Below, piece after piece: positions 1 through 64,000 of a stretch of DNA of 64,000 bases. Source of the DNA: Acidovorax sp. 107 (lineage in GTDB: Bacteria > Pseudomonadota > Gammaproteobacteria > Burkholderiales > Burkholderiaceae_C). The stretch spans positions 1,366,501 through 1,430,500 of the forward strand of contig NZ_QBTZ01000001.1 in NCBI RefSeq assembly GCF_003058055.1, in the 5' to 3' direction. A program made the position numbers and the translations under genes. The notes under the pieces are model-generated. The model worked only from the letters and a program-made list of their open reading frames with translations. It did not search any database and was not told the DNA's origin. Within the stretch, counting starts at the first letter, position 1; every line of letters starts with the position of its first letter.

Positions 1-53
1 GCGACCCGGCGCTGTGAGCGGGCAGGGTGTGACCCTGTGACTCGGCAGGAGAA

Positions 54-85
54 AAACAAAGGGGCCCAGCAGGGCCCCTTTGTTT
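54..85. terminator. Bidirectional intrinsic terminator downstream of the M20 peptidase gene
   Basis: A perfect 14-bp stem (54-67 with 72-85) encloses a 4-nt loop. Reading on the reverse strand it is followed by five T residues, so it fits as the end of the peptidase/Bug transcript; the stem base is A/T rich, so it could also stop transcription arriving from the left on the forward strand. Confidence 0.85.
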
Positions 86-110
86 ATTGACGAATCGTCG
101 GGCACAGCCG

Positions 111-1535
111 TCAGGCCGTCGCCTCCTGGCGGGTGGTGCGTCCTTCAACCCACGGCGTTCCTTGGGCCTCTCCCAGGTCCCAGAACAACCCGGCCATCAC
201 CGCCAGCCCTTCGCGTGCCACGGGTGCCAGCAAATGCTCGTTGGGCGCATGCTGGGCGCAAGCGGGGTACGAGTGGGGCACCCACAGCGTGGGCAGGCCC
301 AGCTGGTCGGCAAAGATGTCGTTGGGCAGCGAGCCTGCCAGGTTGGGCAGCAGCGTGGCGGGCTGGCCGGCGCTGGCCTGCAGCGAGGCCATCGTCCAGT
401 CCACCCAAGGGTTGTGCAGATCGAGCCGCGTGGCGCCGCAGTGCATGCCCATGGTGATTTCGACCTGGTTGAAGCCATGCGCGTCCAGGTGCTCGCGCAG
501 CGTGGCCTGCACGTTCTGCCAATCGGTGCCCACCACAAAGCGCAGCTGGCAATGCGCCACGGCCTGCGCAGGGATGGCATTGATGGGCCGCTGTGCGTTG
601 CCCGCGCCCAGCGCCAGCACTTCCAGCGTGTTCCAGCCCACCAGCTGCTCGGCGGGGGTGAGGCCGGGCTCGCCCCAGTCGGGTGTGAGCGCGGGGTCAT
701 CGGCGCCGGTGCCAATCACCACGTCCTGGAGGGCCGTGCGCAGCTTGTCGGGCACCGCAGGCGGCAGCAGGCCTTTGACCAGGATGCGGCCCTTCGCGTC
801 CACCAGCGTGGCCAGTGCGTGCGTGAGCACCATGGCCGGGTTGGCCAGCACGCCGCCCCAGTTGCCCGAGTGATACGCCTTGTCGCGGCTGCGCACGGCG
901 AGCGAGAAATTGATCGCACCGCGCGACCCCAGAAAGAGGGTGGGGTGGCCCGCATTCACACGGGGGCCGTCGCTGGCCACGAACAGATCGGCCTTCAATG
1001 CATCGCGGTGTTGCTCGCAGAAGGCGCCCAGGCCGGGTGAGCCCGCCTCTTCGCCCATCTCCATGAGCAGCGTCACGTTGTAGCCCAGGCGGCCGCTCCG
1101 GGCCTCGATGGCGTGCGCCAGTGCGGCCAGGCTCACGGTGTGCTGGCCTTTGTTGTCGGCCGTGCCCCGGCCGTACCAGCGCTCGCCTTCGATGGTCAGC
1201 TCCCAGGGCGAGAGGCCTTCGCGCCATTGCGCGTCCTGCCCGTTGACCACATCGCCATGGCCATAGGTCAGCACGGTGGGTAGCGCAGGGTCTTCCACGC
1301 GGCGGGCCACCAAAAAGGGGCCGCCTTGTGGCGACGGGTTGTCGAGCACCTCGCACTCAAAACCCAGGGGCGTGAGCCAGGGCACCATTTCGTCGGTGAG
1401 GTAGGCGCGTAGCTCGGGCGGCACCTTGCCGGTGTCGCTTTCTGTGCGCCAGGCCACACGGCGGCGCAGGTCGTTGGCAAAGCGGCCCTCGTCAAAGTAG
1501 CGCTGGACGCTTTGAATGAGCTGTTGGCGGTTCAT
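111..1535 (-). CDS. M20 family metallopeptidase (dipeptidase/deacylase type)
   Basis: Predicted cytoplasmic zinc-dependent hydrolase of 474 aa that cleaves a dipeptide or N-acyl amino acid; the exact substrate cannot be read. The M20 signature is complete: HGDVV with His93 and Asp95, GRGTADNKG with the bridging Asp127, GEEAGS with the catalytic Glu162 and metal-binding Glu163, and Asp189, followed by a late PHSYPACAQH segment that holds the last metal ligand. The start at 1535 is preceded by AGGA; an in-frame ATG six codons upstream is less well placed. The gene begins 25 nt after the stop of a Bug-type binding protein, so the two are probably one operon and the enzyme may process the bound ligand. 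Confidence 0.85.
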   Translation of the reverse strand: MNRQQLIQSVQRYFDEGRFANDLRRRVAWRTESDTGKVPPELRAYLTDEMVPWLTPLGFECEVLDNPSPQGGPFLVARRVEDPALPTVLTYGHGDVVNGQDAQWREGLSPWELTIEGERWYGRGTADNKGQHTVSLAALAHAIEARSGRLGYNVTLLMEMGEEAGSPGLGAFCEQHRDALKADLFVASDGPRVNAGHPTLFLGSRGAINFSLAVRSRDKAYHSGNWGGVLANPAMVLTHALATLVDAKGRILVKGLLPPAVPDKLRTALQDVVIGTGADDPALTPDWGEPGLTPAEQLVGWNTLEVLALGAGNAQRPINAIPAQAVAHCQLRFVVGTDWQNVQATLREHLDAHGFNQVEITMGMHCGATRLDLHNPWVDWTMASLQASAGQPATLLPNLAGSLPNDIFADQLGLPTLWVPHSYPACAQHAPNEHLLAPVAREGLAVMAGLFWDLGEAQGTPWVEGRTTRQEATA

Positions 1536-1560
1536 CGTGCAGGTCCTGTTCATGTGTTCT

Positions 1561-2559
1561 TCAATCCACCACGATCTTGGCGCGGTGGGCCAGCGCGCGG
1601 TAGCGGCCGATCTCGTCATCGATCATGGCGCGCGTGGCCACGGGGCCCAGGTGCACGGGTTCCATGCCCTGGGTGCGCATCTGTTCCTGCAGTCCACTGT
1701 CGCGGGTGACAGCCTCTACCTCGGTCACCAGCTTGCGGATGACGGACTGTGGTGTCTTGGCGGGGGCGGCGATGGCGTACCACGCATCGAACACAGCGTC
1801 GGGCAGCTTGAGTTCCTCCACGGTGGGCACCCCCGGCAGCATGCTGGAGCGCGACTTGCCTGCAATGGCCAGGGCGCGCAGTTTGCCGGCCTTCACCTGC
1901 GGCGCCGCAGCGGCCACGGTGTCGATGCCCAACTGAATTTCGCCGCCCATGAGGGCGATCAGCGACTGGCTGCTGCCCCGGTAAGGCACGTCTTGCAGCT
2001 GGATGCCCGCAGCCTGCTCCAGCAGTGCGCCTGCCAGGTGCGGGCCGGAGCCCGAGCCGAAGGTGGCGTAGTGGATGCTCTTGGGCTTGGCCTTGGCGGC
2101 TGCGATCAGCGCATTCAGGTCTTTGTAGGGCGCGCTGGCGCTGACGACCAGCACCAGCGGCGCCCGGGCCACGGTGGCCACGGGCACCAGGTCCTTGGCC
2201 GGGTCGTAGGGCAGCTTGCTGCGCAGGGCAGGGTTGACCGTGTAGCTGGTGGAGCCCGAGACCAGCAGTGTGTAGCCGTCCGGGTCGGCGCGCACCACGG
2301 CTTCGGTGCCGATGATGGTGGAGGCGCCCGGCTTGTTGTCGATCACCACCGCCGTGCCCAGGCGGCCAGCCAGCTTCTGTGCCAGCGCGCGTGCCACCAC
2401 GTCGGTGCCGCCGCCGGGCGGGAAGGGCACCACCATGCGCACCGGACGCTGGGGCCACGCTTCGGCAGGCGGCGTAGTCTGGGCCGAGGCCAGGCTGGCA
2501 TGGCCGGCAAACACTGCCAGGGTGGCAGACAGGAAAGTGGCTCGAACAAGGCGTTTCAT
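1561..2559 (-). CDS. Bug-type (tripartite tricarboxylate transporter) periplasmic solute-binding protein
   Basis: A 332-aa extracytoplasmic receptor of the Bug/TctC family, which are very numerous in Comamonadaceae and Bordetella and bind carboxylates or small amides. Residues 1-25 form a signal peptide (basic start, hydrophobic core, cleavage near ASA-QT). The mature part opens with the family hallmark [19 protein letters not shown] and contains the typical [18 protein letters not shown] segment. No membrane TctA/TctB partners are encoded nearby, as is usual for orphan Bug proteins. It is transcribed divergently from a LysR regulator across a 177-bp gap and is followed by the M20 peptidase. 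Ligand unknown. Confidence 0.9.
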
Positions 2560-2736
2560 GCGGACTCCGGTGGTAGGGCCCCGGCAGCGGGCGCGTGGCT
2601 CCATGAGGCCACGCGGCGCCCGTGCCAGGGCATGGGTGAATTGGAGCCTCAAGCCATGCAAGATGGATGCTGGTTTACCATTGCTTGGAATAGAGATTTG
2701 GCAACTGACCATTGCCTTTTTGTGATTTAAACAACC
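2560..2736. promoter_or_regulatory. Divergent promoter/operator region between the Bug gene and the LysR gene
   Basis: This 177-bp gap separates oppositely transcribed genes, the usual place for LysR binding. The right half (about 2650-2730) is clearly more AT rich than its surroundings and contains the short interrupted palindrome TGGT-TT-ACCA at 2671-2680. The exact operator cannot be fixed from sequence alone. Confidence 0.4.
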
Positions 2737-3696
2737 ATGGCCATTTCACTGCTCAGCCTGCCCTTGCGTTACTTTCTGGAGGTGGCGCGCACAGGCTCCG
2801 TCAACCAGGCGGCGCAGCGCCTGCATGTGGCCGCGTCGGCCGTGAGCCGCCAGCTGGGCAAGCTGGAAGACAGCCTGGGCGTGGTGCTGTTTGAGCGCCA
2901 GGCCCGGGGCATGACGCTGACCGAGGCAGGCACCCGGCTGCTGGCCCACGCCAGCGCGCACGACGCGCAGGCGCTGGAGCTGGTCGAGCAATTGCAGGAT
3001 CTGTCCGCCCAAGGTGCCCTGCGGGTGCGGCTGGCCTGTACCGAAGGGTTTGCGGCAGCGTTCATGCCGCTGGTCATGGCCGGGTTTCGGCAGGCGCATC
3101 CCCAAGTGCAGCTGCAGTTGCAGGTGGCCGTGCCGCAAGAGGTGTCGGCCCTGGTGCTGCGCGGCGAGGCGGATCTGGCGCTGAAGTACAGCACGGCACC
3201 GGAGAAGGGCCTGCAGGTGCTGCACTCGGCCATCGCACCCATTTACGCCGTCATGCCCGCGCAGCACCCGCTGGCGCGCCAGCGCAGCGTGAGCGTGGCC
3301 GATGTGGTGCGCTACCCCTTGCTGCTGGGCGCCGCTAATACCACCGGGCGGCAGCTGTTTGACCTGAGCTGTGCGGTGCAGGGGCTGCGCTATGTGCCCG
3401 CCGTGGAGAGCAATTTCTCGTCGGCCCTGCTGCCGCTGCTGAGCGGGCAGGACGTGGTGCTGGCCAGCTACCTCACGGCGGCGCGCTGGGTGGAGGCGGG
3501 CCTGCTGGCAGCCCGGCCTTTTGACGAGGCGCAGCTGCAGCAGCGCCGCCTGCAGGTCTTGGCGGCCGAGGGGCGCAGTCAGTCCACATTGGTGCGGCAG
3601 TTCACGCAGGCGCTGGTGGTCGCCATCGAGGAATACGGCAAACGCAAGGTAGGGCGGCGCCGCAAGGCCGCCGCAGCGCCTGCCACGGTGTTCTGA
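2737..3696 (+). CDS. LysR-family transcriptional regulator
   Basis: A 319-aa regulator with the N-terminal winged helix-turn-helix in residues 5-65 ([42 protein letters not shown]) and a LysR substrate-binding domain from about residue 95 to 290. The C-terminus ends in an unusual basic tail (KRKVGRRRK). Its divergent placement next to the Bug/peptidase pair suggests that it controls them, probably in response to the transported or hydrolysed compound. The effector is not predictable. The ATG lies in AT-rich DNA without a strong Shine-Dalgarno sequence. Confidence 0.9.
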
Positions 3697-3767
3697 CACG
3701 TCGCTGCAGGATTCAACGCGCTCACATTTGGATACGGATACCATCGGTGCCCTATCCGCACCACACC

Positions 3768-4259
3768 ATGGCCAAGAAAGAAAACGTTTCCGAGACTCAA
3801 GCCACCCAGCTGCTCAAGGCGAACAAGGTGGCGTTCACCGAACACCCGTATGAGTACCTGGAGCACGGCGGCGCGATGCACAGCGCCGAGGTGCTGGGGC
3901 TGGACCCGTTCACCGTGGTCAAGACCCTTGTCATGCAGGATCAGGACGCCAAGCCACTGCTGGTGCTGATGCATGGCAATCGCAAGGTCTCTACCAAGAA
4001 CCTCGCACGCCAGATCGGCGCCAAGTCGGTCGAACCCTGCGCGCCCGAGGTGGCCAACCGGCACAGCGGCTACCTGGTGGGCGGCACGTCTCCGTTCGGC
4101 ACGCGGCGCACCATGCCGGTCTATATCGAAGAAACCATCCTCGCGCTGCCCCGCATTGCCATCAATGGCGGGCGCCGGGGCTTTTTGGTGCAGTTGGACC
4201 CGCAGGTGTGCGTGCAGCTGCTGGGCGCCAAACCGGTGCAGTGCGCGCTGGCAGAATAG
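3768..4259 (+). CDS. ybaK: YbaK/EbsC-type aminoacyl-tRNA deacylase (Cys-tRNA(Pro) deacylase)
   Basis: A 163-aa single-domain editing protein. YbaK hydrolyses Cys-tRNA(Pro) formed by mischarging of prolyl-tRNA synthetase, acting in trans in the cytoplasm. Family features seen are the central VVKTLVMQD segment with the functional lysine, the strand LLVLMHGNRKVSTKNLAR and the GYLVGGTSPFGTR stretch near residue 108, typical of YbaK rather than of the ProX or ybaK-like lipoyl paralogues. The ATG at 3768 is preferred over an upstream GTG at 3747. The gene stands alone between the LysR gene and plsY. Confidence 0.88.
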   Translation: MAKKENVSETQATQLLKANKVAFTEHPYEYLEHGGAMHSAEVLGLDPFTVVKTLVMQDQDAKPLLVLMHGNRKVSTKNLARQIGAKSVEPCAPEVANRHSGYLVGGTSPFGTRRTMPVYIEETILALPRIAINGGRRGFLVQLDPQVCVQLLGAKPVQCALAE

Positions 4260-4316
4260 GCCGCCGCGCGATACAGCCCGTCAGAAGGCTGACCATTAGA
4301 TTTCCAAGGAGTTGCT

Positions 4317-4985
4317 TTGACCGCCGTCTATCCCGTTCTTGCCACTGTGGCCGCCTACCTGTTGGGCTCGCTATCGTTTGCCGTCATCGTGACGCGCGTC
4401 ATGGGCCTGAGCGATCCGCGCACCTATGGCAGCAAGAATCCCGGCGCCACCAATGTGCTGCGCTCGGGCAGCAAGGCGGCTGCCATCGTGACCCTGCTGC
4501 TGGACGCGATGAAGGGCTGGCTGCCGGTGGCGCTGGTGATGTGGTTTGGTCATCCCTATGGGTTGGAGGACGGCACTGTTGCGCTGGTGGGGCTGGCTGC
4601 TTTCCTGGGGCACCTGTGGCCGGTGTTCTTCCGGTTTCAGGGTGGCAAGGGCGTGGCGACGGCGCTGGGCGTGCTGGTGGGCATCAGCGGCTGGCTCGGC
4701 CTGGCCACAGCGGCCACCTGGCTCATCATTGCGTTCTTCTTCCGCTACTCGTCGCTGGCCTCGCTGGTGGCCGCTGCGTTTGCCCCGGTGTACTACCTGA
4801 TGGTGGATGGCGTGGTCTGGTATGCCGAGGGCACGATTGCAGCCTCCATTGTGGTGATGGCGCTGCTGCTGGCCTGGCGCCACCGCGAGAACATCCAGCG
4901 CCTGATTGCAGGCAAGGAATCACGTCTGGGCAGCAAAAAAGCCAAGCCCGCTGAAGACGAGGCCAAGGCCAAGCACAAACACTGA
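4317..4985 (+). CDS. plsY: Acyl-phosphate:glycerol-3-phosphate acyltransferase PlsY
   Basis: Integral inner-membrane enzyme (222 aa) that transfers an acyl group from acyl-phosphate to glycerol-3-phosphate, the first step of phospholipid synthesis. The family motifs are present: [10 protein letters not shown] (15-24), GSKNPGATN (38-46) for substrate binding and [10 protein letters not shown] (109-118). About five to seven membrane helices are visible and the C-terminus is a charged, lysine/histidine-rich tail. The start is a TTG: AAGGAG lies at 4306-4311, five nt before it, and no ATG is as well placed. It converges on the HD-GYP-like gene with only 26 bp between stops. Confidence 0.95.
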
Positions 4986-5011
4986 CAGAAGAACTGCGCC
5001 GGGCGCGAGTG

Positions 5012-6031
5012 TCAGAGCGCTCCGGGCGCGGTCACCAGCCCGCGCAGCCCCGCGCTGTGCTGAGCGGCATAAAGCCCCAGCCGCACCATGGTGCGGTGGT
5101 TCAACTCCAGGCTCACGGCGGACCGAGCCAGAGCCGACTGGATGCGCGGCTTACCGCTCGCGGTCTGGTACAGGCTGGGCTGGCTGCGGTGGTTGCCGGT
5201 GTTGTCCAGCAGGCTGGCCACCAGCGGGTGGTTGGCCTTGTCGCTGCGGCGCAGCACGATGGCGGTCTCTCCGTTGTCCAGTTTGACAAAGGTACCTGGG
5301 GGGCACAGGCCGATGGACCGCACCAGGGTGTAGCTGACCTCATCGCGTTGGTCCACCTCTTGCCCCACGATGGCGCGCACCGAGTCGGTGGCGCTGCGCC
5401 CGGCGCGGGATTTGCGCGGGCTGATCATGGCGGCATACCGGTCGATGGTGCCGAGGATGCGGGTGAGCCGGTCGATTGGCTCCTGATTGGCCAGGGGCAC
5501 GCGCTCTGCAATGCTGGCATGGTGTTGCCCCACCACGTCCAGCCAGAGAGGATCGTTGATGAACAGGCGCTCCAGCAGCAGCATGCTGTCCTCGGGGTGG
5601 CTCTTGATGGCCTCCTGCTGCTCGGTCGAGGGGCGCTCGCGCTGCACGGCGAGTTCGTCTTGCAGGGTTGTCATGCCAATGTTCATCGTGAGTGCGGCCC
5701 GCACCAGGCTGTCGCGCTCACGCTGCGGCAGTTTGAGCTCCAGCGCCATGATGTGGCACAGCGTGCCACACACCAGCGCGTGCGATGCGCTGTAGCCCAC
5801 GGTGGATGTGGACGCATGCTGGAACATCAGGTACAGCGCCGCGTCGATGTCGTGCGCCACCAGGTCCTGCAGCCAGGCATCAAACTGCCGTACCTTGCCC
5901 GGAAAATCCTGCACCTGCAGCGGCCGGCTCAGCAGGACCGACAGGGCCGACTCCAGGTCGGACCAGAGGCTGAGCAGGTCTTCGTACTCCCCTTCGGAGT
6001 GGGCGTGGGTGGAGGCTGGGTGTGCGGACAT
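5012..6031 (-). CDS. Degenerate HD-GYP-like protein (probably non-catalytic)
   Basis: A 339-aa protein that aligns by eye with HD-GYP cyclic-di-GMP phosphodiesterases but lacks their active site. The first histidine (His84 in SASHALVCG), the KSHPED histidine (His145) and QHH (169-171) are retained, but the HD pair that should sit in AALxHDIGK reads MN (116-117), and no GYP motif follows QHH. Residues 205-339 form an extra C-terminal region without a family I recognise. It is the last gene of a yajQ/protease/HD operon, 8 bp after the protease stop. A binding or scaffold role in c-di-GMP signalling is inference. Confidence 0.75.
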   Translation of the reverse strand: MSAHPASTHAHSEGEYEDLLSLWSDLESALSVLLSRPLQVQDFPGKVRQFDAWLQDLVAHDIDAALYLMFQHASTSTVGYSASHALVCGTLCHIMALELKLPQRERDSLVRAALTMNIGMTTLQDELAVQRERPSTEQQEAIKSHPEDSMLLLERLFINDPLWLDVVGQHHASIAERVPLANQEPIDRLTRILGTIDRYAAMISPRKSRAGRSATDSVRAIVGQEVDQRDEVSYTLVRSIGLCPPGTFVKLDNGETAIVLRRSDKANHPLVASLLDNTGNHRSQPSLYQTASGKPRIQSALARSAVSLELNHRTMVRLGLYAAQHSAGLRGLVTAPGAL

Positions 6032-6039
6032 CGTCGGTG

Positions 6040-6810
6040 TCAGTGGCGCTTTTCCAGCACCATCTGGTCGTTGGTGCGGGTCATCTGGAACTCGTTCAGG
6101 AAGCTGTTACCCAGCAGCACGTAAGGCATGGGCTGCGAGGTGATGATGGCCTCCACCCCAAAGACTTCGACGTCGCCAATGCGGATGGAGTCGAGCTTCA
6201 TGCGCCAGCCTTGGGCAACACCATTGGCGGTGTTCACGCGCACTGGCTGGCCGCTTTGGTAGTTGAGGCCCATGCGCTCCGCATCGGGCCGCCCGATGGC
6301 GACGGTGGAAGCCCCGGTGTCCACCATGTACTGCATGACCTGGCCGTTGATGGTGCCGCTGTTCACAAAATGCCCTCGGCCATCCGCCACCAGCAGAATG
6401 CGTTTGCCGCTGCCACTGCGTCCGCCCACGCTCACGGGCGCCTCGCCCATCCGCAGCGTGCGCCGTGCGCCCTGGATCTCGACGGTGGCCTCGTCCTTGG
6501 CGACGGCGATGACTTTCACGCCCTGGAACTCATCCCCCGCGCCCACCGCCTTGGGCGGGCTGGCGTTCACCACGAGCAGTGCCTTGCTACCCAACACACC
6601 CGCCAGCGCCACGGCCTGCGCATGTGCCCATGTGGGGCCAAGCAGCAAACCGATCCACAGGGCCACGAGGTGCAGATACCGGCGCGGTTCATGCAGGAGC
6701 CGCTGCGCAAGGGTGGCCCCGCGGCGCTGGTGGCTTCCCCCTGCCCGCAGCGCTCCGCGCTGCGAGAGCGGGTGGCCGGCCCGCAGGGCTGCACGGGGGT
6801 GTTGCTTCAT
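6040..6810 (-). CDS. Retroviral-type aspartic protease, TIGR02281 family
   Basis: Predicted 256-aa clan AA aspartic protease; the catalytic motif is DTGAST (Asp164), followed by the ILGNSF-like flap partner VLLGNSFLNEF near the C-terminus. A hydrophobic stretch at residues 46-64 (ending THAHA-like, TWAHAQA) looks like a signal peptide or anchor. The ATG at 6810 follows the yajQ stop by one nt with no Shine-Dalgarno sequence, and residues 1 to about 44 are encoded by a GC-rich dispersed repeat, so the native start may lie nearer the signal sequence (alternative non-ATG codon). Co-transcribed with yajQ and the HD-like gene. Confidence 0.8.
   Translation of the reverse strand: MKQHPRAALRAGHPLSQRGALRAGGSHQRRGATLAQRLLHEPRRYLHLVALWIGLLLGPTWAHAQAVALAGVLGSKALLVVNASPPKAVGAGDEFQGVKVIAVAKDEATVEIQGARRTLRMGEAPVSVGGRSGSGKRILLVADGRGHFVNSGTINGQVMQYMVDTGASTVAIGRPDAERMGLNYQSGQPVRVNTANGVAQGWRMKLDSIRIGDVEVFGVEAIITSQPMPYVLLGNSFLNEFQMTRTNDQMVLEKRH
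6720..6800 (-). repeat. GC-rich dispersed repeat, copy 1 (inside the aspartic protease N-terminus)
   Basis: On the reverse strand this shares the order ACCCCC, GCAGCGC hairpin, GGGCAGGGGG with copies at 47312-47408 and 57615-57675. Read in one frame copies 1 and 2 encode similar peptides (QRGALRAGGS against QRCALRAGGR), showing common origin. Confidence 0.7.
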
Positions 6811-6811
6811 A

Positions 6812-7297
6812 TCAGTCGCGGAAGTTGTCGAACGACAGCGGCACGTCCGTCACATCTTTGCGGATCAGGGCCATGGCGGCCTGCAGGTCGTCGCGCTTGG
6901 CGCCGGTCACGCGCACCTTGTCCTCCTGGATGGCTCCTTGCACCTTGAGCTTGCTCTCCTTGAGCAGCTTCTGGATCTTCTTGGCCAGCTCGCTCTCGAT
7001 GCCGTTGCGCACCTTGATGACCTGCTTGACCTTGTCGCCGCCCATTTTCTGCACGTCACCCATGTCCAGAAAACGCACGTCCACATTGCGTTTGGTGAGC
7101 TTGTTGCGCAGCACGTCTTCGATCTGGGTGAGCTGGAAGTCGGCGTCGCCGATCAGCGTGATGTCCTTGTCCTTGATCTCGATGCTGGCGGAGGTGCCTT
7201 TGAAGTCGAAACGGGTGGTGATTTCCTTGGCGGTGTTCTCGACCGCGTTTTTCACTTCGACCAGGTTGGCTTCGCAGACGGTGTCAAAAGATGGCAT
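6812..7297 (-). CDS. yajQ: YajQ family nucleotide-binding protein
   Basis: A 161-aa protein matching the whole YajQ family (two ferredoxin-like domains), opening with [22 protein letters not shown] and ending in [10 protein letters not shown]. Members bind nucleic acid or nucleotides, and the Xanthomonas homologue is a cyclic-di-GMP effector. It heads the operon with the aspartic protease (one nt gap) and the HD-GYP-like gene and is divergent from murB over 85 bp. High confidence in family; the physiological ligand here is not shown. Confidence 0.93.
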
Positions 7298-7382
7298 GGT
7301 GGGTCTCTATCTCGGGGAAAACAGGTGCAGATAAGGGGGCTGATCGCAGGGGGCCAAAAGGCCGGGTGCGACAATCGGGCCA

Positions 7383-8456
7383 ATGGTAGTCGAGAAAAAC
7401 GCCCCTTTACAGCCCTGCAACACCTTCGGCATTGCCGCGCGCGCCCAAACCCTGGTGCGCGTGCGTTCGGTGGATGACGTGCACGCTGTGCTGGCTGACC
7501 CCCAGCTCGCGCCCGCACCGAAATTTGTGCTGGGTGGCGGTAGCAACATCATCCTGACCGGTGATGTGAAGTCCGTCGTGCTCAAGATGGAAATCAAGGG
7601 CCTGCGCCTGGTGGAGGAAACCCCCAAGGCCTGGATCGTGGAAGCGGGCGCTGGCGAGGTCTGGCACGACGCCGTGGCCTGGACACTGGCGCACGGCTAT
7701 CCGGGCCTGGAGAACCTCGCCTTGATCCCGGGCACCGTGGGGGCGTCACCTGTTCAGAACATCGGCGCCTACGGGGTGGAGCTGCAGGACCGTTTCGAGT
7801 CGCTCGACGCCATCGATCTGGCCACGGGCCAGTCGTTCAGCCTGGACGCCGCGCAGTGCGGCTTTGGCTATCGCGATTCGGTCTTCAAGCATGCACCCTC
7901 CGAGGCGCAGGACGGCAGCGGGCTGCCGCGCGGCATGGGGCTGGCAGGCCGGGCGGTGATCACGCATGTGCGCTTTCGGCTGCCCAAGCCCTGGAAGCCG
8001 GTACTGGGCTATCTGGACCTGGAGCGCCGTCGCGCTGAGGCGGGGGTGGAGCACCCCAGCGCCGGGCAGATCTTTGACTGGATCTGCGACATTCGCCGCG
8101 CCAAACTGCCCGACCCCGCCGTGGTGGGCAATGCGGGCAGCTTCTTCAAAAATCCCACCGTGTCGCCCGACCAGTGCAGCGACATCATCGCCCGCGAGCC
8201 CAAGATCGTGCACTACCCCATGCCGGACGGCAGCATCAAGCTGGCCGCGGGCTGGCTGATCGATGCCTGTGGCTGGAAGGGCAAATCCATTGGCAAGGCC
8301 GGGGTGTACGAAAAGCAGGCCCTGGTGCTAGTCAATCGGGGGCAGGGCGCTGACAGCGTAACGGGGGGCGAAGTGATGACCCTGGCCAAAGCCATCCAGA
8401 CCAGTGTGTATGAGCGCTTTGGCATCCGGCTGGAACCCGAGCCGGTGGTGGTATAG
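7383..8456 (+). CDS. murB: UDP-N-acetylenolpyruvoylglucosamine reductase MurB
   Basis: FAD-dependent cytoplasmic enzyme (357 aa) that reduces UDP-GlcNAc-enolpyruvate to UDP-MurNAc in peptidoglycan synthesis. The N-terminal FAD-binding part contains LGGGSNIIL (about 50-58) and GTVGASPVQNIGAYGVE; the catalytic serine lies in GNAGSFFKNP and the final glutamate in RLEPEP. Length and the full loop regions indicate type I MurB, as in E. coli. The ATG lacks a strong ribosome site; GACAAT 13 nt upstream suggests a short leader. Ends at a hairpin terminator shared with argG. Confidence 0.97.
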   Translation: MVVEKNAPLQPCNTFGIAARAQTLVRVRSVDDVHAVLADPQLAPAPKFVLGGGSNIILTGDVKSVVLKMEIKGLRLVEETPKAWIVEAGAGEVWHDAVAWTLAHGYPGLENLALIPGTVGASPVQNIGAYGVELQDRFESLDAIDLATGQSFSLDAAQCGFGYRDSVFKHAPSEAQDGSGLPRGMGLAGRAVITHVRFRLPKPWKPVLGYLDLERRRAEAGVEHPSAGQIFDWICDIRRAKLPDPAVVGNAGSFFKNPTVSPDQCSDIIAREPKIVHYPMPDGSIKLAAGWLIDACGWKGKSIGKAGVYEKQALVLVNRGQGADSVTGGEVMTLAKAIQTSVYERFGIRLEPEPVVV

Positions 8457-8525
8457 AGCGCGAAGCGTTTTGCGGCCCGTGTACCTCGGGCGTGCATATG
8501 TAGCTCTGGGTCAGATGCATCCATG

Positions 8526-8552
8526 AAAAAGCCACCCCATGGGTGGCTTTAC
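8526..8552. terminator. Intrinsic terminator between convergent murB and argG
   Basis: A 10-bp stem (8528-8537 with 8541-8550, AAAGCCACCC arm) with a 3-nt loop. T-rich sequence follows on both strands, so it can end murB on the forward strand and argG on the reverse strand. Confidence 0.8.
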
Positions 8553-8559
8553 TCATTTA

Positions 8560-8607
8560 TTGATAGCTGCCAAGGCATATTGCACTGGCGCTATCAGCCA
8601 TTTTCAT
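8560..8607 (+). repeat. Palindromic element (ATAGC family), near-match copy
   Basis: Begins TTGATAGCTGCCA and ends GCGCTATCAGCCATTTT. The core reads ATAGC-TGCCA-AGGCA, one base from the ATAGC-N5-GCGCA consensus. Lies between murB and argG. Confidence 0.6.
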
Positions 8608-8678
8608 CCAGAAAGAACTGCCAAGGTGCTCCCGGCGGCACCCGGGAGACTTCTGACAGCTGAGGGCTTCTTCAGGGC

Positions 8679-10079
<1,401 letters not shown>

Positions 10080-10101
10080 ATCAAATTTTAGCCCGAACAT
10101 C

Positions 10102-10419
10102 TCAGCCGAAATGGCAGATGTAGTGATAGGCCTCGGTCACGCGGATGTCGAACTTGGAGTTGCCGGGCACGCTGAACTTTTCGCCTGCGGACGATTTCAC
10201 CCACGCATCCGTGCCTGCCAGCTTGTATTCGCACGAGCCTGCGACACATTCCATGATTTCAGGCGCGCCAGTGTTGAACGTGAGCGTCGCGGGCAGCACC
10301 ACACCCACCGACTTCTTCGTGCCGTCCGGGAAGGTGATGCCGTGGCTCACGCACTTGCCGTCAAAGTACACATTGGCTTGGGTGGTGACGGACACGCCGT
10401 CGATTTTTTCGGTGGTCAT
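10102..10419 (-). CDS. ppnP: Pyrimidine/purine nucleoside phosphorylase PpnP (DUF1255)
   Basis: A 105-aa cupin-fold protein; family members phosphorolyse several ribonucleosides to base and ribose-1-phosphate. The whole chain fits the family: VSVTTQANVYFDGKCVSHGITFPDG at the start, GVVLPATLTFNTGAPEIMECV in the middle and FDIRVTEAYHYICHFG at the end. Usual family length is about 95-105 aa. Lies upstream of argG on the same strand. Divergence from surrounding housekeeping genes in function suggests chance proximity. Confidence 0.92.
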   Translation of the reverse strand: MTTEKIDGVSVTTQANVYFDGKCVSHGITFPDGTKKSVGVVLPATLTFNTGAPEIMECVAGSCEYKLAGTDAWVKSSAGEKFSVPGNSKFDIRVTEAYHYICHFG

Positions 10420-10522
10420 GGAATGCGCGGGTAGGAATGGAGGAAACCCACGATTTTAGGGCAGGGTGCTGACGCCTCGGACTGCGGGCGCCAACGAAAT
10501 CCGTGCCCTCGACCGCTTGTGC

Positions 10523-10549
10523 CAAGAAAAAGAGCCCCGAAGGGCTCTT
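10523..10549 (-). terminator. Probable intrinsic terminator of the glycine-zipper gene
   Basis: Eight-bp stem AAGAGCCC/GGGCTCTT (10530-10537, 10542-10549) with a CGAA loop, followed on the reverse strand by TTTCTT. It lies 34 bp after the stop of the 10583-11245 gene. Confidence 0.7.
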
Positions 10550-10582
10550 GGTCACTGGCCTGGGCAGCTTGGCTGCCGGCGC

Positions 10583-11245
10583 TTAACGCCAGTAGGGGTT
10601 GCGGTGGTGCGGGTAGTAGGGACGTCCGCCGTCGTAGCCATATTCAATTACCGTGACCGGGGGCGTCACGTAAGTGGGTGGTGCCTGGTACACCGGCTGC
10701 ACGGGGTAGGTGGAGGTCACCACACCCGGCTGGCTGTATACGCCCTGGGCTGCGTATGGGTCAGGCTGGGTCGAATAGGTCTGGCCAGCGGGCTGCACGT
10801 TCACCGAAATCCAGCGGCCTGGGTCATTCTGGGTGCGGGTGGTGTACTGGCGGCCTGCGTATTCATAGACCACGTCGTAGCCCACCGTGCGGTTCTCGTA
10901 GTACGTCTCGGTAGTGCAGCGCTGCACGTTCTGGTACTGCGGCTGGCCATTGCCTTCGATCTGGTTGCCCACCACTGCGCCGCCCAGCACCCCGATGGCT
11001 GTGGCTGCGGCGCGACCGCTGCCCCTGCCAATGGTGTTGCCCACAGCGCCACCGGCAATCGCGCCAATCACAGCGCCTGCGCCAGTGGTGCGGTTGCCGT
11101 TGTAAACGGTTTCATTGCCACAAACCTGCTGCGGAACGCCGACTTGCTGAATGATGGGCGTGGCAGACAGCACACGGCCTTGTTCCTGGGCGCCGGCCAC
11201 GACGGCGACGGCGGCCAGGGCAGAAAAAATCACGATCTTTTTCAT
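10583..11245 (-). CDS. Exported glycine-zipper (17 kDa surface antigen-like) protein
   Basis: A 220-aa protein with a signal peptide (cleavage near AGA-QE, residue 18) and no lipobox cysteine. Residues about 55-95 form a glycine-zipper membrane-association segment (GAGAVIGAIAGGAVGNTIGRG, AIGVLGGAVVGNQIEG). A short domain with CTTETYYENRTVGYDVVYEYAGRQYTTR follows, then a tyrosine/proline/glutamine-rich tail ending PYYPHHRNPYWR. Two cysteines could pair in the periplasm. The start is fixed by AAGGAG. Function unknown; homologues are commonly annotated only as outer-membrane or surface-antigen-like proteins. Confidence 0.8.
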   Translation of the reverse strand: MKKIVIFSALAAVAVVAGAQEQGRVLSATPIIQQVGVPQQVCGNETVYNGNRTTGAGAVIGAIAGGAVGNTIGRGSGRAAATAIGVLGGAVVGNQIEGNGQPQYQNVQRCTTETYYENRTVGYDVVYEYAGRQYTTRTQNDPGRWISVNVQPAGQTYSTQPDPYAAQGVYSQPGVVTSTYPVQPVYQAPPTYVTPPVTVIEYGYDGGRPYYPHHRNPYWR

Positions 11246-11380
11246 GGAGAAACTCCTTTCGGGTCGGTACATAACGCACCAGACTGCAGAAAAGTTTAGG
11301 CCCGCCTGGTCAACCCGGGCCCCTGACGCCGTAAATCTGCGTAAAGATTTGTGCGATTTTCCCGCGTTCCCCTTCCTAAG

Positions 11381-11764
11381 TCACCCCTTGGATGCGCCAT
11401 CCGGTCCAGCGGGCCACTGGTCCGGCACAAATCCGATGGTGACATGCAGGCCTTTGGCGTCCTGCCACTGAACCACCGGCCTTTTGATCACGCTGGGTTG
11501 CTGCTGAACCAGTGCGCTGGCGCTCGCATCGTCCAGCACCGCTGCCTGCGTTGCCGCATCGAGCTTGCGCCAGGTGGTCCCCTGGCGATTGACCAGCTTT
11601 TGCCAGCCGACCGCCTTCAGCCAGACCGGGAGTTGGTCGGCCGGAACGCCCTGCTTTTTGAAGTCATGAAACTGGACTTCCAACCCTTGCTCTGCAAACC
11701 AGATCCGGGATTTTTTGACGGTATCGCAATTGGGGATGCCGTAAACGGTGATGACGATGTTCAT
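11381..11764 (-). CDS. yffB: ArsC/Spx-family protein YffB
   Basis: A 127-aa thioredoxin-fold protein of the arsenate-reductase-related family. The N-terminus YGIPNCDTVKKSRIWF carries a single cysteine at the CxxC position as in E. coli YffB; GTTWRKLD and PSVIKRPVVQW also match YffB. The lack of a second cysteine argues against Spx-like redox sensing, and the absence of other ars genes argues against an arsenic role. Function unresolved. Divergent from folC with a 61-bp gap. Confidence 0.85.
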   Translation of the reverse strand: MNIVITVYGIPNCDTVKKSRIWFAEQGLEVQFHDFKKQGVPADQLPVWLKAVGWQKLVNRQGTTWRKLDAATQAAVLDDASASALVQQQPSVIKRPVVQWQDAKGLHVTIGFVPDQWPAGPDGASKG

Positions 11765-11825
11765 GCCGCGCATCATCCTCGAAATCGAGGGGGTGAATGC
11801 GGGCTCGGCGACAATCCCGGGCTGT

Positions 11826-13151
11826 ATGCAAACCAAACCCCACACCCTGGAAGGCTGGCTGCGCCACTGCGAGCAGCTGCACCCCCGCAACATTGACATG
11901 GGCCTGGACCGGGTCGCTGAAGTCGCGCGCCGCATGGCGCTGCGTTTCGAGTGCCCAGTAATCACGGTGGCGGGCACCAACGGCAAGGGATCGACCTGCG
12001 CAATGCTCGAAGCGGTGGCGCTGCAGGCGGGTTACCGCACGGGCGTGTACACCTCGCCGCACCTGGTGCACTTTGAAGAGCGCTGCCGCGTGCATGGCGA
12101 AATCGTCCCAGCGGCAGATCTGCTGCCCCATTTCGAGGCGGTGGAGGCCGCCAGAACACAGAACGGCAACGAGGTGTCGCTCACGTATTTTGAGTTCACC
12201 ACCCTGGCCATCCTGCGGCTCATGAGCCATGCCTTGCTGGATGTGGCGATTCTTGAGGTCGGCCTGGGTGGGCGCCTGGACGCCACCAATGTGATCGACA
12301 CCGACTGCGCCATCATCACCAGCATCGACATCGACCACACAGAGTTTCTGGGCCCGGACCGCGAGAGCATTGGCCGGGAAAAGGCCGGCATCATGCGTAC
12401 CGGCAGGCCGGTCATCGTGAGTGACCCGATGGCGCCCCAGAGCGTGGTGGACCACGCGCGGGAGATCGGCGCAGATCTGTGGAGTTTTGGGCGCGATTTC
12501 AACTTTTCGGGCGACAAGCAGCAGTGGAGCTGGGCTGGCCGGGGGCGGCGTTATGCCGGGCTGGCTTATCCGTCCCTGCGCGGGGCCAACCAGCTGGTGA
12601 ACGCATCGGGTGTGTTGGCCGCTTTTGAGGCATTGCGTGACCGCCTCCCCGTCACAGCGCAGGCAGTGCGCAACGGCATGGCCCTGGTGGAATTGCCGGG
12701 GCGGTTTCAGATCGTACCGGGGCAGCCAACGCTGGTGCTGGATGTGGCGCACAACCCCCACTCCGTGGCGGCGCTCACGGCCAATCTGGATGCGATGGGG
12801 TTCTTCCCTACCACCCACGCGGTGTTTGGCGCCATGGCGGACAAAGACCTGGCGCCGATGCTGGCCAAAGTGGGGCCGCTGGTGGACCGTTGGTATTTCA
12901 CCGATCTGCCCACTCCCCGTGCAGAGTCGGCCGCCGTGTTGCAGCAAAAGTGGAATGCGGTGCACATGGTGGCGGGCGGTCGCCGGGACGTCACGTCCAG
13001 CTTGCATGCCGACCCACTGCAGGCCCTGCACGCGGCGGTGGCTGCTGCAGACCCCGCTGATAGAATCGTGGTCTTTGGCTCGTTCTTTACGGTGGGTGGG
13101 GTGTTGATCAACGGAACACCTCGCTTGCACGCCAAACATCTGGGCGCCTGA
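11826..13151 (+). CDS. folC: Bifunctional folylpolyglutamate synthase / dihydrofolate synthase
   Basis: Cytoplasmic Mur-ligase-type enzyme of 441 aa that adds glutamate to dihydropteroate and to folates. The P-loop GTNGKGSTCAM is near residue 52 and the Mur-ligase motifs DVAILEVGLGGRLDATNV, FLGPDRESIGREKAGIM (carbamylated lysine region) and VLDVAHNPHSVAAL are all visible. The ATG at 11826 is chosen because upstream in-frame ATGs fall in the yffB divergent region. It starts a forward cluster with the SPOR gene, cvpA and purF, the same folC-dedD-cvpA-purF order as in E. coli. Confidence 0.95.
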   Translation: MQTKPHTLEGWLRHCEQLHPRNIDMGLDRVAEVARRMALRFECPVITVAGTNGKGSTCAMLEAVALQAGYRTGVYTSPHLVHFEERCRVHGEIVPAADLLPHFEAVEAARTQNGNEVSLTYFEFTTLAILRLMSHALLDVAILEVGLGGRLDATNVIDTDCAIITSIDIDHTEFLGPDRESIGREKAGIMRTGRPVIVSDPMAPQSVVDHAREIGADLWSFGRDFNFSGDKQQWSWAGRGRRYAGLAYPSLRGANQLVNASGVLAAFEALRDRLPVTAQAVRNGMALVELPGRFQIVPGQPTLVLDVAHNPHSVAALTANLDAMGFFPTTHAVFGAMADKDLAPMLAKVGPLVDRWYFTDLPTPRAESAAVLQQKWNAVHMVAGGRRDVTSSLHADPLQALHAAVAAADPADRIVVFGSFFTVGGVLINGTPRLHAKHLGA

Positions 13152-13173
13152 GCGCCTCACGAGTCCTTAGTCC

Positions 13174-14016
13174 ATGGCATTTTTCAAGTTCCGGTGGCCC
13201 GGTCAGGGTGAGCAGCAACAGGCCGAAAAGCCGTCCAAGCGCTCGCGCACCCCACAGGCTGAGAGCATCGAAGTGATGCGCCGCCGCGCCCGGCATCGTT
13301 TGATTGGCGCAGCGGTGCTGGTGCTGGTGGGGGTCATTGGGTTTCCGCTGCTGTTTGATACCCAGCCACGGCCCATTCCTGTGGATATTCCCATCGAGAT
13401 CCCGGACCGCAACAAGGTCGCGCCGCTGGTGGTGCCTGCGCCTGTGGTCGATGCCGCCGCGGCCAAGCCAGCAGCGCCCGCCGCCCCAGAGCAAGCACCC
13501 GCAGCTGCCGCACAACGGCCTGCACCTTCGCGCACGGCTGCGGCCAATGGTCTGGCGGACGGGGAGGAGCTGGTGCCCAGCGCTCGTCCCGCAGCAGCCA
13601 AACCTGCGCCAGCCCCTGCAGCCGCACCCGCCAGGCCCGAGGTGAAACACGAGGCCAAGCCGCCCGTGGCCCCAGCGCCTGCTCCTGCGCCCGAGCCCAA
13701 GCCTGTGCGCGCGGACGACTCGGCGCGTGCCCGTGCCTTGTTGGAAGGCCGCAGCACTCCGGTACCAGCGGCAGCGGGTGCCGAGGAGGCGCGTTTCATT
13801 GTGCAGGTTGGCGCCTTCGCAGATGCTGAAAAGGCCCGTGAAGCCCGTACCAAGGTGGAACGGGTGGGCCTCAAGACCTATACGCAAGTGGTGGACACCA
13901 AAGACGGCAAACGCACTCGTGTGCGTGTCGGCCCGTTCACCAATCGGACAGAGGCAGACAAGGCGGCGGCACGCATCAAGGCGCTGGACCTGTCGGCTTC
14001 TGTGCTGACCCTGTAA
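13174..14016 (+). CDS. SPOR-domain membrane protein (DedD-like)
   Basis: A 280-aa single-pass protein: cytoplasmic basic N-terminus to about residue 42, a transmembrane helix at about 44-60 (LIGAAVLVLVGVIGFPLLF), a long alanine/proline-rich periplasmic linker (about 75-200) and a C-terminal SPOR domain (about 205-280, FIVQVGAFADAEKAREARTKVE, RVRVGPFTNRTEAD). SPOR domains bind denuded glycan strands at the septum. Position between folC and cvpA matches dedD, a cell-division protein. The symbol is left blank because only domain order supports dedD. Confidence 0.9.
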   Translation: MAFFKFRWPGQGEQQQAEKPSKRSRTPQAESIEVMRRRARHRLIGAAVLVLVGVIGFPLLFDTQPRPIPVDIPIEIPDRNKVAPLVVPAPVVDAAAAKPAAPAAPEQAPAAAAQRPAPSRTAAANGLADGEELVPSARPAAAKPAPAPAAAPARPEVKHEAKPPVAPAPAPAPEPKPVRADDSARARALLEGRSTPVPAAAGAEEARFIVQVGAFADAEKAREARTKVERVGLKTYTQVVDTKDGKRTRVRVGPFTNRTEADKAAARIKALDLSASVLTL

Positions 14017-14044
14017 GCGTTGCTGATCGGGCTACCGTTTGTCC

Positions 14045-14533
14045 ATGGCTGCGCTGGATTGGGTGTTTGTGGCCGTGTTGCTGGCCTCCATGCTGATTGG
14101 TGCGTGGCGTGGCCTGGTGTTTGAAGTGCTGTCGGTTCTGGGCTGGGTGGTGTCGTTTTTTGTGGCGCAGTGGTTTGCAGCTGATGCCGCGGCCTTGTTG
14201 CCCATGGGCGGTTCGGGCGATTCACTGCGATATGCAGCCGGTTTTGTCGTGGTGTTTGTGGCTTCGGTTTTCGCTTGTGGTTTTCTGGCCTGGATCGCCA
14301 AGAAACTGGTGGAGGCGGTAGGCCTGCGCCCTGCCGATCGCACCTTGGGTGCCGTGTTTGGCGTGCTGCGTGGTTTGGTTTTGTTGCTGGCGGTGGCCGT
14401 GGTGGCGGGCATCACGCCTGTGCACGAGGCGCAGTGGTGGCAGGAGTCGCAGGGTGCACCGGTCTTGACCGAGGTGCTCAAGGGGTTGAAACCGGCGCTG
14501 CCGGACGAATTTGGAAGGCATCTGCCTTCGTGA
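14045..14533 (+). CDS. cvpA: CvpA family inner-membrane protein
   Basis: A 162-aa polytopic membrane protein with four hydrophobic helices and the family pattern LDWVFVAVLLASMLIGAWRGLVFEVLSVLGWVVSFF at the start and GLRPADRTLGAVFGVLRGL in the middle. In E. coli cvpA lies upstream of purF and is needed for colicin V production and envelope stress tolerance; the same adjacency is seen here (79-bp gap to purF). ATG at 14045 is preferred to TTG at 14039. Confidence 0.92.
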   Translation: MAALDWVFVAVLLASMLIGAWRGLVFEVLSVLGWVVSFFVAQWFAADAAALLPMGGSGDSLRYAAGFVVVFVASVFACGFLAWIAKKLVEAVGLRPADRTLGAVFGVLRGLVLLLAVAVVAGITPVHEAQWWQESQGAPVLTEVLKGLKPALPDEFGRHLPS

Positions 14534-14611
14534 TATCGAAGCGGGAGCGGCCAGAAGCTGCTGCCGTTGGATGACCGCGGGGCTGTTCCCGCAAACGGAT
14601 GGAATACAACT

Positions 14612-16117
14612 ATGTGTGGAATCGTCGGCGTCGTCAGTCCTGCGCCCGTTAATCAGCTGATCTATGACGCCCTGCTGCTCTTGCAGCATCGCGGTCAGGA
14701 CGCAGCGGGCATCGTGACCCAGCAGGGCCGCAAATTCTTCATGCACAAGGCCAAGGGCATGGTGCGCGACGTCTTTCGCACGCGCAACATGCGTGCTCTG
14801 CCGGGCAACGTGGGCCTGGGCCAGGTGCGCTACCCCACCGCCGGCAATGCCTACAGCGAAGAAGAGGCGCAACCGTTTTACGTCAACGCCCCGTTCGGCA
14901 TCGTGCTGGTGCACAACGGCAATCTGACGAACGCCCGCGAACTGCGCACCGAGCTGTTCCAGACAGACCATCGCCACACCAACACCGAAAGCGATTCAGA
15001 AGTTCTGCTGAACGTGTTTGCGCACGAGCTCGAACGCGCCACGCGCGGTGTGCCGTTGCAGCCCGAGGACGTCTTCACGGCCGTGCGTGCGGTGCACAAG
15101 CGCATCAAGGGTTCGTATGCCGTGATCGCGCTGATCGCAGGCCACGGCCTGCTGGCCTTCCGCGACCCGCATGGCATTCGCCCGTTGGCCATGGGCCGCA
15201 GCCAGGACGGCACCGTGATGGTGGGCAGCGAGTCGGTGGCGCTGGAAGGCACCTCCCATGTGTTCGACCGCAATATCAACCCAGGCGAAGCGATTTTCAT
15301 CACGCTCGATGGCCAGGTTCACGCCAGCCAGTGCGCTGAGAACCCGCAGCTCAATCCATGCATCTTTGAGTTTGTGTACCTTGCGCGGCCTGATTCGGTG
15401 CTTGACGGCATCTCGGTTTATCAAGCCCGTCTGAACCTGGGTGAAGCCTTGGCCAAACGCGTGGTATCCACCGTGCCGCCCAACGAGATCGACGTGATCA
15501 TCCCCATTCCCGAGTCCAGCCGCCCCAGCGCCACCCAACTGGCACATCTGTTGGGCGTCCCGTATCGGGAGGGCTTCGTCAAGAACCGCTATGTGGGCCG
15601 CACCTTCATCATGCCGGGGCAGGGCGTGCGCAAAAAGTCGGTGCGCCAAAAGCTCAACGTGATCGGCAGCGAGTTCAAGGGCCGCAACGTGCTGCTGGTG
15701 GATGACTCCATCGTACGCGGCACGACCAGCCGCGAGATCGTGCAGATGGCGCGCGATGCGGGAGCCCGCAAGGTGTACCTGGCCAGCGCGGCGCCGCCTG
15801 TGCGCTACCCCAACGTGTATGGCATCGATATGCCCACCAGCAGCGAACTGGTAGCCCACGGCCGCACGGTTGAAGAGATCCGCCAGGCCATTGGCTGCGA
15901 CGCGCTTATCTACCAGGATGTGGATGGCATGAAGAAGGCGGTGGGCGCGCTCAATAGCGCCATCGTTGGTTTCGATGCGTCGTGTTTTGATGGCGTGTAC
16001 GTGACGGGCGACATCACCGCAGAAGGGATTGCCAGCCTGAACGAAGGGCGTGTGGGCGCGGAGGAGGGCGAGGAAGACACCTCGCGCCTTGCTTTGCCCA
16101 ATGCGCAGGAAGCGTAG
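14612..16117 (+). CDS. purF: Amidophosphoribosyltransferase
   Basis: First enzyme of purine synthesis: makes 5-phosphoribosylamine from PRPP and glutamine. The 501-aa protein starts MCGIVGVV, so Cys2 becomes the N-terminal nucleophile of the glutaminase domain after Met removal, and there is no propeptide, as in E. coli. The phosphoribosyltransferase domain has the PRPP loop VLLVDDSIVRGTT at about 366-378. Upstream in-frame ATGs would bury the catalytic cysteine, which fixes the start. No PUR box was identified with confidence. Confidence 0.97.
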   Translation: MCGIVGVVSPAPVNQLIYDALLLLQHRGQDAAGIVTQQGRKFFMHKAKGMVRDVFRTRNMRALPGNVGLGQVRYPTAGNAYSEEEAQPFYVNAPFGIVLVHNGNLTNARELRTELFQTDHRHTNTESDSEVLLNVFAHELERATRGVPLQPEDVFTAVRAVHKRIKGSYAVIALIAGHGLLAFRDPHGIRPLAMGRSQDGTVMVGSESVALEGTSHVFDRNINPGEAIFITLDGQVHASQCAENPQLNPCIFEFVYLARPDSVLDGISVYQARLNLGEALAKRVVSTVPPNEIDVIIPIPESSRPSATQLAHLLGVPYREGFVKNRYVGRTFIMPGQGVRKKSVRQKLNVIGSEFKGRNVLLVDDSIVRGTTSREIVQMARDAGARKVYLASAAPPVRYPNVYGIDMPTSSELVAHGRTVEEIRQAIGCDALIYQDVDGMKKAVGALNSAIVGFDASCFDGVYVTGDITAEGIASLNEGRVGAEEGEEDTSRLALPNAQEA

Positions 16118-16263
16118 CCAAGGACTGGCGCAGCCACCGCTGGCTATCGCACGGGATGCTGGGCCTCCAGTGGAACGGGCGAGGCTTTAGCAGGGCCGGC
16201 TGCGCCCGACGACGGATTGACCCATTTTGGAACTGGCCCCGTTGAGGGCCAGCATTGATTGTT

Positions 16264-17685
16264 ATGACTGAAACCATTGCATCCAGCACGGGCCGCGTAC
16301 GCACCCGTTTCGCACCCTCGCCCACGGGGTTCATCCACCTGGGCAACATCCGCTCGGCCCTGTACCCCTGGGCGTTTGCCCGCGCCACGGGCGGTGACTT
16401 CATTCTGCGCATTGAAGACACCGACCTGGAGCGCTCCAGCCAGGCGGCGGTGGACGTCATCATCGAGGGCATGGCTTGGCTCGGTTTGAACCACGACGAA
16501 GGCCCGTTCTATCAGATGCAGCGCATGGACCGTTACAAGTCCGTGCTCGCAGACCTGCAGGCCGCAGGGCACGTGTATCCGTGCTACATGAGCGTGGCAG
16601 AGCTGGATGCCCTGCGCGAGCGGCAGATGGCTGCCAAGGAGAAGCCCCGCTACGACGGCACGTGGCGCCCCGAATCGGGCAAGACCCTGCCAGCCATTCC
16701 CGAGGGCGTGCAGCCCGTGCTGCGCTTCAAGAACCCGCAAGGTGGCGTGGTGGCTTGGGACGACAAGGTCAAGGGCCGCATCGAGATCAGCAACGATGAG
16801 CTGGATGACCTGGTCATCGCACGCCCGGATGGCACGCCCACCTATAACTTCTGCGTCGTGGTGGACGATATCGACATGGCGATCACGCATGTGATCCGCG
16901 GTGACGACCATGTGAACAACACACCGCGCCAGATCAACATCTTCCGTGCCCTGGGCAAGGAACCTCCGGTGTATGCCCACTTGCCTACGGTGCTGAACGA
17001 GCAGGGCGAGAAGATGAGCAAGCGCAATGGTGCCAAGCCGGTCACGCAGTACCGTGATGAAGGCTATTTACCCGACGCCATGGTGAACTACCTGGCCCGC
17101 TTGGGCTGGAGCCACGGCGATGATGAGATATTCAGCCGCGAGCAGTTCCTGCAGTGGTTCAACCTGGACCACCTGGGCCGCAGCGCGGCACAGTTCGATG
17201 AAGCCAAGCTGCGCTGGGTGAATGCCCAGCACTTGAAAGCCATGGCCGATGACGCGCTGGCGGCGCTGGTTGCTCCGCAATTGCAGGCCCGTGGTGTCTC
17301 GGCCGAGGCACTGGCTGATGGCCGTCTCCCTCGCATCTGCGCGCTGTTCAAAGATCGGTGCGACACCACCGTCGTGCTCGCCAACTGGGCGCAAGTTTTT
17401 TATGGCGATGTGTCGCCCGTCGATGCAGAGCGTGCGCAGCATGTCACCGACGCCATTGCGCCTGCTCTGGACGCGCTGGCCGATGCGCTGTCTGCGTGTG
17501 AATGGGACAAGGCTTCCATCAGTGCGGCGTTCAAGCAGGTGCTGGCTGCCCAGGGCCTGAAGATGCCTCAGTTGGCGATGCCCGCGCGCGTGCTGACGGT
17601 CGGAACCGCACACACTCCGTCGGTCGATGCCGTGCTGGAATTGGTCGGACGTGAAAAAGTTGTAGCGCGTTTGCGAAACCGCTAA
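16264..17685 (+). CDS. gltX: Glutamyl-tRNA synthetase
   Basis: Class I aminoacyl-tRNA synthetase, 473 aa, charging tRNA-Glu. The HIGH-type signature is [14 protein letters not shown] (about 14-27) and the KMSKS-type loop is EKMSKRNG (about 252). The discriminating long insertion and C-terminal anticodon-binding helical domain are present at normal length. The ATG at 16264 is preferred over TTG at 16255. It lies directly upstream of tRNA genes that include tRNA-Glu, its own substrate, and the tRNA promoter overlaps its last codons. Confidence 0.97.
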
Positions 17686-17700
17686 AAATCTGTCTATAAT
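17671..17700 (+). promoter_or_regulatory. Sigma-70 promoter of the tRNA cluster
   Basis: TTGCGA at 17671-17676 and a perfect TATAAT at 17695-17700 are separated by 18 bp. The -35 box lies inside the last codons of gltX, and the first tRNA begins 50 bp downstream of the -10 box. Confidence 0.8.
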
Positions 17701-17750
17701 TCAAGGCTCAGGTGATGACAAAAAATACTAAGTGTTTGAGGTCATTTAGT

Positions 17751-17826
<76 letters not shown>

Positions 17827-17858
17827 CACAGCTTGATAACGGTTAGTTCTAAGGTTTT

Positions 17859-17934
17859 GACCCTATCGTCTAGAGGCCTAGGACATCACCCTTTCACGGT
17901 GAGTACCGGGGTTCGAATCCCCGTAGGGTCGCCA
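17859..17934 (+). tRNA. tRNA-Glu (TTC), copy 1
   Basis: 76 nt, acceptor stem GACCCTA/TAGGGTC, anticodon loop CTTTCAC (TTC), encoded CCA. Differs from copy 2 by a paired change in the acceptor stem (T17864:A17925 here). Confidence 0.97.
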
Positions 17935-17987
17935 AGTTCGTAGCACTTGGCTTGTGTTGAGAAATGCAAGCGAAAAGCTGCCTGCCA

Positions 17988-18064
17988 GGAGTGGTAGTTC
18001 AGTTGGTTAGAATACCGGCCTGTCACGCCGGGGGTCGCGGGTTCGAGTCCCGTCCACTCCGCCA
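17988..18064 (+). tRNA. tRNA-Asp (GTC), copy 1
   Basis: 77 nt, acceptor stem GGAGTGG/CCACTCC, anticodon loop CTGTCAC (GTC), encoded CCA; identical to copy 2. Confidence 0.97.
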
Positions 18065-18072
18065 GTTATCAG

Positions 18073-18110
18073 CCGTTGCAAATCTTGAAGATGCAACGGT
18101 TCTCTTTGGT
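18073..18110 (+). other. Degenerate terminator-like hairpin between the two tRNA triplets
   Basis: CCGTTGCA (18073-18080) pairs with TGCAACGG (18092-18099), followed by TTCTCTTTGG rather than a clean T run. It occupies the position of the true terminator that follows copy 2 and looks like its decayed homologue. Confidence 0.6.
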
Positions 18111-18129
18111 GCAAGCCAGAGAAGTTTTG

Positions 18130-18205
<76 letters not shown>

Positions 18206-18242
18206 AATTTGTCAGTAGTAGTTCGGTTAGTTCCAAGGTTTT

Positions 18243-18318
18243 GACCCCATCGTCTAGAGGCCTAGGACATCACCCTTTCACGGTGAGTACCGGGGTTCGA
18301 ATCCCCGTGGGGTCGCCA
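18243..18318 (+). tRNA. tRNA-Glu (TTC), copy 2
   Basis: 76 nt, anticodon TTC. Acceptor stem GACCCCA/TGGGGTC: the pair C18248:G18309 replaces the T:A pair of copy 1, a compensatory change. Confidence 0.97.
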
Positions 18319-18371
18319 AGTTCGTAGCACTTGGCTTGTGTTGAGAAATACAAGCGAAAAGCTGCCTGCCA

Positions 18372-18448
18372 GGAGTGGTAGTTCAGTTGGTTAGAATACC
18401 GGCCTGTCACGCCGGGGGTCGCGGGTTCGAGTCCCGTCCACTCCGCCA
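18372..18448 (+). tRNA. tRNA-Asp (GTC), copy 2
   Basis: 77 nt, identical to copy 1, anticodon GTC. The Glu-Asp spacer is also conserved between copies with one visible base difference. Confidence 0.97.
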
Positions 18449-18453
18449 GATGC

Positions 18454-18489
18454 AAACCGCTGCAGTCGCAAGGCTGCAGCGGTTTTTTT
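18454..18489 (+). terminator. Intrinsic terminator of the tRNA cluster
   Basis: Stem AAACCGCTGCAG/CTGCAGCGGTTT around an 8-nt loop, followed by a T run ending at 18489. Confidence 0.92.
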
Positions 18490-18662
18490 ATGCCCGGTGT
18501 TCTTTGCTGCTTTTCCCTGCAGGCATTGAAGCCGGGCCTGCTGAATGACTGTCGCCCCGGATTGAGCCTGTTACAAGGGGTGGGCCTGTGCAAGAATTGC
18601 CGGTACCGGTCGCACCATCGTATCGCTCAGGCGGCCGGTCTTCACAGACCCATTTGGCGCCC

Positions 18663-21545
18663 ATGAACCTTCTTCGGTTGCAGATCCACCCGCAGCACCA
18701 GGCCAGTTTCAAAGCTGTGGCACCGGTGCTTTACCTGTTGACCGGTGGATTGGTTGCTGCGTGGGTGTATTTTTCGGTGGCAACCTCCTTGCGGGTGGGG
18801 CACTACCTCACGCTGCACCAAGTGCTGGAGACCTTGTCCATTGCCGTGTCGGCGCTGGTGTTTGCCGTGGGGTGGAAGGCGCACAGCCTGAACCCCCAGC
18901 GTAACGTCCTCATTCTGGCCTGCGGATTTCTGGGGGTCGCGGTGCTGGACTTTTCGCACATGCTGTCATTTGCCGGCATGCCGGACTACATCACGCCCAA
19001 CTCAGTGGCCAAGGGCATCAATTTCTGGCTGCCCGCGCGCTACCTGGGGGCGCTGACGCTCTTGGGCGCCGTAGTGCTGCACTGGCGCGCGCCCGGCGAT
19101 GCGCCCGTTTCAAGCCCGGGTCGGTTGATGGTGCTGGCACTGGTGTTGGCTGTGGTGGTCGCCATCCACGCCGTTGTGTTCTGGTTTCCGCAGTGGTACC
19201 CGCAGACCTACGATGCTCAGGGGCTCACGCGGTTCAAGATCGCCGCCGAGTACGGCGTGGTCGCTTTGTATGTTGCGTCGTTGGTGCTGCTGCTGCGCAG
19301 TGCGCGCGAGCGCGCCGCCTTTGATGTGGCGAGGCTGTTCGCCGCAGTGTGGGTAATGGCTCTGAGCGAGGTCTTTTTCACGTTTTACGTCATCGCCACG
19401 GACGCCTTCAATCTGCTGGGCCATCTGTACAAAGTGGCGGGGTACTACTACCTCTACCGGGCCATTTTTGTGGGCACCATCGAGGCGCCTTACCGGGTGC
19501 TCAAGCAGTCCGACAAGGCCATGCGGGCCGTGCTGGATGCGGTCCCCGACTTGATGTTCGAGGTGACTCGCGATGGCCGCTATGTGCAGATCCATACGCG
19601 CCAGCCTGAGTTGCTGTTGATGCCGACCAGTGAGGTCATCGGCCGGTCGATCCACGACATCCTGCCGCCTGCGGCCGCAGCGGTGGCGCAGGCGGCAATC
19701 GATGCGGCGGCCGAACATGGCCTGGCCCGCGACTTTCAGTACGCGCTGATCTTGCCCGACGGCCAGCATTGGTTTGAGCTCTCTGTGGCACGCAAGGTAA
19801 TGGACGATGAGGCGGATGATCACTTTGTGGTGCTGTCCCGCGACATCACGCTGCGGGTCCAGACGCTGGATACCTTGCGCAAGCTGCGCCACGCCGTGGA
19901 GCAAGCGCCCAACTCCATCTTCATTGCGGGCGCCGATGGCAACATCGAATACGTAAACCCCGCATTCACTGCCACGACGGGCTACAGCCCCGAGGAGGTC
20001 ATTGGCCGCAACCCGCGCCTGCTGAGCGCGGGTTCCACGCCCGCCAGCGTGTATGCCGACCTGTGGCAGCACCTGGAGTCAGGTCGGCCGTGGCGCGGCG
20101 AGTTCGTGAACCGCCGCAAGGGGGGCGCCGAATACCATGAGTCTGCCATCATCTCGCCGCTGCACGACGAGCAGGGCCGCATCACCCACTATCTCGCGGT
20201 GCAGGAGGATGTGACGGAACGCAGGCGCGACGAGGAGCGCATTCGCAAGCTGATCAACTTCGACGCATTGACTGGCCTGCCCAACCGCACGATGTTCGCC
20301 TCCCGGTTCAGCCAGGCTCTGGCACTTACTCAACGAAGCGGCCACCAGCTGGCCCTGCTGTACCTGGACCTGGACCACTTCAAGAACGTGAACGACTCGC
20401 TGGGTCACCAAGTGGGCGACGGGCTGCTGATCGAGATTGCACATCGCTTGCAGTCGGTGGTGCGCGATGAAGACACGGTGTCCCGGCAGGGCGGGGACGA
20501 GTTCGTCATCGTGCTGCCCCTGACCGATGCGCAACAGGCGGCCCACGTGGCCGACGAACTGCAGGCGCAGGTGCGTCGCATCTGCAAGCTGGAGCACCAC
20601 GAGCTGGTAGTGACCTCATCGATCGGGATTGCGATGTACCCCGAAGACGGCGGTGACTTTGAAACCCTGGCGCAGCGTGCCGACGCAGCCATGTTCCGCG
20701 CCAAAGAGTCTGGACGCGATACCTATCGGTTCTTCTCCACAGACATGCAGGCGCGTTCGCTCAGGGTGTTGCAGATTGAGAACGCCTTGCGCAGCGCCCT
20801 GGTGCAGGGCCAGCTGACGCTGCACTACCAGCCACAAATCCGGCTGCGGGATCGCCAGCTGGTGGGGGTAGAGGCGCTGCTGCGCTGGACTCACCCCGAG
20901 CTGGGCACCGTCGGCCCCGCTGAATTCATTCCGGTGGCGGAAAGCAGCGGACAGATTCTGGGCATGGGCGAATGGGTGTTGCGCACCGCGCTGGCCCAGG
21001 CCCGGCACTGGCGCGATGCCGGCCACACTGAGCTGGTGGTGGCGGTGAACCTGTCGATGGTGCAGTTTCGCCACCCAGGCCTGGTGGACACGGTGCGCCG
21101 GTCGCTGGCCGACAGTGGTGTACCGCCGCAAATGCTGGAGCTGGAGCTGACGGAGAGCATTGCCATGGATGCGCCAGAACAGGTGATTGCCATCGTGCAG
21201 CAGCTGTGTGACCTGGGGGTGAAGCTGTCCATCGATGACTTTGGCACGGGGTATTCATCGTTCAGCTACATCCAGCGCCTCAAGGTCCACAAGCTCAAGA
21301 TCGACCAGTCGTTCGTGCGCCACCTGGGTGATGACCCCAGCGCACCCCACATCGTGCGCGCCATCATTGGCCTGGCACAGAGTCTGGGTCTGGAAACCAT
21401 TGCCGAAGGCGTGGAGACGGCCGTCCAGGGCGAGGTGCTTTTGGGACTGGGTTGCGACACGGGGCAGGGCTATCACTTCAGCCGTCCGGCGCCCGCCACG
21501 GACCTGGACGGTATGTTGACCCAGGGCCACGCGGTACCGGGTTGA
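18663..21545 (+). CDS. MASE3-PAS-PAS-GGDEF-EAL cyclic-di-GMP turnover protein
   Basis: A 960-aa membrane sensor. Residues 1 to about 270 form a MASE3-type domain with several helices (including LHQVLETLSIAVSALVF and DFSHMLSFAGMPDYITPN). Two PAS domains follow (about 285-395 and 405-520), the second with a PAC end VQEDVTERRRDEER. The diguanylate cyclase motif GGDEF is intact at 610-614 and is preceded by an RxxD inhibitory site (RDED). The EAL domain has EALLR (737-741), DDFGTGYSS and TIAEGVET, so both synthesis and hydrolysis may be possible. ATG at 18663 is chosen; a GTG 25 codons upstream is possible. It stands alone with no visible regulator. Confidence 0.93.
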   Translation: MNLLRLQIHPQHQASFKAVAPVLYLLTGGLVAAWVYFSVATSLRVGHYLTLHQVLETLSIAVSALVFAVGWKAHSLNPQRNVLILACGFLGVAVLDFSHMLSFAGMPDYITPNSVAKGINFWLPARYLGALTLLGAVVLHWRAPGDAPVSSPGRLMVLALVLAVVVAIHAVVFWFPQWYPQTYDAQGLTRFKIAAEYGVVALYVASLVLLLRSARERAAFDVARLFAAVWVMALSEVFFTFYVIATDAFNLLGHLYKVAGYYYLYRAIFVGTIEAPYRVLKQSDKAMRAVLDAVPDLMFEVTRDGRYVQIHTRQPELLLMPTSEVIGRSIHDILPPAAAAVAQAAIDAAAEHGLARDFQYALILPDGQHWFELSVARKVMDDEADDHFVVLSRDITLRVQTLDTLRKLRHAVEQAPNSIFIAGADGNIEYVNPAFTATTGYSPEEVIGRNPRLLSAGSTPASVYADLWQHLESGRPWRGEFVNRRKGGAEYHESAIISPLHDEQGRITHYLAVQEDVTERRRDEERIRKLINFDALTGLPNRTMFASRFSQALALTQRSGHQLALLYLDLDHFKNVNDSLGHQVGDGLLIEIAHRLQSVVRDEDTVSRQGGDEFVIVLPLTDAQQAAHVADELQAQVRRICKLEHHELVVTSSIGIAMYPEDGGDFETLAQRADAAMFRAKESGRDTYRFFSTDMQARSLRVLQIENALRSALVQGQLTLHYQPQIRLRDRQLVGVEALLRWTHPELGTVGPAEFIPVAESSGQILGMGEWVLRTALAQARHWRDAGHTELVVAVNLSMVQFRHPGLVDTVRRSLADSGVPPQMLELELTESIAMDAPEQVIAIVQQLCDLGVKLSIDDFGTGYSSFSYIQRLKVHKLKIDQSFVRHLGDDPSAPHIVRAIIGLAQSLGLETIAEGVETAVQGEVLLGLGCDTGQGYHFSRPAPATDLDGMLTQGHAVPG

Positions 21546-21724
21546 GCGGCCGAGGAGAGGCCAGAGGCGATCGCATGGTCAACGCGGAACCGCCGCGTTG
21601 TCAGCGCGGCGAGTGGGCGGGCAGGCGGCAATTGGGGGGCGTGTTTGGCGCGCCTGAAACAGGAGCCACTCCAAGCCTTTGTGTGGCCAATTTTGTGCCA
21701 AACAAGCCCTATGCGCAGAGGAAA

Positions 21725-21775
21725 TATGCCTGGATAGCTATCGAATAAATAGCATTCAGGCGGTCCTTAGAGCCC
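21725..21775 (+). repeat. Palindromic element (ATAGC family), degraded copy
   Basis: Contains GGATAGCTATCGAATAAATAGC followed by ATTCAGGCGG; only part of the consensus is recognisable. It lies in the 251-bp gap between the GGDEF/EAL gene and the SDR gene, which otherwise shows only a short hairpin (CAACGCGG/CCGCGTTG near 21580-21600). Confidence 0.4.
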
Positions 21776-21796
21776 CTGCCCAAGCTCAGTCGAGGC

Positions 21797-22555
21797 TCAG
21801 CGAGGTGCCAGGCGAATGGCACCGTCCAGGCGAATCACCTCGCCATTGAGCATGTCGTTTTCAAGGATGTGGCGCACCAGCTTGGCATAGTCCTGGGGGG
21901 TGCCCAGGCGGCTGGGGAAGGGCACGCCAGCGGCCAACGCGTCCTGCACTTCTTGCGGCATGCCAAACAGCATGGGGGTACCAAAAATGCCAGGGGCAAT
22001 GGTCATGTTGCGGATGCCGTTGCGGGCCAGGTCACGGGCAATCGGCAGGGTCATGCCTACCACGCCGCCCTTGGAGGCGGCGTAGGCGGCCTGGCCGATC
22101 TGTCCGTCATAGGCGGCCACGCTGGCCGTGGAGATCAGTACGCCGCGCTCGCCCGTGGACTCAGGCTCGTTCTTGCTCATGGCCTCGGCGGCCAGGCGGA
22201 TCATGTTGAAGCTGCCGATCAGATTGACCGTGATGGTCTTGCTGAACAGGGCCAGCGCATGTGCGCCGTTCTTGCCAACGGTCTTTTCCGCAGGGGCGAT
22301 GCCCGCGCAGTTCACGAGGCCCACCAGTTTCCCGAGCGACACCGCCTTGGCCACGACGGCCTGGCCATCGGCCTCGTTGCTCACATCGCATTTCACAAAC
22401 GCGCCGCCGATTTCCTTGGCCACGGCCTCGCCTTTTTCTGCCTGCATGTCGGCAATGACCACGGTGCCGCCCTGGGCGGCCAGCATGCGTGCCGTGCCTT
22501 CGCCCAAGCCCGACGCGCCGCCGGTGACGATGAATACCTTGCCTTGGATGTCCAT
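21797..22555 (-). CDS. SDR dehydrogenase, 3-hydroxyacyl-CoA dehydrogenase type II-like
   Basis: A 252-aa NAD-dependent short-chain dehydrogenase. The Rossmann motif GGASGLGEG is at 12-20, the acidic cofactor residue lies in VVIADMQ, and the catalytic set is Ser ([11 protein letters not shown]) and YAASK. The segment [18 protein letters not shown] and the C-terminal [15 protein letters not shown] resemble the human HSD17B10/bacterial 2-methyl-3-hydroxybutyryl-CoA dehydrogenase group, suggesting branched-chain amino-acid or fatty-acid oxidation. GGAG seven nt upstream fixes the start. A LiuR-like palindrome lies just upstream. Substrate is inference. Confidence 0.88.
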
Positions 22556-22571
22556 GGTTGTCTCCATTAAG

Positions 22572-22591
22572 TGACGTTAACGTAAACGTCA
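22572..22591. promoter_or_regulatory. LiuR/MerR-like operator upstream of the SDR gene
   Basis: A 20-bp near-perfect palindrome, TGACGTTTACGTTAACGTCA on the reverse strand (18 of 20 positions symmetrical), 16 bp before the start codon. It resembles ACGT-rich sites of MerR-family LiuR regulators of branched-chain amino-acid and acyl-CoA degradation, which agrees with the gene product. Confidence 0.6.
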
Positions 22592-22624
22592 ATTATGGCG
22601 CATCTCCCAGCCGTGCCGAAGGCG

Positions 22625-22650
22625 AAAAAAGCCCGGACGAGGCCGGGCTT
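22625..22650 (-). terminator. Intrinsic terminator of the ferric-iron binding protein gene
   Basis: Stem AAGCCCGG/CCGGGCTT (22629-22636, 22643-22650) followed on the reverse strand by TTTT, 23 bp after the stop. Confidence 0.85.
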
Positions 22651-22673
22651 GTGGTGGGTGAGGCAGGGGCGGC

Positions 22674-23726
22674 TTACTGGAAGCCCACGCGGTCCAGCAT
22701 CTGCTGCACCTTGGTCGTGTTGGCGCCCACCGCGCTGATCGGGATGGTTTCGCTCTTGAAGGGCTTGCCGCCAGTCATGGCCTTGAGGGCGGGGTTGTCC
22801 AGTGTCACGCCCTTGGCGGCGGGCCACTCATTGTTGCCATTGGCAAAGTAGTTCTGTGCCTCGGGGCTGGCCAGGTATTCGAGGAACTTGACGGCATTGG
22901 CCTGGTTCTTGGAGTGCTTGGCCACCGCGCCACCAGCGATGTTCAGGTGCGTGCCCCAGGACTCCTGGTTGGGGAACACCACGCCCACCTTGTTGACCAC
23001 TGCCACATCCTCGGGTGCGTTGGAGCGCATCATGCGAGCCAGGTAGTAGGTGTTGGTCACTGCAATGTCGCATTCGCCTGCGGCCACGGCCTTGATCTGG
23101 TCGGTGTCGCCGCCCTTGGGTGGGCGGGCCAGGTTGGCCACCATGCCCTTGAGCCAGGCCTCGGCTTTTTGTTCGCCCAAATGCTCGGTGACTGCGCCGA
23201 ACAGGCTCAGGTTGTAAGGGTGCGAGCCGGAGCGGATGCACAGCTTGCCCTTGTTCTTGGGGTCACCCAATTCTTCATACGTGTCCACATCGGCCTTTTG
23301 CATTTTGACCTTGTTGTAGACGATCACGCGCGCGCGGGTGGACAGTCCAAACCACGAAATGCCGCCGTCCGCCGCAGGTTGGCTGCGCAGGTTGGCGGGG
23401 ATGGCATCGTTCAGCACCTTGGACTGGATGGGCTGGAACAGGCCATCGACCTCACCCTTGTACAGGCGGGCGGCGTCCACCAGCAGGATCACGTCGGCAG
23501 GGGAGGCGGAGCCCTCGGCCTTCAGGCGGGCCAGGATGCCGGCGTCGTCGGCGTCCACGCGGTTGATCTTGATGCCCGTGGCCTTGGTGAAGCCCGTGTA
23601 AAGCGCTTCGTCGGTGGAGTAGTGGCGGGCCGAGTAGAGGTTGACCACTTGTTCCTGGGCATGCACGGCGCCTGCAGCGGCGGCCAGGGCACAAGCGCTC
23701 AGCAAGGCTTTCACAGTCTTCGACAT
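22674..23726 (-). CDS. Fe(3+) ABC transporter periplasmic binding protein (FbpA/FutA-like)
   Basis: A 350-aa extracytoplasmic solute-binding protein with a signal peptide cleaved near VHA-QE (residue 23). The mature chain opens VVNLYSARHYSTDEALYTGFTKATGI, the iron-binding tyrosine-containing start of this family, and contains the paired tyrosines in VTNTYYLARMM that coordinate iron. Neither permease nor ATPase is adjacent, so the partners must be elsewhere. The 5' region is AT rich and would be expected to carry a Fur site, but I could not define one convincingly. Confidence 0.88.
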   Translation of the reverse strand: MSKTVKALLSACALAAAAGAVHAQEQVVNLYSARHYSTDEALYTGFTKATGIKINRVDADDAGILARLKAEGSASPADVILLVDAARLYKGEVDGLFQPIQSKVLNDAIPANLRSQPAADGGISWFGLSTRARVIVYNKVKMQKADVDTYEELGDPKNKGKLCIRSGSHPYNLSLFGAVTEHLGEQKAEAWLKGMVANLARPPKGGDTDQIKAVAAGECDIAVTNTYYLARMMRSNAPEDVAVVNKVGVVFPNQESWGTHLNIAGGAVAKHSKNQANAVKFLEYLASPEAQNYFANGNNEWPAAKGVTLDNPALKAMTGGKPFKSETIPISAVGANTTKVQQMLDRVGFQ

Positions 23727-24125
23727 GGGTTGCGTCTTTCGGGGTTGAAACTGCGCCAATGATAAAGCAAACGCGAATTATTCTTAATAAATATCCGATT
23801 CGACGGCTGGATTTGGGGTCTGGATTTGACGTGGAGCAAGGGCCAGGCACTGGGTAACGGCATTGCGGCGCGTTGGGCGAGTGCGTCCAAAGTGCCGATC
23901 AACATCCGGCCTCGGGCCAGGTCGAATGGGCTTGTATTGCGCGCAGGCAAAAAAAAGCCCAGTCGTAAAACCGGGCTTTAAAAGGATCCTTGAAACGGGG
24001 GTTTCGAGAGGATCCAAGGAGACAACTGGGGCGCTGTTGACAAGGTCAGCAGCGCATGGATTGCATTATCAGGGTATTCCCTGAACGCGGCCTAGAGGTT
24101 GCACTCCAGACCGCCAACATGGCGA
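23727..24125. other. 399-bp intergenic region between the iron-binding protein and phasin genes
   Basis: Holds, from left to right, an AT-rich promoter-like stretch for the iron-binding gene (about 23760-23800), unremarkable sequence, the phasin terminator (23950-23981) and a small GAAAC/GTTTC hairpin flanked by two GGATCC-containing segments near 23985-24020. No gene is supported. Confidence 0.6.
23950..23981 (-). terminator. Intrinsic terminator of the phasin gene
   Basis: AAAGCCC (23954-23960) pairs with GGGCTTT (23973-23979); a run of T residues follows on the reverse strand. It is 145 bp after the phasin stop, giving a long 3' UTR. Confidence 0.75.
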
Positions 24126-24674
24126 TTAACGCTTGCGGGGAGCGGCCGTCTTGGCAGCGTTGGCAGCGGTGTTGGCCACAGCGTTGAAGTTGGCTTCTGC
24201 CACGTCAGACGCTTGCTTGACGGCCTTTTGCACCGACTCAAACGCGTTGTTGGCGGCCGACACGGCGCTCTTCATCACGGCGACGGCGGTTTCGGAGCCG
24301 GCAGGGGCGTTCTTGGCGGCGCTGTCCACCAGGTTGGTGAAAGCCTTTTGTGCGTCGGTGGCCTGGGTTTCGAAAGCCTTGCCGAATTCGGCACCGGTGC
24401 CCGAAGCGATGTCATACAGGTGACGGCTGTAGGCGGCGGTCTTTTCAGCCAGGGGCTGGAACAGGCCAGCTTGCAGGGCCAGCAGCTCTTGTGCGTCCTT
24501 CACGCCCAGCACGGCTTGGGTGTGGTTGGCGGCTTCGGACAGGGCAGCGCGCGAAGCGGTCACGTTCAGTTCGACCAGCTTTTCCACGCCTTCGAACGCC
24601 TTGGTGGTCAAGCCAAACAGGGTTTCGATGTTGGCCTTGTGGGATGCCAGGATTTGTTCTGCGGTCAGCGACAT
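24126..24674 (-). CDS. phaP: Phasin family protein (PHA granule coat)
   Basis: A 182-aa alanine-rich, helical, largely hydrophobic-face protein matching phasin: [37 protein letters not shown] opens the phasin_2 domain (about 5-105). Such proteins coat polyhydroxyalkanoate granules. The tail is Ala-rich and ends in basic residues (AAPRKR), as in DNA-contacting phasins. AGGAG seven nt upstream supports the start. Two TGC-rich boxes 80-153 bp upstream resemble PhaR operators, consistent with derepression when granules form. Confidence 0.9.
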
Positions 24675-24753
24675 GTCATATCTCCTAAGAATGAGGGCCC
24701 GAAGGGCCGGGGTGGTTCACAGACATCTGCGCTGACCTTGACCGGGTGAGTCA

Positions 24754-24768
24754 TGTTGCAGTGCAGCA
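24754..24768. promoter_or_regulatory. PhaR-like box 1 upstream of the phasin gene
   Basis: TGTTGCAGTGCAGCA, reverse complement TGCTGCACTGCAACA. It matches box 2 at 14 of 15 positions and fits the TGC-rich sites bound by PhaR repressors. Confidence 0.6.
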
Positions 24769-24812
24769 TGGGTTGAATTTTAGGGGCTTGCTGCGCTATT
24801 GCAAGGGGTTTT

Positions 24813-24827
24813 TGTTGCGGTGCAGCA
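24813..24827. promoter_or_regulatory. PhaR-like box 2
   Basis: TGTTGCGGTGCAGCA, 59 bp downstream of box 1 and also upstream of the deacetylase gene, so one regulator could affect both directions. A third partial TGC-rich palindrome (TTGC...GCAA) lies between them at about 24788-24803. Confidence 0.6.
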
Positions 24828-24874
24828 AATTAGACACGATCACCCAGAAATCCCCGACTTGCCACAATTGCGTC

Positions 24875-25807
24875 ATGCACGCCTACTATGCCGACCACTT
24901 CGTGTTGCCCTTGCCCGAAGGCCATCGCTTCCCCATGGCCAAGTACCGCATGCTGCGCGATCGGATCGCTGCGCACCTGCCTGACGCGCTGTTGAAGGAA
25001 GCTTTGCCAGCCTCGGATGAGGCGCTGGCGCGGGTGCATAGCCAGCAGTACATCGACGCCATCGCCCACGGAACGCTGGCGCCCCCGGCGCAGCGGGAGA
25101 TCGGCTTTCCCTGGAGCCCGGCCATGGCCGAGCGCGCGCGCCGCTCGGTGGGCGCCACCCTGGCGGCCACCCGCGCCGCGTGGCGCGAGGGGGTGGCGGG
25201 CAACCTGGCGGGTGGCACGCACCACGCGTATGCCGACAAGGGCAGCGGCTTTTGTGTATTCAACGATGTGGCGGTGGCTGCCCGGCAGGTACAGGCCGAT
25301 CACCTGAACGATGGATCGGGCTGGCCGTTGCAGGTGGCGGTGATCGACCTGGATGTGCACCAGGGCAATGGCACAGCCCATATCTTTCAGTGCGACGACA
25401 GTGTGTTCACCCTGTCGCTGCACGGCGCGCGCAACTTTCCGTTTCGCAAGGAGCCGAGCGACCTGGATGTGGAGCTGCCCGACGGGTGTGCTGATGATGA
25501 GTACCTGCACGCGCTGGACCAGGCCCTGGACGCGCTGGACCACCGCTGCAAGCCAGATCTGGTGTTTTATCTTGCGGGTGCGGACCCCCATGTGGGCGAT
25601 CGGCTGGGGCGTCTTGCTGTCACCCACGATGGGCTGGAGGCACGCGACCGGCGGGTATTTGACTGGGCCTGGCAGCGGCGCATTCCCACGGTGTTCGTCA
25701 TGGCGGGCGGCTACGGCGACGACCTGGAGGACACGCTGCAGGCGCAACTCACCACCTGGCGCGTGGCCTGGCAGTACCACCAGCGCTGGCAGAATGTGCG
25801 GCCATGA
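24875..25807 (+). CDS. Histone deacetylase-family (arginase/deacetylase fold) hydrolase
   Basis: A 310-aa zinc amidohydrolase related to AcuC and acetylpolyamine amidohydrolases. The signature is complete: [19 protein letters not shown] (tandem histidines), [11 protein letters not shown] (metal-binding Asp/His), and [16 protein letters not shown] (metal Asp). The substrate could be an acetylated protein or small molecule. Its last codons overlap the start of the thioesterase gene by ATGA, so translation of the two is coupled. Divergent from the phasin gene across the PhaR-like boxes. Confidence 0.9.
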
Positions 25808-26286
25808 CCTCTGCCGCCAGCACCCCGTCCACCACTCCATCCGTGCCCGCCCGCCCGGCTCCGCAGCCGCGCAGCGCCTACCGCGTGTTCCGCCCCATCA
25901 CCACGCGCTGGGCCGACAACGACGTGTATGGCCACGTGAACAACGTCGTGTACTACAGCTGGTTCGATACGGCGGTGAATGCCCACCTGATCGACCAGGG
26001 CGTGCTCGACATCCACGCGGGTGGAACCATCGGCCTGGTCATCGAAACCCAGTGCAATTACTTCGCGCCGCTGGCGTTCCCGCAGACGGTGGAGGCTGGC
26101 ATCCGCGTTGCGCGGCTGGGGGGCTCCAGCGTGCGCTACGAGGTGGGCCTGTTTGCGCAAGGCGAGCCGATGACGGCAGCGGCGGGCCACTTCATCCATG
26201 TGTATGTGGACCGCGAAACCCGTCGCCCGGTGGCCGTGCCAGACGCGTTGCGCGCCGTGCTGCAGGCGCTGGTCATGCCAGGTTGA
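25804..26286 (+). CDS. Acyl-CoA thioesterase, 4HBT (hotdog) family
   Basis: A 160-aa hotdog-fold protein. The 4-hydroxybenzoyl-CoA thioesterase signature is seen at about 34-53 ([20 protein letters not shown]) with the catalytic aspartate in [10 protein letters not shown]. The first 25 residues are a low-complexity Ser/Pro/Ala extension not expected in the family. It overlaps the deacetylase by 4 nt. Substrate acyl chain not predictable. Confidence 0.88.
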
Positions 26287-26310
26287 TGGGCGGCGGCACG
26301 CTGCTGCCAT

Positions 26311-26360
26311 TGATTTGATAGCAAAGGGCGCAGGTGCGATGTGCGCCCTGGCCCGAAATG
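26311..26360 (+). repeat. Palindromic element (ATAGC family), exact-core copy
   Basis: Core ATAGC-AAAGG-GCGCA at 26318-26332 with the internal hairpin AGGGCGCA/TGCGCCCT. It lies between the thioesterase gene and pncB. Confidence 0.7.
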
Positions 26361-26516
26361 GCGCTAAATGCAGGTGGTGGCTGAACACTGGCTGACGCCG
26401 CTGTGTGCACCAAGCGCCGGGCGCTGTGATGGCCTACACTTTGCGGCTTTATTGCCCGGTTTGCGACCGGTGCGCTGCGTACTTTGCGTGCGCGGTTTCT
26501 AAGGCTTGCCCTGTCC

Positions 26517-27737
26517 ATGATCATCACCAGCCTGCTCGACACCGACCTGTACAAGTTCACCATGATGCAGGTGGTGCTGCACCAGTTTCCGGGGGCGCAG
26601 GTTGAATACAAGTTCAAGTGCCGCAACCCTGGCGTGCAGCTGGCGCCCTTTGCCAACGAGATCCGCGATGAGATCCGTTCGCTGTGCAGCCTCCAGTTCC
26701 AGGACGCCGAGCTGACCTACCTGCGGTCGCTGCGTTTCATCAAGAGCGACTTTGTGGATTTTCTCGGGCTGTTCAAGCTCAACGAGAAATACATCACCGT
26801 CACGCCCCAGCACAACGGCGAGATAGACATCACCATCCGCGGGCCCTGGCTGCACACCATCCTGTTCGAGATCCCGGTGCTGGCCATCATCAACGAGGTG
26901 TACTTCCGCAACACGCAGAAGGTGCCCGACTTTCCTGAAGGCCGCCGCCGGCTCGACGCCAAGATTGCGCTGCTGCAGGGCGAGGGTCTGTCCGACCTCA
27001 AGATTGCCGACTACGGCACGCGCCGCCGCTTCTCGCGCGCCTGGCACGAAGAAGTGCTGCGCGTGCTGGTGGCCCGCCTGGGTACAGGCGACCGCCGCCC
27101 CGGCGCTCCCGCAGGTCCGGGGCAGTTTGCGGGCACCAGCAACGTGCTGTATGCGATGAAGCTGGGCGTGACCCCCTTGGGAACCATGGCACACGAGTAT
27201 CTGCAGGCCTGCCAGGCGCTGGGGCCGCGCCTGCGTGACAGCCAGGTGTTCGGGTTTGAAGTGTGGGCCAAGGAATACCGGGGTGACCTGGGCATTGCGC
27301 TGTCGGATGTGTACGGCATGAGTGCCTTCCTGCGCGACTTCGATCTGTACTTCTGCAAGCTGTTCGACGGCGCACGGCACGACAGCGGCGACCCGTTTGC
27401 TTGGGGGGAGCGCCTGCTGGACCACTACCGCAAGAACCGCGTGGACCCGCTGACCAAGACGCTGATTTTCAGCGATGCGCTCACCATCCCACGCACGATC
27501 GAGCTGTACCAGCAGTTCCGTGGGCGCTGCCAACTGGCCTTTGGCATTGGCACCAACCTGACCAATGACCTGGGCAGTCCGCCTGCCCACGAGCCCTTGC
27601 AGGTGGTCATCAAGATGACGCGCTGCAACGACCAGCCCGTGGCCAAGCTGTCCGACACGCCGGGCAAAGGCATGTGCGATGACGAGAAATACCTGGCCTA
27701 CCTGCGCCAGGTCTTCGATATCCCATCGCCGGCTTGA
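26517..27737 (+). CDS. pncB: Nicotinate phosphoribosyltransferase
   Basis: Enzyme of the Preiss-Handler NAD salvage pathway: nicotinate + PRPP (+ATP) to nicotinate mononucleotide. The 406-aa protein has the family start [24 protein letters not shown], the phosphorylatable His region TMAHEYLQA (about 220-228) and GIGTNLTND near residue 342. The ATG at 26517 is chosen over an upstream ATG. A 230-bp upstream gap carries a palindromic element and a possible TACACT -10 box. Confidence 0.95.
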
Positions 27738-27804
27738 CCGCGCAGCGCGGGTGTTACCACCCTGCGAGGCCCTGACTTTTGACAATGAGACGGAGACAAA
27801 AACC

Positions 27805-29217
27805 ATGAAATTTTCGCGCGGGCTGGCGGTTGCCGGCTTCCTCGCAGTGCTGCCCGGCCTGGCGCTGGCGGCCGATATCGACGGCGGTACGCTGTCCGTG
27901 CTGTGGGGCGTGCCCTTTGCGGGCATCCTGCTGTCGATTGCGCTCATGCCGTTGCTGGCGCCCATCTTCTGGCACCACCACTTTGGCAAGGTGGCCGCGG
28001 GTTGGGCCTTGGCGTTTTTGCTGCCGTTCGCGGTGGTGTTTGGCCCCGGTGCAGCGGGGGCGAGCTTTGCGCACGCACTGGTGGCCGAATACATTCCCTT
28101 CGTCATCCTGCTCACGGCGCTGTTCACCGTGGCGGGGGGCATCTACATACGGGGCAACCTGCACGGCAGTCCGGCGCTCAACACCGCCATCCTGGCCATT
28201 GGCGCGGCGCTGGCCAGCGTCATGGGCACCACGGGCGCGTCGATGCTGCTGATCCGACCGTTGATTCGTGCCAACGACAACCGCAAGCACACGGCGCATG
28301 TGGTGGTGTTCTTCATCTTCATCGTCTCCAATGCCGGGGGCTCGCTCACCCCGCTGGGTGATCCGCCGCTGTTCCTGGGTTTCCTGAAGGGGGTGGACTT
28401 CTTCTGGACGGTGGGGCACATCTTCCCCGAGACCCTGTTCCTGGTGGGCGCGCTGCTGGCCATCTTCTTCATGATGGACTCCTGGTACTACCACCGGCGT
28501 GAAGAAGTGCTCAAGGCCGACCCGACCCCCGACACCAGGGCCATCGGCTTTGACGGCAAGGCCAACTTTGCGCTGCTGGGCGTGGTGGTGGCGCTGGTTC
28601 TGCTCAGTGGCTTGTGGAAGTCTCCCGTGTCGTTCACCATTGCCGGAGCCGATGTAGGCCTGCCCGGTATCGTGCGGGACGTGGGCCTGATCCTGGTGGC
28701 GCTGGTGTCCCTGCGCGTCACCCCCAAGCAGGTGCATGAGGACAACCAGTTCAGCTGGGGCCCCATGCAAGAGGTCGCCAAGCTGTTTGCAGGCATATTC
28801 CTCACCATCGTCCCGGTCATTGCCATGCTCAAGGCGGGCGTCAACGGCCCCTTCGGCGCCGTGGTGGCTGCCGTGACCCGGCCCGACGGCACGCCAGATC
28901 CGGCCATGTACTTCTGGGCCTCCGGGGCGCTCAGCTCCTTCCTCGACAACGCGCCCACTTACCTGGTTTTCTTCAACACCGCCGGTGGCGACCCCGCCGT
29001 GCTGATGACCACCCTGGCCCCCACGCTGGCGGCCATCTCGGCGGGCTCGGTCTTCATGGGAGCCAACAGCTACATCGGCAACGCGCCCAACATGATGGTC
29101 AAGGCCATTGCCGAAGACCGGGGTGTGAAGATGCCCAGCTTCTTTGGCTACATGCTGTGGTCGGGCGGCATTCTGGTGCCGCTGTTCATCGTGATGACGT
29201 TTATCTGGTTCCGTTGA
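27805..29217 (+). CDS. Sodium:proton antiporter / citrate-type ion transporter (NhaD/ArsB superfamily)
   Basis: A 470-aa inner-membrane transporter with an apparent N-terminal cleavable signal (cleavage near LALA-AD, residue 22) and about 10-11 further helices. Conserved ion-transporter features are ASVMGTTGASMLLIRPLI, SNAGGSLTPLGDPPLFLGFL and the C-terminal FLDNAPTYLVF / GANSYIGNAPNMMVKAIAE re-entrant loop pair. These match the UIT/NhaD-like antiporters. GGAG lies about 9 nt upstream. Forms a short forward run with the following reductase, 17 bp away. Confidence 0.85.
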   Translation: MKFSRGLAVAGFLAVLPGLALAADIDGGTLSVLWGVPFAGILLSIALMPLLAPIFWHHHFGKVAAGWALAFLLPFAVVFGPGAAGASFAHALVAEYIPFVILLTALFTVAGGIYIRGNLHGSPALNTAILAIGAALASVMGTTGASMLLIRPLIRANDNRKHTAHVVVFFIFIVSNAGGSLTPLGDPPLFLGFLKGVDFFWTVGHIFPETLFLVGALLAIFFMMDSWYYHRREEVLKADPTPDTRAIGFDGKANFALLGVVVALVLLSGLWKSPVSFTIAGADVGLPGIVRDVGLILVALVSLRVTPKQVHEDNQFSWGPMQEVAKLFAGIFLTIVPVIAMLKAGVNGPFGAVVAAVTRPDGTPDPAMYFWASGALSSFLDNAPTYLVFFNTAGGDPAVLMTTLAPTLAAISAGSVFMGANSYIGNAPNMMVKAIAEDRGVKMPSFFGYMLWSGGILVPLFIVMTFIWFR

Positions 29218-29234
29218 TTGGAGTTTTGAGCGCT

Positions 29235-30218
29235 ATGAGCAAACCCCGCATCCTGGTCGCCCGCGCGATCTTTCCCGACATTGTGGACCGCCTGCGCCAA
29301 CACTTCGATGTGGAAGACAACCCCAACGACGTGATCTGGTCGCCGCAAGAGCTGGCCGCCCGCCTGGCTGACAAGGACGGGGTGCTGACCACAGGCAGTC
29401 AGCGCATCGATGCCGCACTGCTGGCCGCCGCGCCACGCCTCAAGGTCTGCGCCAACATGGCCGTGGGCTACAACAACTTTGACGTGGACGCCATGACCAC
29501 AGCCGGCGTTCAGGGCACCAACACGCCCGACGTACTGACCGAGACCACGGCCGACTTTGGCTTTGCGCTCTTGATGGCCACGGCCCGCCGCATGACCGAG
29601 AGCGAGCATTACCTGCGCGCCGGTAAATGGACCAAGTGGAGCTACGATATGTTCGCGGGCGGCGACATCCACGGCAGCACGCTGGGCATCATCGGCATGG
29701 GCCGCATCGGGCAGGGCATTGCCAAGCGTGGTGCGCACGGCTTTGGCATGAAGGTGGTCTATCACAACCGCTCGCGCCTGTCGCCCGAGCTGGAAGCCGA
29801 ATGCAAGGCCACCTATGTGGGCAAAGACGAGCTGCTGCGAACGGCCGACCACGTGGTGTTGGTAGTGCCGTACAGCGCGGCATCGCACCACACCATCGGC
29901 GCGGCCGAGCTGGCGCTGATGAAGCCCACGGCCACCCTCATCAACATTGCGCGCGGCGGCATCGTGGACGACGCCGCTTTGGCGGTGGCCCTGCGCGAAG
30001 GGCGCATTGCTGCGGCGGGGCTGGATGTGTTCGAGGGCGAGCCCAGTGTGCACCCCGATCTGCTCACCGTGCCCAACGTAGTGCTCACCCCGCACATTGC
30101 CAGTGCCACCGTGCCCACACGCCGCGCCATGGCCAACCTGGCGGCCGACAATCTGATCGCGTTCTTTGACGGGCGCGGGCCACTCACACCGGTGAACCAG
30201 CCCTCCGCACTGCGCTGA
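29235..30218 (+). CDS. D-2-hydroxyacid dehydrogenase (glyoxylate/hydroxypyruvate reductase type)
   Basis: A 327-aa NAD(P)-dependent reductase. The Rossmann motif GMGRIGQG is at about 155-162; the catalytic arginine lies in NIARGGIVDD, the glutamate in DVFEGEPSVHP and the histidine in LTPHIASAT. This resembles GhrB / 2-ketogluconate reductase. It starts 17 bp after the antiporter gene and is followed by a palindromic repeat. Substrate preference among glyoxylate, hydroxypyruvate and 2-ketogluconate is uncertain. Confidence 0.92.
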   Translation: MSKPRILVARAIFPDIVDRLRQHFDVEDNPNDVIWSPQELAARLADKDGVLTTGSQRIDAALLAAAPRLKVCANMAVGYNNFDVDAMTTAGVQGTNTPDVLTETTADFGFALLMATARRMTESEHYLRAGKWTKWSYDMFAGGDIHGSTLGIIGMGRIGQGIAKRGAHGFGMKVVYHNRSRLSPELEAECKATYVGKDELLRTADHVVLVVPYSAASHHTIGAAELALMKPTATLINIARGGIVDDAALAVALREGRIAAAGLDVFEGEPSVHPDLLTVPNVVLTPHIASATVPTRRAMANLAADNLIAFFDGRGPLTPVNQPSALR

Positions 30219-30228
30219 GACGAAGATT

Positions 30229-30286
30229 GGGCCAAATCGCCTGTATGCGCTAGTCGAATATGCCCTGATAGCTATCAAAAATATAG
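30229..30286 (-). repeat. Palindromic element (ATAGC family), near-match copy abutting rmuC
   Basis: On the reverse strand reads ATAGC-TATCA-GGGCA and ends with ATTTGGCC. Its outer end is 8 bp from the rmuC start codon. Confidence 0.6.
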
Positions 30287-30293
30287 TAAACCA

Positions 30294-31841
30294 TTGACCA
30301 CTGACACTCTCGTTCTATTGGCTGCGCTGGCATTGGCGCTGGTACTTTTGGTGGTGCTGTTGCTGCGCCGTCCCCGGATAGACCTGCCGCCCGAATGGCT
30401 GGCTCGCCAGCAGGCGCTGGAGCGCACCGTGCAGGCCACCCAGATTGCAGTGGCCAAGAATGACGGCGCGCTGGACGGCATGGGCCAGCAGCTGCGCGGC
30501 TTCACGCAAACCACGCAGACCACGCTGGAGGGGCTGCGCCACGCGGTGGACGAGCGATTGACACAAGCGGTGGCCGAATCGCGCAACGGCCGCGCCGAGC
30601 TGCTGGCGGCCTTTGGCGTGTTTGAGGCGCGGCTGGAGCAGCGCCTCACGGCCCTGGACGCCGCCACACGCCTCACGCTCGACTCGCTCAAAGGCGACAC
30701 CCAGTCGCAGCTGGGCGCGATGTCGCAGGCGCTCAAGGACCAGCTCGAAGCCAACAGCTTTCAGATCAAAAACCAGTTTGCCGTGCTGCAAGACGCCGTG
30801 TCGCAGCAGCTCACCGGACTGGTGCAGGGCAGCCAGCACAACGCCGAACAACTGCGGACCGCGCTCAACGAGCGCTTGGCCGCCATCCAGGCCGACAACG
30901 CCACCAAGCTTGAAGAAATGCGCCGCACGGTGGACGAAAAGCTCCACGCCACGCTGGAGCAGCGCCTGGGCGAATCTTTCAAGCTTGTCAGCGACCGGCT
31001 CGAACAAGTGCACAAGGGCCTGGGCGAGATGCAGACCCTGGCGGGCAGCGTGGGCGACCTGAAACGTGTGATGACGAATGTGAAGTCGCGCGGCACCTGG
31101 GGCGAGATGCAGCTGGGCGCCATCATCGACAACGTGCTCACGCCCGACCAGTTCGCGCGCAACGTCAAGACCGTGCCGGGCAGCGATGAGCTGGTGGAGT
31201 TTGCCATTCGCCTGCCGGGCAAGAGTGACGAGCACCCGGTGTGGCTGCCCATCGACTCCAAGTACCCGGTGGAGCAATACCAGCGCCTGCTGGACGCGCA
31301 GGACGCCGCCGACAAGGTGGCCATCCTGTCCGCAGGCAACGCGTTCGAGGCCTCCATCAGGCTCGAAGCGAAGAAGATATTTGCCAAGTACGTCTCCCCC
31401 CCGCATACCACCGACTTTGCCGTGCTCTACCTGCCCACCGAAGGCCTGTTTGCCGAGGTGATGCGTCGCCCCGGCCTGGTCGAAGCCGTGCAGAACGACT
31501 GCCGCGTGATGATCACCGGCCCGGCCAATCTGGCTGCCATGCTCAACAGCCTGCAGATGGGTTTCAAGACGCTGGCCATCGAGAAGCGCTCGTCCGAGGT
31601 GTGGAGCCTCTTGGGCGTGGTCAAGACCGAGTTTGCCAAGTTTGGCGATGTGGTCGAGGCCACCAAGAAATCCATCGACGCCGCCGCCAAGAAGTTTGAC
31701 GAGGTGGGCGTGCGCACCCGGGCCATCCAGCGCAAGCTGCGTGATGTGCAGGACCTGCCCGCGCCCGATACCGCCGTGCAGCAGGCGGGGGGCCGCACGG
31801 CGGCGCTGCCGGGGCTGGATGCGGAGGATGATTTGCTGTGA
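30294..31841 (+). CDS. rmuC: DNA recombination protein RmuC
   Basis: A 515-aa membrane-anchored protein: helix at about 6-24, a long Gln/Ala/Glu-rich coiled coil to about residue 250, then the RmuC nuclease-like domain (GTWGEMQLGAIIDNVLTPDQFARN, FAIRLPG, LPIDSKYPVEQYQRLL, PTEGLFAEVMRRPGL). RmuC limits inversions at short inverted repeats. The start is TTG with no ribosome site visible; a palindromic repeat lies directly upstream and may have replaced the native leader. The stop overlaps the MFS start (GTGA). Confidence 0.93.
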   Translation: MTTDTLVLLAALALALVLLVVLLLRRPRIDLPPEWLARQQALERTVQATQIAVAKNDGALDGMGQQLRGFTQTTQTTLEGLRHAVDERLTQAVAESRNGRAELLAAFGVFEARLEQRLTALDAATRLTLDSLKGDTQSQLGAMSQALKDQLEANSFQIKNQFAVLQDAVSQQLTGLVQGSQHNAEQLRTALNERLAAIQADNATKLEEMRRTVDEKLHATLEQRLGESFKLVSDRLEQVHKGLGEMQTLAGSVGDLKRVMTNVKSRGTWGEMQLGAIIDNVLTPDQFARNVKTVPGSDELVEFAIRLPGKSDEHPVWLPIDSKYPVEQYQRLLDAQDAADKVAILSAGNAFEASIRLEAKKIFAKYVSPPHTTDFAVLYLPTEGLFAEVMRRPGLVEAVQNDCRVMITGPANLAAMLNSLQMGFKTLAIEKRSSEVWSLLGVVKTEFAKFGDVVEATKKSIDAAAKKFDEVGVRTRAIQRKLRDVQDLPAPDTAVQQAGGRTAALPGLDAEDDLL

Positions 31842-33028
31842 ACTGGGCCCTAGCGCGGTTGATTGCGGGGCAGATCTGCGTGCACGCCTGCATGGCCGGC
31901 ATGCGCATGGCTGCACCGCTGCTTGCGCTGCGCGAGGGCCACAGCGCAGCGGCCGTGGGGGTGTTGCTCGCGCTGTTCGCACTCACGCAGGTGTTTCTGG
32001 CCTTGCCCGCAGGGCGCTATGCGGACCGCCATGGCCTCAAGCGCCCCGTGGGCTATGCGGTTGCCGTGGCGTCGGCAGGGGCTGCACTGGCGCTGGCGTT
32101 CCCGGTTTTCCCGGTGTTGTGTGCGGCCGCCTTGATGACCGGAGGGGCCAGCGGCGCCGCAATCATTGCGCTGCAGCGCCATGTGGGCCGCGCCGCGCAC
32201 GATGCCACGCAGCTCAAGCAGGTGTTCAGCTGGCTGGCCATTGGGCCTGCGGTGTCCAACTTCATCGGGCCCTTCTGTGCGGGGCTCATGATCGACAACG
32301 CGGGCAGTGCGGCGGGCAGCACAGAAGGCTACCGCGCCGCCTTCGCCCTGATGGCGGTGCTGCCCCTGCTCACCTGGTTCTGGGTGCGCGACACGGTGGA
32401 ACTTCCGCCTGTGATCGCCGCCGCAGGCGGTCCTCCGCAGCGCGCGTGGGACTTGATGAACGACCCACCGTTTCGCCGCCTGCTCCTGGTCAACTGGATC
32501 TTGTCCTCGTGCTGGGACGTACACACCTTCGTGGTCCCGCTGCTGGGGCACGAGCGCGGCTTGTCGGCGTCGGTCATTGGCTCCATCCTGGGGGCATTCG
32601 CCATTGCCGCCGCCGTCATCCGGGTGCTGATGCCCATCGTTGCGGAGCGGCTGCGCGAGCGGGTGGTGGTAGCGGGCGCCATGCTGGCTACGGCGGTACT
32701 GTTTGGTGCCTACCCGCTGCTGCACAGCGCGCTGGCCATGGGCGCATGTTCGGTGCTGCTGGGGTTTGCGCTGGGCTCGGTGCAGCCCATGGTGATGAGC
32801 CTGCTGCACCAGATCACGCCGCCCGCCCGCCATGGCGAGGCGCTGGGCCTGCGGCTCATGGCCATCAACGCATCCAGCGTGCTCATGCCCATGTTGTTTG
32901 GCTCTGCGGGTGCCGTGATTGGTGTGGGAGGGCTTTTCTGGGTGGTGGGAGGAGCCGTTGGCGGGGGCGCGCGAATCGCATGGCGCATGGGTGAAAAGCA
33001 CTCCACAAAGCTCCCACAAAAAGAGTAA
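31838..33028 (+). CDS. MFS transporter
   Basis: A 396-aa protein with about 12 hydrophobic helices and the MFS loop 2-3 signature (AGRYADRHGLKRPVG, about residues 57-71). The start is a GTG that overlaps the rmuC stop codon. A second half with GFALGSVQPMVMSLLHQITPPARHGEALGLR resembles drug/proton exporters of the EmrD/YcaD kind. Substrate unknown. Confidence 0.88.
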   Translation: MNWALARLIAGQICVHACMAGMRMAAPLLALREGHSAAAVGVLLALFALTQVFLALPAGRYADRHGLKRPVGYAVAVASAGAALALAFPVFPVLCAAALMTGGASGAAIIALQRHVGRAAHDATQLKQVFSWLAIGPAVSNFIGPFCAGLMIDNAGSAAGSTEGYRAAFALMAVLPLLTWFWVRDTVELPPVIAAAGGPPQRAWDLMNDPPFRRLLLVNWILSSCWDVHTFVVPLLGHERGLSASVIGSILGAFAIAAAVIRVLMPIVAERLRERVVVAGAMLATAVLFGAYPLLHSALAMGACSVLLGFALGSVQPMVMSLLHQITPPARHGEALGLRLMAINASSVLMPMLFGSAGAVIGVGGLFWVVGGAVGGGARIAWRMGEKHSTKLPQKE

Positions 33029-33078
33029 ACAGGTGTAAATTGCCTCCACCCGGCAGCGGGTTTCGAGAGGGGGCGGTC

Positions 33079-34416
33079 ATGTACCTGCGAAATTGGTCAC
33101 GGCGCGTGCTGCCATGGTGCGTGGTACTGGCGTGGGGTGGCGGGCTGTCCTGCAGTGCGCGAGCTGATGGCGTGGTGGAGCAGGCGCAGGCGCTGGTGCA
33201 ACAAGGCCAGGCCCAGCAGGCGTTCCGTTTGCTGGACGCGGACGAGGCGCAGCGCGCTGGCGACCCTGCTTTTGATGCAGCCATGGGTGAAGCGGCGCAC
33301 GCTGCAGGCCAGTACACGCGAGCGATCATGGCGCGCGAGCGATGGCTCGCCGCGCAGCCGGGCAGCCTGGAGGCCCAGGTGGCACTGGGGCAGTCCCTGC
33401 AGGCCGCGGGCGACCGCAGGGGCGTCATGGCCCTGCCTGCGCCGGTGCAGGCAGCACTCATCCCGGTGGATGCTGGGCACACCCTCGATCAGTTTTTGTA
33501 TTCGTATGATCGCCTGGAGGCCGGTGGGCGCTCTTCGATCAAGGGCTATGTAGAGCTGGGCATGGGGCATGACTCCAACGCCAACGCTGGGCCCGTGGTG
33601 GGCGACCTGCAGTCGCCCGTGCCGGGCACCCCCGCGTGGGCTCTGCTGCCCGAAGCCCGGGCAACCTCGGGCAACTATGTGGTGGCCCAAGCGGGGCTGC
33701 GGGGGCGGGCGGTGCTCAATGCGCGGTGGTCCGTGGTGGGCACTGCGGTGGGCGCCGCGCGGCACTATGGAGGCGAGGCGGACCGGCTGGACCACACGGC
33801 GCTCGACGGCACCCTGGGGCTGGCCTGGCGTACCGAGCGCCATGAGCTGATTGCGTCTGGCCAAGGGTCCTACTACGCGCTGGACGGCACGCGGCTGCGC
33901 ACCATGGGCGGCGTGCTGGGTGAATGGATTTACCGTATTGACGGGTTTCGCCAGTGGGGCAGTTTTGTGCAGGTGCTCGACGTGCGGTACCCCGACCAGG
34001 CACTGCGCAACGTGCGCCGGAGCGTGGTGGGCACGTCGTATTCCCATCTGTTTCGCAACGGTTCGTCGGCCTATGGGGGCGTGTACGGTGGCCGGGAGCG
34101 GGCGCAGGCAAGCGGTGCCGACGCGCTGGGTCATCGACTGTGGGGCCTGCGGGCCGGAGGGCAGTGGCCCCTGGCGCCTCAGTGGTCTGTGTTTGCCAAT
34201 GCAGACTGGGAGCACCGGCGCTACGGCGGCCAGGACCCGTTTTTCGCGGTCACCCGTACCGACCGGCAGGCCCAGCTGGCCCTGGGACTGAACTGGACAC
34301 CATCGCCGGGTTGGCGGGTCACGCCGCAATGGTCGTTCACGCGCAACGCGTCCACGCTGCCCATCACCGACTATGAGCGCCGGGTGTTTTCCGTCACCGT
34401 GCGCCGGGAGTTCTGA
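33079..34416 (+). CDS. TPR plus outer-membrane beta-barrel protein (Slam/DUF560-like)
   Basis: A 445-aa envelope protein. A signal peptide ends near ARA-DG (about residue 30); residues 30-135 form TPR-like helices (VEQAQALVQQGQAQQAFRLLD, VALGQSLQAAGD); residues 150-445 alternate hydrophobic and polar residues with aromatic girdles and end in F, as in outer-membrane barrels. The barrel opens GYVELGMGHDSNANAG, reminiscent of Slam (surface lipoprotein assembly modifier). GAGAGGGGG precedes the start. It is followed 47 bp later by a secreted FecR-domain protein, a possible client. The Slam assignment is inference from architecture. Confidence 0.65.
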   Translation: MYLRNWSRRVLPWCVVLAWGGGLSCSARADGVVEQAQALVQQGQAQQAFRLLDADEAQRAGDPAFDAAMGEAAHAAGQYTRAIMARERWLAAQPGSLEAQVALGQSLQAAGDRRGVMALPAPVQAALIPVDAGHTLDQFLYSYDRLEAGGRSSIKGYVELGMGHDSNANAGPVVGDLQSPVPGTPAWALLPEARATSGNYVVAQAGLRGRAVLNARWSVVGTAVGAARHYGGEADRLDHTALDGTLGLAWRTERHELIASGQGSYYALDGTRLRTMGGVLGEWIYRIDGFRQWGSFVQVLDVRYPDQALRNVRRSVVGTSYSHLFRNGSSAYGGVYGGRERAQASGADALGHRLWGLRAGGQWPLAPQWSVFANADWEHRRYGGQDPFFAVTRTDRQAQLALGLNWTPSPGWRVTPQWSFTRNASTLPITDYERRVFSVTVRREF

Positions 34417-34463
34417 ATGCTTTGGCATAGCGGGTCCTGTGCCGACTCACCTTGGAGTTGTCT

Positions 34464-35417
34464 ATGACGTCAGACCAAAAACGCTCGCGGCTGGCGCTGC
34501 TGATGGGCATGGTGGCGGCCTGGCCACTCACAGGGCTGGCCGCTGCCGGGCTGGTGCAGTTCACGGCCGGGGATGTGCAGCTGCGGCGGGGTGAAACTCT
34601 GTCGAGACTGTCCAAAGGGGCAGAACTGGATGGCGGGGATGTGGTGCTTACCGGCACCGAGGGCAGGGCGCAGATACGGTTTTCAGATGGTGGCCTGGTG
34701 GCCTTGTACCCGGACTCGCAGTTCACCGTCACCCGGTATGCCGACGGTGCGGGTACGGGTGAGGACCATTTTGTGGTCAACCTGTTACGGGGAGGAATGC
34801 GCGCGCTCACCGGGCTGATCGGCAAACGTAACCCGGCCAACTACAAGGTGGTCACACCGACGGCGGTGGTGGGGATCCGGGGCTCCGCCTTCTTGCTGGC
34901 CATCGATGCCAACGGCGAGGTGTTCGTGTCGGGTGAGCAGGATGAGATCGAGGTGTGCACCCAGGCGGGCTGTGTGGGGGTGACGGCGGGTGAAGCCGTG
35001 TTGGTGGTGTCGGATCAGGAGCTGCCGGTCTACACCCACACCCGCGCCCTGCTGCCGGTGCCCCAGGTACAGACTCCTTTGCTGGCGGGCGATCAGCTGG
35101 ATGTGCAGGGCCGCCGTGCATTCGTGTACATCGTTCCTGCGCCGGTGCCCGTACCCGTTCCACCCCCACCGGAGGCTGCGCCGCCACCGGCACCCGTGCC
35201 GGTCTCGCCGCCGCCTCCCACGGGTGCGCCGCAGCCGGGGATTCCTGCGCCGCCTGCGCCCACGCCAACGACGCCGCCACCTCCGCCCACGCGGCCGACA
35301 GCGCCACCAGTGACTACGACGCCGCCGCCTCCAACGGTACGGCCACCGATTGTCTTCATCCCGGTGCTGCCTATCATCCGGCTACCGCCGCCACCGCCAC
35401 CACCTGTGATTCGATAG
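34464..35417 (+). CDS. Secreted FecR-domain protein with proline-rich C-terminus
   Basis: A 317-aa protein with a signal peptide (cleavage near LAAAG, residues 24-29) and no lipobox or later membrane helix. Residues about 30-145 match the FecR domain (VQLRRGE, GGDVVLTGTEGRAQIRFSDGGLVALYPDSQF, TPTAVVGIRGSAF). Two cysteines (CTQAGC) follow, then about 110 residues rich in Pro, Val and Ala repeats (PVPVPPPPEAAPPPAPVPV). Unlike FecR anti-sigma regulators it has no N-terminal cytoplasmic part. GGAG lies upstream of the ATG. Probably co-transcribed with the barrel gene; role unknown. Confidence 0.8.
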   Translation: MTSDQKRSRLALLMGMVAAWPLTGLAAAGLVQFTAGDVQLRRGETLSRLSKGAELDGGDVVLTGTEGRAQIRFSDGGLVALYPDSQFTVTRYADGAGTGEDHFVVNLLRGGMRALTGLIGKRNPANYKVVTPTAVVGIRGSAFLLAIDANGEVFVSGEQDEIEVCTQAGCVGVTAGEAVLVVSDQELPVYTHTRALLPVPQVQTPLLAGDQLDVQGRRAFVYIVPAPVPVPVPPPPEAAPPPAPVPVSPPPPTGAPQPGIPAPPAPTPTTPPPPPTRPTAPPVTTTPPPPTVRPPIVFIPVLPIIRLPPPPPPPVIR

Positions 35418-35466
35418 CGAGGAGGGTTGCAGCCATCTGACGCGCGCGCAGGCGCGGTGCTGCCCC

Positions 35467-36330
35467 TCAGAGCTGGTAAAACGCCCGGATCAGGTCCCAG
35501 GCTTCCTGCGGGTTGTCGGTGTAGTGGAAGAGCTTCAGGTCTTGTGCCGAGATCGTGCCTTCTTCCACCAGTACATCGAAATTGATGAGGCGCTTCCAGT
35601 AATCGGTGCCGAACAGCACGATGGGCACAGGTTTGGCCTTTTTGGTCTGCACCAGGGTCAGCACTTCAAACAGCTCGTCCAACGTGCCAAAGCCGCCGGG
35701 GAAGGCCACCAGCGCCTTGGCGCGCATCATGAAATGCATCTTGCGCAGCGCGAAGTAGTGGAACTTGAACGACAGCGACGGCGAGATGAAGCGGTTGCCG
35801 CTTTGCTCGTGGGGCAGGGCGATGTTCAGGCCTACGTTCAGTGCACCAGCGTCGTGGGCGCCCCGGTTGGCGGCCTCCATGATGCCGGGGCCGCCGCCGG
35901 TGCAGATGTAGATGCGGTCGGCAGGGCGCTGGCGTTCGCTGTAGTCGGCCACCAGTTTGGCGAACTGGCGGGCCAGGTCGTAATAGCCCGCGTTGCGCAC
36001 GGCCAGGCGCGCGCGGCGCACGCGTTCGGCGTCGCCACTGGCTTCGGCTTCGGTGAGCTGGGCAGCGGCCTCGTCGGGCGCCACGAAGCGCGCGCTGCCG
36101 TATACCACCACGGTGCTTTCAATGCCTTGTTCGGCCTGGCCCAGGTCGGGCTTGAGCATTTCGAGCTGAAAGCGTATGCCGCGGGTTTCGCGGCGGAACA
36201 TGAATTCGGGGTCCGCAAAGGCCATGCGGTTGGCATCGGCCTGCAGCGGGTTGCCGTTGTGGGCGTGGTTGTGCAGTTCGGCCCAGGCATCGGCCAGGCG
36301 GCGTTCGTTGAGTTGGGTGTTGGCTTCCAT
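35467..36330 (-). CDS. LOG family protein (lysine-decarboxylase-like)
   Basis: A 287-aa Rossmann-like protein carrying the diagnostic LOG motifs ICTGGGPGIMEAANRGA (about 142-158) and FPGGFGTLDELFE (about 210-222). LOG proteins cleave nucleoside 5'-monophosphates, releasing the base, as cytokinin-activating phosphoribohydrolases or PpnN-like enzymes. The long N-terminal extension (about 70 residues before VVVYGSARF) marks the larger bacterial subgroup. It converges on the FecR gene with 49 bp between stops. Confidence 0.9.
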   Translation of the reverse strand: MEANTQLNERRLADAWAELHNHAHNGNPLQADANRMAFADPEFMFRRETRGIRFQLEMLKPDLGQAEQGIESTVVVYGSARFVAPDEAAAQLTEAEASGDAERVRRARLAVRNAGYYDLARQFAKLVADYSERQRPADRIYICTGGGPGIMEAANRGAHDAGALNVGLNIALPHEQSGNRFISPSLSFKFHYFALRKMHFMMRAKALVAFPGGFGTLDELFEVLTLVQTKKAKPVPIVLFGTDYWKRLINFDVLVEEGTISAQDLKLFHYTDNPQEAWDLIRAFYQL

Positions 36331-36429
36331 GGCGGGCTCGCGTATCGGTCGGTGAACAGGAGAAAAAAAGTGGCGGCACTGGCGTTCGCCGGGGCTGGCA
36401 CCTTTAGTGTGGCGTGGGTTTATGACGAA

Positions 36430-36475
36430 ATAGCTTGCAAGTGCACAAGCATCATGCGCGTGATGCTATGAAATA
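36430..36475 (-). repeat. Palindromic element (ATAGC family) overlapping the crcB 3' end
   Basis: Reverse-strand core ATAGC-ATCAC-GCGCA (36455-36469); the crcB stop codon TGA lies at 36452-36454, immediately after the core. The tail beyond the core is diverged. Confidence 0.6.
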
Positions 36476-36835
36476 CGAAGCAGTTTGCATGCCAAGCACC
36501 GTGAGGCTCAGGGAGCCGAGCAGGTGCAGTGCGGTGGTGCCCAGCGCCATGGCGTAGCGCTGCACCATCAGCATCTCTATGACCTCGGCCGAGAAACTGG
36601 AGAACGTGGTGAGTGCGCCCAGGAAACCCGTGACCAGCGCCAACCGCCACATGGGGTCGATTTGCGGCATGGCATGGAACACGGCGACGCACACACCAAT
36701 GAGATAGCCGCCCACCAGATTGGCGGCCAGCGTGCCCCAGGGGATCAGGCCTCCCGGGCTGAGCCACAGACCCAGGCGCCAGCGCGCCAGTGCGCCCACA
36801 CAAGCGCCGATGCAGATGGCAAGAACATTCAACAT
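36452..36835 (-). CDS. crcB: Fluoride channel CrcB/Fluc
   Basis: A 127-aa four-helix membrane protein that exports fluoride as a dual-topology dimer. Family motifs are GACVGALARWRLGLWL, GTLAANLVGGYLIG and VTGFLGALTTFSSFSAE. The last nine residues (ASYFIASRA) are encoded by a copy of the palindromic repeat and are probably not ancestral. No fluoride riboswitch was recognised. ATG at 36835 is chosen; an upstream ATG adds a polar N-terminus atypical for the family. Confidence 0.92.
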   Translation of the reverse strand: MLNVLAICIGACVGALARWRLGLWLSPGGLIPWGTLAANLVGGYLIGVCVAVFHAMPQIDPMWRLALVTGFLGALTTFSSFSAEVIEMLMVQRYAMALGTTALHLLGSLSLTVLGMQTASYFIASRA

Positions 36836-36898
36836 CGAACGATTGTCGCTGGATTTTGGAGCGCCGGACTGGCTGCTCTCCATCCCTTAAACGCCAAA

Positions 36899-36925
36899 CG
36901 GGGCGTCCCCGGTGAGGGCGCCCCG
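36899..36925 (-). terminator. Weak candidate terminator after dctM
   Basis: CGGGGCG/CGCCCCG stem with a 13-nt loop, followed on the reverse strand only by TTTGGCGTTT. It is 31 bp after the TRAP large-subunit stop. Confidence 0.4.
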
Positions 36926-36955
36926 CTTGGTTGTGCCTGCTGGCGGCAGGTGTGT

Positions 36956-38260
36956 TCAGCGCGCCGACATCTGCTGCGGCAGCCAGGTCACGATGCCGGG
37001 GAACACATAAATCAGCGCCACGGCGCCACACATCAGGAAGAACATGGGCATCGCAACCTTGGCAATCCAGGGCAGCTGGCGCCCTGTCATGCCCTGCAAC
37101 ACAAACAGGTTGAAGCCCACGGGCGGCGTGATCTGCGCCATCTCGACCACCAGCACGATGAAGATGCCGAACCAGATGGTGTCGATGCCCGCGGCCTGCA
37201 CCGTGGGCATGAGCACGCCCATGGTCAGCACCACCATCGAGATGCCGTCGAGAAAGCAACCCAGGATGATGTAGAAAATCGCCAGCGCCACGATGAGCTG
37301 GGCCTGGTTCAAGCCCAGCGACGCGATCCATTCGGCCAAGTGGCGAGGCAAGCCGATGTAGCCCATGGCCAGCGTGAGGAAGGCGGCGCCTGCCAGGATC
37401 AGTGCGATCATGCAGTACAAGCGCGTGGCGCCCATCAGCGAGTCCTTGAACGTGCCCCAGGTCATCGAGCCCTGCACGGCCGACAGCACCAGCGAGCCCA
37501 CCACGCCCACGGCCGCCGCCTCGGTGGCGGTGGCAAAACCGGTGTAGATGCTGCCCAGCACGGCCGCAATCAGCAGCACCACGGGGATCAGGCTGCGCGA
37601 TTCCGACAGCTTTTGCATGAAGCTCATGCGCACATCGGCCGCGGGCACCTGCTCGGGGTGGCGCAGCGCCCAGACCATGATGTAGCCCGAGAACAGCGCC
37701 GCCAGCAAGATGCCCGGCAGCACGCCCGCAATGAACAGCTGCGAGATCGACACCTCGGCCGACACGCCGTACACGATCATGATGATGGAGGGTGGGATCA
37801 ACAGGCCCAGCGTGCTCGCGCCCGCCAGCGTGCCCACGACCATGTGCTCGGGGTAGCCGCGGCGCGTCAGTTCGGGCAGCGTCATCTTGCCGATGGTGGC
37901 GCAGGTGGCGGCGCTCGACCCCGACACGGCGGCAAAGATGGTGCAGCCCACCACGTTGGTGTGCAGCAGCCGGCCCGGCAGTGCCTGCACCCAGGGGGCC
38001 AGGCCCTTGAACATGTCTTGCGACAAGCGGGTGCGGAACAGGATTTCGCCCATCCAGATGAACAGGGGCAGGGCTGTGAGGGTCCAGCTGGAGGCGCTAC
38101 CCCAGATCGTCACAGCCATCGCATCGCCCGCCGGGCGGGCGGAGAACAGCTGCATGGCGATCCAGGCGACGCCGGAGAGGGTGAGCCCGATCCATACGCC
38201 GCTGCCCAGAATCAGGAAAAGCGACAGTACGAGCAGGCCGGTTATGGCGAGATCACTCAT
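36956..38260 (-). CDS. dctM: TRAP transporter large permease subunit DctM
   Basis: A 434-aa inner-membrane protein with about 12 helices, the sodium-coupled transport subunit of a TRAP system. Family features include the conserved SGSSAATCATIGKMTLPELTRRGY and AGASTLGLLIPPSIIMIVYGV, and the C-terminal ITPPVGFNLFVLQGM. Follows dctQ by 20 bp and is the last gene of dctPQM. The substrate is not fixed by sequence; see the neighbouring oxoprolinase. Confidence 0.95.
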   Translation of the reverse strand: MSDLAITGLLVLSLFLILGSGVWIGLTLSGVAWIAMQLFSARPAGDAMAVTIWGSASSWTLTALPLFIWMGEILFRTRLSQDMFKGLAPWVQALPGRLLHTNVVGCTIFAAVSGSSAATCATIGKMTLPELTRRGYPEHMVVGTLAGASTLGLLIPPSIIMIVYGVSAEVSISQLFIAGVLPGILLAALFSGYIMVWALRHPEQVPAADVRMSFMQKLSESRSLIPVVLLIAAVLGSIYTGFATATEAAAVGVVGSLVLSAVQGSMTWGTFKDSLMGATRLYCMIALILAGAAFLTLAMGYIGLPRHLAEWIASLGLNQAQLIVALAIFYIILGCFLDGISMVVLTMGVLMPTVQAAGIDTIWFGIFIVLVVEMAQITPPVGFNLFVLQGMTGRQLPWIAKVAMPMFFLMCGAVALIYVFPGIVTWLPQQMSAR

Positions 38261-38280
38261 GGTAGGTCGTGCAGCAGGGG

Positions 38281-38790
38281 TTATTCATTGCGCAATGCTT
38301 CGCCAGAGGAGGCATCCACACGCTTGCCCATCATCTCCAGCACCAGCTCGTCCAGGAACGCGATGGCCAGAATCACCGTGCCCACGGCCATGGCGATCTG
38401 TGGAATCCATAGAGGTGTGGCGTCACTGCTGGTGGAGATGTCGTGGAACTCGTGCGACTGCCAGGCCAGCTTGCAGCTGTACACCGCAAACAGCACGGCG
38501 AGCAGGGTGGCAATGGCCAAAGCCCAGATCTCGAACGCCTTCTTGGCGCCGCCCTTCAAGAAGTTGAGCAGCAGCGTGACGCGGATGTGCTCTCCGCGCT
38601 TCAAGGTGTGGGCGAGTGCCAGAAAGCCCGATGCAGCCATCAGATAGCCCGCATAGGCGTCCGTGCCCGGCACGTGAAAGTGGAACTGCCGGCTGGCGAT
38701 GGACAGCAGCACCATCCCCAGCAGGCCGACCATGAAAAGCGCCGCCAGGGCGGCGGCGCTGTCGTACAGAAAGTCCAGCAGACGACGCAT
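38281..38790 (-). CDS. dctQ: TRAP transporter small permease subunit DctQ
   Basis: A 169-aa protein with four helices (about 12-30, 45-65, 88-108, 128-148) and the DctQ pattern RQFHFHVPGTDAYAGYLMAASGFLALAHTLKRGEHIRVTLLL. It partners DctM in the membrane. It lies 18 bp downstream of dctP. Confidence 0.93.
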   Translation of the reverse strand: MRRLLDFLYDSAAALAALFMVGLLGMVLLSIASRQFHFHVPGTDAYAGYLMAASGFLALAHTLKRGEHIRVTLLLNFLKGGAKKAFEIWALAIATLLAVLFAVYSCKLAWQSHEFHDISTSSDATPLWIPQIAMAVGTVILAIAFLDELVLEMMGKRVDASSGEALRNE

Positions 38791-38808
38791 GTGCGTGGGC
38801 GCCTGGGC

Positions 38809-39792
38809 TTACTTGCGGTAGGCGTCGATGAGCGCCTTGCCTTCGGGGCCGGCCTTTTCGAGCCATTCCTTGAGCATGGTGTCACCCACCTTGGCCATGT
38901 CGGCCTTCAGCGCGGCGGGCGGCGCCTCTACGCTCATGCCATTGGCCTTGAGCTTCGCGATGGTGTCGGCGTTGACCTTGGCACTGTTGGCCCAGCCGCG
39001 CGCCTCGGCGTCAGCACCGGCCTTGAGCAGGGCGTCCTGGCTGGGCTTGTCCAGCGCATCAAACGCCTTCTTGTTCACCAGCAGGGCGTTTTTGGGCAAC
39101 CAGGCCTGGGTGTCGTAATAGAACTTGAGGTGCTCGTACAGCTTGCTGTCCACGCCTGTGGCGCCCGAGGTCATGGTCGATTCGACCACGCCCGTGGCCA
39201 GGGCTTGCGAGAACTCCGCAGCCTGCACCGTCACGGGCTGGGCACCGACCAGCTCGGCAATGCGCGCGGTGGCAGGGCTGTAGGCGCGCCACTTGATGCC
39301 CTTGAGGTCAGCGGCAGAGGCCAGCGGCTTCCTGGTGTAGATGCCTTGTGGAGGCCAAGCCACCGCGTACAGCAACATCATTCCCTGCTCAGCCAGCTTC
39401 TTTTCCAGGAAGGGCTTTTGGGCGGCGTAGAGCTTTTTGGAGGCGTCGTAGCTGTCGGCCAGGAAGGGCAGGCCATCCACGCCAAACAGCTGCCATTCGT
39501 TCTGGAAGTTGGCCAGCAGGATCTCGCCCATCTGTGCCTGGCCGCCTTGCACAGCGCGCTTGATTTCAGGGGCCTTGAACAGCGCCGCGTTGGCGTGCAC
39601 CGTGATCTTGAGCTTGCCGCCCGTGGCCTTGTCCACATCGCTGGCCAGCTGCACCATGTTCTCGGTGTGGAAGTTGGTGGCAGGGTAGGCGGCGGCCAGG
39701 TCCCACTTGGTCTGGGCGAATGCCGAGGTGGCAGACAGGCCCGCAGCCAGGGTCAGGGCGAGTGCGGTCACGGGGAAGATTCGACGCTTCAT
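38809..39792 (-). CDS. dctP: TRAP transporter periplasmic solute-binding protein DctP
   Basis: A 327-aa receptor with a signal peptide cleaved near AFA-QT (residue 26). The DctP family arginine that anchors a carboxylate lies in KGIKWRAYSPATARIAELVGAQPVTVQAAEFSQAL, near residues 170-205. The ligand is probably a small carboxylate. GGAG lies eight nt before the ATG. The gene is divergent from a MarR-like regulator. Confidence 0.93.
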   Translation of the reverse strand: MKRRIFPVTALALTLAAGLSATSAFAQTKWDLAAAYPATNFHTENMVQLASDVDKATGGKLKITVHANAALFKAPEIKRAVQGGQAQMGEILLANFQNEWQLFGVDGLPFLADSYDASKKLYAAQKPFLEKKLAEQGMMLLYAVAWPPQGIYTRKPLASAADLKGIKWRAYSPATARIAELVGAQPVTVQAAEFSQALATGVVESTMTSGATGVDSKLYEHLKFYYDTQAWLPKNALLVNKKAFDALDKPSQDALLKAGADAEARGWANSAKVNADTIAKLKANGMSVEAPPAALKADMAKVGDTMLKEWLEKAGPEGKALIDAYRK

Positions 39793-39979
39793 AGATATTG
39801 CTCCGCAGGGTTGTATGTACAAGGTTGGATGTAACAAATCACTGTATCGGAAGCCGATCCGATTGCGATAGGTGTTTTGCCTAAACGCTGACAAATTGCC
39901 AACAAATTACCATCGACTTGCCTACAATGCCCCATGCATATCCCGTGCCAATGACAGAACCCGCAGGCCCGAACCCGCC
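39793..39979. promoter_or_regulatory. Divergent control region between dctP and the MarR-like gene
   Basis: AT-rich 187-bp gap. It contains the interrupted palindrome ATCGG-AAG-CCGAT at about 39846-39858 and, on the other side, two CAAATT repeats at about 39892-39908; either could be the operator of the adjacent regulator. Confidence 0.4.
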
Positions 39980-40516
39980 ATGAAATCTGACGCCAAGCCC
40001 AAGGCCAAAACCGACTCCGGACCCATCGTGTCGTCGGCGCACCTGGTGTCGGCGCAGAGCGCGGAGATGAGCGAGTTCGAGTTTGGCCTCATCGTGGCGG
40101 GCAATGCGTTCCACCGCTGGGTGGTGCACTGCATGGCGGCGGCGGGGCTCAAGGACCTGACGCCGCTCGACGTGGTGGTGCTGCACCATGTCACGCACCG
40201 CGCGCGCGACAAGCGCCTGGCCGACATCTGTTTCATCATGAACGTGGAAGACACGCACCTGGTGAACTACTCGCTCAAAAAGCTGCAGACCCTGGGCGTG
40301 GTGGCCTCGCAAAAGAATGGCAAGGAAGTGACCTACGCCGCCACCGACATCGGCCGCGCCTACGTGCAGCGCTACCGCGAGATCCGCGAGAGTTGCCTGA
40401 TCGACGCCTTGAATGCCGATGACGCGCTCAACCGCGACATTGGTGAGCTGGCCCGTTTGCTGCGTGTGCTCTCGGGCATGTACGACCAGGCAGCGCGCTC
40501 GGCCGCGTCGTTGTGA
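39980..40516 (+). CDS. MarR-like winged-helix regulator
   Basis: A 178-aa protein with a lysine-rich N-terminal extension (to about 30) and a winged-helix core (about 60-140: LTPLDVVVLHHVTHRARDKRLADICFIMNVEDTHLVNYSLKKLQTLGVV). Its divergence from dctPQM and its position directly upstream of the oxoprolinase suggest that it controls both. Effector likely the transported compound (inference). Confidence 0.8.
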   Translation: MKSDAKPKAKTDSGPIVSSAHLVSAQSAEMSEFEFGLIVAGNAFHRWVVHCMAAAGLKDLTPLDVVVLHHVTHRARDKRLADICFIMNVEDTHLVNYSLKKLQTLGVVASQKNGKEVTYAATDIGRAYVQRYREIRESCLIDALNADDALNRDIGELARLLRVLSGMYDQAARSAASL

Positions 40517-40521
40517 ACTCT

Positions 40522-40603
40522 GGCCTCCAATCTTTGAGTTTTTGAATGAAAAGCGGCTGTGGCGCAGATATTGAATGCGCTGGCAGCTATTGATTAGATA
40601 GCA
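40522..40603 (-). repeat. Palindromic element (ATAGC family), exact-core copy
   Basis: Reverse-strand core ATAGC-TGCCA-GCGCA (40576-40590), with GGCC at the far end (40522). It occupies nearly the whole gap between the regulator and the oxoprolinase gene. Confidence 0.65.
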
Positions 40604-40608
40604 TCACC

Positions 40609-43600
40609 ATGTCCAACCAACCTTCCCCCATGTCCCGCTGGCAGTTCTGGATAGACCGTGGAGGCACCTTCACCGACGTGGTGGGCAAGCGGCCTGACGG
40701 CACCCTGGTCACGCACAAGCTGTTGTCCGAGAACCCCGAGCAGTACAAGGACGCGGCCGTGGCAGGCATTCGGCACCTGCTGGGTTTGAAGCCGGGCGAG
40801 CCGGTGACGCCTGCGCTGGTGGAGTGCGTGAAGATGGGCACCACCGTGGCCACCAACGCGCTCTTGGAGCGCAAGGGCGAGCCCACGCTGCTCATCACCA
40901 CCAGGGGCTTCAAGGACGCGCTGCGCATTGCGTACCAGAACCGCCCACGTTTGTTTGACCGCCACATCGTGCTGCCCGAGCTGCTGTACGAGCGCGTGAT
41001 TGAGGCGCAGGAGCGCGTGAGCGCGCAGGGTGAGGTGATCGAGCCGCTGGACGAAGACCACCTCAAGGAACGCCTGTGGGCCGCTTACGACGCGGGCCTG
41101 CGCAGCGCGGCCATCGTGTTCATGCACGGCTACCGGTTCACGGCGCACGAAGAGGCGGCGGCCCGCATTGCGCGCGCGGCGGGTTTCACGCAGGTGAGCG
41201 CCTCGCACGCCACCAGCCCCATGATGAAGCTGGTGAGCCGGGGCGACACCACGGTGGTGGATGCCTACCTGTCACCCATCCTGCGCCGCTATGTGGACCA
41301 GGTGGCGAGCGAGATGCCGGGCGTGAAGCTGTTCTTCATGCAGTCGTCGGGCGGCCTGACGGACGCCCAGGTGTTTCAGGGCAAGGACGCGATCCTCTCG
41401 GGCCCCGCAGGCGGCATCGTGGGCATGGCACGCACTGCCGGTTTGGCAGGCCACGACAAGGTGATCGGCTTTGACATGGGCGGCACCAGCACTGACGTGA
41501 GCCACTACGCGGGCGAGTTTGAGCGGGAGTTCGAGACGCAGGTGGCCGGCGTGCGCATGCGTGCGCCCATGATGAGCATCCACACCGTGGCGGCCGGTGG
41601 CGGCTCCATCCTGGGCTTTGACGGCGCACGCTTTCGTGTGGGCCCCGAGAGCGCGGGTGCCAACCCCGGCCCCGCCAGTTACCGCCGTGGCGGCCCGCTG
41701 GCCGTGACGGATGCGAACGTGATGGTGGGCAAGATCCAGCCCGCGCACTTCCCCAAGGTGTTTGGCCATGCGGCCAACGAGGCGCTGGATGGCGACGCAG
41801 TGGCGCACAAGTTTGGCGATCTTGCCGAGCAAACCGGGCGCAGCGCCGAGGATGTGGCCCATGGTTTTATTCAGATCGCCGTGCAGCAGATGGCCAACGC
41901 GATCAAGAAAATCAGCGTCGCGCGCGGCTATGACGTGACGCGCTACACGCTGCAGTGCTTTGGCGGCGCAGGCGGCCAACATGCGTGTTTGGTGGCTGAT
42001 GCGCTGGGCATGACCCGCGTGTTTGTGCACCCGCTGGCCGGTGTACTCAGCGCCTACGGCATGGGGCTGGCGGACCAGAACGTGATCCGCGAACAGGCCG
42101 TGGAAACGAAGCTGGTGCCAGAGGCACTCGCAAGCATCGAAGCCACGCTGGACCAACTGGCCACCACCGCACGCACCGAGCTGGAGCGCCAGCAGGTGGG
42201 CGCAGGCACAGCCGTGGTGCACCGCCGCGTGCATGTGCGCTACGAGGGCAGCGACTCGGCGTTGATCGTGCCGTTTGGCTCGCTGGCCGAGATCACCGCA
42301 GGCTTTGAGGCCGCCTACCGCCAGCGCTTTGCGTTCCTCATGCAGGGCAAGGGCTTGGTGGTGGAGGCTGTATCGGTCGAGGCCGTGGTGCCCGGCGACG
42401 CCCCCGAGGAGCCACGCCACGCGCTGCAGCCCGCGCGCGAGGTACCGCGCCGCTGCACCGTGCGCATGTACACCGGTGGCGTGGACGGCGTGCCCGCTTG
42501 GCATGACGCGGCATTGGTGGTGCGCGAGGACCTGCGCCCCGGCGACGTGATCCCCGGCCCGGCCATCATTGCCGAGAAGAACGCCACCACCATCGTTGAG
42601 CCCGGCTGGGAAGCGCAGCTCACCGAGCTGGACCACCTGCTGCTCCACCGCCGCGTGGCGCGCGCTGTGCAGCATGCTGTGGGCACCACCGTGGACCCGG
42701 TGCTGCTGGAGGTGTTCAACAACCTGTTTATGAACATTGCCGAGCAGATGGGGCTGCAGCTGCAGAACACGGCGTACTCCGTCAACATCAAGGAGCGCCT
42801 GGACTTCAGCTGCGCGCTGTTCGACACCGAGGGCAACCTGATTGCCAATGCGCCGCACATGCCCGTGCACCTGGGCTCGATGGGCGAGAGCATCAAGACC
42901 GTGATTCGCGAGAACGCAGGCAAGATGCAGCCCGGCGATGTGTTTGTGCTCAACGACCCGTACCACGGTGGCACGCACCTGCCGGACATCACGGTCATCA
43001 CGCCGGTCTACATCGCCGATGAAGCCACGCCCACGTTCTATGTGGGCAGCCGGGGCCACCACGCGGATGTGGGTGGCACCACGCCCGGATCGATGCCACC
43101 GTTCTCCACGCGCATCGAGGAAGAGGGCGTGCAGATCAACAACGTGAAGCTGGTGGAGCGCGGCGTGCTGCGCGAGGCGGCGATGGTTGCGCTGCTGGAA
43201 AGCGGCGAATACCCATCACGCAATCCACAGCAGAACATGGCCGATTTACGCGCGCAAATCGCTGCCAACGAAAAAGGCCAGCAGGAGCTGCGCCGCATGG
43301 TGGCCGAGTTCGGTCTCGACGTGGTGCAGGCCTACATGCGCCATGTGCAGGACAACGCCGAAGAGTCCGTGCGCCGTGTCATCACACGGCTGAAGGATGG
43401 TGCGTTCACCCTGCCGCTCGATAACGGCGCGCAGATCAGCGTGGCGGTGAAGGTGGATGCCGCCAGCCGCAGCGCCACCATCGACTTCACCGGCACCAGC
43501 CCGCAGCAGACGAACAACTTCAATGCGCCCACGGCGGTGTGCATGGCGGCGGTGCTGTACGTGTTCCGCACGCTGGTCGATGACGACATTCCGCTGAACG

Positions 43601-44259
43601 CCGGATGCCTGAAGCCGCTCAACGTCATCATCCCCCCCGGCAGCATGCTCAACCCCAACCCACCGGCCTCGGTGGTGGCGGGCAACGTGGAGACCTCCAC
43701 CTGCATCACCAACGCGCTGTATGGCGCCTTGGGCCTGATGGCAGCGGGGCAGTGCACCATGAACAACTTCACCTTTGGCAGTACGCGCTACCAGTACTAC
43801 GAGACCATCTCGGGCGGCAGTGGTGCGGGCGGGGTGTGGGATGCGAATGGGCAGCTGGTGGGTGGGTTTGGCGGCACCAGCGTCGTGCAGTGCCACATGA
43901 CCAATTCGCGCCTGACGGACCCCGAGGTGCTGGAGTTCCGCTTTCCGGTGCGGCTGGAGGCCTACGAGATCCGCAAGGGATCGGGCGGTGCCGGACAGTA
44001 CAAGGGTGGCGATGGCGGCATCCGCCGCGTGCGCTTCCTCGAACCGATGACGGCCAGCATCTTGTCCAACGGCCGCCACCATGGCGCATTTGGCATGGCG
44101 GGCGGCCAGCCAGGGGCCGTAGGCATCAACAAGGTGGTGCGCAGCGACGGCCGGGTGGAGCTGCTGGACCACATTGGCCAGGCCGAGATGGCACCGGGCG
44201 ATGTGTTCGAGATTCACACACCCGGTGGCGGTGGGTTTGGCGTTCCAGGGGCGAAGTAA
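40609..44259 (+). CDS. Fused 5-oxoprolinase / N-methylhydantoinase (HyuA-HyuB)
   Basis: A 1216-aa ATP-dependent cyclic-amide hydrolase. It has an N-terminal Hydant_A_N domain (about 10-200, [35 protein letters not shown]), a Hydantoinase_A domain (about 215-520, [34 protein letters not shown]) and a Hydantoinase_B domain (about 700-1210, [37 protein letters not shown]). The fused layout equals eukaryotic-type and bacterial OPLAH proteins acting on 5-oxoproline. Next to a divergent regulator and TRAP genes, it suggests uptake and hydrolysis of a cyclic amide acid; which one is not proven. Confidence 0.9.
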
Positions 44260-44260
44260 G

Positions 44261-44312
44261 GGCCAAAAGTGCTGCAGGCGCATGTTTCATATGCGCCTGC
44301 AGCTATCAAATC
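44261..44312 (-). repeat. Palindromic element (ATAGC family), exact core; also the mnhG terminator
   Basis: Perfect 13-bp stem (44271-44283 with 44291-44303) around a 7-nt loop; reverse-strand core ATAGC-TGCAG-GCGCA. On the reverse strand it is followed by CTTTTGGCC, so it can act as an intrinsic terminator for the Mrp operon. Confidence 0.75.
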
Positions 44313-44330
44313 AGGAGTAATTGATCAGGA

Positions 44331-44711
44331 TTATTTGGCTTCTGCGCTGCCATCCACCTTGGGCTGGCTCAGGCTGGGTGGCACATCACGCCCAGCCTGC
44401 CGGGCGCGGAACAGCGCCGCGCGCATCAGAAAGATCGACATGATGGGCACCGTGATCGCCACGAACACGGCAATCAGCAGCGCATGCAGCGCCAGGCTGC
44501 GGTCGGCCACCGAGAAGTACAGCACCGTGCCGTGCATGATCAGCCAGCAGCCCAGCGTGGCGATGATGGAGGGGGCGTGTACCCGTTCAAAAAACGTGGG
44601 CAGCCGCAGCAGCCCGATGGAGCCCAGCAGGGCCAGCGCGGCGCCGGCCAGCACCAGCACGGCCACGATGATTTCCAGCCACAGCGGAAGAACGGCGGCA
44701 GCTTCGGTCAT
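44331..44711 (-). CDS. mnhG: Mrp/Pha cation:proton antiporter subunit G
   Basis: A 126-aa three-helix protein (LEIIVAVLVLAGAALALLGSIGLLRLPTFFERVHAPS, family hallmark near residues 10-45). Start ATG at 44711 overlaps the mnhF stop as ATGA. Last gene of the operon. Confidence 0.92.
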   Translation of the reverse strand: MTEAAAVLPLWLEIIVAVLVLAGAALALLGSIGLLRLPTFFERVHAPSIIATLGCWLIMHGTVLYFSVADRSLALHALLIAVFVAITVPIMSIFLMRAALFRARQAGRDVPPSLSQPKVDGSAEAK

Positions 44712-44986
44712 TCGATCACCTCGCCGCGCAGCAAAAACTTGGCCATGGCCATGGAGCCGACAAAGCTGAACAGCGCCAGCAGCAGTGCGGCCTCGAAGTA
44801 GTTTTTGCTGCCGTAGAGCAGGCCCAGCACCAGCATCACCAGCATGCCGCTCAGGTACATGCAGTCCAGCGCCAGCACGCGGTCTTGCGCGGACGGGCCC
44901 TTGAGCAGTCGGATCAACGCACAGCCCATGGCCAGCGCGAGCATGAGCAGGGCGGCCGGCAGGGCCCAGTCCAGCACGGGGGTCAT
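44708..44986 (-). CDS. mnhF: Mrp/Pha cation:proton antiporter subunit F
   Basis: A 92-aa three-helix protein with the family segment GPSAQDRVLALDCMYL. Its start overlaps the mnhE stop (ATGA) and its stop overlaps the mnhG start. Confidence 0.92.
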   Translation of the reverse strand: MTPVLDWALPAALLMLALAMGCALIRLLKGPSAQDRVLALDCMYLSGMLVMLVLGLLYGSKNYFEAALLLALFSFVGSMAMAKFLLRGEVIE

Positions 44987-45534
44987 TCAAAAATCTCCAT
45001 CAAGGGGGCCTCGTAGCGCTGCTTCACGTCAGCGATCATCGTGGCCGGGTCGTCCAGCTCCAGCACGTGCAGCAGCAGCATGCTGCGGTCCAGCGAAATC
45101 TCGGCCCACGCGGTGCCGGGCGTGATGCACACGATCATCGCCAGCACGGCCAGTGCGTTGGGGTCCCGCACGTCCAGCGGGATGTGCACAAAACCCGCAG
45201 GGTGGCGCCTGCGGCCGGGCGCCAGCAGCAGACGGGCCACGGCCAGGTTGGACCGGGTGGTGTCTGCCACCACCGTGAGCGCCAGGCGCAAGACGGTGCC
45301 CGGCTTGCGGATGCGCACGGGCAGGGGGCGCAGCCCGGCGGTGAGCAGCGGGATCGCCAATGCCACCACGGTGCCCAGCAGGAGGTGGCCTGCGCTCAGG
45401 CTGCGGTTGAGCAGCAGCCACAAGCCCAGCAGCGCCAGCGAGAGCAGCGGTGCAGGCACCAGGCGCCCCAGCAGATGGGGGCGTGGCGGCGTTGCGGGTA
45501 CGTGGGTAGCGGTTGAGTGGCGGGGTGAGGTCAT
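44983..45534 (-). CDS. mnhE: Mrp/Pha cation:proton antiporter subunit E
   Basis: A 183-aa protein with two N-terminal helices (about 25-65) and a cytoplasmic domain that carries the MnhE segment ALAVLAMIVCITPGTAWAEI. The first 20 residues are a polar Pro/Thr extension. Overlaps neighbours by 4 nt on both sides. Confidence 0.92.
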   Translation of the reverse strand: MTSPRHSTATHVPATPPRPHLLGRLVPAPLLSLALLGLWLLLNRSLSAGHLLLGTVVALAIPLLTAGLRPLPVRIRKPGTVLRLALTVVADTTRSNLAVARLLLAPGRRRHPAGFVHIPLDVRDPNALAVLAMIVCITPGTAWAEISLDRSMLLLHVLELDDPATMIADVKQRYEAPLMEIFE

Positions 45535-47252
45535 GGCTTGTCCCCTGATGGCATGGTTTCAGTCGTTGCCGCAGGCGAAGGCGCGACGGGCGCAGCGGTC
45601 ATCACCGCGCGCACATAGGTGGCGGGCGCATGCAGGGCATCGGCCGTGGCCTGGGTGTAGCGCATCACCGCCCCAGCCTGCCAAACCAGCGCCACGCAGG
45701 CCAGCAGCAGCAGGGCAATGGGCAACCCCTCCAGCACCAGGAGCTGCGGGGATGCCCGGCCTTGGGCCGACCAGAAGTGGCGAATGCCCGCGCGCGTGAG
45801 TGCCAGCAGCGCCAGCAGCCCCGAGCCCACCAGCAGCGCCACCAGCAACCAGCCCGCAGCGCCCAGGCGAATGCCCTGGGCCGCGCCCAGCCCCAGCGGG
45901 TTGAGCAGTGCATGGACCATGGCGAACTTGCCCACAAAACCGGGCAGGGGCGGCAGGCCCGCAATGACCAGCGTGCAGGCCACGAACGCCAGGCCCAGAA
46001 AGGCCGCGGCGGCGGGGATGACCTGACCGATCAGCGCCTGCTCCCTGTCGTCCAGATTCATGCCCTCGGTGGGTACCAGGTCGGCCGACAGGAAGGGCGC
46101 GTCGTCGGTCTGCTCATGCGGCGCGAGGTTGGCGCCGTCGTTGCGCCAGCGGTCGATCAGGTCAGTGAGCAGGAACAACACGCTCACGGCCAGCGTAGAG
46201 CTGAGCAGGTAGTACAGCAACCCGCTCGTGAGCAGGTTCTGCCCGAAGCCCACGGCGGCCAGCAGCGTGCCCGACGACAGCACGGCGCTGAACCCGGCCA
46301 GATGCCCCAGGCGCTGCGATCCCAGCATGCCAATGGCACCAAACGCCATGGTCAGCATGCCGCCTCCAATGAGCCACTGGCCGCCGAACAGCGCGGATTC
46401 ACCCGCCTCGGCGCCGAACAGCAGTGTCCACAGCCGCAGCACGCTGTACACGCCCACCTTGGTCATCAGCGCAAACAGCGCACCCACGGGCGCGGTGGCC
46501 GCGCTGTAGGCGGGTACCAGCCAGAAGTTGAGCGGCCACACGGCGGCCTTGATGAGGAACGCGACCGCCAGAATGGCGGCGGCTGCGTGCAGCAGCCCCC
46601 GGTCTGCCACGGCCACACCCGCAATGCTCTGCGCCAGGTCGGCCATGTTGAGCGTGCCGGTGATGCCGTACAGCATCGACACACCGATGAGGAACAGCGA
46701 CGAGGCGGCGAGGTTGATGGCGATGTAGTGCAGCCCCGCCGACACGCGCGGGCGGCCCGAGCCGTGCAGCAGCAGCCCGTAGGAGGCCGCCAGCATGATC
46801 TCGAAGAACACGAACAGGTTGAACAGGTCGGCCGTGAGAAACGCGCCCGCCAACCCCATGAGCTGAAACTGGAACAGCGGGTGAAAGTGCACACCCGCCC
46901 GGTGCCAGCGCGCGGCTGAGAACAGCACCGTGGCCAGCGCCACCGTGCTGGTCAGCACCAGCATCATGGCCGACAGACGGTCGATGACCAGCACGATGCC
47001 GAACGGCGCCGGCCAGTTGCCCGGCAGGTACACGCCCAGGCTGGTCTGCACGCTGGGCTCCTTGGCCTGCACCAGCAGCAGCACGGCCACCACCAGGCCC
47101 ATCAGGGTCGATGTGATGTTGAGCGTGACCTTGGTGCGCTGGCGCTCTTCGCGCAGCAACAGCATGAGCCCGGCCGTGAGCAGGGGTAGCGCGATGGGGG
47201 CGAGGATCAGGTGCGGCATCAGCCGCTCCAGTAGGAGGTGCACGGATGTCAT
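45531..47252 (-). CDS. mnhD: Mrp/Pha cation:proton antiporter subunit D
   Basis: A 573-aa antiporter-like, NuoN/M-related membrane subunit with about 14 helices; conserved proton-channel lysines and glutamate lie in FLTADLFNLFVFFEIMLAASYGLLLHG and AFLIKAAVWPLNFWLVPAY. The ATG at 47252 has GGAG eight nt upstream; a second ATG at 47219 is also well placed. A GC-rich repeat separates it from mnhC, breaking the otherwise overlapping gene chain. Confidence 0.92.
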   Translation of the reverse strand: MTSVHLLLERLMPHLILAPIALPLLTAGLMLLLREERQRTKVTLNITSTLMGLVVAVLLLVQAKEPSVQTSLGVYLPGNWPAPFGIVLVIDRLSAMMLVLTSTVALATVLFSAARWHRAGVHFHPLFQFQLMGLAGAFLTADLFNLFVFFEIMLAASYGLLLHGSGRPRVSAGLHYIAINLAASSLFLIGVSMLYGITGTLNMADLAQSIAGVAVADRGLLHAAAAILAVAFLIKAAVWPLNFWLVPAYSAATAPVGALFALMTKVGVYSVLRLWTLLFGAEAGESALFGGQWLIGGGMLTMAFGAIGMLGSQRLGHLAGFSAVLSSGTLLAAVGFGQNLLTSGLLYYLLSSTLAVSVLFLLTDLIDRWRNDGANLAPHEQTDDAPFLSADLVPTEGMNLDDREQALIGQVIPAAAAFLGLAFVACTLVIAGLPPLPGFVGKFAMVHALLNPLGLGAAQGIRLGAAGWLLVALLVGSGLLALLALTRAGIRHFWSAQGRASPQLLVLEGLPIALLLLACVALVWQAGAVMRYTQATADALHAPATYVRAVMTAAPVAPSPAATTETMPSGDKP

Positions 47253-47311
47253 GTCAGGACTCCATGGCGCTGCGCATGAAAAGGGCGCGCCTCAGGCCCG
47301 GGCAGCCGAGC

Positions 47312-47408
47312 CAGGGCCGCCCCGCCGCGAGGGCTGCGTCCCCCTGCCCGCAGCGCACAGCGCTGCAAGAGCGGGGGGAAGCGGCGAAGCCGCTCAGGGG
47401 GGTGTTTT
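47312..47408 (-). repeat. GC-rich dispersed repeat, copy 2 (between mnhC and mnhD)
   Basis: Reverse-strand pattern ACCCCCCTGAGCGGCTTCGC, then a GCAGCGC hairpin and GGGCAGGGGGACGC. Related to copies at 6720-6800 and 57615-57675. Confidence 0.7.
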
Positions 47409-47411
47409 TCA

Positions 47412-47777
47412 TCATGGCATTTCCTGCGCATCCTTGGCGCGCGTGCCGTCCACATGGTCGGTGCCGGCCATGCCGCGCGATGCCAGGAGCACCACGAGGA
47501 AGAGGGCGGTCATAGCAAAGCCGATCACGATGGCCGTGAGGGTGAGCGCCTGGGGCATGGGGTCGGCATAGTGGGCCAAGTCTTGCGGCACCCCGGGCTG
47601 CAGCACGGGCTCCTTGTCAATCGCGAGGCCCAGGCGGCCCATGCTGAAGATGAACAGGTTGACGGCATACGACAGCAGCGACAGGCCCATGATGACCTGG
47701 AAGGTACGCGGCCGCAGCAGCAGCCACACGCCGGAGCCGGTGAGCACACCGATGGCCAGGGCCAGTATCAGTTCCAT
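47412..47777 (-). CDS. mnhC: Mrp/Pha cation:proton antiporter subunit C
   Basis: A 121-aa NuoK-like three-helix protein. Family features are GVWLLLRPRTFQVIMGLSLLSYAVNLFIFSMGRL and ALTLTAIVIGFAMTALFLVV. Its start overlaps the mnhA stop by 10 nt. Residues about 55-72 (DKEPVLQPGVPQDLAHYADPMPQALT) are the loop characteristic of this subunit. Confidence 0.93.
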   Translation of the reverse strand: MELILALAIGVLTGSGVWLLLRPRTFQVIMGLSLLSYAVNLFIFSMGRLGLAIDKEPVLQPGVPQDLAHYADPMPQALTLTAIVIGFAMTALFLVVLLASRGMAGTDHVDGTRAKDAQEMP

Positions 47778-50713
47778 GGACCTTCTCCCGGTGTGGCGGC
47801 GGCCTGGGCTTCTTCGGCCGCGCGTGCGTTGTTGTAGCGGTGGCTGCGCACCGACTGGTGTGCAATGCCGGTGAGGATGAGCATGGTGGAGCCCACCACC
47901 AGGGTGAACACGCCAATGTCGAAGAACAGTGCGCTGGCCACATTGATCTCACCCACCACAGGCAGCGAAAAGTGCGCCGTGTGGCTGGTCAGGAACGGAT
48001 AGCCCCAGGCCAGCGCGCCCAGGCCGGTGGCCAAGGCCGCCAGAAGGCCCACACCGATCCAGCGCCTTGGGTACAGCGGCAGATGGGCCTCGACCCAGGA
48101 CGTGCCCGAGACGATGTACTGCAGCAGCAGCGCTACCGAGAACACCAGCCCCGCCACAAAGCCGCCGCCGGGCTCGTTGTGCCCGCGCATGAACAGGTAC
48201 ACCGCGACCAGCGTGGCAAAGGGCAGCATCAACCGCACCAGCACGGCGGGCACCATGAGGTAGCCCACGGCGGTGTCGGCCGTCTGGCTGGGGTTGGCCA
48301 GGTCGGTATCCACGTCGGGGGGCAGCGCTCGCTGTTGGGGCGGCAGGTCCATCACCTCGCGTGCGGGCCGGAAGCGCCGCAGCAGCGCGTACACCGTGAG
48401 CGCCACGATGCCCAGCACCACGATCTCGCCAAAGGTGTCAAAGCCCCGGAAGTCCACCAGCATCACGTTGACTACGTTGGTGCCGCCGCCGCCGGTGAGT
48501 GCGTGCTCCAGGAAGAAGGTCGAGGTGCTGTCCGGGAACGGACGGCTCATCATCGCGAACGACAGCAGGGCCATGCCGCCGCCTGTGCTCAGCGCCAGCG
48601 CCAGGTCGCGCCAGCGGCGCAGCTGGGTGCGGCGTTCTTCAGCCAGCGTGGGCACACGCAGGCTTTCGTCGCGCCGGGGTAGCCAGCGCAGGCCCAGCAG
48701 GATGAGGATGGTGGTCACCACCTCCACCACGATCTGCGTGAGTGCGAGGTCGGGCGCCGAGAACCACAGGAAGGTCAGACACACGCACAGCCCGGAGCCA
48801 CCGAGCAGCGTCAGGGCGGCCAGCCGGTGGTATTTGGCCTGCCATGCTGCCGCCACGGCGCACACCGCGCCCAGCAGCCACAGCAGCGCAAAGGCAGGCG
48901 ACAGCGGCAGCTGCACCCGGTCGCCAATGGGCAGGCCCCGCGCCCACAGGGGCAGGGTGCCCGCCACCAGCGCAGCGCACACCAGCCACAGCATTTGCCA
49001 CTGCAGGCGACCGGTGCCCAGCAGGCGGCGGCCGTTGCGGCCCATCAGGCTGAGCAGGGCCAACGTGGCTTCAAAGGCCCGCTGGCCGCTGATGCGGCGC
49101 ATGACCGGGGGTGCATCGATGGCGCCCTTTTCGCGTTGCCAGCGCAGCAGTGCGTAGAGCGCAATGCCCCCGCCCAAAGCGACCAGGCTCATCACAAACG
49201 GGGTGTTGAACCCATGCCAGACCGCCAGGCTGTAGGTGGGTAGCTCGCCGCCCACCACGGGCCGCGCGGCAGCGGCCAAGTAGGCCCCCACCGACCACGC
49301 GGGCAGCGTGCCCACCACGAGGCAGGCCAGCACCAGCAGTTCGACGGGAACGCGCATCCAATGTGGGGGCTCGTGGGGCGGGCGTGGCAGGTCGGTGGCG
49401 GGCGGGCCAAAGAACACATCCACCGTGAAGCGCAGCGAGTAGGCCACGCTGAACATGCCGGCCACCGTGGCGGCGATGGGCAGCAGCCATTCGAGCAACG
49501 GCGTGGTGTTCACGTACACCGTCTCGGCAAAGAACATTTCCTTGGACAGGAAGCCGTTGAGCAGCGGCACGCCCGCCATGGCCGCGCTGGCCACCATGGC
49601 CAGGGTGGCGGTGATCGGCATCATGGTGCGCAGACCCGACAGGCGCCGTATGTCGCGCGTGCCGCTTTCATGGTCCACGATGCCCACGGCCATGAACAGC
49701 GAGGCCTTAAAGGTCGCGTGGTTCATGATGTGGAACACAGCGGCCACGGCCGCCAGCGGGCTGTTCAGGCCCAGCAGCAGGGTGATGAGACCCAGGTGCG
49801 AGATGGTCGAGTACGCCAGCAGCCCCTTGAGGTCGTTCTGGAACATGGCGGCGTAGCCGCCCACCAGCAACGTGCACAGCCCCGCACCGCCCACCAGCCA
49901 GAACCACTGCTCGGTGCCTGCGAGCGCCGGCCACAGGCGCGCCAGCAGAAACACGCCGGCCTTCACCATGGTGGCCGAGTGCAGGTAGGCCGACACGGGT
50001 GTGGGCGCTGCCATGGCGTTGGGCAGCCAGAAGTGGAACGGGAACTGCGCGCTTTTGGTCAGCGCGCCCAGCAGAATCAGGACAAGCGCGGTGGTGTAGA
50101 GCGGGTGGTTCTGGATGAGCTGCCCCGCAACCAGCACATGGTCGAGGTCGTAGCTGCCGACGATGTGGCCCAGCACCAGCATGCCCGCCAGCATGGCCAG
50201 TCCGCCCGTGCCTGTCACCGTCAGCGCCATGCGCGCACCACGCCGCGCGTCCTTGCGGTGGTGCCAGTAGCCGATCAGCAGGAAGGAGAACAGGCTGGTC
50301 AGCTCCCAGAAAAACGCGATCTGGATGATGTTGCCCGACAGCACTACGCCCGCCATCGCGCCCATGAACGCCAGGAAGAACGAGAAGAAGCGCGGCACCG
50401 GGTCTGCGGGCGACATGTAGTAGCGCGCGTACAGCACCACCAAGCTGCCCACGCCCAGCACCAGCATGCAGAACATCCACGCAAAGCCATCCATCCGGAT
50501 GACGAGGTTCAGGCCCAGTGCGGGCAGCCAGGCCAGTTCTTGCCGGATCACGCCGCCGTCTGCAATCTCTGGAAAGTACAGCGCCGCCTGGGCTGTGCAG
50601 AACAAGGCGATAAGGCCCGCCAGGGTGGACTCGGTATTGCGGGCGTTGGACGGCAGAACCGCTGCCAGCAGGCTGCCGATGAAGGGGAGAAGGATGAGCG
50701 TGATCAGGGGCAT
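47768..50713 (-). CDS. mnhA: Mrp/Pha cation:proton antiporter fused subunits A and B
   Basis: A 981-aa membrane protein: residues 1 to about 780 are NuoL-like MrpA (FFSFFLAFMGAMAGVVLSGNIIQIAFFWELTSLFSFLLIGY; ALTKSAQFPFHFWLPNAMAAPTPVSAYLHSATMVKAG), and the last 150 residues carry an MrpB domain (RGHNEPGGGFVAGLVFSVALLLQYIVSG). The AB fusion marks a six-gene group 2 Mrp operon, as in rhizobial Pha systems, exchanging Na+ or K+ for H+. The ATG at 50713 has no ribosome site; a 227-bp inverted-repeat element ends 14 bp upstream. Confidence 0.94.
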   Translation of the reverse strand: MPLITLILLPFIGSLLAAVLPSNARNTESTLAGLIALFCTAQAALYFPEIADGGVIRQELAWLPALGLNLVIRMDGFAWMFCMLVLGVGSLVVLYARYYMSPADPVPRFFSFFLAFMGAMAGVVLSGNIIQIAFFWELTSLFSFLLIGYWHHRKDARRGARMALTVTGTGGLAMLAGMLVLGHIVGSYDLDHVLVAGQLIQNHPLYTTALVLILLGALTKSAQFPFHFWLPNAMAAPTPVSAYLHSATMVKAGVFLLARLWPALAGTEQWFWLVGGAGLCTLLVGGYAAMFQNDLKGLLAYSTISHLGLITLLLGLNSPLAAVAAVFHIMNHATFKASLFMAVGIVDHESGTRDIRRLSGLRTMMPITATLAMVASAAMAGVPLLNGFLSKEMFFAETVYVNTTPLLEWLLPIAATVAGMFSVAYSLRFTVDVFFGPPATDLPRPPHEPPHWMRVPVELLVLACLVVGTLPAWSVGAYLAAAARPVVGGELPTYSLAVWHGFNTPFVMSLVALGGGIALYALLRWQREKGAIDAPPVMRRISGQRAFEATLALLSLMGRNGRRLLGTGRLQWQMLWLVCAALVAGTLPLWARGLPIGDRVQLPLSPAFALLWLLGAVCAVAAAWQAKYHRLAALTLLGGSGLCVCLTFLWFSAPDLALTQIVVEVVTTILILLGLRWLPRRDESLRVPTLAEERRTQLRRWRDLALALSTGGGMALLSFAMMSRPFPDSTSTFFLEHALTGGGGTNVVNVMLVDFRGFDTFGEIVVLGIVALTVYALLRRFRPAREVMDLPPQQRALPPDVDTDLANPSQTADTAVGYLMVPAVLVRLMLPFATLVAVYLFMRGHNEPGGGFVAGLVFSVALLLQYIVSGTSWVEAHLPLYPRRWIGVGLLAALATGLGALAWGYPFLTSHTAHFSLPVVGEINVASALFFDIGVFTLVVGSTMLILTGIAHQSVRSHRYNNARAAEEAQAAATPGEGPWN

Positions 50714-51052
50714 GCGCAAACGATTCTAGGGCGTGTCCCCCTTCAATTCCCCCACGCGCTGGCGGTGCAATGCGGATGGAAGCCCGACAAAGCAGACGCC
50801 GCATTGCGCAGCCAGCCCGAAGGGAAAGCCAGCCAGGCCGCACACTGCGTCGTTGCCCTTCGCTTGTGTAGCCAAGCTACACGGCGCTCAGGGCGCCTAG
50901 CACTGCACGGCCTGGATGGCTTTCGCGTGGGGGAATTGAAGGGGGACACGCCCTGGGGCAGCCCCTAAAAACCCTGCCCGACCCACGCTGTTGGGTAGCC
51001 ATGCTGCAAAAAACAAGCCCGCTGCAGCGGGCTTGCTGCTTGTGAAGCGTGC
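50714..51052. other. 339-bp gap upstream of the Mrp operon
   Basis: Filled mostly by the 227-bp inverted-repeat element (50728-50954). The remaining 98 bp up to the comEA stop hold a hairpin-like GCCCGCTGCAGCGGGC near 51025-51042, a plausible comEA terminator. No gene supported. Confidence 0.6.
50728..50954. mobile_element. MITE-like 227-bp element with perfect 31-bp terminal inverted repeats
   Basis: Left arm 50728-50758 (begins AGGGCGTGTCCCCC) and right arm 50924-50954 are exact reverse complements over 31 bp. Inside are further inverted pairs: GCAATGCGG (50767-50775) with CCGCATTGC (50799-50807); AAAGCCAGCCAGGCCG (from 50825) with its imperfect partner at 50901-50923; and a central GTGTAGC/GCTACAC hairpin (50866-50882). 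A 68-codon open frame crosses it but no transposase is encoded. No clear target-site duplication was seen. Non-autonomous mobile element is the best reading. Confidence 0.75.
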
Positions 51053-51517
51053 TTAGTTTTTGCTAGCGCTGCTTGCTGGGGCTGGAGTAGCCGGTGCTGC
51101 CTTTGCAGTCGCAGGGGTGGCTGGTGCGACCGGTGTGACTGGCGTAGCCGGCTCCTTGTCAGCGCCGGCCTGGGTTCGGCGGTCTGCTGTCTGGGTATTG
51201 CCGTGCTTCTTGTTGTTTTTCTTGGCTTCAGCCTTGGCGGCTGCCGCCGCGCTGTACTTCTTGCCGTTGACCGTCAGGCCCTCTTTGGAGAAGTTGACGG
51301 CACTCTTGTTGCCCACGCCGCCCACACGGCCAATGAAGTCGGCCCAGTCCTTGAAGGGTGCGCTTTGGCGCTCTTGCAGGATGCGGCCCGACAGGCCGGG
51401 GCCAATGCCCTTGATGCCGTCGAGTTCGGCCTCGGTGGCGGTGTTCACGTCCACGGCGGCCCAGGCGGCGGAGGCAAGCAGCGTGGCAACAAGCAGGGTC
51501 AGCAGTTTCTTCAGCAT
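51053..51517 (-). CDS. comEA: ComEA-like helix-hairpin-helix DNA-binding protein
   Basis: A 154-aa exported protein: signal peptide to about residue 20 (cleavage AWA-AV), a helix-hairpin-helix domain at 22-80 (VDVNTATEAELDGIKGIGPGLSGRILQERQ), then a lysine/alanine-rich stretch and a Pro/Ala/Thr repeat tail (PATPVTPVAPATPAT). The HhH part matches ComEA, which binds incoming DNA in the periplasm during natural transformation; the tail is an unusual addition. AGGA precedes the ATG. Follows lapB on the same strand, 37 bp away. Confidence 0.85.
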   Translation of the reverse strand: MLKKLLTLLVATLLASAAWAAVDVNTATEAELDGIKGIGPGLSGRILQERQSAPFKDWADFIGRVGGVGNKSAVNFSKEGLTVNGKKYSAAAAAKAEAKKNNKKHGNTQTADRRTQAGADKEPATPVTPVAPATPATAKAAPATPAPASSASKN

Positions 51518-51554
51518 GGCAAGGGTCCTACGGCGTAGCGGGGGAGGGCCGGGG

Positions 51555-52712
51555 TCAGAGTTCTTCGACCCGGCGCGCGGGGTAGCTGTCCCAGGTCTGA
51601 CAGCCGGGACATTGCCAGAAATGCTGACGGGCTTCAAAGCCGCAGGCCGCGCAGCGGTAGCGGGTGAGGGGTTTGACGGCATGGTCCAGTGCACGTTGGA
51701 CCTGGGGGTGGAATTCTTCGTGTTCCAGCTTTTCGGTGGCCAGCCATTTGGCGGCGGCGACCAGAGAGCGTTCCTTGTCCAGGTGCTCCACATAGCGTTG
51801 GCGGGCGGATGGGTGGGTGGCCTCGTCGGCGGCCTCCATGGCCACAATGCTTTCCAGCACGTCCAGCGAAGGCGCTTGTGCATAGTGGGCCTGCAGCAGG
51901 GCGTGCACTTCCTGCGTGCGGCCAGTGGCCGTTCCGGCCTCAACCATCAGCGGGGCCGCCAAGGGCAGTGCAGCGGGGTTGCGCTCGCCCAGCGTCTTCA
52001 GGGTGGACAGCACCGCCGCGGGCTGGCCCATGAGGCGTTGCAGGCGCGCCAGTTCAATGCGCGCACGCGCCGCCTCGGGGGCAGCCACCACAGCCTGCTC
52101 CAGCAGGGCCTGGGCGCCGGGCAAGTCGCCTTGCGCGCTCAGCGCCAGGGCCTGCTCGCACAGGTAGTGGGCCTGGCGGGTGCTGAAGTCGCCCTGGTCG
52201 GCGTCGTGCATCTTGCGGGCGATGCTGGCGGCATGGGGCCAGTCGCGCGAGCGTTCGTAGATGGCCAGCAGCGCCAGGCGGGCCTGGGCCTCGAACGGGG
52301 TGCCCTCCAGGCGCTGCAACGCGTCTTCGGCGCGGTCCAGCAGCCCGGCCTTCAGAAAGTCGAGCGCCAGTGCATGCTGGGCGCGCTCGCGGTCGGTGCG
52401 GGAGAGGTCGCCGCGCGAGAGCAGATGTTCGTGAACACGCACGGCGCGGTCGTACTCGCCCCGGCGGCGAAACAGATTGCCCAGGGCGAAGTGCAGCTCG
52501 GACGTATCCGGGTCGTTCTGCACGGCCTCGATGAAGGCGTCGATCGCCTGGTCCTGCTGCTCGTTGAGCAGGAAGTTCAGGCCCTTGAAGTACGCCTTGG
52601 GCGCCCGCCGGTTCTCTGCGCGCAGCTGGCGCAGGTCAAAGCGCGATGCGAGCCAGCCCAGCACAAAGGCCAGAGGCAGGCCCAGCAGTATCCAGCTCAG
52701 GTCAAATTCCAT
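51555..52712 (-). CDS. lapB: Lipopolysaccharide assembly protein LapB (YciM)
   Basis: A 385-aa inner-membrane protein: N-terminal helix (5-22), TPR repeats (about 45-335) and a C-terminal rubredoxin-type zinc site with Cys354, Cys357, Cys368 and Cys371. LapB promotes FtsH-dependent degradation of LpxC, balancing LPS synthesis. The start overlaps the lapA stop by 11 nt. The gene pair follows ihfB as in many betaproteobacteria. Confidence 0.94.
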   Translation of the reverse strand: MEFDLSWILLGLPLAFVLGWLASRFDLRQLRAENRRAPKAYFKGLNFLLNEQQDQAIDAFIEAVQNDPDTSELHFALGNLFRRRGEYDRAVRVHEHLLSRGDLSRTDRERAQHALALDFLKAGLLDRAEDALQRLEGTPFEAQARLALLAIYERSRDWPHAASIARKMHDADQGDFSTRQAHYLCEQALALSAQGDLPGAQALLEQAVVAAPEAARARIELARLQRLMGQPAAVLSTLKTLGERNPAALPLAAPLMVEAGTATGRTQEVHALLQAHYAQAPSLDVLESIVAMEAADEATHPSARQRYVEHLDKERSLVAAAKWLATEKLEHEEFHPQVQRALDHAVKPLTRYRCAACGFEARQHFWQCPGCQTWDSYPARRVEEL

Positions 52713-53025
52713 GGATTGAAGGCAGGTCAGGAGGTGGTGGAGGCGCGGCGGGTGTGGCGCTGGTGGCGGGCGCTACAGGGGTGGGGGCAATGACCGCGGC
52801 CTGGGCGCGGCGTGCAGCGGTGCGGTGCCGCCACCAGCGCGGCACCATGCCCAGGGCCCCAACGACCAGACCTGCGGCAAAGGCGGTCAGCACCACCAGC
52901 ACCAGCGGCGCGCGCCATTGCGTGCCAAAGAAGAAATGCACGGTCGCGTCCTGCTGGTTGTTCAGCGCGAAGGCGAATAGCGTAAAAAAAATGGCTGCCT
53001 TGAGCAGCCACAGGAGGTATTTCAT
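52702..53025 (-). CDS. lapA: Lipopolysaccharide assembly protein LapA
   Basis: A 107-aa protein with two membrane helices (about 5-22 and 40-62), the LapA pattern FALNNQQDATVHFFFG and a Pro-rich cytoplasmic tail. Works with LapB. Overlaps lapB by 11 nt. Confidence 0.9.
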   Translation of the reverse strand: MKYLLWLLKAAIFFTLFAFALNNQQDATVHFFFGTQWRAPLVLVVLTAFAAGLVVGALGMVPRWWRHRTAARRAQAAVIAPTPVAPATSATPAAPPPPPDLPSIHGI

Positions 53026-53100
53026 CGGTCTCCCCAGTGGTGGGGCGATTCTAAGAGCTTGGCGCTGCGGCCCCGTGTGGAGGTGCAGTCAGACCAGCAC

Positions 53101-53155
53101 AGGCCAAAAACGCCGCAGGCGCATACAACTCATGCGCCTATTGCTATCAATTCGA
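53101..53155 (-). repeat. Palindromic element (ATAGC family), exact core, after ihfB
   Basis: Reverse-strand core ATAGC-AATAG-GCGCA (53133-53147); hairpin AGGCGCAT/ATGCGCCT (53117-53124, 53132-53139), then TTTTTGGCC. It begins 3 bp after the ihfB stop and could serve as its terminator. Confidence 0.7.
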
Positions 53156-53157
53156 TA

Positions 53158-53490
53158 TCAAGTACCCGTGGTGCCTGTGGCAGGCTGGGTGTTTTCTTCC
53201 ATTTCGGCTGTGCGTTTGTCCACGGCTTCGCGCAGGGCCTTGCCCGGCTTGAAATGGGGAACGCGCTTTTCGGGGATGGCCACGGCCTCGCCGCTGCGCG
53301 GATTACGGCCCATGCGGGGAGGGCGATGGTTCACCGAGAAACTGCCAAAGCCCCGGATCTCGCTGCGGTGCCCGCGCACCAGGGCCTCGCCCACAGCGTC
53401 CAGAATGGTCTTGACCGCGTATTCGGCATCGCGGTGGGTGAGCTGGCTGAAGCGGGCGGCCAGTTCTTCGACGAGGTCTGAGCGGGTCAT
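53158..53490 (-). CDS. ihfB: Integration host factor beta subunit
   Basis: A 110-aa DNA-bending protein of the HU/IHF family ([45 protein letters not shown]), forming IHF with IhfA. The start at 53490 matches the E. coli protein; an ATG five codons upstream (53505) is possible. The last 15 residues are an extension ([14 protein letters not shown]) beyond the usual end. A strong terminator separates it from rpsA, so it may have its own promoter. Confidence 0.94.
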
Positions 53491-53521
53491 GGAATCTTGG
53501 GACATAGGCAAGTCTTGGCTG

Positions 53522-53550
53522 AAAAAAGAGCGGGCGCCGAGGCGCCCGCT
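53522..53550 (-). terminator. Intrinsic terminator after rpsA
   Basis: AGCGGGCGCC (53529-53538) pairs with GGCGCCCGCT (53541-53550), a 10-bp GC stem with a 2-nt loop, followed on the reverse strand by CTTTTTTC. Confidence 0.88.
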
Positions 53551-53628
53551 GTCTGACCGTCCAAGAGGCCTCTGCATGAATCTTCGCGTGGGTCGATTCG
53601 CGCGGAGGCTCCCTGGTGGGTCAGCGCT

Positions 53629-55314
53629 TTACTTTTCCGAGTTGTCCAGCTTGGCGCGCAGCAGGGCGCCCAGGCTGGTCGTGCCGGCGCTTTCGCGGCT
53701 CGATTGCTGGCTCAGGTTGGCCATGGCGCCTTGTTCGTCAGCCATGTCCTTCTGCTTGATCGACAGCTGGATGTTGCGGGTCTTGCGATCCACGTTCACC
53801 ACCACGGCCGTGACTTCGTCGCCTTCCTTCAGCACATTGCGGGCATCTTCCACGCGGTCGCGGGAGATTTCCGAAGCGCGCAGGTAGCCCACGATGTCTT
53901 CGCCGAGGTCGATTTCAGCGCCACGGGCGTCCACGGTCTTGACCTTGCCGGTCACCGTCTGGCCCTTATCGTTCACGGTCACGAAGGTCGTGAATGGGTC
54001 GCCGTCGAGCTGCTTGATGCCCAGCGAGATGCGTTCGCGGTCCACGTCCACGGCCAGCACGATGGCTTCCACTTCCTGGCCCTTCTTGTAGTTGCGAACA
54101 GCGGCTTCGCCGGGTTCGTTCCACGACAGGTCAGACAGGTGCACCAGGCCGTCGATGCCGGCAGCCAGGCCCACGAACACGCCGAAGTCGGTGATCGACT
54201 TGATCGGACCCTTCACGCGGTCGCCGCGCTTCGTGTCCTGTGCGAATTCTTGCCATGGGTTGGCCTTGCACTGCTTCATGCCCAGGCTGATGCGGCGCTT
54301 GTCTTCGTCGATTTCCAGAACCATGACTTCGACTTCGTCGCCCAGCGAAACCAGCTTGGCGGGAGCGATGTTCTTGTTGGTCCAGTCCATTTCGGAGACG
54401 TGCACCAAGCCTTCGATGCCGGGTTCGAGTTCGACGAACGCGCCGTAGTCGGCGATGTTCGTGATCTTGCCGAACAGGCGCGTGCCTTGTGGGTAGCGGC
54501 GGTTCACACCCATCCATGGGTCGTCGCCCATTTGCTTCAGACCCAGCGAGACACGGTTCTTCTCGGTGTCGAACTTCAGGATCTTGGCCGTGATTTCCTG
54601 GCCAGCGGTCACCACTTCGGAGGGGTGACGCACGCGGCGCCATGCCATGTCGGTGATGTGCAGCAGGCCGTCGATGCCGCCCAGGTCCACGAACGCACCG
54701 TATTCGGTGATGTTCTTGACCACGCCCTGAACGATGGAGCCTTCCTTCAGGGTTTCCATCAGCTTGGCGCGCTCTTCGCCCATGGAGGCTTCCACCACAG
54801 CGCGGCGGCTCAGCACCACGTTGTTGCGCTTGCGGTCCAGCTTGATGACCTTGAATTCCATGGTCTTGTTTTCGTACGGCGTCAGATCCTTGATCGGACG
54901 GGTATCGATCAGCGAACCGGGCAGGAATGCGCGGATGCCGTTGACCAGAACGGTCAGACCGCCCTTGACCTTGCCGCTGGTCGTGCCAGTGACGAATTCG
55001 CCGGATTCCAGGGCCTTTTCCAGGCTCATCCAGGAAGCCAGACGCTTGGCGGTGTCGCGCGACAGGATGGTGTCGCCGTAGCCGTTTTCGATGGAGCCAA
55101 TGGCCACCGACACGAAGTCACCCACTTGGACTTCGACTTCGCCCTTGTCGTTCTTGAACTCTTCCAGCGGCACGTAGGCTTCGGACTTGAGGCCAGCGTT
55201 CACGACCACGAAGTTGTGCTCGACGCGCACGACTTCAGCGGTGATGACTTCGCCTGGTCGCATTTCCGTGCGCTGCAAGGATTCTTCAAAAAGGGCGGCA
55301 AAAGATTCGGACAT
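53629..55314 (-). CDS. rpsA: 30S ribosomal protein S1
   Basis: A 561-aa RNA-binding protein with six S1 motifs (for example [31 protein letters not shown] and [30 protein letters not shown]), full length for proteobacterial S1. It recruits mRNA to the small subunit. AAGGAAACAC precedes the ATG at 55314; the upstream GTG at 55329 is rejected. A promoter is embedded in cmk and a leader of about 195 nt contains a CGGTAGCA/TGCTACCG hairpin (55341-55360). Confidence 0.97.
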
Positions 55315-55340
55315 GTGTTTCCTTGCCACAAACAGGATTC

Positions 55341-55366
55341 CGGTAGCACCATTGCTACCGTTTTTA
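55341..55366. other. Hairpin in the rpsA leader
   Basis: Eight-bp stem (55341-55348 with 55353-55360). On the forward strand a T5 run follows, so it looks like a terminator in the antisense direction; on the sense strand it is a leader hairpin about 27 nt before the start codon. Confidence 0.5.
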
Positions 55367-55509
55367 TAGCTGCTTGCGGTGGTTTTTTGCGGCAGAGCCG
55401 CGGGTTAGGTTATCGATCCACACAACCTGTGCGCTGACGCGCGAGAGGGGTTGCGTGGGCCTGTGGCAAGGCCTTTCGGCACTGCCTGGAGCCCGAGGGC
55501 TCCACATTG

Positions 55510-57540
55510 TCAGCGCTGCGCAGAAGCTGCGAAGGGCTGACGCTCCTGCCACCAGGCCAATACCTGTTCGACGGCTTGTTCAATCGTCAAATCGGAGTTG
55601 TCCAGGACCAGAGCGTCCTGCGCGGGCTTGAGAGGCGCAACGCTGCGGGAACTGTCCCGGGCGTCGCGCGCTTCCAGATCCGCACGAAGGTCTTCGATAC
55701 TAGCCGAAAAACCCTTAGAAATCAACTGCTTATAACGGCGCTCCGCGCGGCAGGCGGCGCTGGCCGTGAGATACACCTTCAAGGGGGCCTCGGGGAAGAT
55801 CACGGTGCCCATGTCGCGCCCGTCGGCCACCAGTCCCGGCAGGCGCTGGAAACTGTGTTGGAGGTCCACCAGCGCTGTGCGCACGGCCGGCAGGGCGGAC
55901 ACGCGGGACGCGTTCATGCCGGCTTCTTCGGTGCGGATGGCCTCGGTCACGTCGTCGCTGCCCAGCCACACCTTGCCGCCTTCAAAGCGCACGGGCAGGG
56001 TCTGGGCCAGGGTGGCGATACGGGCTTCGTGGTCAGCATCGATGGCGAGACCCGCCCGCAGAGCGGCCAGGGCGGTGATGCGGTACATCGCGCCTGAGTC
56101 GAGGAAGCGATAGCCCAGCCGCTGCGCCACCGCCGCGGCCACCGTGCCCTTGCCCGAGGCCGTGGGGCCGTCGATGCAGATCACCGGGATGTGGGCGGTC
56201 TCGACCTGGGCGACCGAGAACAGGGCCTCGAAGTAGTCCGGGAAGGTCTTGGCCACGCACTTGGGGTCTTCGATGCGCACCGGCAGACGCGCCGGGTTGA
56301 ACGCGGCCAGCGAGAAGCACATGGCCACGCGGTGGTCGTCGTAGGTGTGGATGCTGGCGGCCTTCCAGTCAGCGGGTTGGGCCGGGGGCGTCACCCGGAT
56401 GTAGTCCGCACCTTCCTCTACCGTGGCGCCGAGCTTGCGCAGCTCGGTGGCCATGGCGGCGATGCGGTCGGTTTCCTTCACGCGCCAGCTGGCGATGTTG
56501 GTCAGCGTGGTGATGCCTTGGGCATACAGCGCCATCACCGCCAGCGTCATGGCGGCGTCGGGGATGTGGTTGCAGTCCAGATCAATGGCCTTCAGGGGCC
56601 AGGCACCGCGTTCGATCTGCAGCCAGTTGGGGCCACCCGTGACCACAGCACCCATGGCGCGTGCGGCCTCGACAAAGCGGATGTCGCCCTGGATCGAATC
56701 CAGGCCCACGCCCTGAATCTTGATGCCTTTTTGGCTGCTAGTGCTAGAAGTAATTGCGCCAAGCGCTATGAAATAGCTAGCAGATGAGGCGTCTGCCTCC
56801 ACATGGATGCTGCCGGGCGACTGGTAGCGGCTGCCTACCGGGATGGTGAAACGCTGCCAGTTCTGGTGCTCGACCACGATGCCAAAGCGCGCCAGCAGTT
56901 GCAGCGTGATGGCGATGTAGGGTTTGGAGATCAGCTCGCCCACCACCTCGATCACAATGGCCTGCGTGCCCGCCGCCAGCGGCAGTGCCATGAGCAGGGC
57001 AGTGAGGAACTGGCTAGACACATCGCCGCGCACGCGGATGGGCTCTGCCAGCGCCAGCGGGGGTACGCCCTGGGCATGGGCGATCTTGAGCGGTGGGTAG
57101 CCGTCGTTGCCCAGGTAGTCGATCTGGCAGCCCAACTGGCGCAGGGCATCGATGAGGTCGCCAATGGGGCGCTCGTGCATGCGCGGCACGCCAGATAGCT
57201 CGAACTCGCCGCCCAGCAGCGCCAGCGCCGCCGTGAGTGGGCGCATGGCCGTGCCCGCATTGCCCAAGAACAGCTTGGCGGGAGATTGGGGCAGGCGGCC
57301 ACCCAGGCCGGTGATGTGCACGGTGCTGCCCGCTTCATCCACTGTGCACCCGATCTGGCGCAGGGCGTCCAGCATCACGCGCGTATCGTCGGACGCCAGC
57401 AGGTCGTGCACGGTGGTGGTGCCGTTGCTCAGCGCGGCCAGCAGCAGCACACGGTTGGAGATGCTCTTGGAGCCCGGCAGGTGGACTTCGCCTGCAGCGG
57501 CTTGCAAAGGGGGGAGATCGAGGAATGTGGTGCTGTACAT
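55510..57540 (-). CDS. aroA-cmk: Fused 3-phosphoshikimate 1-carboxyvinyltransferase / cytidylate kinase
   Basis: A 676-aa bifunctional protein. Residues 1 to about 440 are EPSP synthase ([10 protein letters not shown] 21-30, GNAGTAMRP 93-101, the catalytic DASSASYF region 250-257), the shikimate-pathway step before chorismate. Residues about 445-670 are CMP kinase ([12 protein letters not shown]-loop, [21 protein letters not shown]). In E. coli these are separate genes in the same order. Residues about 252-271 are encoded by a palindromic repeat and contain roughly five extra residues (TSSTSSQK) compared with E. coli AroA. The ATG at 57540 has only a weak ribosome site. Confidence 0.95.
55697..55725 (-). 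promoter_or_regulatory. Promoter for rpsA inside the cmk coding region
   Basis: On the reverse strand TTGATT (55720-55725), 17 bp, then TAGTAT (55697-55702). The surrounding codons are unusually AT rich for this gene, as expected if promoter function constrains them. The rpsA promoters of E. coli are also in cmk. Confidence 0.6.
56728..56775 (-). repeat. Palindromic element (ATAGC family) in frame inside aroA
   Basis: Reverse-strand core ATAGC-GCTTG-GCGCA (56755-56769), then CTAGCACTAGCAGCCAAAA. It aligns gap-free over about 40 nt with the copy at 10036, matching at the core and at CTAGC, CTAG and GCCAAAA. Confidence 0.7.
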
Positions 57541-57614
57541 CAGTGTCTTTCGTCCATTGGTGCAAGCGCCCGTCATTACTGGCGCAGGCCCATCCCAGTG
57601 CACCCGTGGAACTG

Positions 57615-57675
57615 GCTTTGCCAGGTCACCGGGTGCGTCCCCCTTGGGGGAAGGCGCCGCAGGCGACTCAGGGGG
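57615..57675 (-). repeat. GC-rich dispersed repeat, copy 3 (between tyrA and aroA-cmk)
   Basis: Starts right after the tyrA stop with ACCCCCTGAGTCGCCTGCGG and continues to CCCCCAAGGGGGACGCA. A shorter version of copies 1 and 2. Confidence 0.65.
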
Positions 57676-58548
57676 TTATTTTCTCTTCGCGCCCATGCGC
57701 CAATGCGCCCGGGTTTCGCTGGCCAAAGTCAGCATGTCTTCGAGCGCCTGGGCATTGCCTTTTTCCATGGCCTGCTCGATGTTGCGCAGGGCCTGCTGGA
57801 ACAGCTTGGACTGGGCAATCAGCTCGTCACGGTTGGACAGCAGGATGTCGCGCCACACCTTGGGGTCGCTGGCGGCAATGCGGGTGAAGTCGCGGAATCC
57901 GGGGCCTGCGAGGGACAGGAAGTCGTCACCGTGCGTCTGGCCCGTGATGCTGTTCATCATTGCGAACGCCAGCAAATGGGGCAGGTGGCTGACGGCGGCA
58001 AAAGCCGCGTCGTGCGACTCGGGCGACATGCTGGTCACGCGGCAGCCCAGTGCAGTCCAGATCTTTTCAGCGTCCTGCAACTGGGCGGTGAGTGTGCGTT
58101 CGGTGGGCGTCAGGATCACCTGGCGCCCGCTGTACAGATCGGCTTCGGCATGTTCCACGCCCGACACTTCGCGCCCTGTGATGGGGTGTGCTGGCACGAA
58201 GGAGCCCACCTGGTCACGCAGCGAGCGCTGCGCTGCCTGGACCACGTCGGACTTGGTGGAGCCCACGTCCATGATGAGCATGCGGGGGGTGACCAGGTGT
58301 TTGATGGCCTTGAGGGTGGCTTCGGTGGCCGCTACCGGCACAGCCACCAGTACAACGTCGGCGCCTGCCACCGCCAGCAGAGCGGAGGGCGCCTCGACGT
58401 CGATCACGCCCAACTGGCGCGCACGGTCGGTGGTGGAGGGCGACTTGCTGTAGCCCACCACGCGTTTGACCAACCCGGCCTTCTTCATGGCAAGGGCGAA
58501 TGAGCCTCCCATGAGCCCGCAGCCGATCAGTCCCAATTGTTCGAACAT
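57676..58548 (-). CDS. tyrA: Prephenate dehydrogenase
   Basis: A 290-aa monofunctional enzyme converting prephenate to 4-hydroxyphenylpyruvate for tyrosine synthesis (arogenate use is possible in this family). NAD-binding motif GLIGCGLMGGS (6-16), SxxH-type catalytic region SHLPHLLAFA and PITGREVSGVEHA are visible. It follows pheA by 12 bp in the serC-pheA-tyrA-aroA cluster. Confidence 0.94.
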   Translation of the reverse strand: MFEQLGLIGCGLMGGSFALAMKKAGLVKRVVGYSKSPSTTDRARQLGVIDVEAPSALLAVAGADVVLVAVPVAATEATLKAIKHLVTPRMLIMDVGSTKSDVVQAAQRSLRDQVGSFVPAHPITGREVSGVEHAEADLYSGRQVILTPTERTLTAQLQDAEKIWTALGCRVTSMSPESHDAAFAAVSHLPHLLAFAMMNSITGQTHGDDFLSLAGPGFRDFTRIAASDPKVWRDILLSNRDELIAQSKLFQQALRNIEQAMEKGNAQALEDMLTLASETRAHWRMGAKRK

Positions 58549-58560
58549 GGCGACGGCTCC

Positions 58561-59658
58561 TTATGCCGAGACGGGGTAGGTCCCCAGGACCTTGTAGAAC
58601 GCGCACAGGCTGCGCAGCTCTTCAAGGGCCCGCGCGACGTGGGGCTGGGCGGGGTGGCCGTCGAGGTCGATGTAGAAGTAATACTCCCACTGGCCCGTAC
58701 GCGCGGGGCGCGATTCAAAGCGCGTCATGGACACGCCGTGCGTCTTGAGCGGCACTAGCAGGTCGTGCACTGCGCCAGGCTGGTTGGGCACCGACACCAC
58801 CAGGCTGGTGCAATCCTTGCCCGAAGGGGGTGGCGTCTGCAGTGTGTGCGGCAGGCAGATGATCGCGAAACGCGTGCGGTTGTACGCGTCGTCCTGAATG
58901 GCATGGGAGACGATGTGCAGGCCGAACTGGGTGGCTGCACGCTCGCTGGAGAGGGCCGCCCAGGCGGGGTTGGTGGTGGCCAGGCGCGCGCCTTCGGCAT
59001 TGCTCGACACCGGGCGGCGCTCGGCGTGCGGCAGGTGCTTGGACAACCAGGCCTGGCACTGGGCCAGGGCTTGCGGGTGCGCAAGCACCACCTCGATGCC
59101 GTCCAGCGAATTGCTGGTGCGCAGCAGGTTGTGGCGTACCAGCAGGCTGACTTCGCCCACCACGTGCGTGGGGGTGTGCAGGAACAGGTCGAGCGAGCGC
59201 GTGACCACGCCTTCGGTGGAGTTCTCCACGCCCACCACGCCGTATTGCGCGCTGCCCGCCGCCGTGGCGTGGAACACCTCGTCGAAATTGGCGCAGTACA
59301 TGAGGTCAGCCGCACCGCCGAAGAATTCGATGGCGGCCTGTTCGCAGAATGTGCCCTCGGGACCGAGCACGGCCACGCGCTGCGGCGATTCGAGGGCGAG
59401 GCAGGCCGACATGATCTCGCGCCAGATGGCGGCCACATGCGGGCCCTTGAGCGGGCCGGGGTTGGCGTTGGTGATTTTGTCGATGACCTGGGCCACGCGG
59501 TCGGGGCGGAAGAAGGGCGTGCCCTCACGCTTCTTGACCTCACCCACCTGCTCGGCCACCAACGCTCTCTGGTTCAGCAGCGTGAGCAGTTGCTGGTCGA
59601 TGCTGTCGATCTGCACGCGCAGGCTGGCGAGGTCGGGTGAGGCTTGCGGATTGTTCAT
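58561..59658 (-). CDS. pheA: Bifunctional chorismate mutase / prephenate dehydratase (P-protein)
   Basis: A 365-aa phenylalanine-synthesis enzyme. Residues about 8-90 are an AroQ chorismate mutase domain (LRVQIDSIDQQLLTLLNQRALVAEQVGEVK), 95-275 the dehydratase (VAVLGPEGTFCEQAA, GVVGVENSTEGVVTRSLDLF) and 285-365 an ACT domain with the ESRP motif (FESRPARTGQWEYYFYIDLDG) that binds phenylalanine for feedback inhibition. Located 65 bp after serC. Confidence 0.96.
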   Translation of the reverse strand: MNNPQASPDLASLRVQIDSIDQQLLTLLNQRALVAEQVGEVKKREGTPFFRPDRVAQVIDKITNANPGPLKGPHVAAIWREIMSACLALESPQRVAVLGPEGTFCEQAAIEFFGGAADLMYCANFDEVFHATAAGSAQYGVVGVENSTEGVVTRSLDLFLHTPTHVVGEVSLLVRHNLLRTSNSLDGIEVVLAHPQALAQCQAWLSKHLPHAERRPVSSNAEGARLATTNPAWAALSSERAATQFGLHIVSHAIQDDAYNRTRFAIICLPHTLQTPPPSGKDCTSLVVSVPNQPGAVHDLLVPLKTHGVSMTRFESRPARTGQWEYYFYIDLDGHPAQPHVARALEELRSLCAFYKVLGTYPVSA

Positions 59659-59723
59659 GGACGGTGGGGTCGCGGTGCGTGCTCTGGGAGCCGTTTTCTG
59701 TTGTTGTCGTGTCGAATGCGCGC

Positions 59724-60833
59724 TCAGGCGTGCTTTTGCTCAAATTCTCGCATGTAGTCCACGAGCGCCTGCACACCCGCCAGTGGCATGGCGTTGTAGA
59801 TGCTGGCTCGCATGCCGCCCACAGACTTGTGGCCCTTGAGTTGCAGCAGCCCGCGCTCCTTGGCCCCGGCCAGGAAGGCATCGTTACGGCTTTCGTCACG
59901 CAAGAAGAACGGGATGTTCATGCGCGAGCGGCAGTTGGCCGCCACTTTGTTCACATACAGCTGCGATTGGTCGATGGCGTTGTAGAGCAGCGTGGCCTTG
60001 GCAATGTTGCGCTGCTCCATCGCGGCCACGCCGCTCAAGCCGCCTTCCGTCTGGCGCTTGAGCCACTGGAAGGTCAGCCCGGCGATGTAGATACCCCAGG
60101 TGGGCGGCGTGTTGTACATGGACTGGTTGTCGGCCACGATTTTGTAGTCGAAGGCGCTGGGGCAGGCGGGCAGGGCGTGGCCCAGCAGGTCTTCGCGCAC
60201 GATCACCAGCGTGAGGCCAGCGGGTCCCAGGTTCTTTTGCGCGCCGCCAAAAGCCAGGCCCACGCGGCTCCAGTCCACGGGCCGCGACGCCACATGCGAC
60301 GAGAAATCGATCACCAGCGGCGCATCGCTGCCCAGCGCCTTGAGGTCGGGCAACTGGTGGAACTCGGTGCCGTTGATGGTTTCGTTGCTGCACAGGTGCA
60401 GGTAGCTCGCGCCCCGGCTGACCGTCCAGGCGGCCGGGTCGGGCACGGTGGTGAAGCCCGTGTCTTCGGTGGTGGCGACGATGTTGACTTCTGAAGCGTA
60501 CTTGCGCGCTTCCTTTTGTGACTTCTGGCTCCAACTGCCCGTCACCACAAAATCGACCACCCCTGCACGCGACAGATTGAGTGGAACGATGGCGTTCTCG
60601 GCCAGGCCTCCGCCTTGCATGAAGAGGATTTTGAAATGTGAAGGTACGGCCAGCAGCTCGCGCAGGTCGGCTTCTGCCCTCTCGTAGATGGACAGAAACT
60701 CCTTGCCGCGATGGCTCATCTCCATCACGCCCATGCCACTGCCGTGCCAGTCCAGCATCTCGGAGGCGGCTTGTTGCAGGACTGCGGAGGGGATGGCGGC
60801 GGGGCCAGCGGAGAAGTTGTAAGGGCGTGTCAT
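59724..60833 (-). CDS. serC: Phosphoserine aminotransferase
   Basis: PLP enzyme (369 aa) converting 3-phosphohydroxypyruvate to phosphoserine, also used for PLP synthesis. The start is [19 protein letters not shown]; the PLP lysine lies in [14 protein letters not shown] (about 195-200). First gene of the cluster, 96 bp after gyrA. ATG at 60833 is preferred over TTG at 60839. Confidence 0.96.
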
Positions 60834-60839
60834 GTTCAA

Positions 60840-60898
60840 GGCTAAAAATGCATCAGGCGCTTATTCAATAAGCGCCTGATGCTCCGCTTTTGATAGCG
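60840..60898 (-). repeat. Palindromic element forming the gyrA terminator
   Basis: Perfect 14-bp stem (60850-60863 with 60869-60882) around a 5-nt loop, followed on the reverse strand by ATTTTTAGCC. It is a variant of the ATAGC family (TTGATAGC at the other end). A second hairpin without a T run, CGGGGCGT/ACGCCCCG, lies at 60903-60922. Confidence 0.75.
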
Positions 60899-60928
60899 TT
60901 TTCGGGGCGTCTTCACGCCCCGCGGTGG

Positions 60929-63592
60929 TCAGGCGTCGGGGGCTTCAGGTGCGGAGGAGTCACCACTGTCAGCACCTCCTTCGCCATCGGTCTCTGCATC
61001 CGTCATATTGGCGTCGTTCTCAACAATGCGCTGCAAGCCGCTGAGCTTGGAGCCCTCGTCCAGCGCGATCAGCGTCACGCCCTGCGTGGCGCGGCCCAGC
61101 TCGCGAATCTCGCTCACGCGGGTGCGCACCAGCACACCCTTGTCGGTGATCAGCATGATCTCGTCGTCCGCGTGCACCAGCGTGGCGGCCACGACCTTGC
61201 CGTTGCGCTCGCTTTGCTGGATGGCGATCATGCCCTTCGTACCACGGCCGTGGCGGGTGTATTCGACGATGCTGGTGCGCTTGCCGTAGCCATTTTCGGT
61301 GGCGGTGAGCACGCTCTGCGTCTCGTCCTCGGCGACCAGCATGGCGATCACGCTCTGGCCGTCTTCCAGCATCATGCCGCGCACACCGCGCGCTGCACGG
61401 CCCAGGGGGCGCACGTCGTTTTCGTCGAAGCGCACGGCCTTGCCGCCGTCACTGAACAGCATCACGTCGTGCTTGCCATCGGTGAGGGCTGCGCCGATCA
61501 GGTAGTCGCCGTCATCCAGGTTGACGGCAATGATGCCGCCCTTGCGCGGATTGCTGAATTCGTCCAGCGCTGTCTTTTTGACGGTGCCCATGCTAGTGGC
61601 CATGAACACGAAGCGGTCGGCCGGGAAGCTGCGCATGTCGCCGGTGAGCGGCAGCACGACGTTGATCTTCTCGCCGTCCTGCAGCGGGAACATGTTGACG
61701 ATGGGGCGACCGCGCGAGCCGCGCGAGCCTGCGGGCACTTCCCACACCTTGAGCCAGTACAGGCGGCCGCGGTTGGAGAAGCACAGGATGTAGTCGTGCG
61801 TGTTCGCGATGAAGAGCTGGTCGATCCAGTCGTCTTCCTTGGTCGCCGTGGCCTGCTTGCCGCGGCCGCCGCGCTTCTGGGCGCGGTACTCGGACAGGGG
61901 CTGGCTCTTGATGTAGCCGGTGTGCGACAGCGTCACCACCATGTCGGTGGGCGTGATCAGGTCTTCGGTGGAAAGATCCTGCGCACTGTATTCAACGATC
62001 GAGCGGCGCGCACCCAGCTTGTGCTGGCCGAATTCCTGTTTGATGGACGTGAGTTCGTCGCCGATGATGACCGACACGCGCTCGGGCTTGGCCAGGATGT
62101 CCAGCAGGTCTTCGATGACCGCCATGACTTCCTTGTACTCGGCCACGATCTTGTCCTGCTCCAAGCCTGTGAGGCGCTGCAGGCGCATTTGCAGGATTTC
62201 CTGGGCCTGCGTTTCCGACAGGCGGTACAGGCCGTCCTGGCCCATGCCGAATTCCTTTTCGAGGCCGTCGGGGCGGTAGTCGTCGGCATTGATCACACCA
62301 CCGTCGGCGCGCGTGCGGGTGAGCATCTCGCGCACCAGCTTGCTGTCCCAGGGGCGGGCCATCAGTTCGGCCTTGGCGACGGGCGGTGTGGGTGCATTGC
62401 GAATGATGGCAATGAAGTCATCGATGTTGGCCAGGGCCACGGCCAGGCCTTCCAGCACATGGCCACGGTCGCGTGCCTTGCACAGCTCGAACACCGTGCG
62501 GCGGGTGACCACTTCGCGGCGGTGCTGCAAGAAGACGCTGATCAGGTCCTTCAGGTTGCACAGGCGGGGCTGGCCGTCGATCAGCGCCACCATGTTCATG
62601 CCGAACGTGTCCTGCAGCTGCGTCTGCTTGTACAGGTTGTTCAGCACCACCTCGGGCACTTCACCGCGCTTGAGTTCGATCACCAGGCGCATGCCCGACT
62701 TGTCGGACTCGTCCTGGATGTGGCTGATGCCTTCGATCTTCTTTTCGTGCACCAGCTCGGCCATGCGCTCCTGCAGCGTCTTCTTGTTGACCTGGTAGGG
62801 CAGCTCGTCCACGATGATCGCCTGGCGCTGACCGCGATCAATGTCCTCGAAGTGGCACTTGGCACGCATCACCACCTTGCCGCGCCCGGTGCGGTAGCCA
62901 TCCTTCACACCGTTGATGCCGTAGATGATGCCGGCCGTTGGGAAGTCGGGGGCCGGGATGATTTCCATCAGCTCGTCGATGGTCGTCTCGGGGTTGCGCA
63001 GCATGTGCAGGCAGGCATCGACCACTTCGTTGAGGTTGTGGGGCGGAATGTTGGTGGCCATACCCACCGCAATACCTGCCGATCCATTCACCAACAAATT
63101 GGGCAGCTTGCTGGGCAATACCAGCGGTTCTTTCTCGCTGCCGTCGTAATTGGGTCCGAAATCGACAGTTTCCTTGTCGATATCTCCCAGCATTTCATGC
63201 GCAATCTTGGCCAGGCGGATTTCGGTGTATCGCATAGCGGCAGCGTTATCGCCGTCCACCGATCCGAAATTGCCCTGTCCATCTACCAGCATATGGCGCA
63301 GCGAAAAATCCTGCGCCATCCGCACGATGGTGTCGTACACCGCCGAGTCACCATGCGGGTGGTATTTACCGATCACGTCGCCAACGATACGGGCCGACTT
63401 TTTATAAGGTCGATTCCAGTCGTTGTTGAGCTCATGCATCGCAAAAAGTACGCGACGGTGCACCGGCTTCAAGCCGTCGCGCGCGTCGGGCAGTGCACGG
63501 CCCACGATCACGCTCATCGCGTAATCGAGGTAACTGCGCCGCATCTCTTCTTCGAGGCTGATCGGCAGGGTTTCTTTGGCAAACTGGGTCAT
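60929..63592 (-). CDS. gyrA: DNA gyrase subunit A
   Basis: An 887-aa type II topoisomerase subunit. The catalytic tyrosine is Tyr122 (AAMRYTE). The quinolone-resistance region keeps Ser83 and Asp87 (GDSAVYDT), the susceptible residues by E. coli numbering. The GyrA box QKRGGRGK lies in the C-terminal beta-pinwheel domain; the end is acidic ([17 protein letters not shown]). The ATG at 63592 is the conserved start. Read toward serC and followed by a strong terminator. Confidence 0.98.
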
Positions 63593-63777
63593 TGGGACGG
63601 CGGGGACGGCAAAGGAGAGCCATTTTAGGCGTAAGACCGTGTAGCGACGGCGCAACATATCGAAGCAATTCAGGTTTTGTCCTACGGGCCCCGACCAGCA
63701 CGCGCAGCTTTTGCCCTGTTACGTATGGCACAATCGTTTGAACGCTTAGGGTGGTGGTCACCCCAGGCGTCCTGATT

Positions 63778-63799
63778 CGCAGCGCGGCTGCGGCTTTTT
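63778..63799 (+). other. Terminator-like hairpin in the ompA leader
   Basis: CGCAGC (63778-63783) pairs with GCTGCG (63787-63792) around GCG, followed by GCTTTTT, only 5-6 nt before the ompA ribosome site. It could attenuate transcription or act as a leader structure. Confidence 0.5.
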
Positions 63800-63815
63800 C
63801 CCCAAGAGGAGAACC

Positions 63816-64000
63816 ATGAAGAAACTGAACAAAGTGGCGATGTTGTTTGCCTCTGCAGCGCTCGCAACCGCCGCTGGCGCACAAACCGTTGACAACTGGC
63901 GCGATGCTTCTGGCCAACTGGTCTGGAAGAACGGTACCAACGAATACTGCTGGCGCGATGCCAACTGGACGCCTGCTACGGCTGCCGCTGGTTGCGATGG
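63816..64000 (+). CDS. ompA: OmpA family outer-membrane protein (partial, runs off the window)
   Basis: Only the first 61 codons are in the window. AAGAGGAG lies four nt before the ATG. A signal peptide is cleaved near AGA-QT (residue 22); the mature start contains VWKNGTNEYCWRDANWTPATAAAGCDG, a cysteine-containing N-terminal segment typical of OmpA-family porins of Acidovorax-like bacteria. The C-terminal peptidoglycan-binding domain lies outside the window, so the assignment rests on this segment and the adjacency to gyrA. Confidence 0.85.
   Translation, partial: MKKLNKVAMLFASAALATAAGAQTVDNWRDASGQLVWKNGTNEYCWRDANWTPATAAAGCD

Follow-up and report, generated by a model that had tools for sequence, protein, structure and literature searches.

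The 227-bp block that precedes the Mrp antiporter operon of Acidovorax sp. 107 is very probably a non-autonomous MITE with an old two-hairpin interior, moved in trans by an IS5-family DDE transposase of the IS427 type and landed at the predicted -10 box of the operon. The observations behind this reading are copies in other genomes, empty sites, TA flanks, IS elements with similar ends, and interior hairpins that are both conserved and compensated. The block lies in a 64,000-nucleotide stretch (the window), flanked by a ComEA-like helix-hairpin-helix gene on one side and by the Mrp operon on the other; in the operon, mnhA is followed downstream by ORFs of the mnhC, D, E and F types, as judged from their Pfam domains.

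The element and its copies in Acidovorax

The two arms of the block are exact reverse complements whose pairing ends at 31 bp, and the A/T pair at the very outside is part of the target dinucleotide, leaving an element proper of 225 bp with 30-bp ends (Table 1). Folded as DNA, the block reaches -94 kcal/mol against -49.0 ± 3.5 for 200 shuffles (z = -12.8); folded as RNA on the mnhA strand it gives a z of -12.5. No transposase is encoded inside it, as the only ORFs of at least 80 aa that enter the block are overlapping frames that run in from the adjacent coding sequence. The perfect 31-bp ends, the nested hairpins (A, the tiny CCCGAAGGG hairpin and B), the missing transposase and the 14 bp that separate the end of the block from the mnhA ATG at 50713 on the minus strand had all been described in a first-pass annotation of the sequence and are confirmed here. 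Its description of the block as MITE-like is likewise borne out by the multiple copies in the genus, the TA flanks, the empty sites and the IS relatives whose ends are almost identical. The window copy and the A. delafieldii copy share a deletion of 43 bp in the left hairpin.

Table 1. Coordinates of the element and of the adjoining Mrp features in the window.
Feature	Position	Strand	Remarks
mnhA, which opens the Mrp operon and codes for a fused antiporter subunit	47771..50713	-	MnhA-, MbhD-, MbhE- and MnhB-type Pfam domains
Predicted -10 box of mnhA, TAGAAT	50723..50728	-	9 nt before the ATG; promoter function putative
Target dinucleotide TA, mnhA-proximal	50727..50728	.	First two bases of the predicted -10 box (minus strand); from comparison of empty and occupied loci
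mnhA-proximal 31-bp inverted end	50728..50758	+	Reverse complement of 50924-50954 without mismatch; its outermost A is that of the target TA
MITE proper, GGGCGTGTC...GACACGCCC	50729..50953	.	225 bp; 43 bp shorter than the same-site copies in G010 and G013
Hairpin A	50758..50816	-	Apex is the site of the 43-bp deletion; core 50760-50809 matches model R2 weakly (E 0.003)
Linker mini-hairpin CCCGAAGGG	50816..50824	.	Similar CCC-NNN-GGG linker at the same place in distant relatives (by eye)
Hairpin B	50824..50924	+	Core 50840-50908 with near-invariant internal-loop motif (CGTTG opposite CGCCT.G)
mnhA-distal 31-bp inverted end	50924..50954	-	
Target dinucleotide, distal copy	50954..50955	.	Decayed: TG on the plus strand, CA in mnhA orientation, at the four occupied loci

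Matches to the element were found in 23 of the 99 genomes searched, its own included, and 21 of the 23 belong to the genus; some matches are partial or weak, and G005, G010, G019, G031, G039 and G042 hold several copies each. A scan of titled genome contigs with a 30-bp end pattern returned 50 stretches, both within Acidovorax (A. delafieldii DSM 64, A. kalamii, A. facilis, A. soli, GW101-3H11 and others) and outside it (Xylophilus sp. ASV27, Simplicispira lacusdiani, an uncultured Comamonas and Burkholderiales MAGs). Among the loci then compared, 41 copies are complete and have distinct flanks, at least six of them duplicating an insertion already represented by another species (L007/L008, L009/L026, L122/L124 and, in four genomes, the mnhA site); 37 of the 41 measure 266-268 bp between GGG and CCC, and TA flanks 26 copies on both sides, 13 on one side and 2 on neither. 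A plasmid collection searched with the window element gave no match. The search of the terminal repeat in related genomes proposed at first pass has accordingly yielded a full-length, multicopy element found chiefly in the genus, and the identification of the block as a MITE is well supported.

Insertion sequences with similar ends

IS-sized elements with TA flanks and ends beginning GGGCGTGTCATCA, with at most two mismatches in the outer bases, occur in G010, G033 and G035. The G010 copy reads as N over most of its length; that of G035 contains, within matching ends, ORFs that match DUF4096 and DDE_Tnp_1, as in IS4/5-type elements, and is tentatively placed in the IS427 group from its two-ORF layout, its TA target and the similarity of its ends. 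ISPssp5 of Psychrobacter (IS5, IS427 group, 837 bp), as listed in Table 1 of PMC6514802, has inverted repeats GGGTGTGTCATCAATTA/GGGCGTGTCATCAATTA and a TA direct repeat; it resembles the MITE in its GGGYGTGTCATCAATTA ends and TA target duplication, and its transposase, as given in the available part of the same source, is encoded by two overlapping ORFs, as in the G035 IS. Set against the ISPssp5 entry, the copies in the genus show IS427-type ends and a 2-bp TA duplication, and in the available part of a survey of Paracoccus, 10 of 11 IS5/IS427 elements make 2-bp duplications (PMC3281130). Unlike these IS elements, the MITE has no transposase, and its resemblance to them is confined to the outer bases (about 18-27). 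Since the interior looks unrelated, the MITE did not arise from these IS copies by mere internal deletion.

Transposase matches at E<=1e-20 were found in 6 of the 47 genus genomes. The ends are of the same kind as those of the MITE in G010, G033 and G035 and related but different in G002 (GGGCGTGTTAACAATCA) and G041 (GGGTCTGTTGAGAAT); the latter two are of the same style and lie within CTAG or TA, so that the ends appear to diverge within this IS group while the CTAG/TA target stays. No IS ends were found in the transposase-matched stretch of G003. One IS copy of G033 (L206) has ends GGGCGTGTTGAGAATC, and two of G041 (L168, L174), with the GGGTCTGTTGAGAAT ends, are located between CTA and TAG.

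The window's own genome gave no transposase match at this threshold among the 6 candidates scored, and the window copy is therefore probably stranded and immobile; the exact end pattern also returned nothing there, a weak result in that the pattern misfits the variant ends of the window copy too. The MITE-rich genomes G005, G031, G039 and G042 likewise gave no match at E<=1e-20, so the copies there may rely on a transposase that escaped this search. Transposase matches together with ends of this kind, which the first pass proposed to look for, were thus found in G010, G033 and G035, but not, at the threshold used, in the genome of the window itself. In the mechanism that we propose, an IS427-type DDE transposase would recognise GGGCGTGTC-type ends and insert the element at TA, often within CTAG, with duplication of the TA.

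Occupied and empty alleles upstream of mnhA

mnhA was found in 42 of the 47 genus genomes, and its upstream region was read at 41 loci (30 + 11; G046, at a contig end, was left out). Four of these (G000, G010, G013 and G044) are occupied by the element and 37 are empty. The hexamer TA[AG]AAT stands exactly 9 nt before the mnhA ATG at 40 of the 41 loci; the empty ones comprise 29 with TAAAAT, 7 with TAGAAT and one with neither. Because a promoter scan of 50600-51200 returned no sigma-70 match, the prediction of a -10 box is drawn from this conservation. With only 9 nt between a -10 box and the start codon, the mRNA would be near-leaderless, and to judge from the aligned loci mnhA looks near-leaderless across the genus. 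None of the 41 loci has a Shine-Dalgarno sequence by a four-motif test, and the missing ribosome site is therefore a genus-wide feature of the gene and not an effect of the insertion: the first-pass annotation was right about the absence, but the element is not its cause.

The insertion point is the TA that opens the predicted -10 hexamer. TAGAAT is kept before mnhA, and the sequence upstream of the hexamer has been moved off by about 227 bp; a GGCAGGG block that lies upstream of mnhA at 15 of the 37 empty loci is pushed away in the occupied ones. The earlier proposal that the element replaced the native promoter or leader consequently holds for the displaced upstream part but not for the -10 hexamer, which was left in place. 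An effect of the element on the Mrp operon is plausible, and since the predicted -10 box of this seemingly near-leaderless gene exists both with and without the insertion, the locus offers a clean natural pair for gauging it. We envisage one insertion onto the TA of the predicted Mrp -10 box in an Acidovorax ancestor, in which the duplication of TA would have left TAGAAT before mnhA and displaced the former upstream sequence.

A single insertion is argued for by features common to all four occupied copies, namely the CCCCCTTCAATT variant of the end, an outer TA that has decayed and G as the third base of the hexamer TAGAAT. Occupancy takes at least three changes on a tree of mnhA (30 loci), which rejects a single occupied clade (AU p 1e-5); a tree built from the upstream region of 20 of these loci calls for four changes, at least two of them forced by well-supported branches, and likewise rejects a single clade. 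Among the occupied loci the element diverges by 0.9-4.4%, against 13-29% at fourfold sites of mnhA, and between G000 and G010 it differs at 2 of 227 positions where the fourfold sites differ by 28.7%; the inverted ends are still perfect in three of the four copies. The nearest flank on the mnhA-distal side tracks host lineage, as G044 differs from the empty G040 at 3/58 positions and from the occupied G010 at 13/59, and G000 from the empty G004 at 12/56 and from G010 at 19/56, while the first 60 columns on the mnhA side do not discriminate (G000 against G004, 5/60; against G010, 3/60). Two other shared sites also combine low divergence of the element (L009/L026, 2.2%; L007/L008, 7.9%) with flanks that differ mostly by 7-29% per 100 bp. 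Simple neutral vertical descent fits poorly, since the occupied genomes do not form one clade and the element diverges far less than the fourfold sites; recent spread by short-tract recombination and constraint plus losses each fit the data. The patchy allele would accordingly reflect either inheritance with losses or short-tract homologous recombination between species.

Three other accounts of the locus have to be weighed. That the MITE entered this TA separately in different species would explain the patchy distribution on the gene trees but is highly unlikely, as the joint recurrence of end variant, decayed outer TA and G is hardly to be expected, although the G alone says little because 7 of the 37 empty loci also read TAGAAT. 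To regard the block as the native leader of the operon, or as a cis-regulatory RNA conserved there, would make sense of the strong fold on the mnhA strand and of a divergence much below that of neighbouring sites, yet the site is empty at 37 of the 41 genus loci, dozens of copies lie at unrelated sites and no Rfam match in the element comes near threshold (18.9 bits against 62). We consider this reading extremely improbable, and as a general feature of the operon a conserved leader RNA is refuted by the empty sites. Across the window stretch, the best Rfam match (24.1 bits, threshold 70) lies outside the element, and ten relatives gave one match (23.1 bits, threshold 100), away from any hairpin. 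The first-pass annotation had named, as evidence against a mobile element, a single-copy block found at the same site in all relatives as part of a conserved RNA; the full block does occur only once in the window's genome, but it is far from being at the same site everywhere. It is also improbable, if less starkly so, that the MITE was co-opted to drive or regulate the operon and has been retained by selection in four species. The near-identity of the G000 and G010 elements and the well-preserved ends would follow from such a takeover, and Correia-type MITEs carry promoters, according to the available part of PMC10969869; nevertheless, the interval scanned holds no sigma-70-like promoter, close relatives manage without the element, and slow change is not special to the mnhA site, because the two other shared sites also diverge little beside their flanks. 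A single insertion of a MITE thus remains our preferred account of the locus.

A two-hairpin interior in elements with different ends

Among 39 aligned copies of the element, a structure of 102 pairs has 98.1% of its cells paired, against 30-42% with the partners slid, and 29 of the 102 pairs change on both sides, a signal to which relatedness and templated repair of palindromes can add. Partial matches led to elements with other ends and the same hairpin core. A model of hairpin B (R1), whose training rows include copies from G000, G093, G138, G164 and G271, hit 94 of 300 genomes and 53 of 135 genera of the order (E<=1e-4, scoring up to 16 candidates in each genome) and 44 of 398 genomes of the phylum, which for Acidovorax is Pseudomonadota (E<=1e-5, 12 candidates scored); these 44 comprise 8 from the order, 8 from other orders of the class and 28 from other classes, 23 of the 28 in family f80. 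Hairpin B of the window copy, itself part of the R1 training set, scores 92.3 bits with R1 and 71 bits with a rebuilt model, R2.

Over 63 sources, mostly picked because R1 hit them, R1 gave 84 hits. Of their cells 96.9% pair (22-54% when slid) and 13 of 16 pairs change on both sides, in an alignment (A3) that was fitted to the model and for which 21 of 500 shuffles reached 13 pairs; one U-G pair is unchanged in 84/84, and G-U variants outnumber A-C variants (53 against 31 cells). Among the 20 sources with at least two hits, 16 have one hairpin per strand, always minus then plus and 99-119 nt apart from start to start; the remaining four are L264 and L024, with both hairpins on one strand, and two tandem arrays. 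By eye, hairpin A is inverted within its own stem between close relatives (L264 against L270, L024 against L237/L213), as if flipped by recombination or hairpin extrusion. With R2, 18 of 24 sources (the window copy entering twice, as the window and as L001) show a further hairpin on the other strand, and 45 of the 47 genus genomes are hit. A script detected ends in 51 of the 63 sources, of which 32 measure 262-270 bp and 30 are flanked by TA on one side or both, counts that are approximate in that the script favoured TA and misplaced some ends (e.g. L250). Many end types begin loosely GRGCCTGTT-like, which suggests related transposases. To judge from these comparisons, a two-hairpin interior common to elements with different ends is a real pattern.

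The genome of the window contains at least two end types beyond that of the window copy. R1 found five more copies there at E<=0.01, with ends GARCCTGTTCAA (L274-L278), and R2, with 8 matches in all, showed a third end type, TCCACTGAATCCGGG..., in L326; by eye these six elements have two hairpins. Plasmid searches with three elements gave 8 records for L285, 4 of them matching in the element (Azotobacter 2, Halomonas 1, Pseudomonas 1) and 4 in a neighbouring gene, one Comamonas record for L274 and none for L282.

Single-hairpin elements were also observed. All 108 candidates scored in G002 match R2, and eight aligned copies (L314-L319, L327, L328) are near-identical, about 160 bp long, with ends GTGTCGCGTCACC and CTA/TAG flanks, which is likely a recent burst. 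The IS of G002 was considered as partner of this burst and rejected, its GGGCGTGTTAACAATCA ends being different; for elements with GAGCCTATTTCAG ends (G093, G138, G164, G271), the matches listed pair 266-322 bp apart and include no IS-sized pair. In G027, ten copies have the same R2 score, and L020 and L324 are solo-hairpin elements seemingly located, by eye, at the TA of TAA stop codons. Other single hairpins lie about 20 nt or less after an apparent groEL stop or between apparent groES and groEL (L268, L272), and L252 has tandem hairpins after an ORF, the genes being named by eye.

It could be argued that the true unit lies in the interior hairpins, as a family of REP-like palindromes or a gene for a structured RNA, with the transposon ends as just one of several vehicles. 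The core common to elements with different ends, the singles after apparent stop codons (L268, L272), the tandem singles (L252, L253), the invariant U-G pair and the excess of G-U over A-C variants are all in keeping with this; however, by the counts of ends, lengths and TA flanks given above, most sources look like whole MITEs, templated repair can keep palindrome arms alike without selection, and alignment A3 was fitted to the model. We therefore judge it rather unlikely. Integron attC, CsrA-type and similar hairpin readings were considered and dropped.

In the MITE reading that we prefer, the interior of the window element would be one version of an old module, built as end, hairpin A, linker, inverted hairpin B and end, that occurs phylum-wide with different ends. 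The hairpins might, as a guess, be bound as extruded DNA or as RNA by a host or transposition factor. A broader proposal, which we advance tentatively and while leaning slightly against it, is a phylum-wide superfamily of two-hairpin MITEs whose conserved interior is carried by many IS5-like ends, in which the hairpins, with their near-invariant loop motif, would be a working part to which some widely conserved factor binds in extruded DNA or in RNA, and the ends would be swapped to suit the transposase at hand.

As a rule, a MITE family is defined from its ends and regarded as a passive remnant of an IS element. Here, the same interior and loop motif in distant genera, with different ends and often at equal length, suggests that the interior does something. 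No description of the hairpin or of an Acidovorax MITE was found in the open-access literature searched, which is not proof of novelty. The REP/BIME palindromes associated with RAYT are extragenic hairpins, and the hairpins described here are similarly extragenic and sometimes tandem or located just after a gene; unlike REP/BIME, however, the present elements are mostly whole, with two inverted hairpins and long inverted ends. The Correia, ERIC and QMITE families are each defined by their own ends and host groups, whereas here the interior hairpins are common to many genera and it is the ends that change. Polaromonas JS666 belongs to the same bacterial family as the organism of the window. MITEs have been reported from this strain, as cited in PMC10969869, and may belong to the class described here. 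Like Correia, ERIC, QMITEs and other bacterial MITEs, as described in PMC10969869, the present elements are short, ORF-free, bounded by inverted ends, mostly intergenic and strongly folded.
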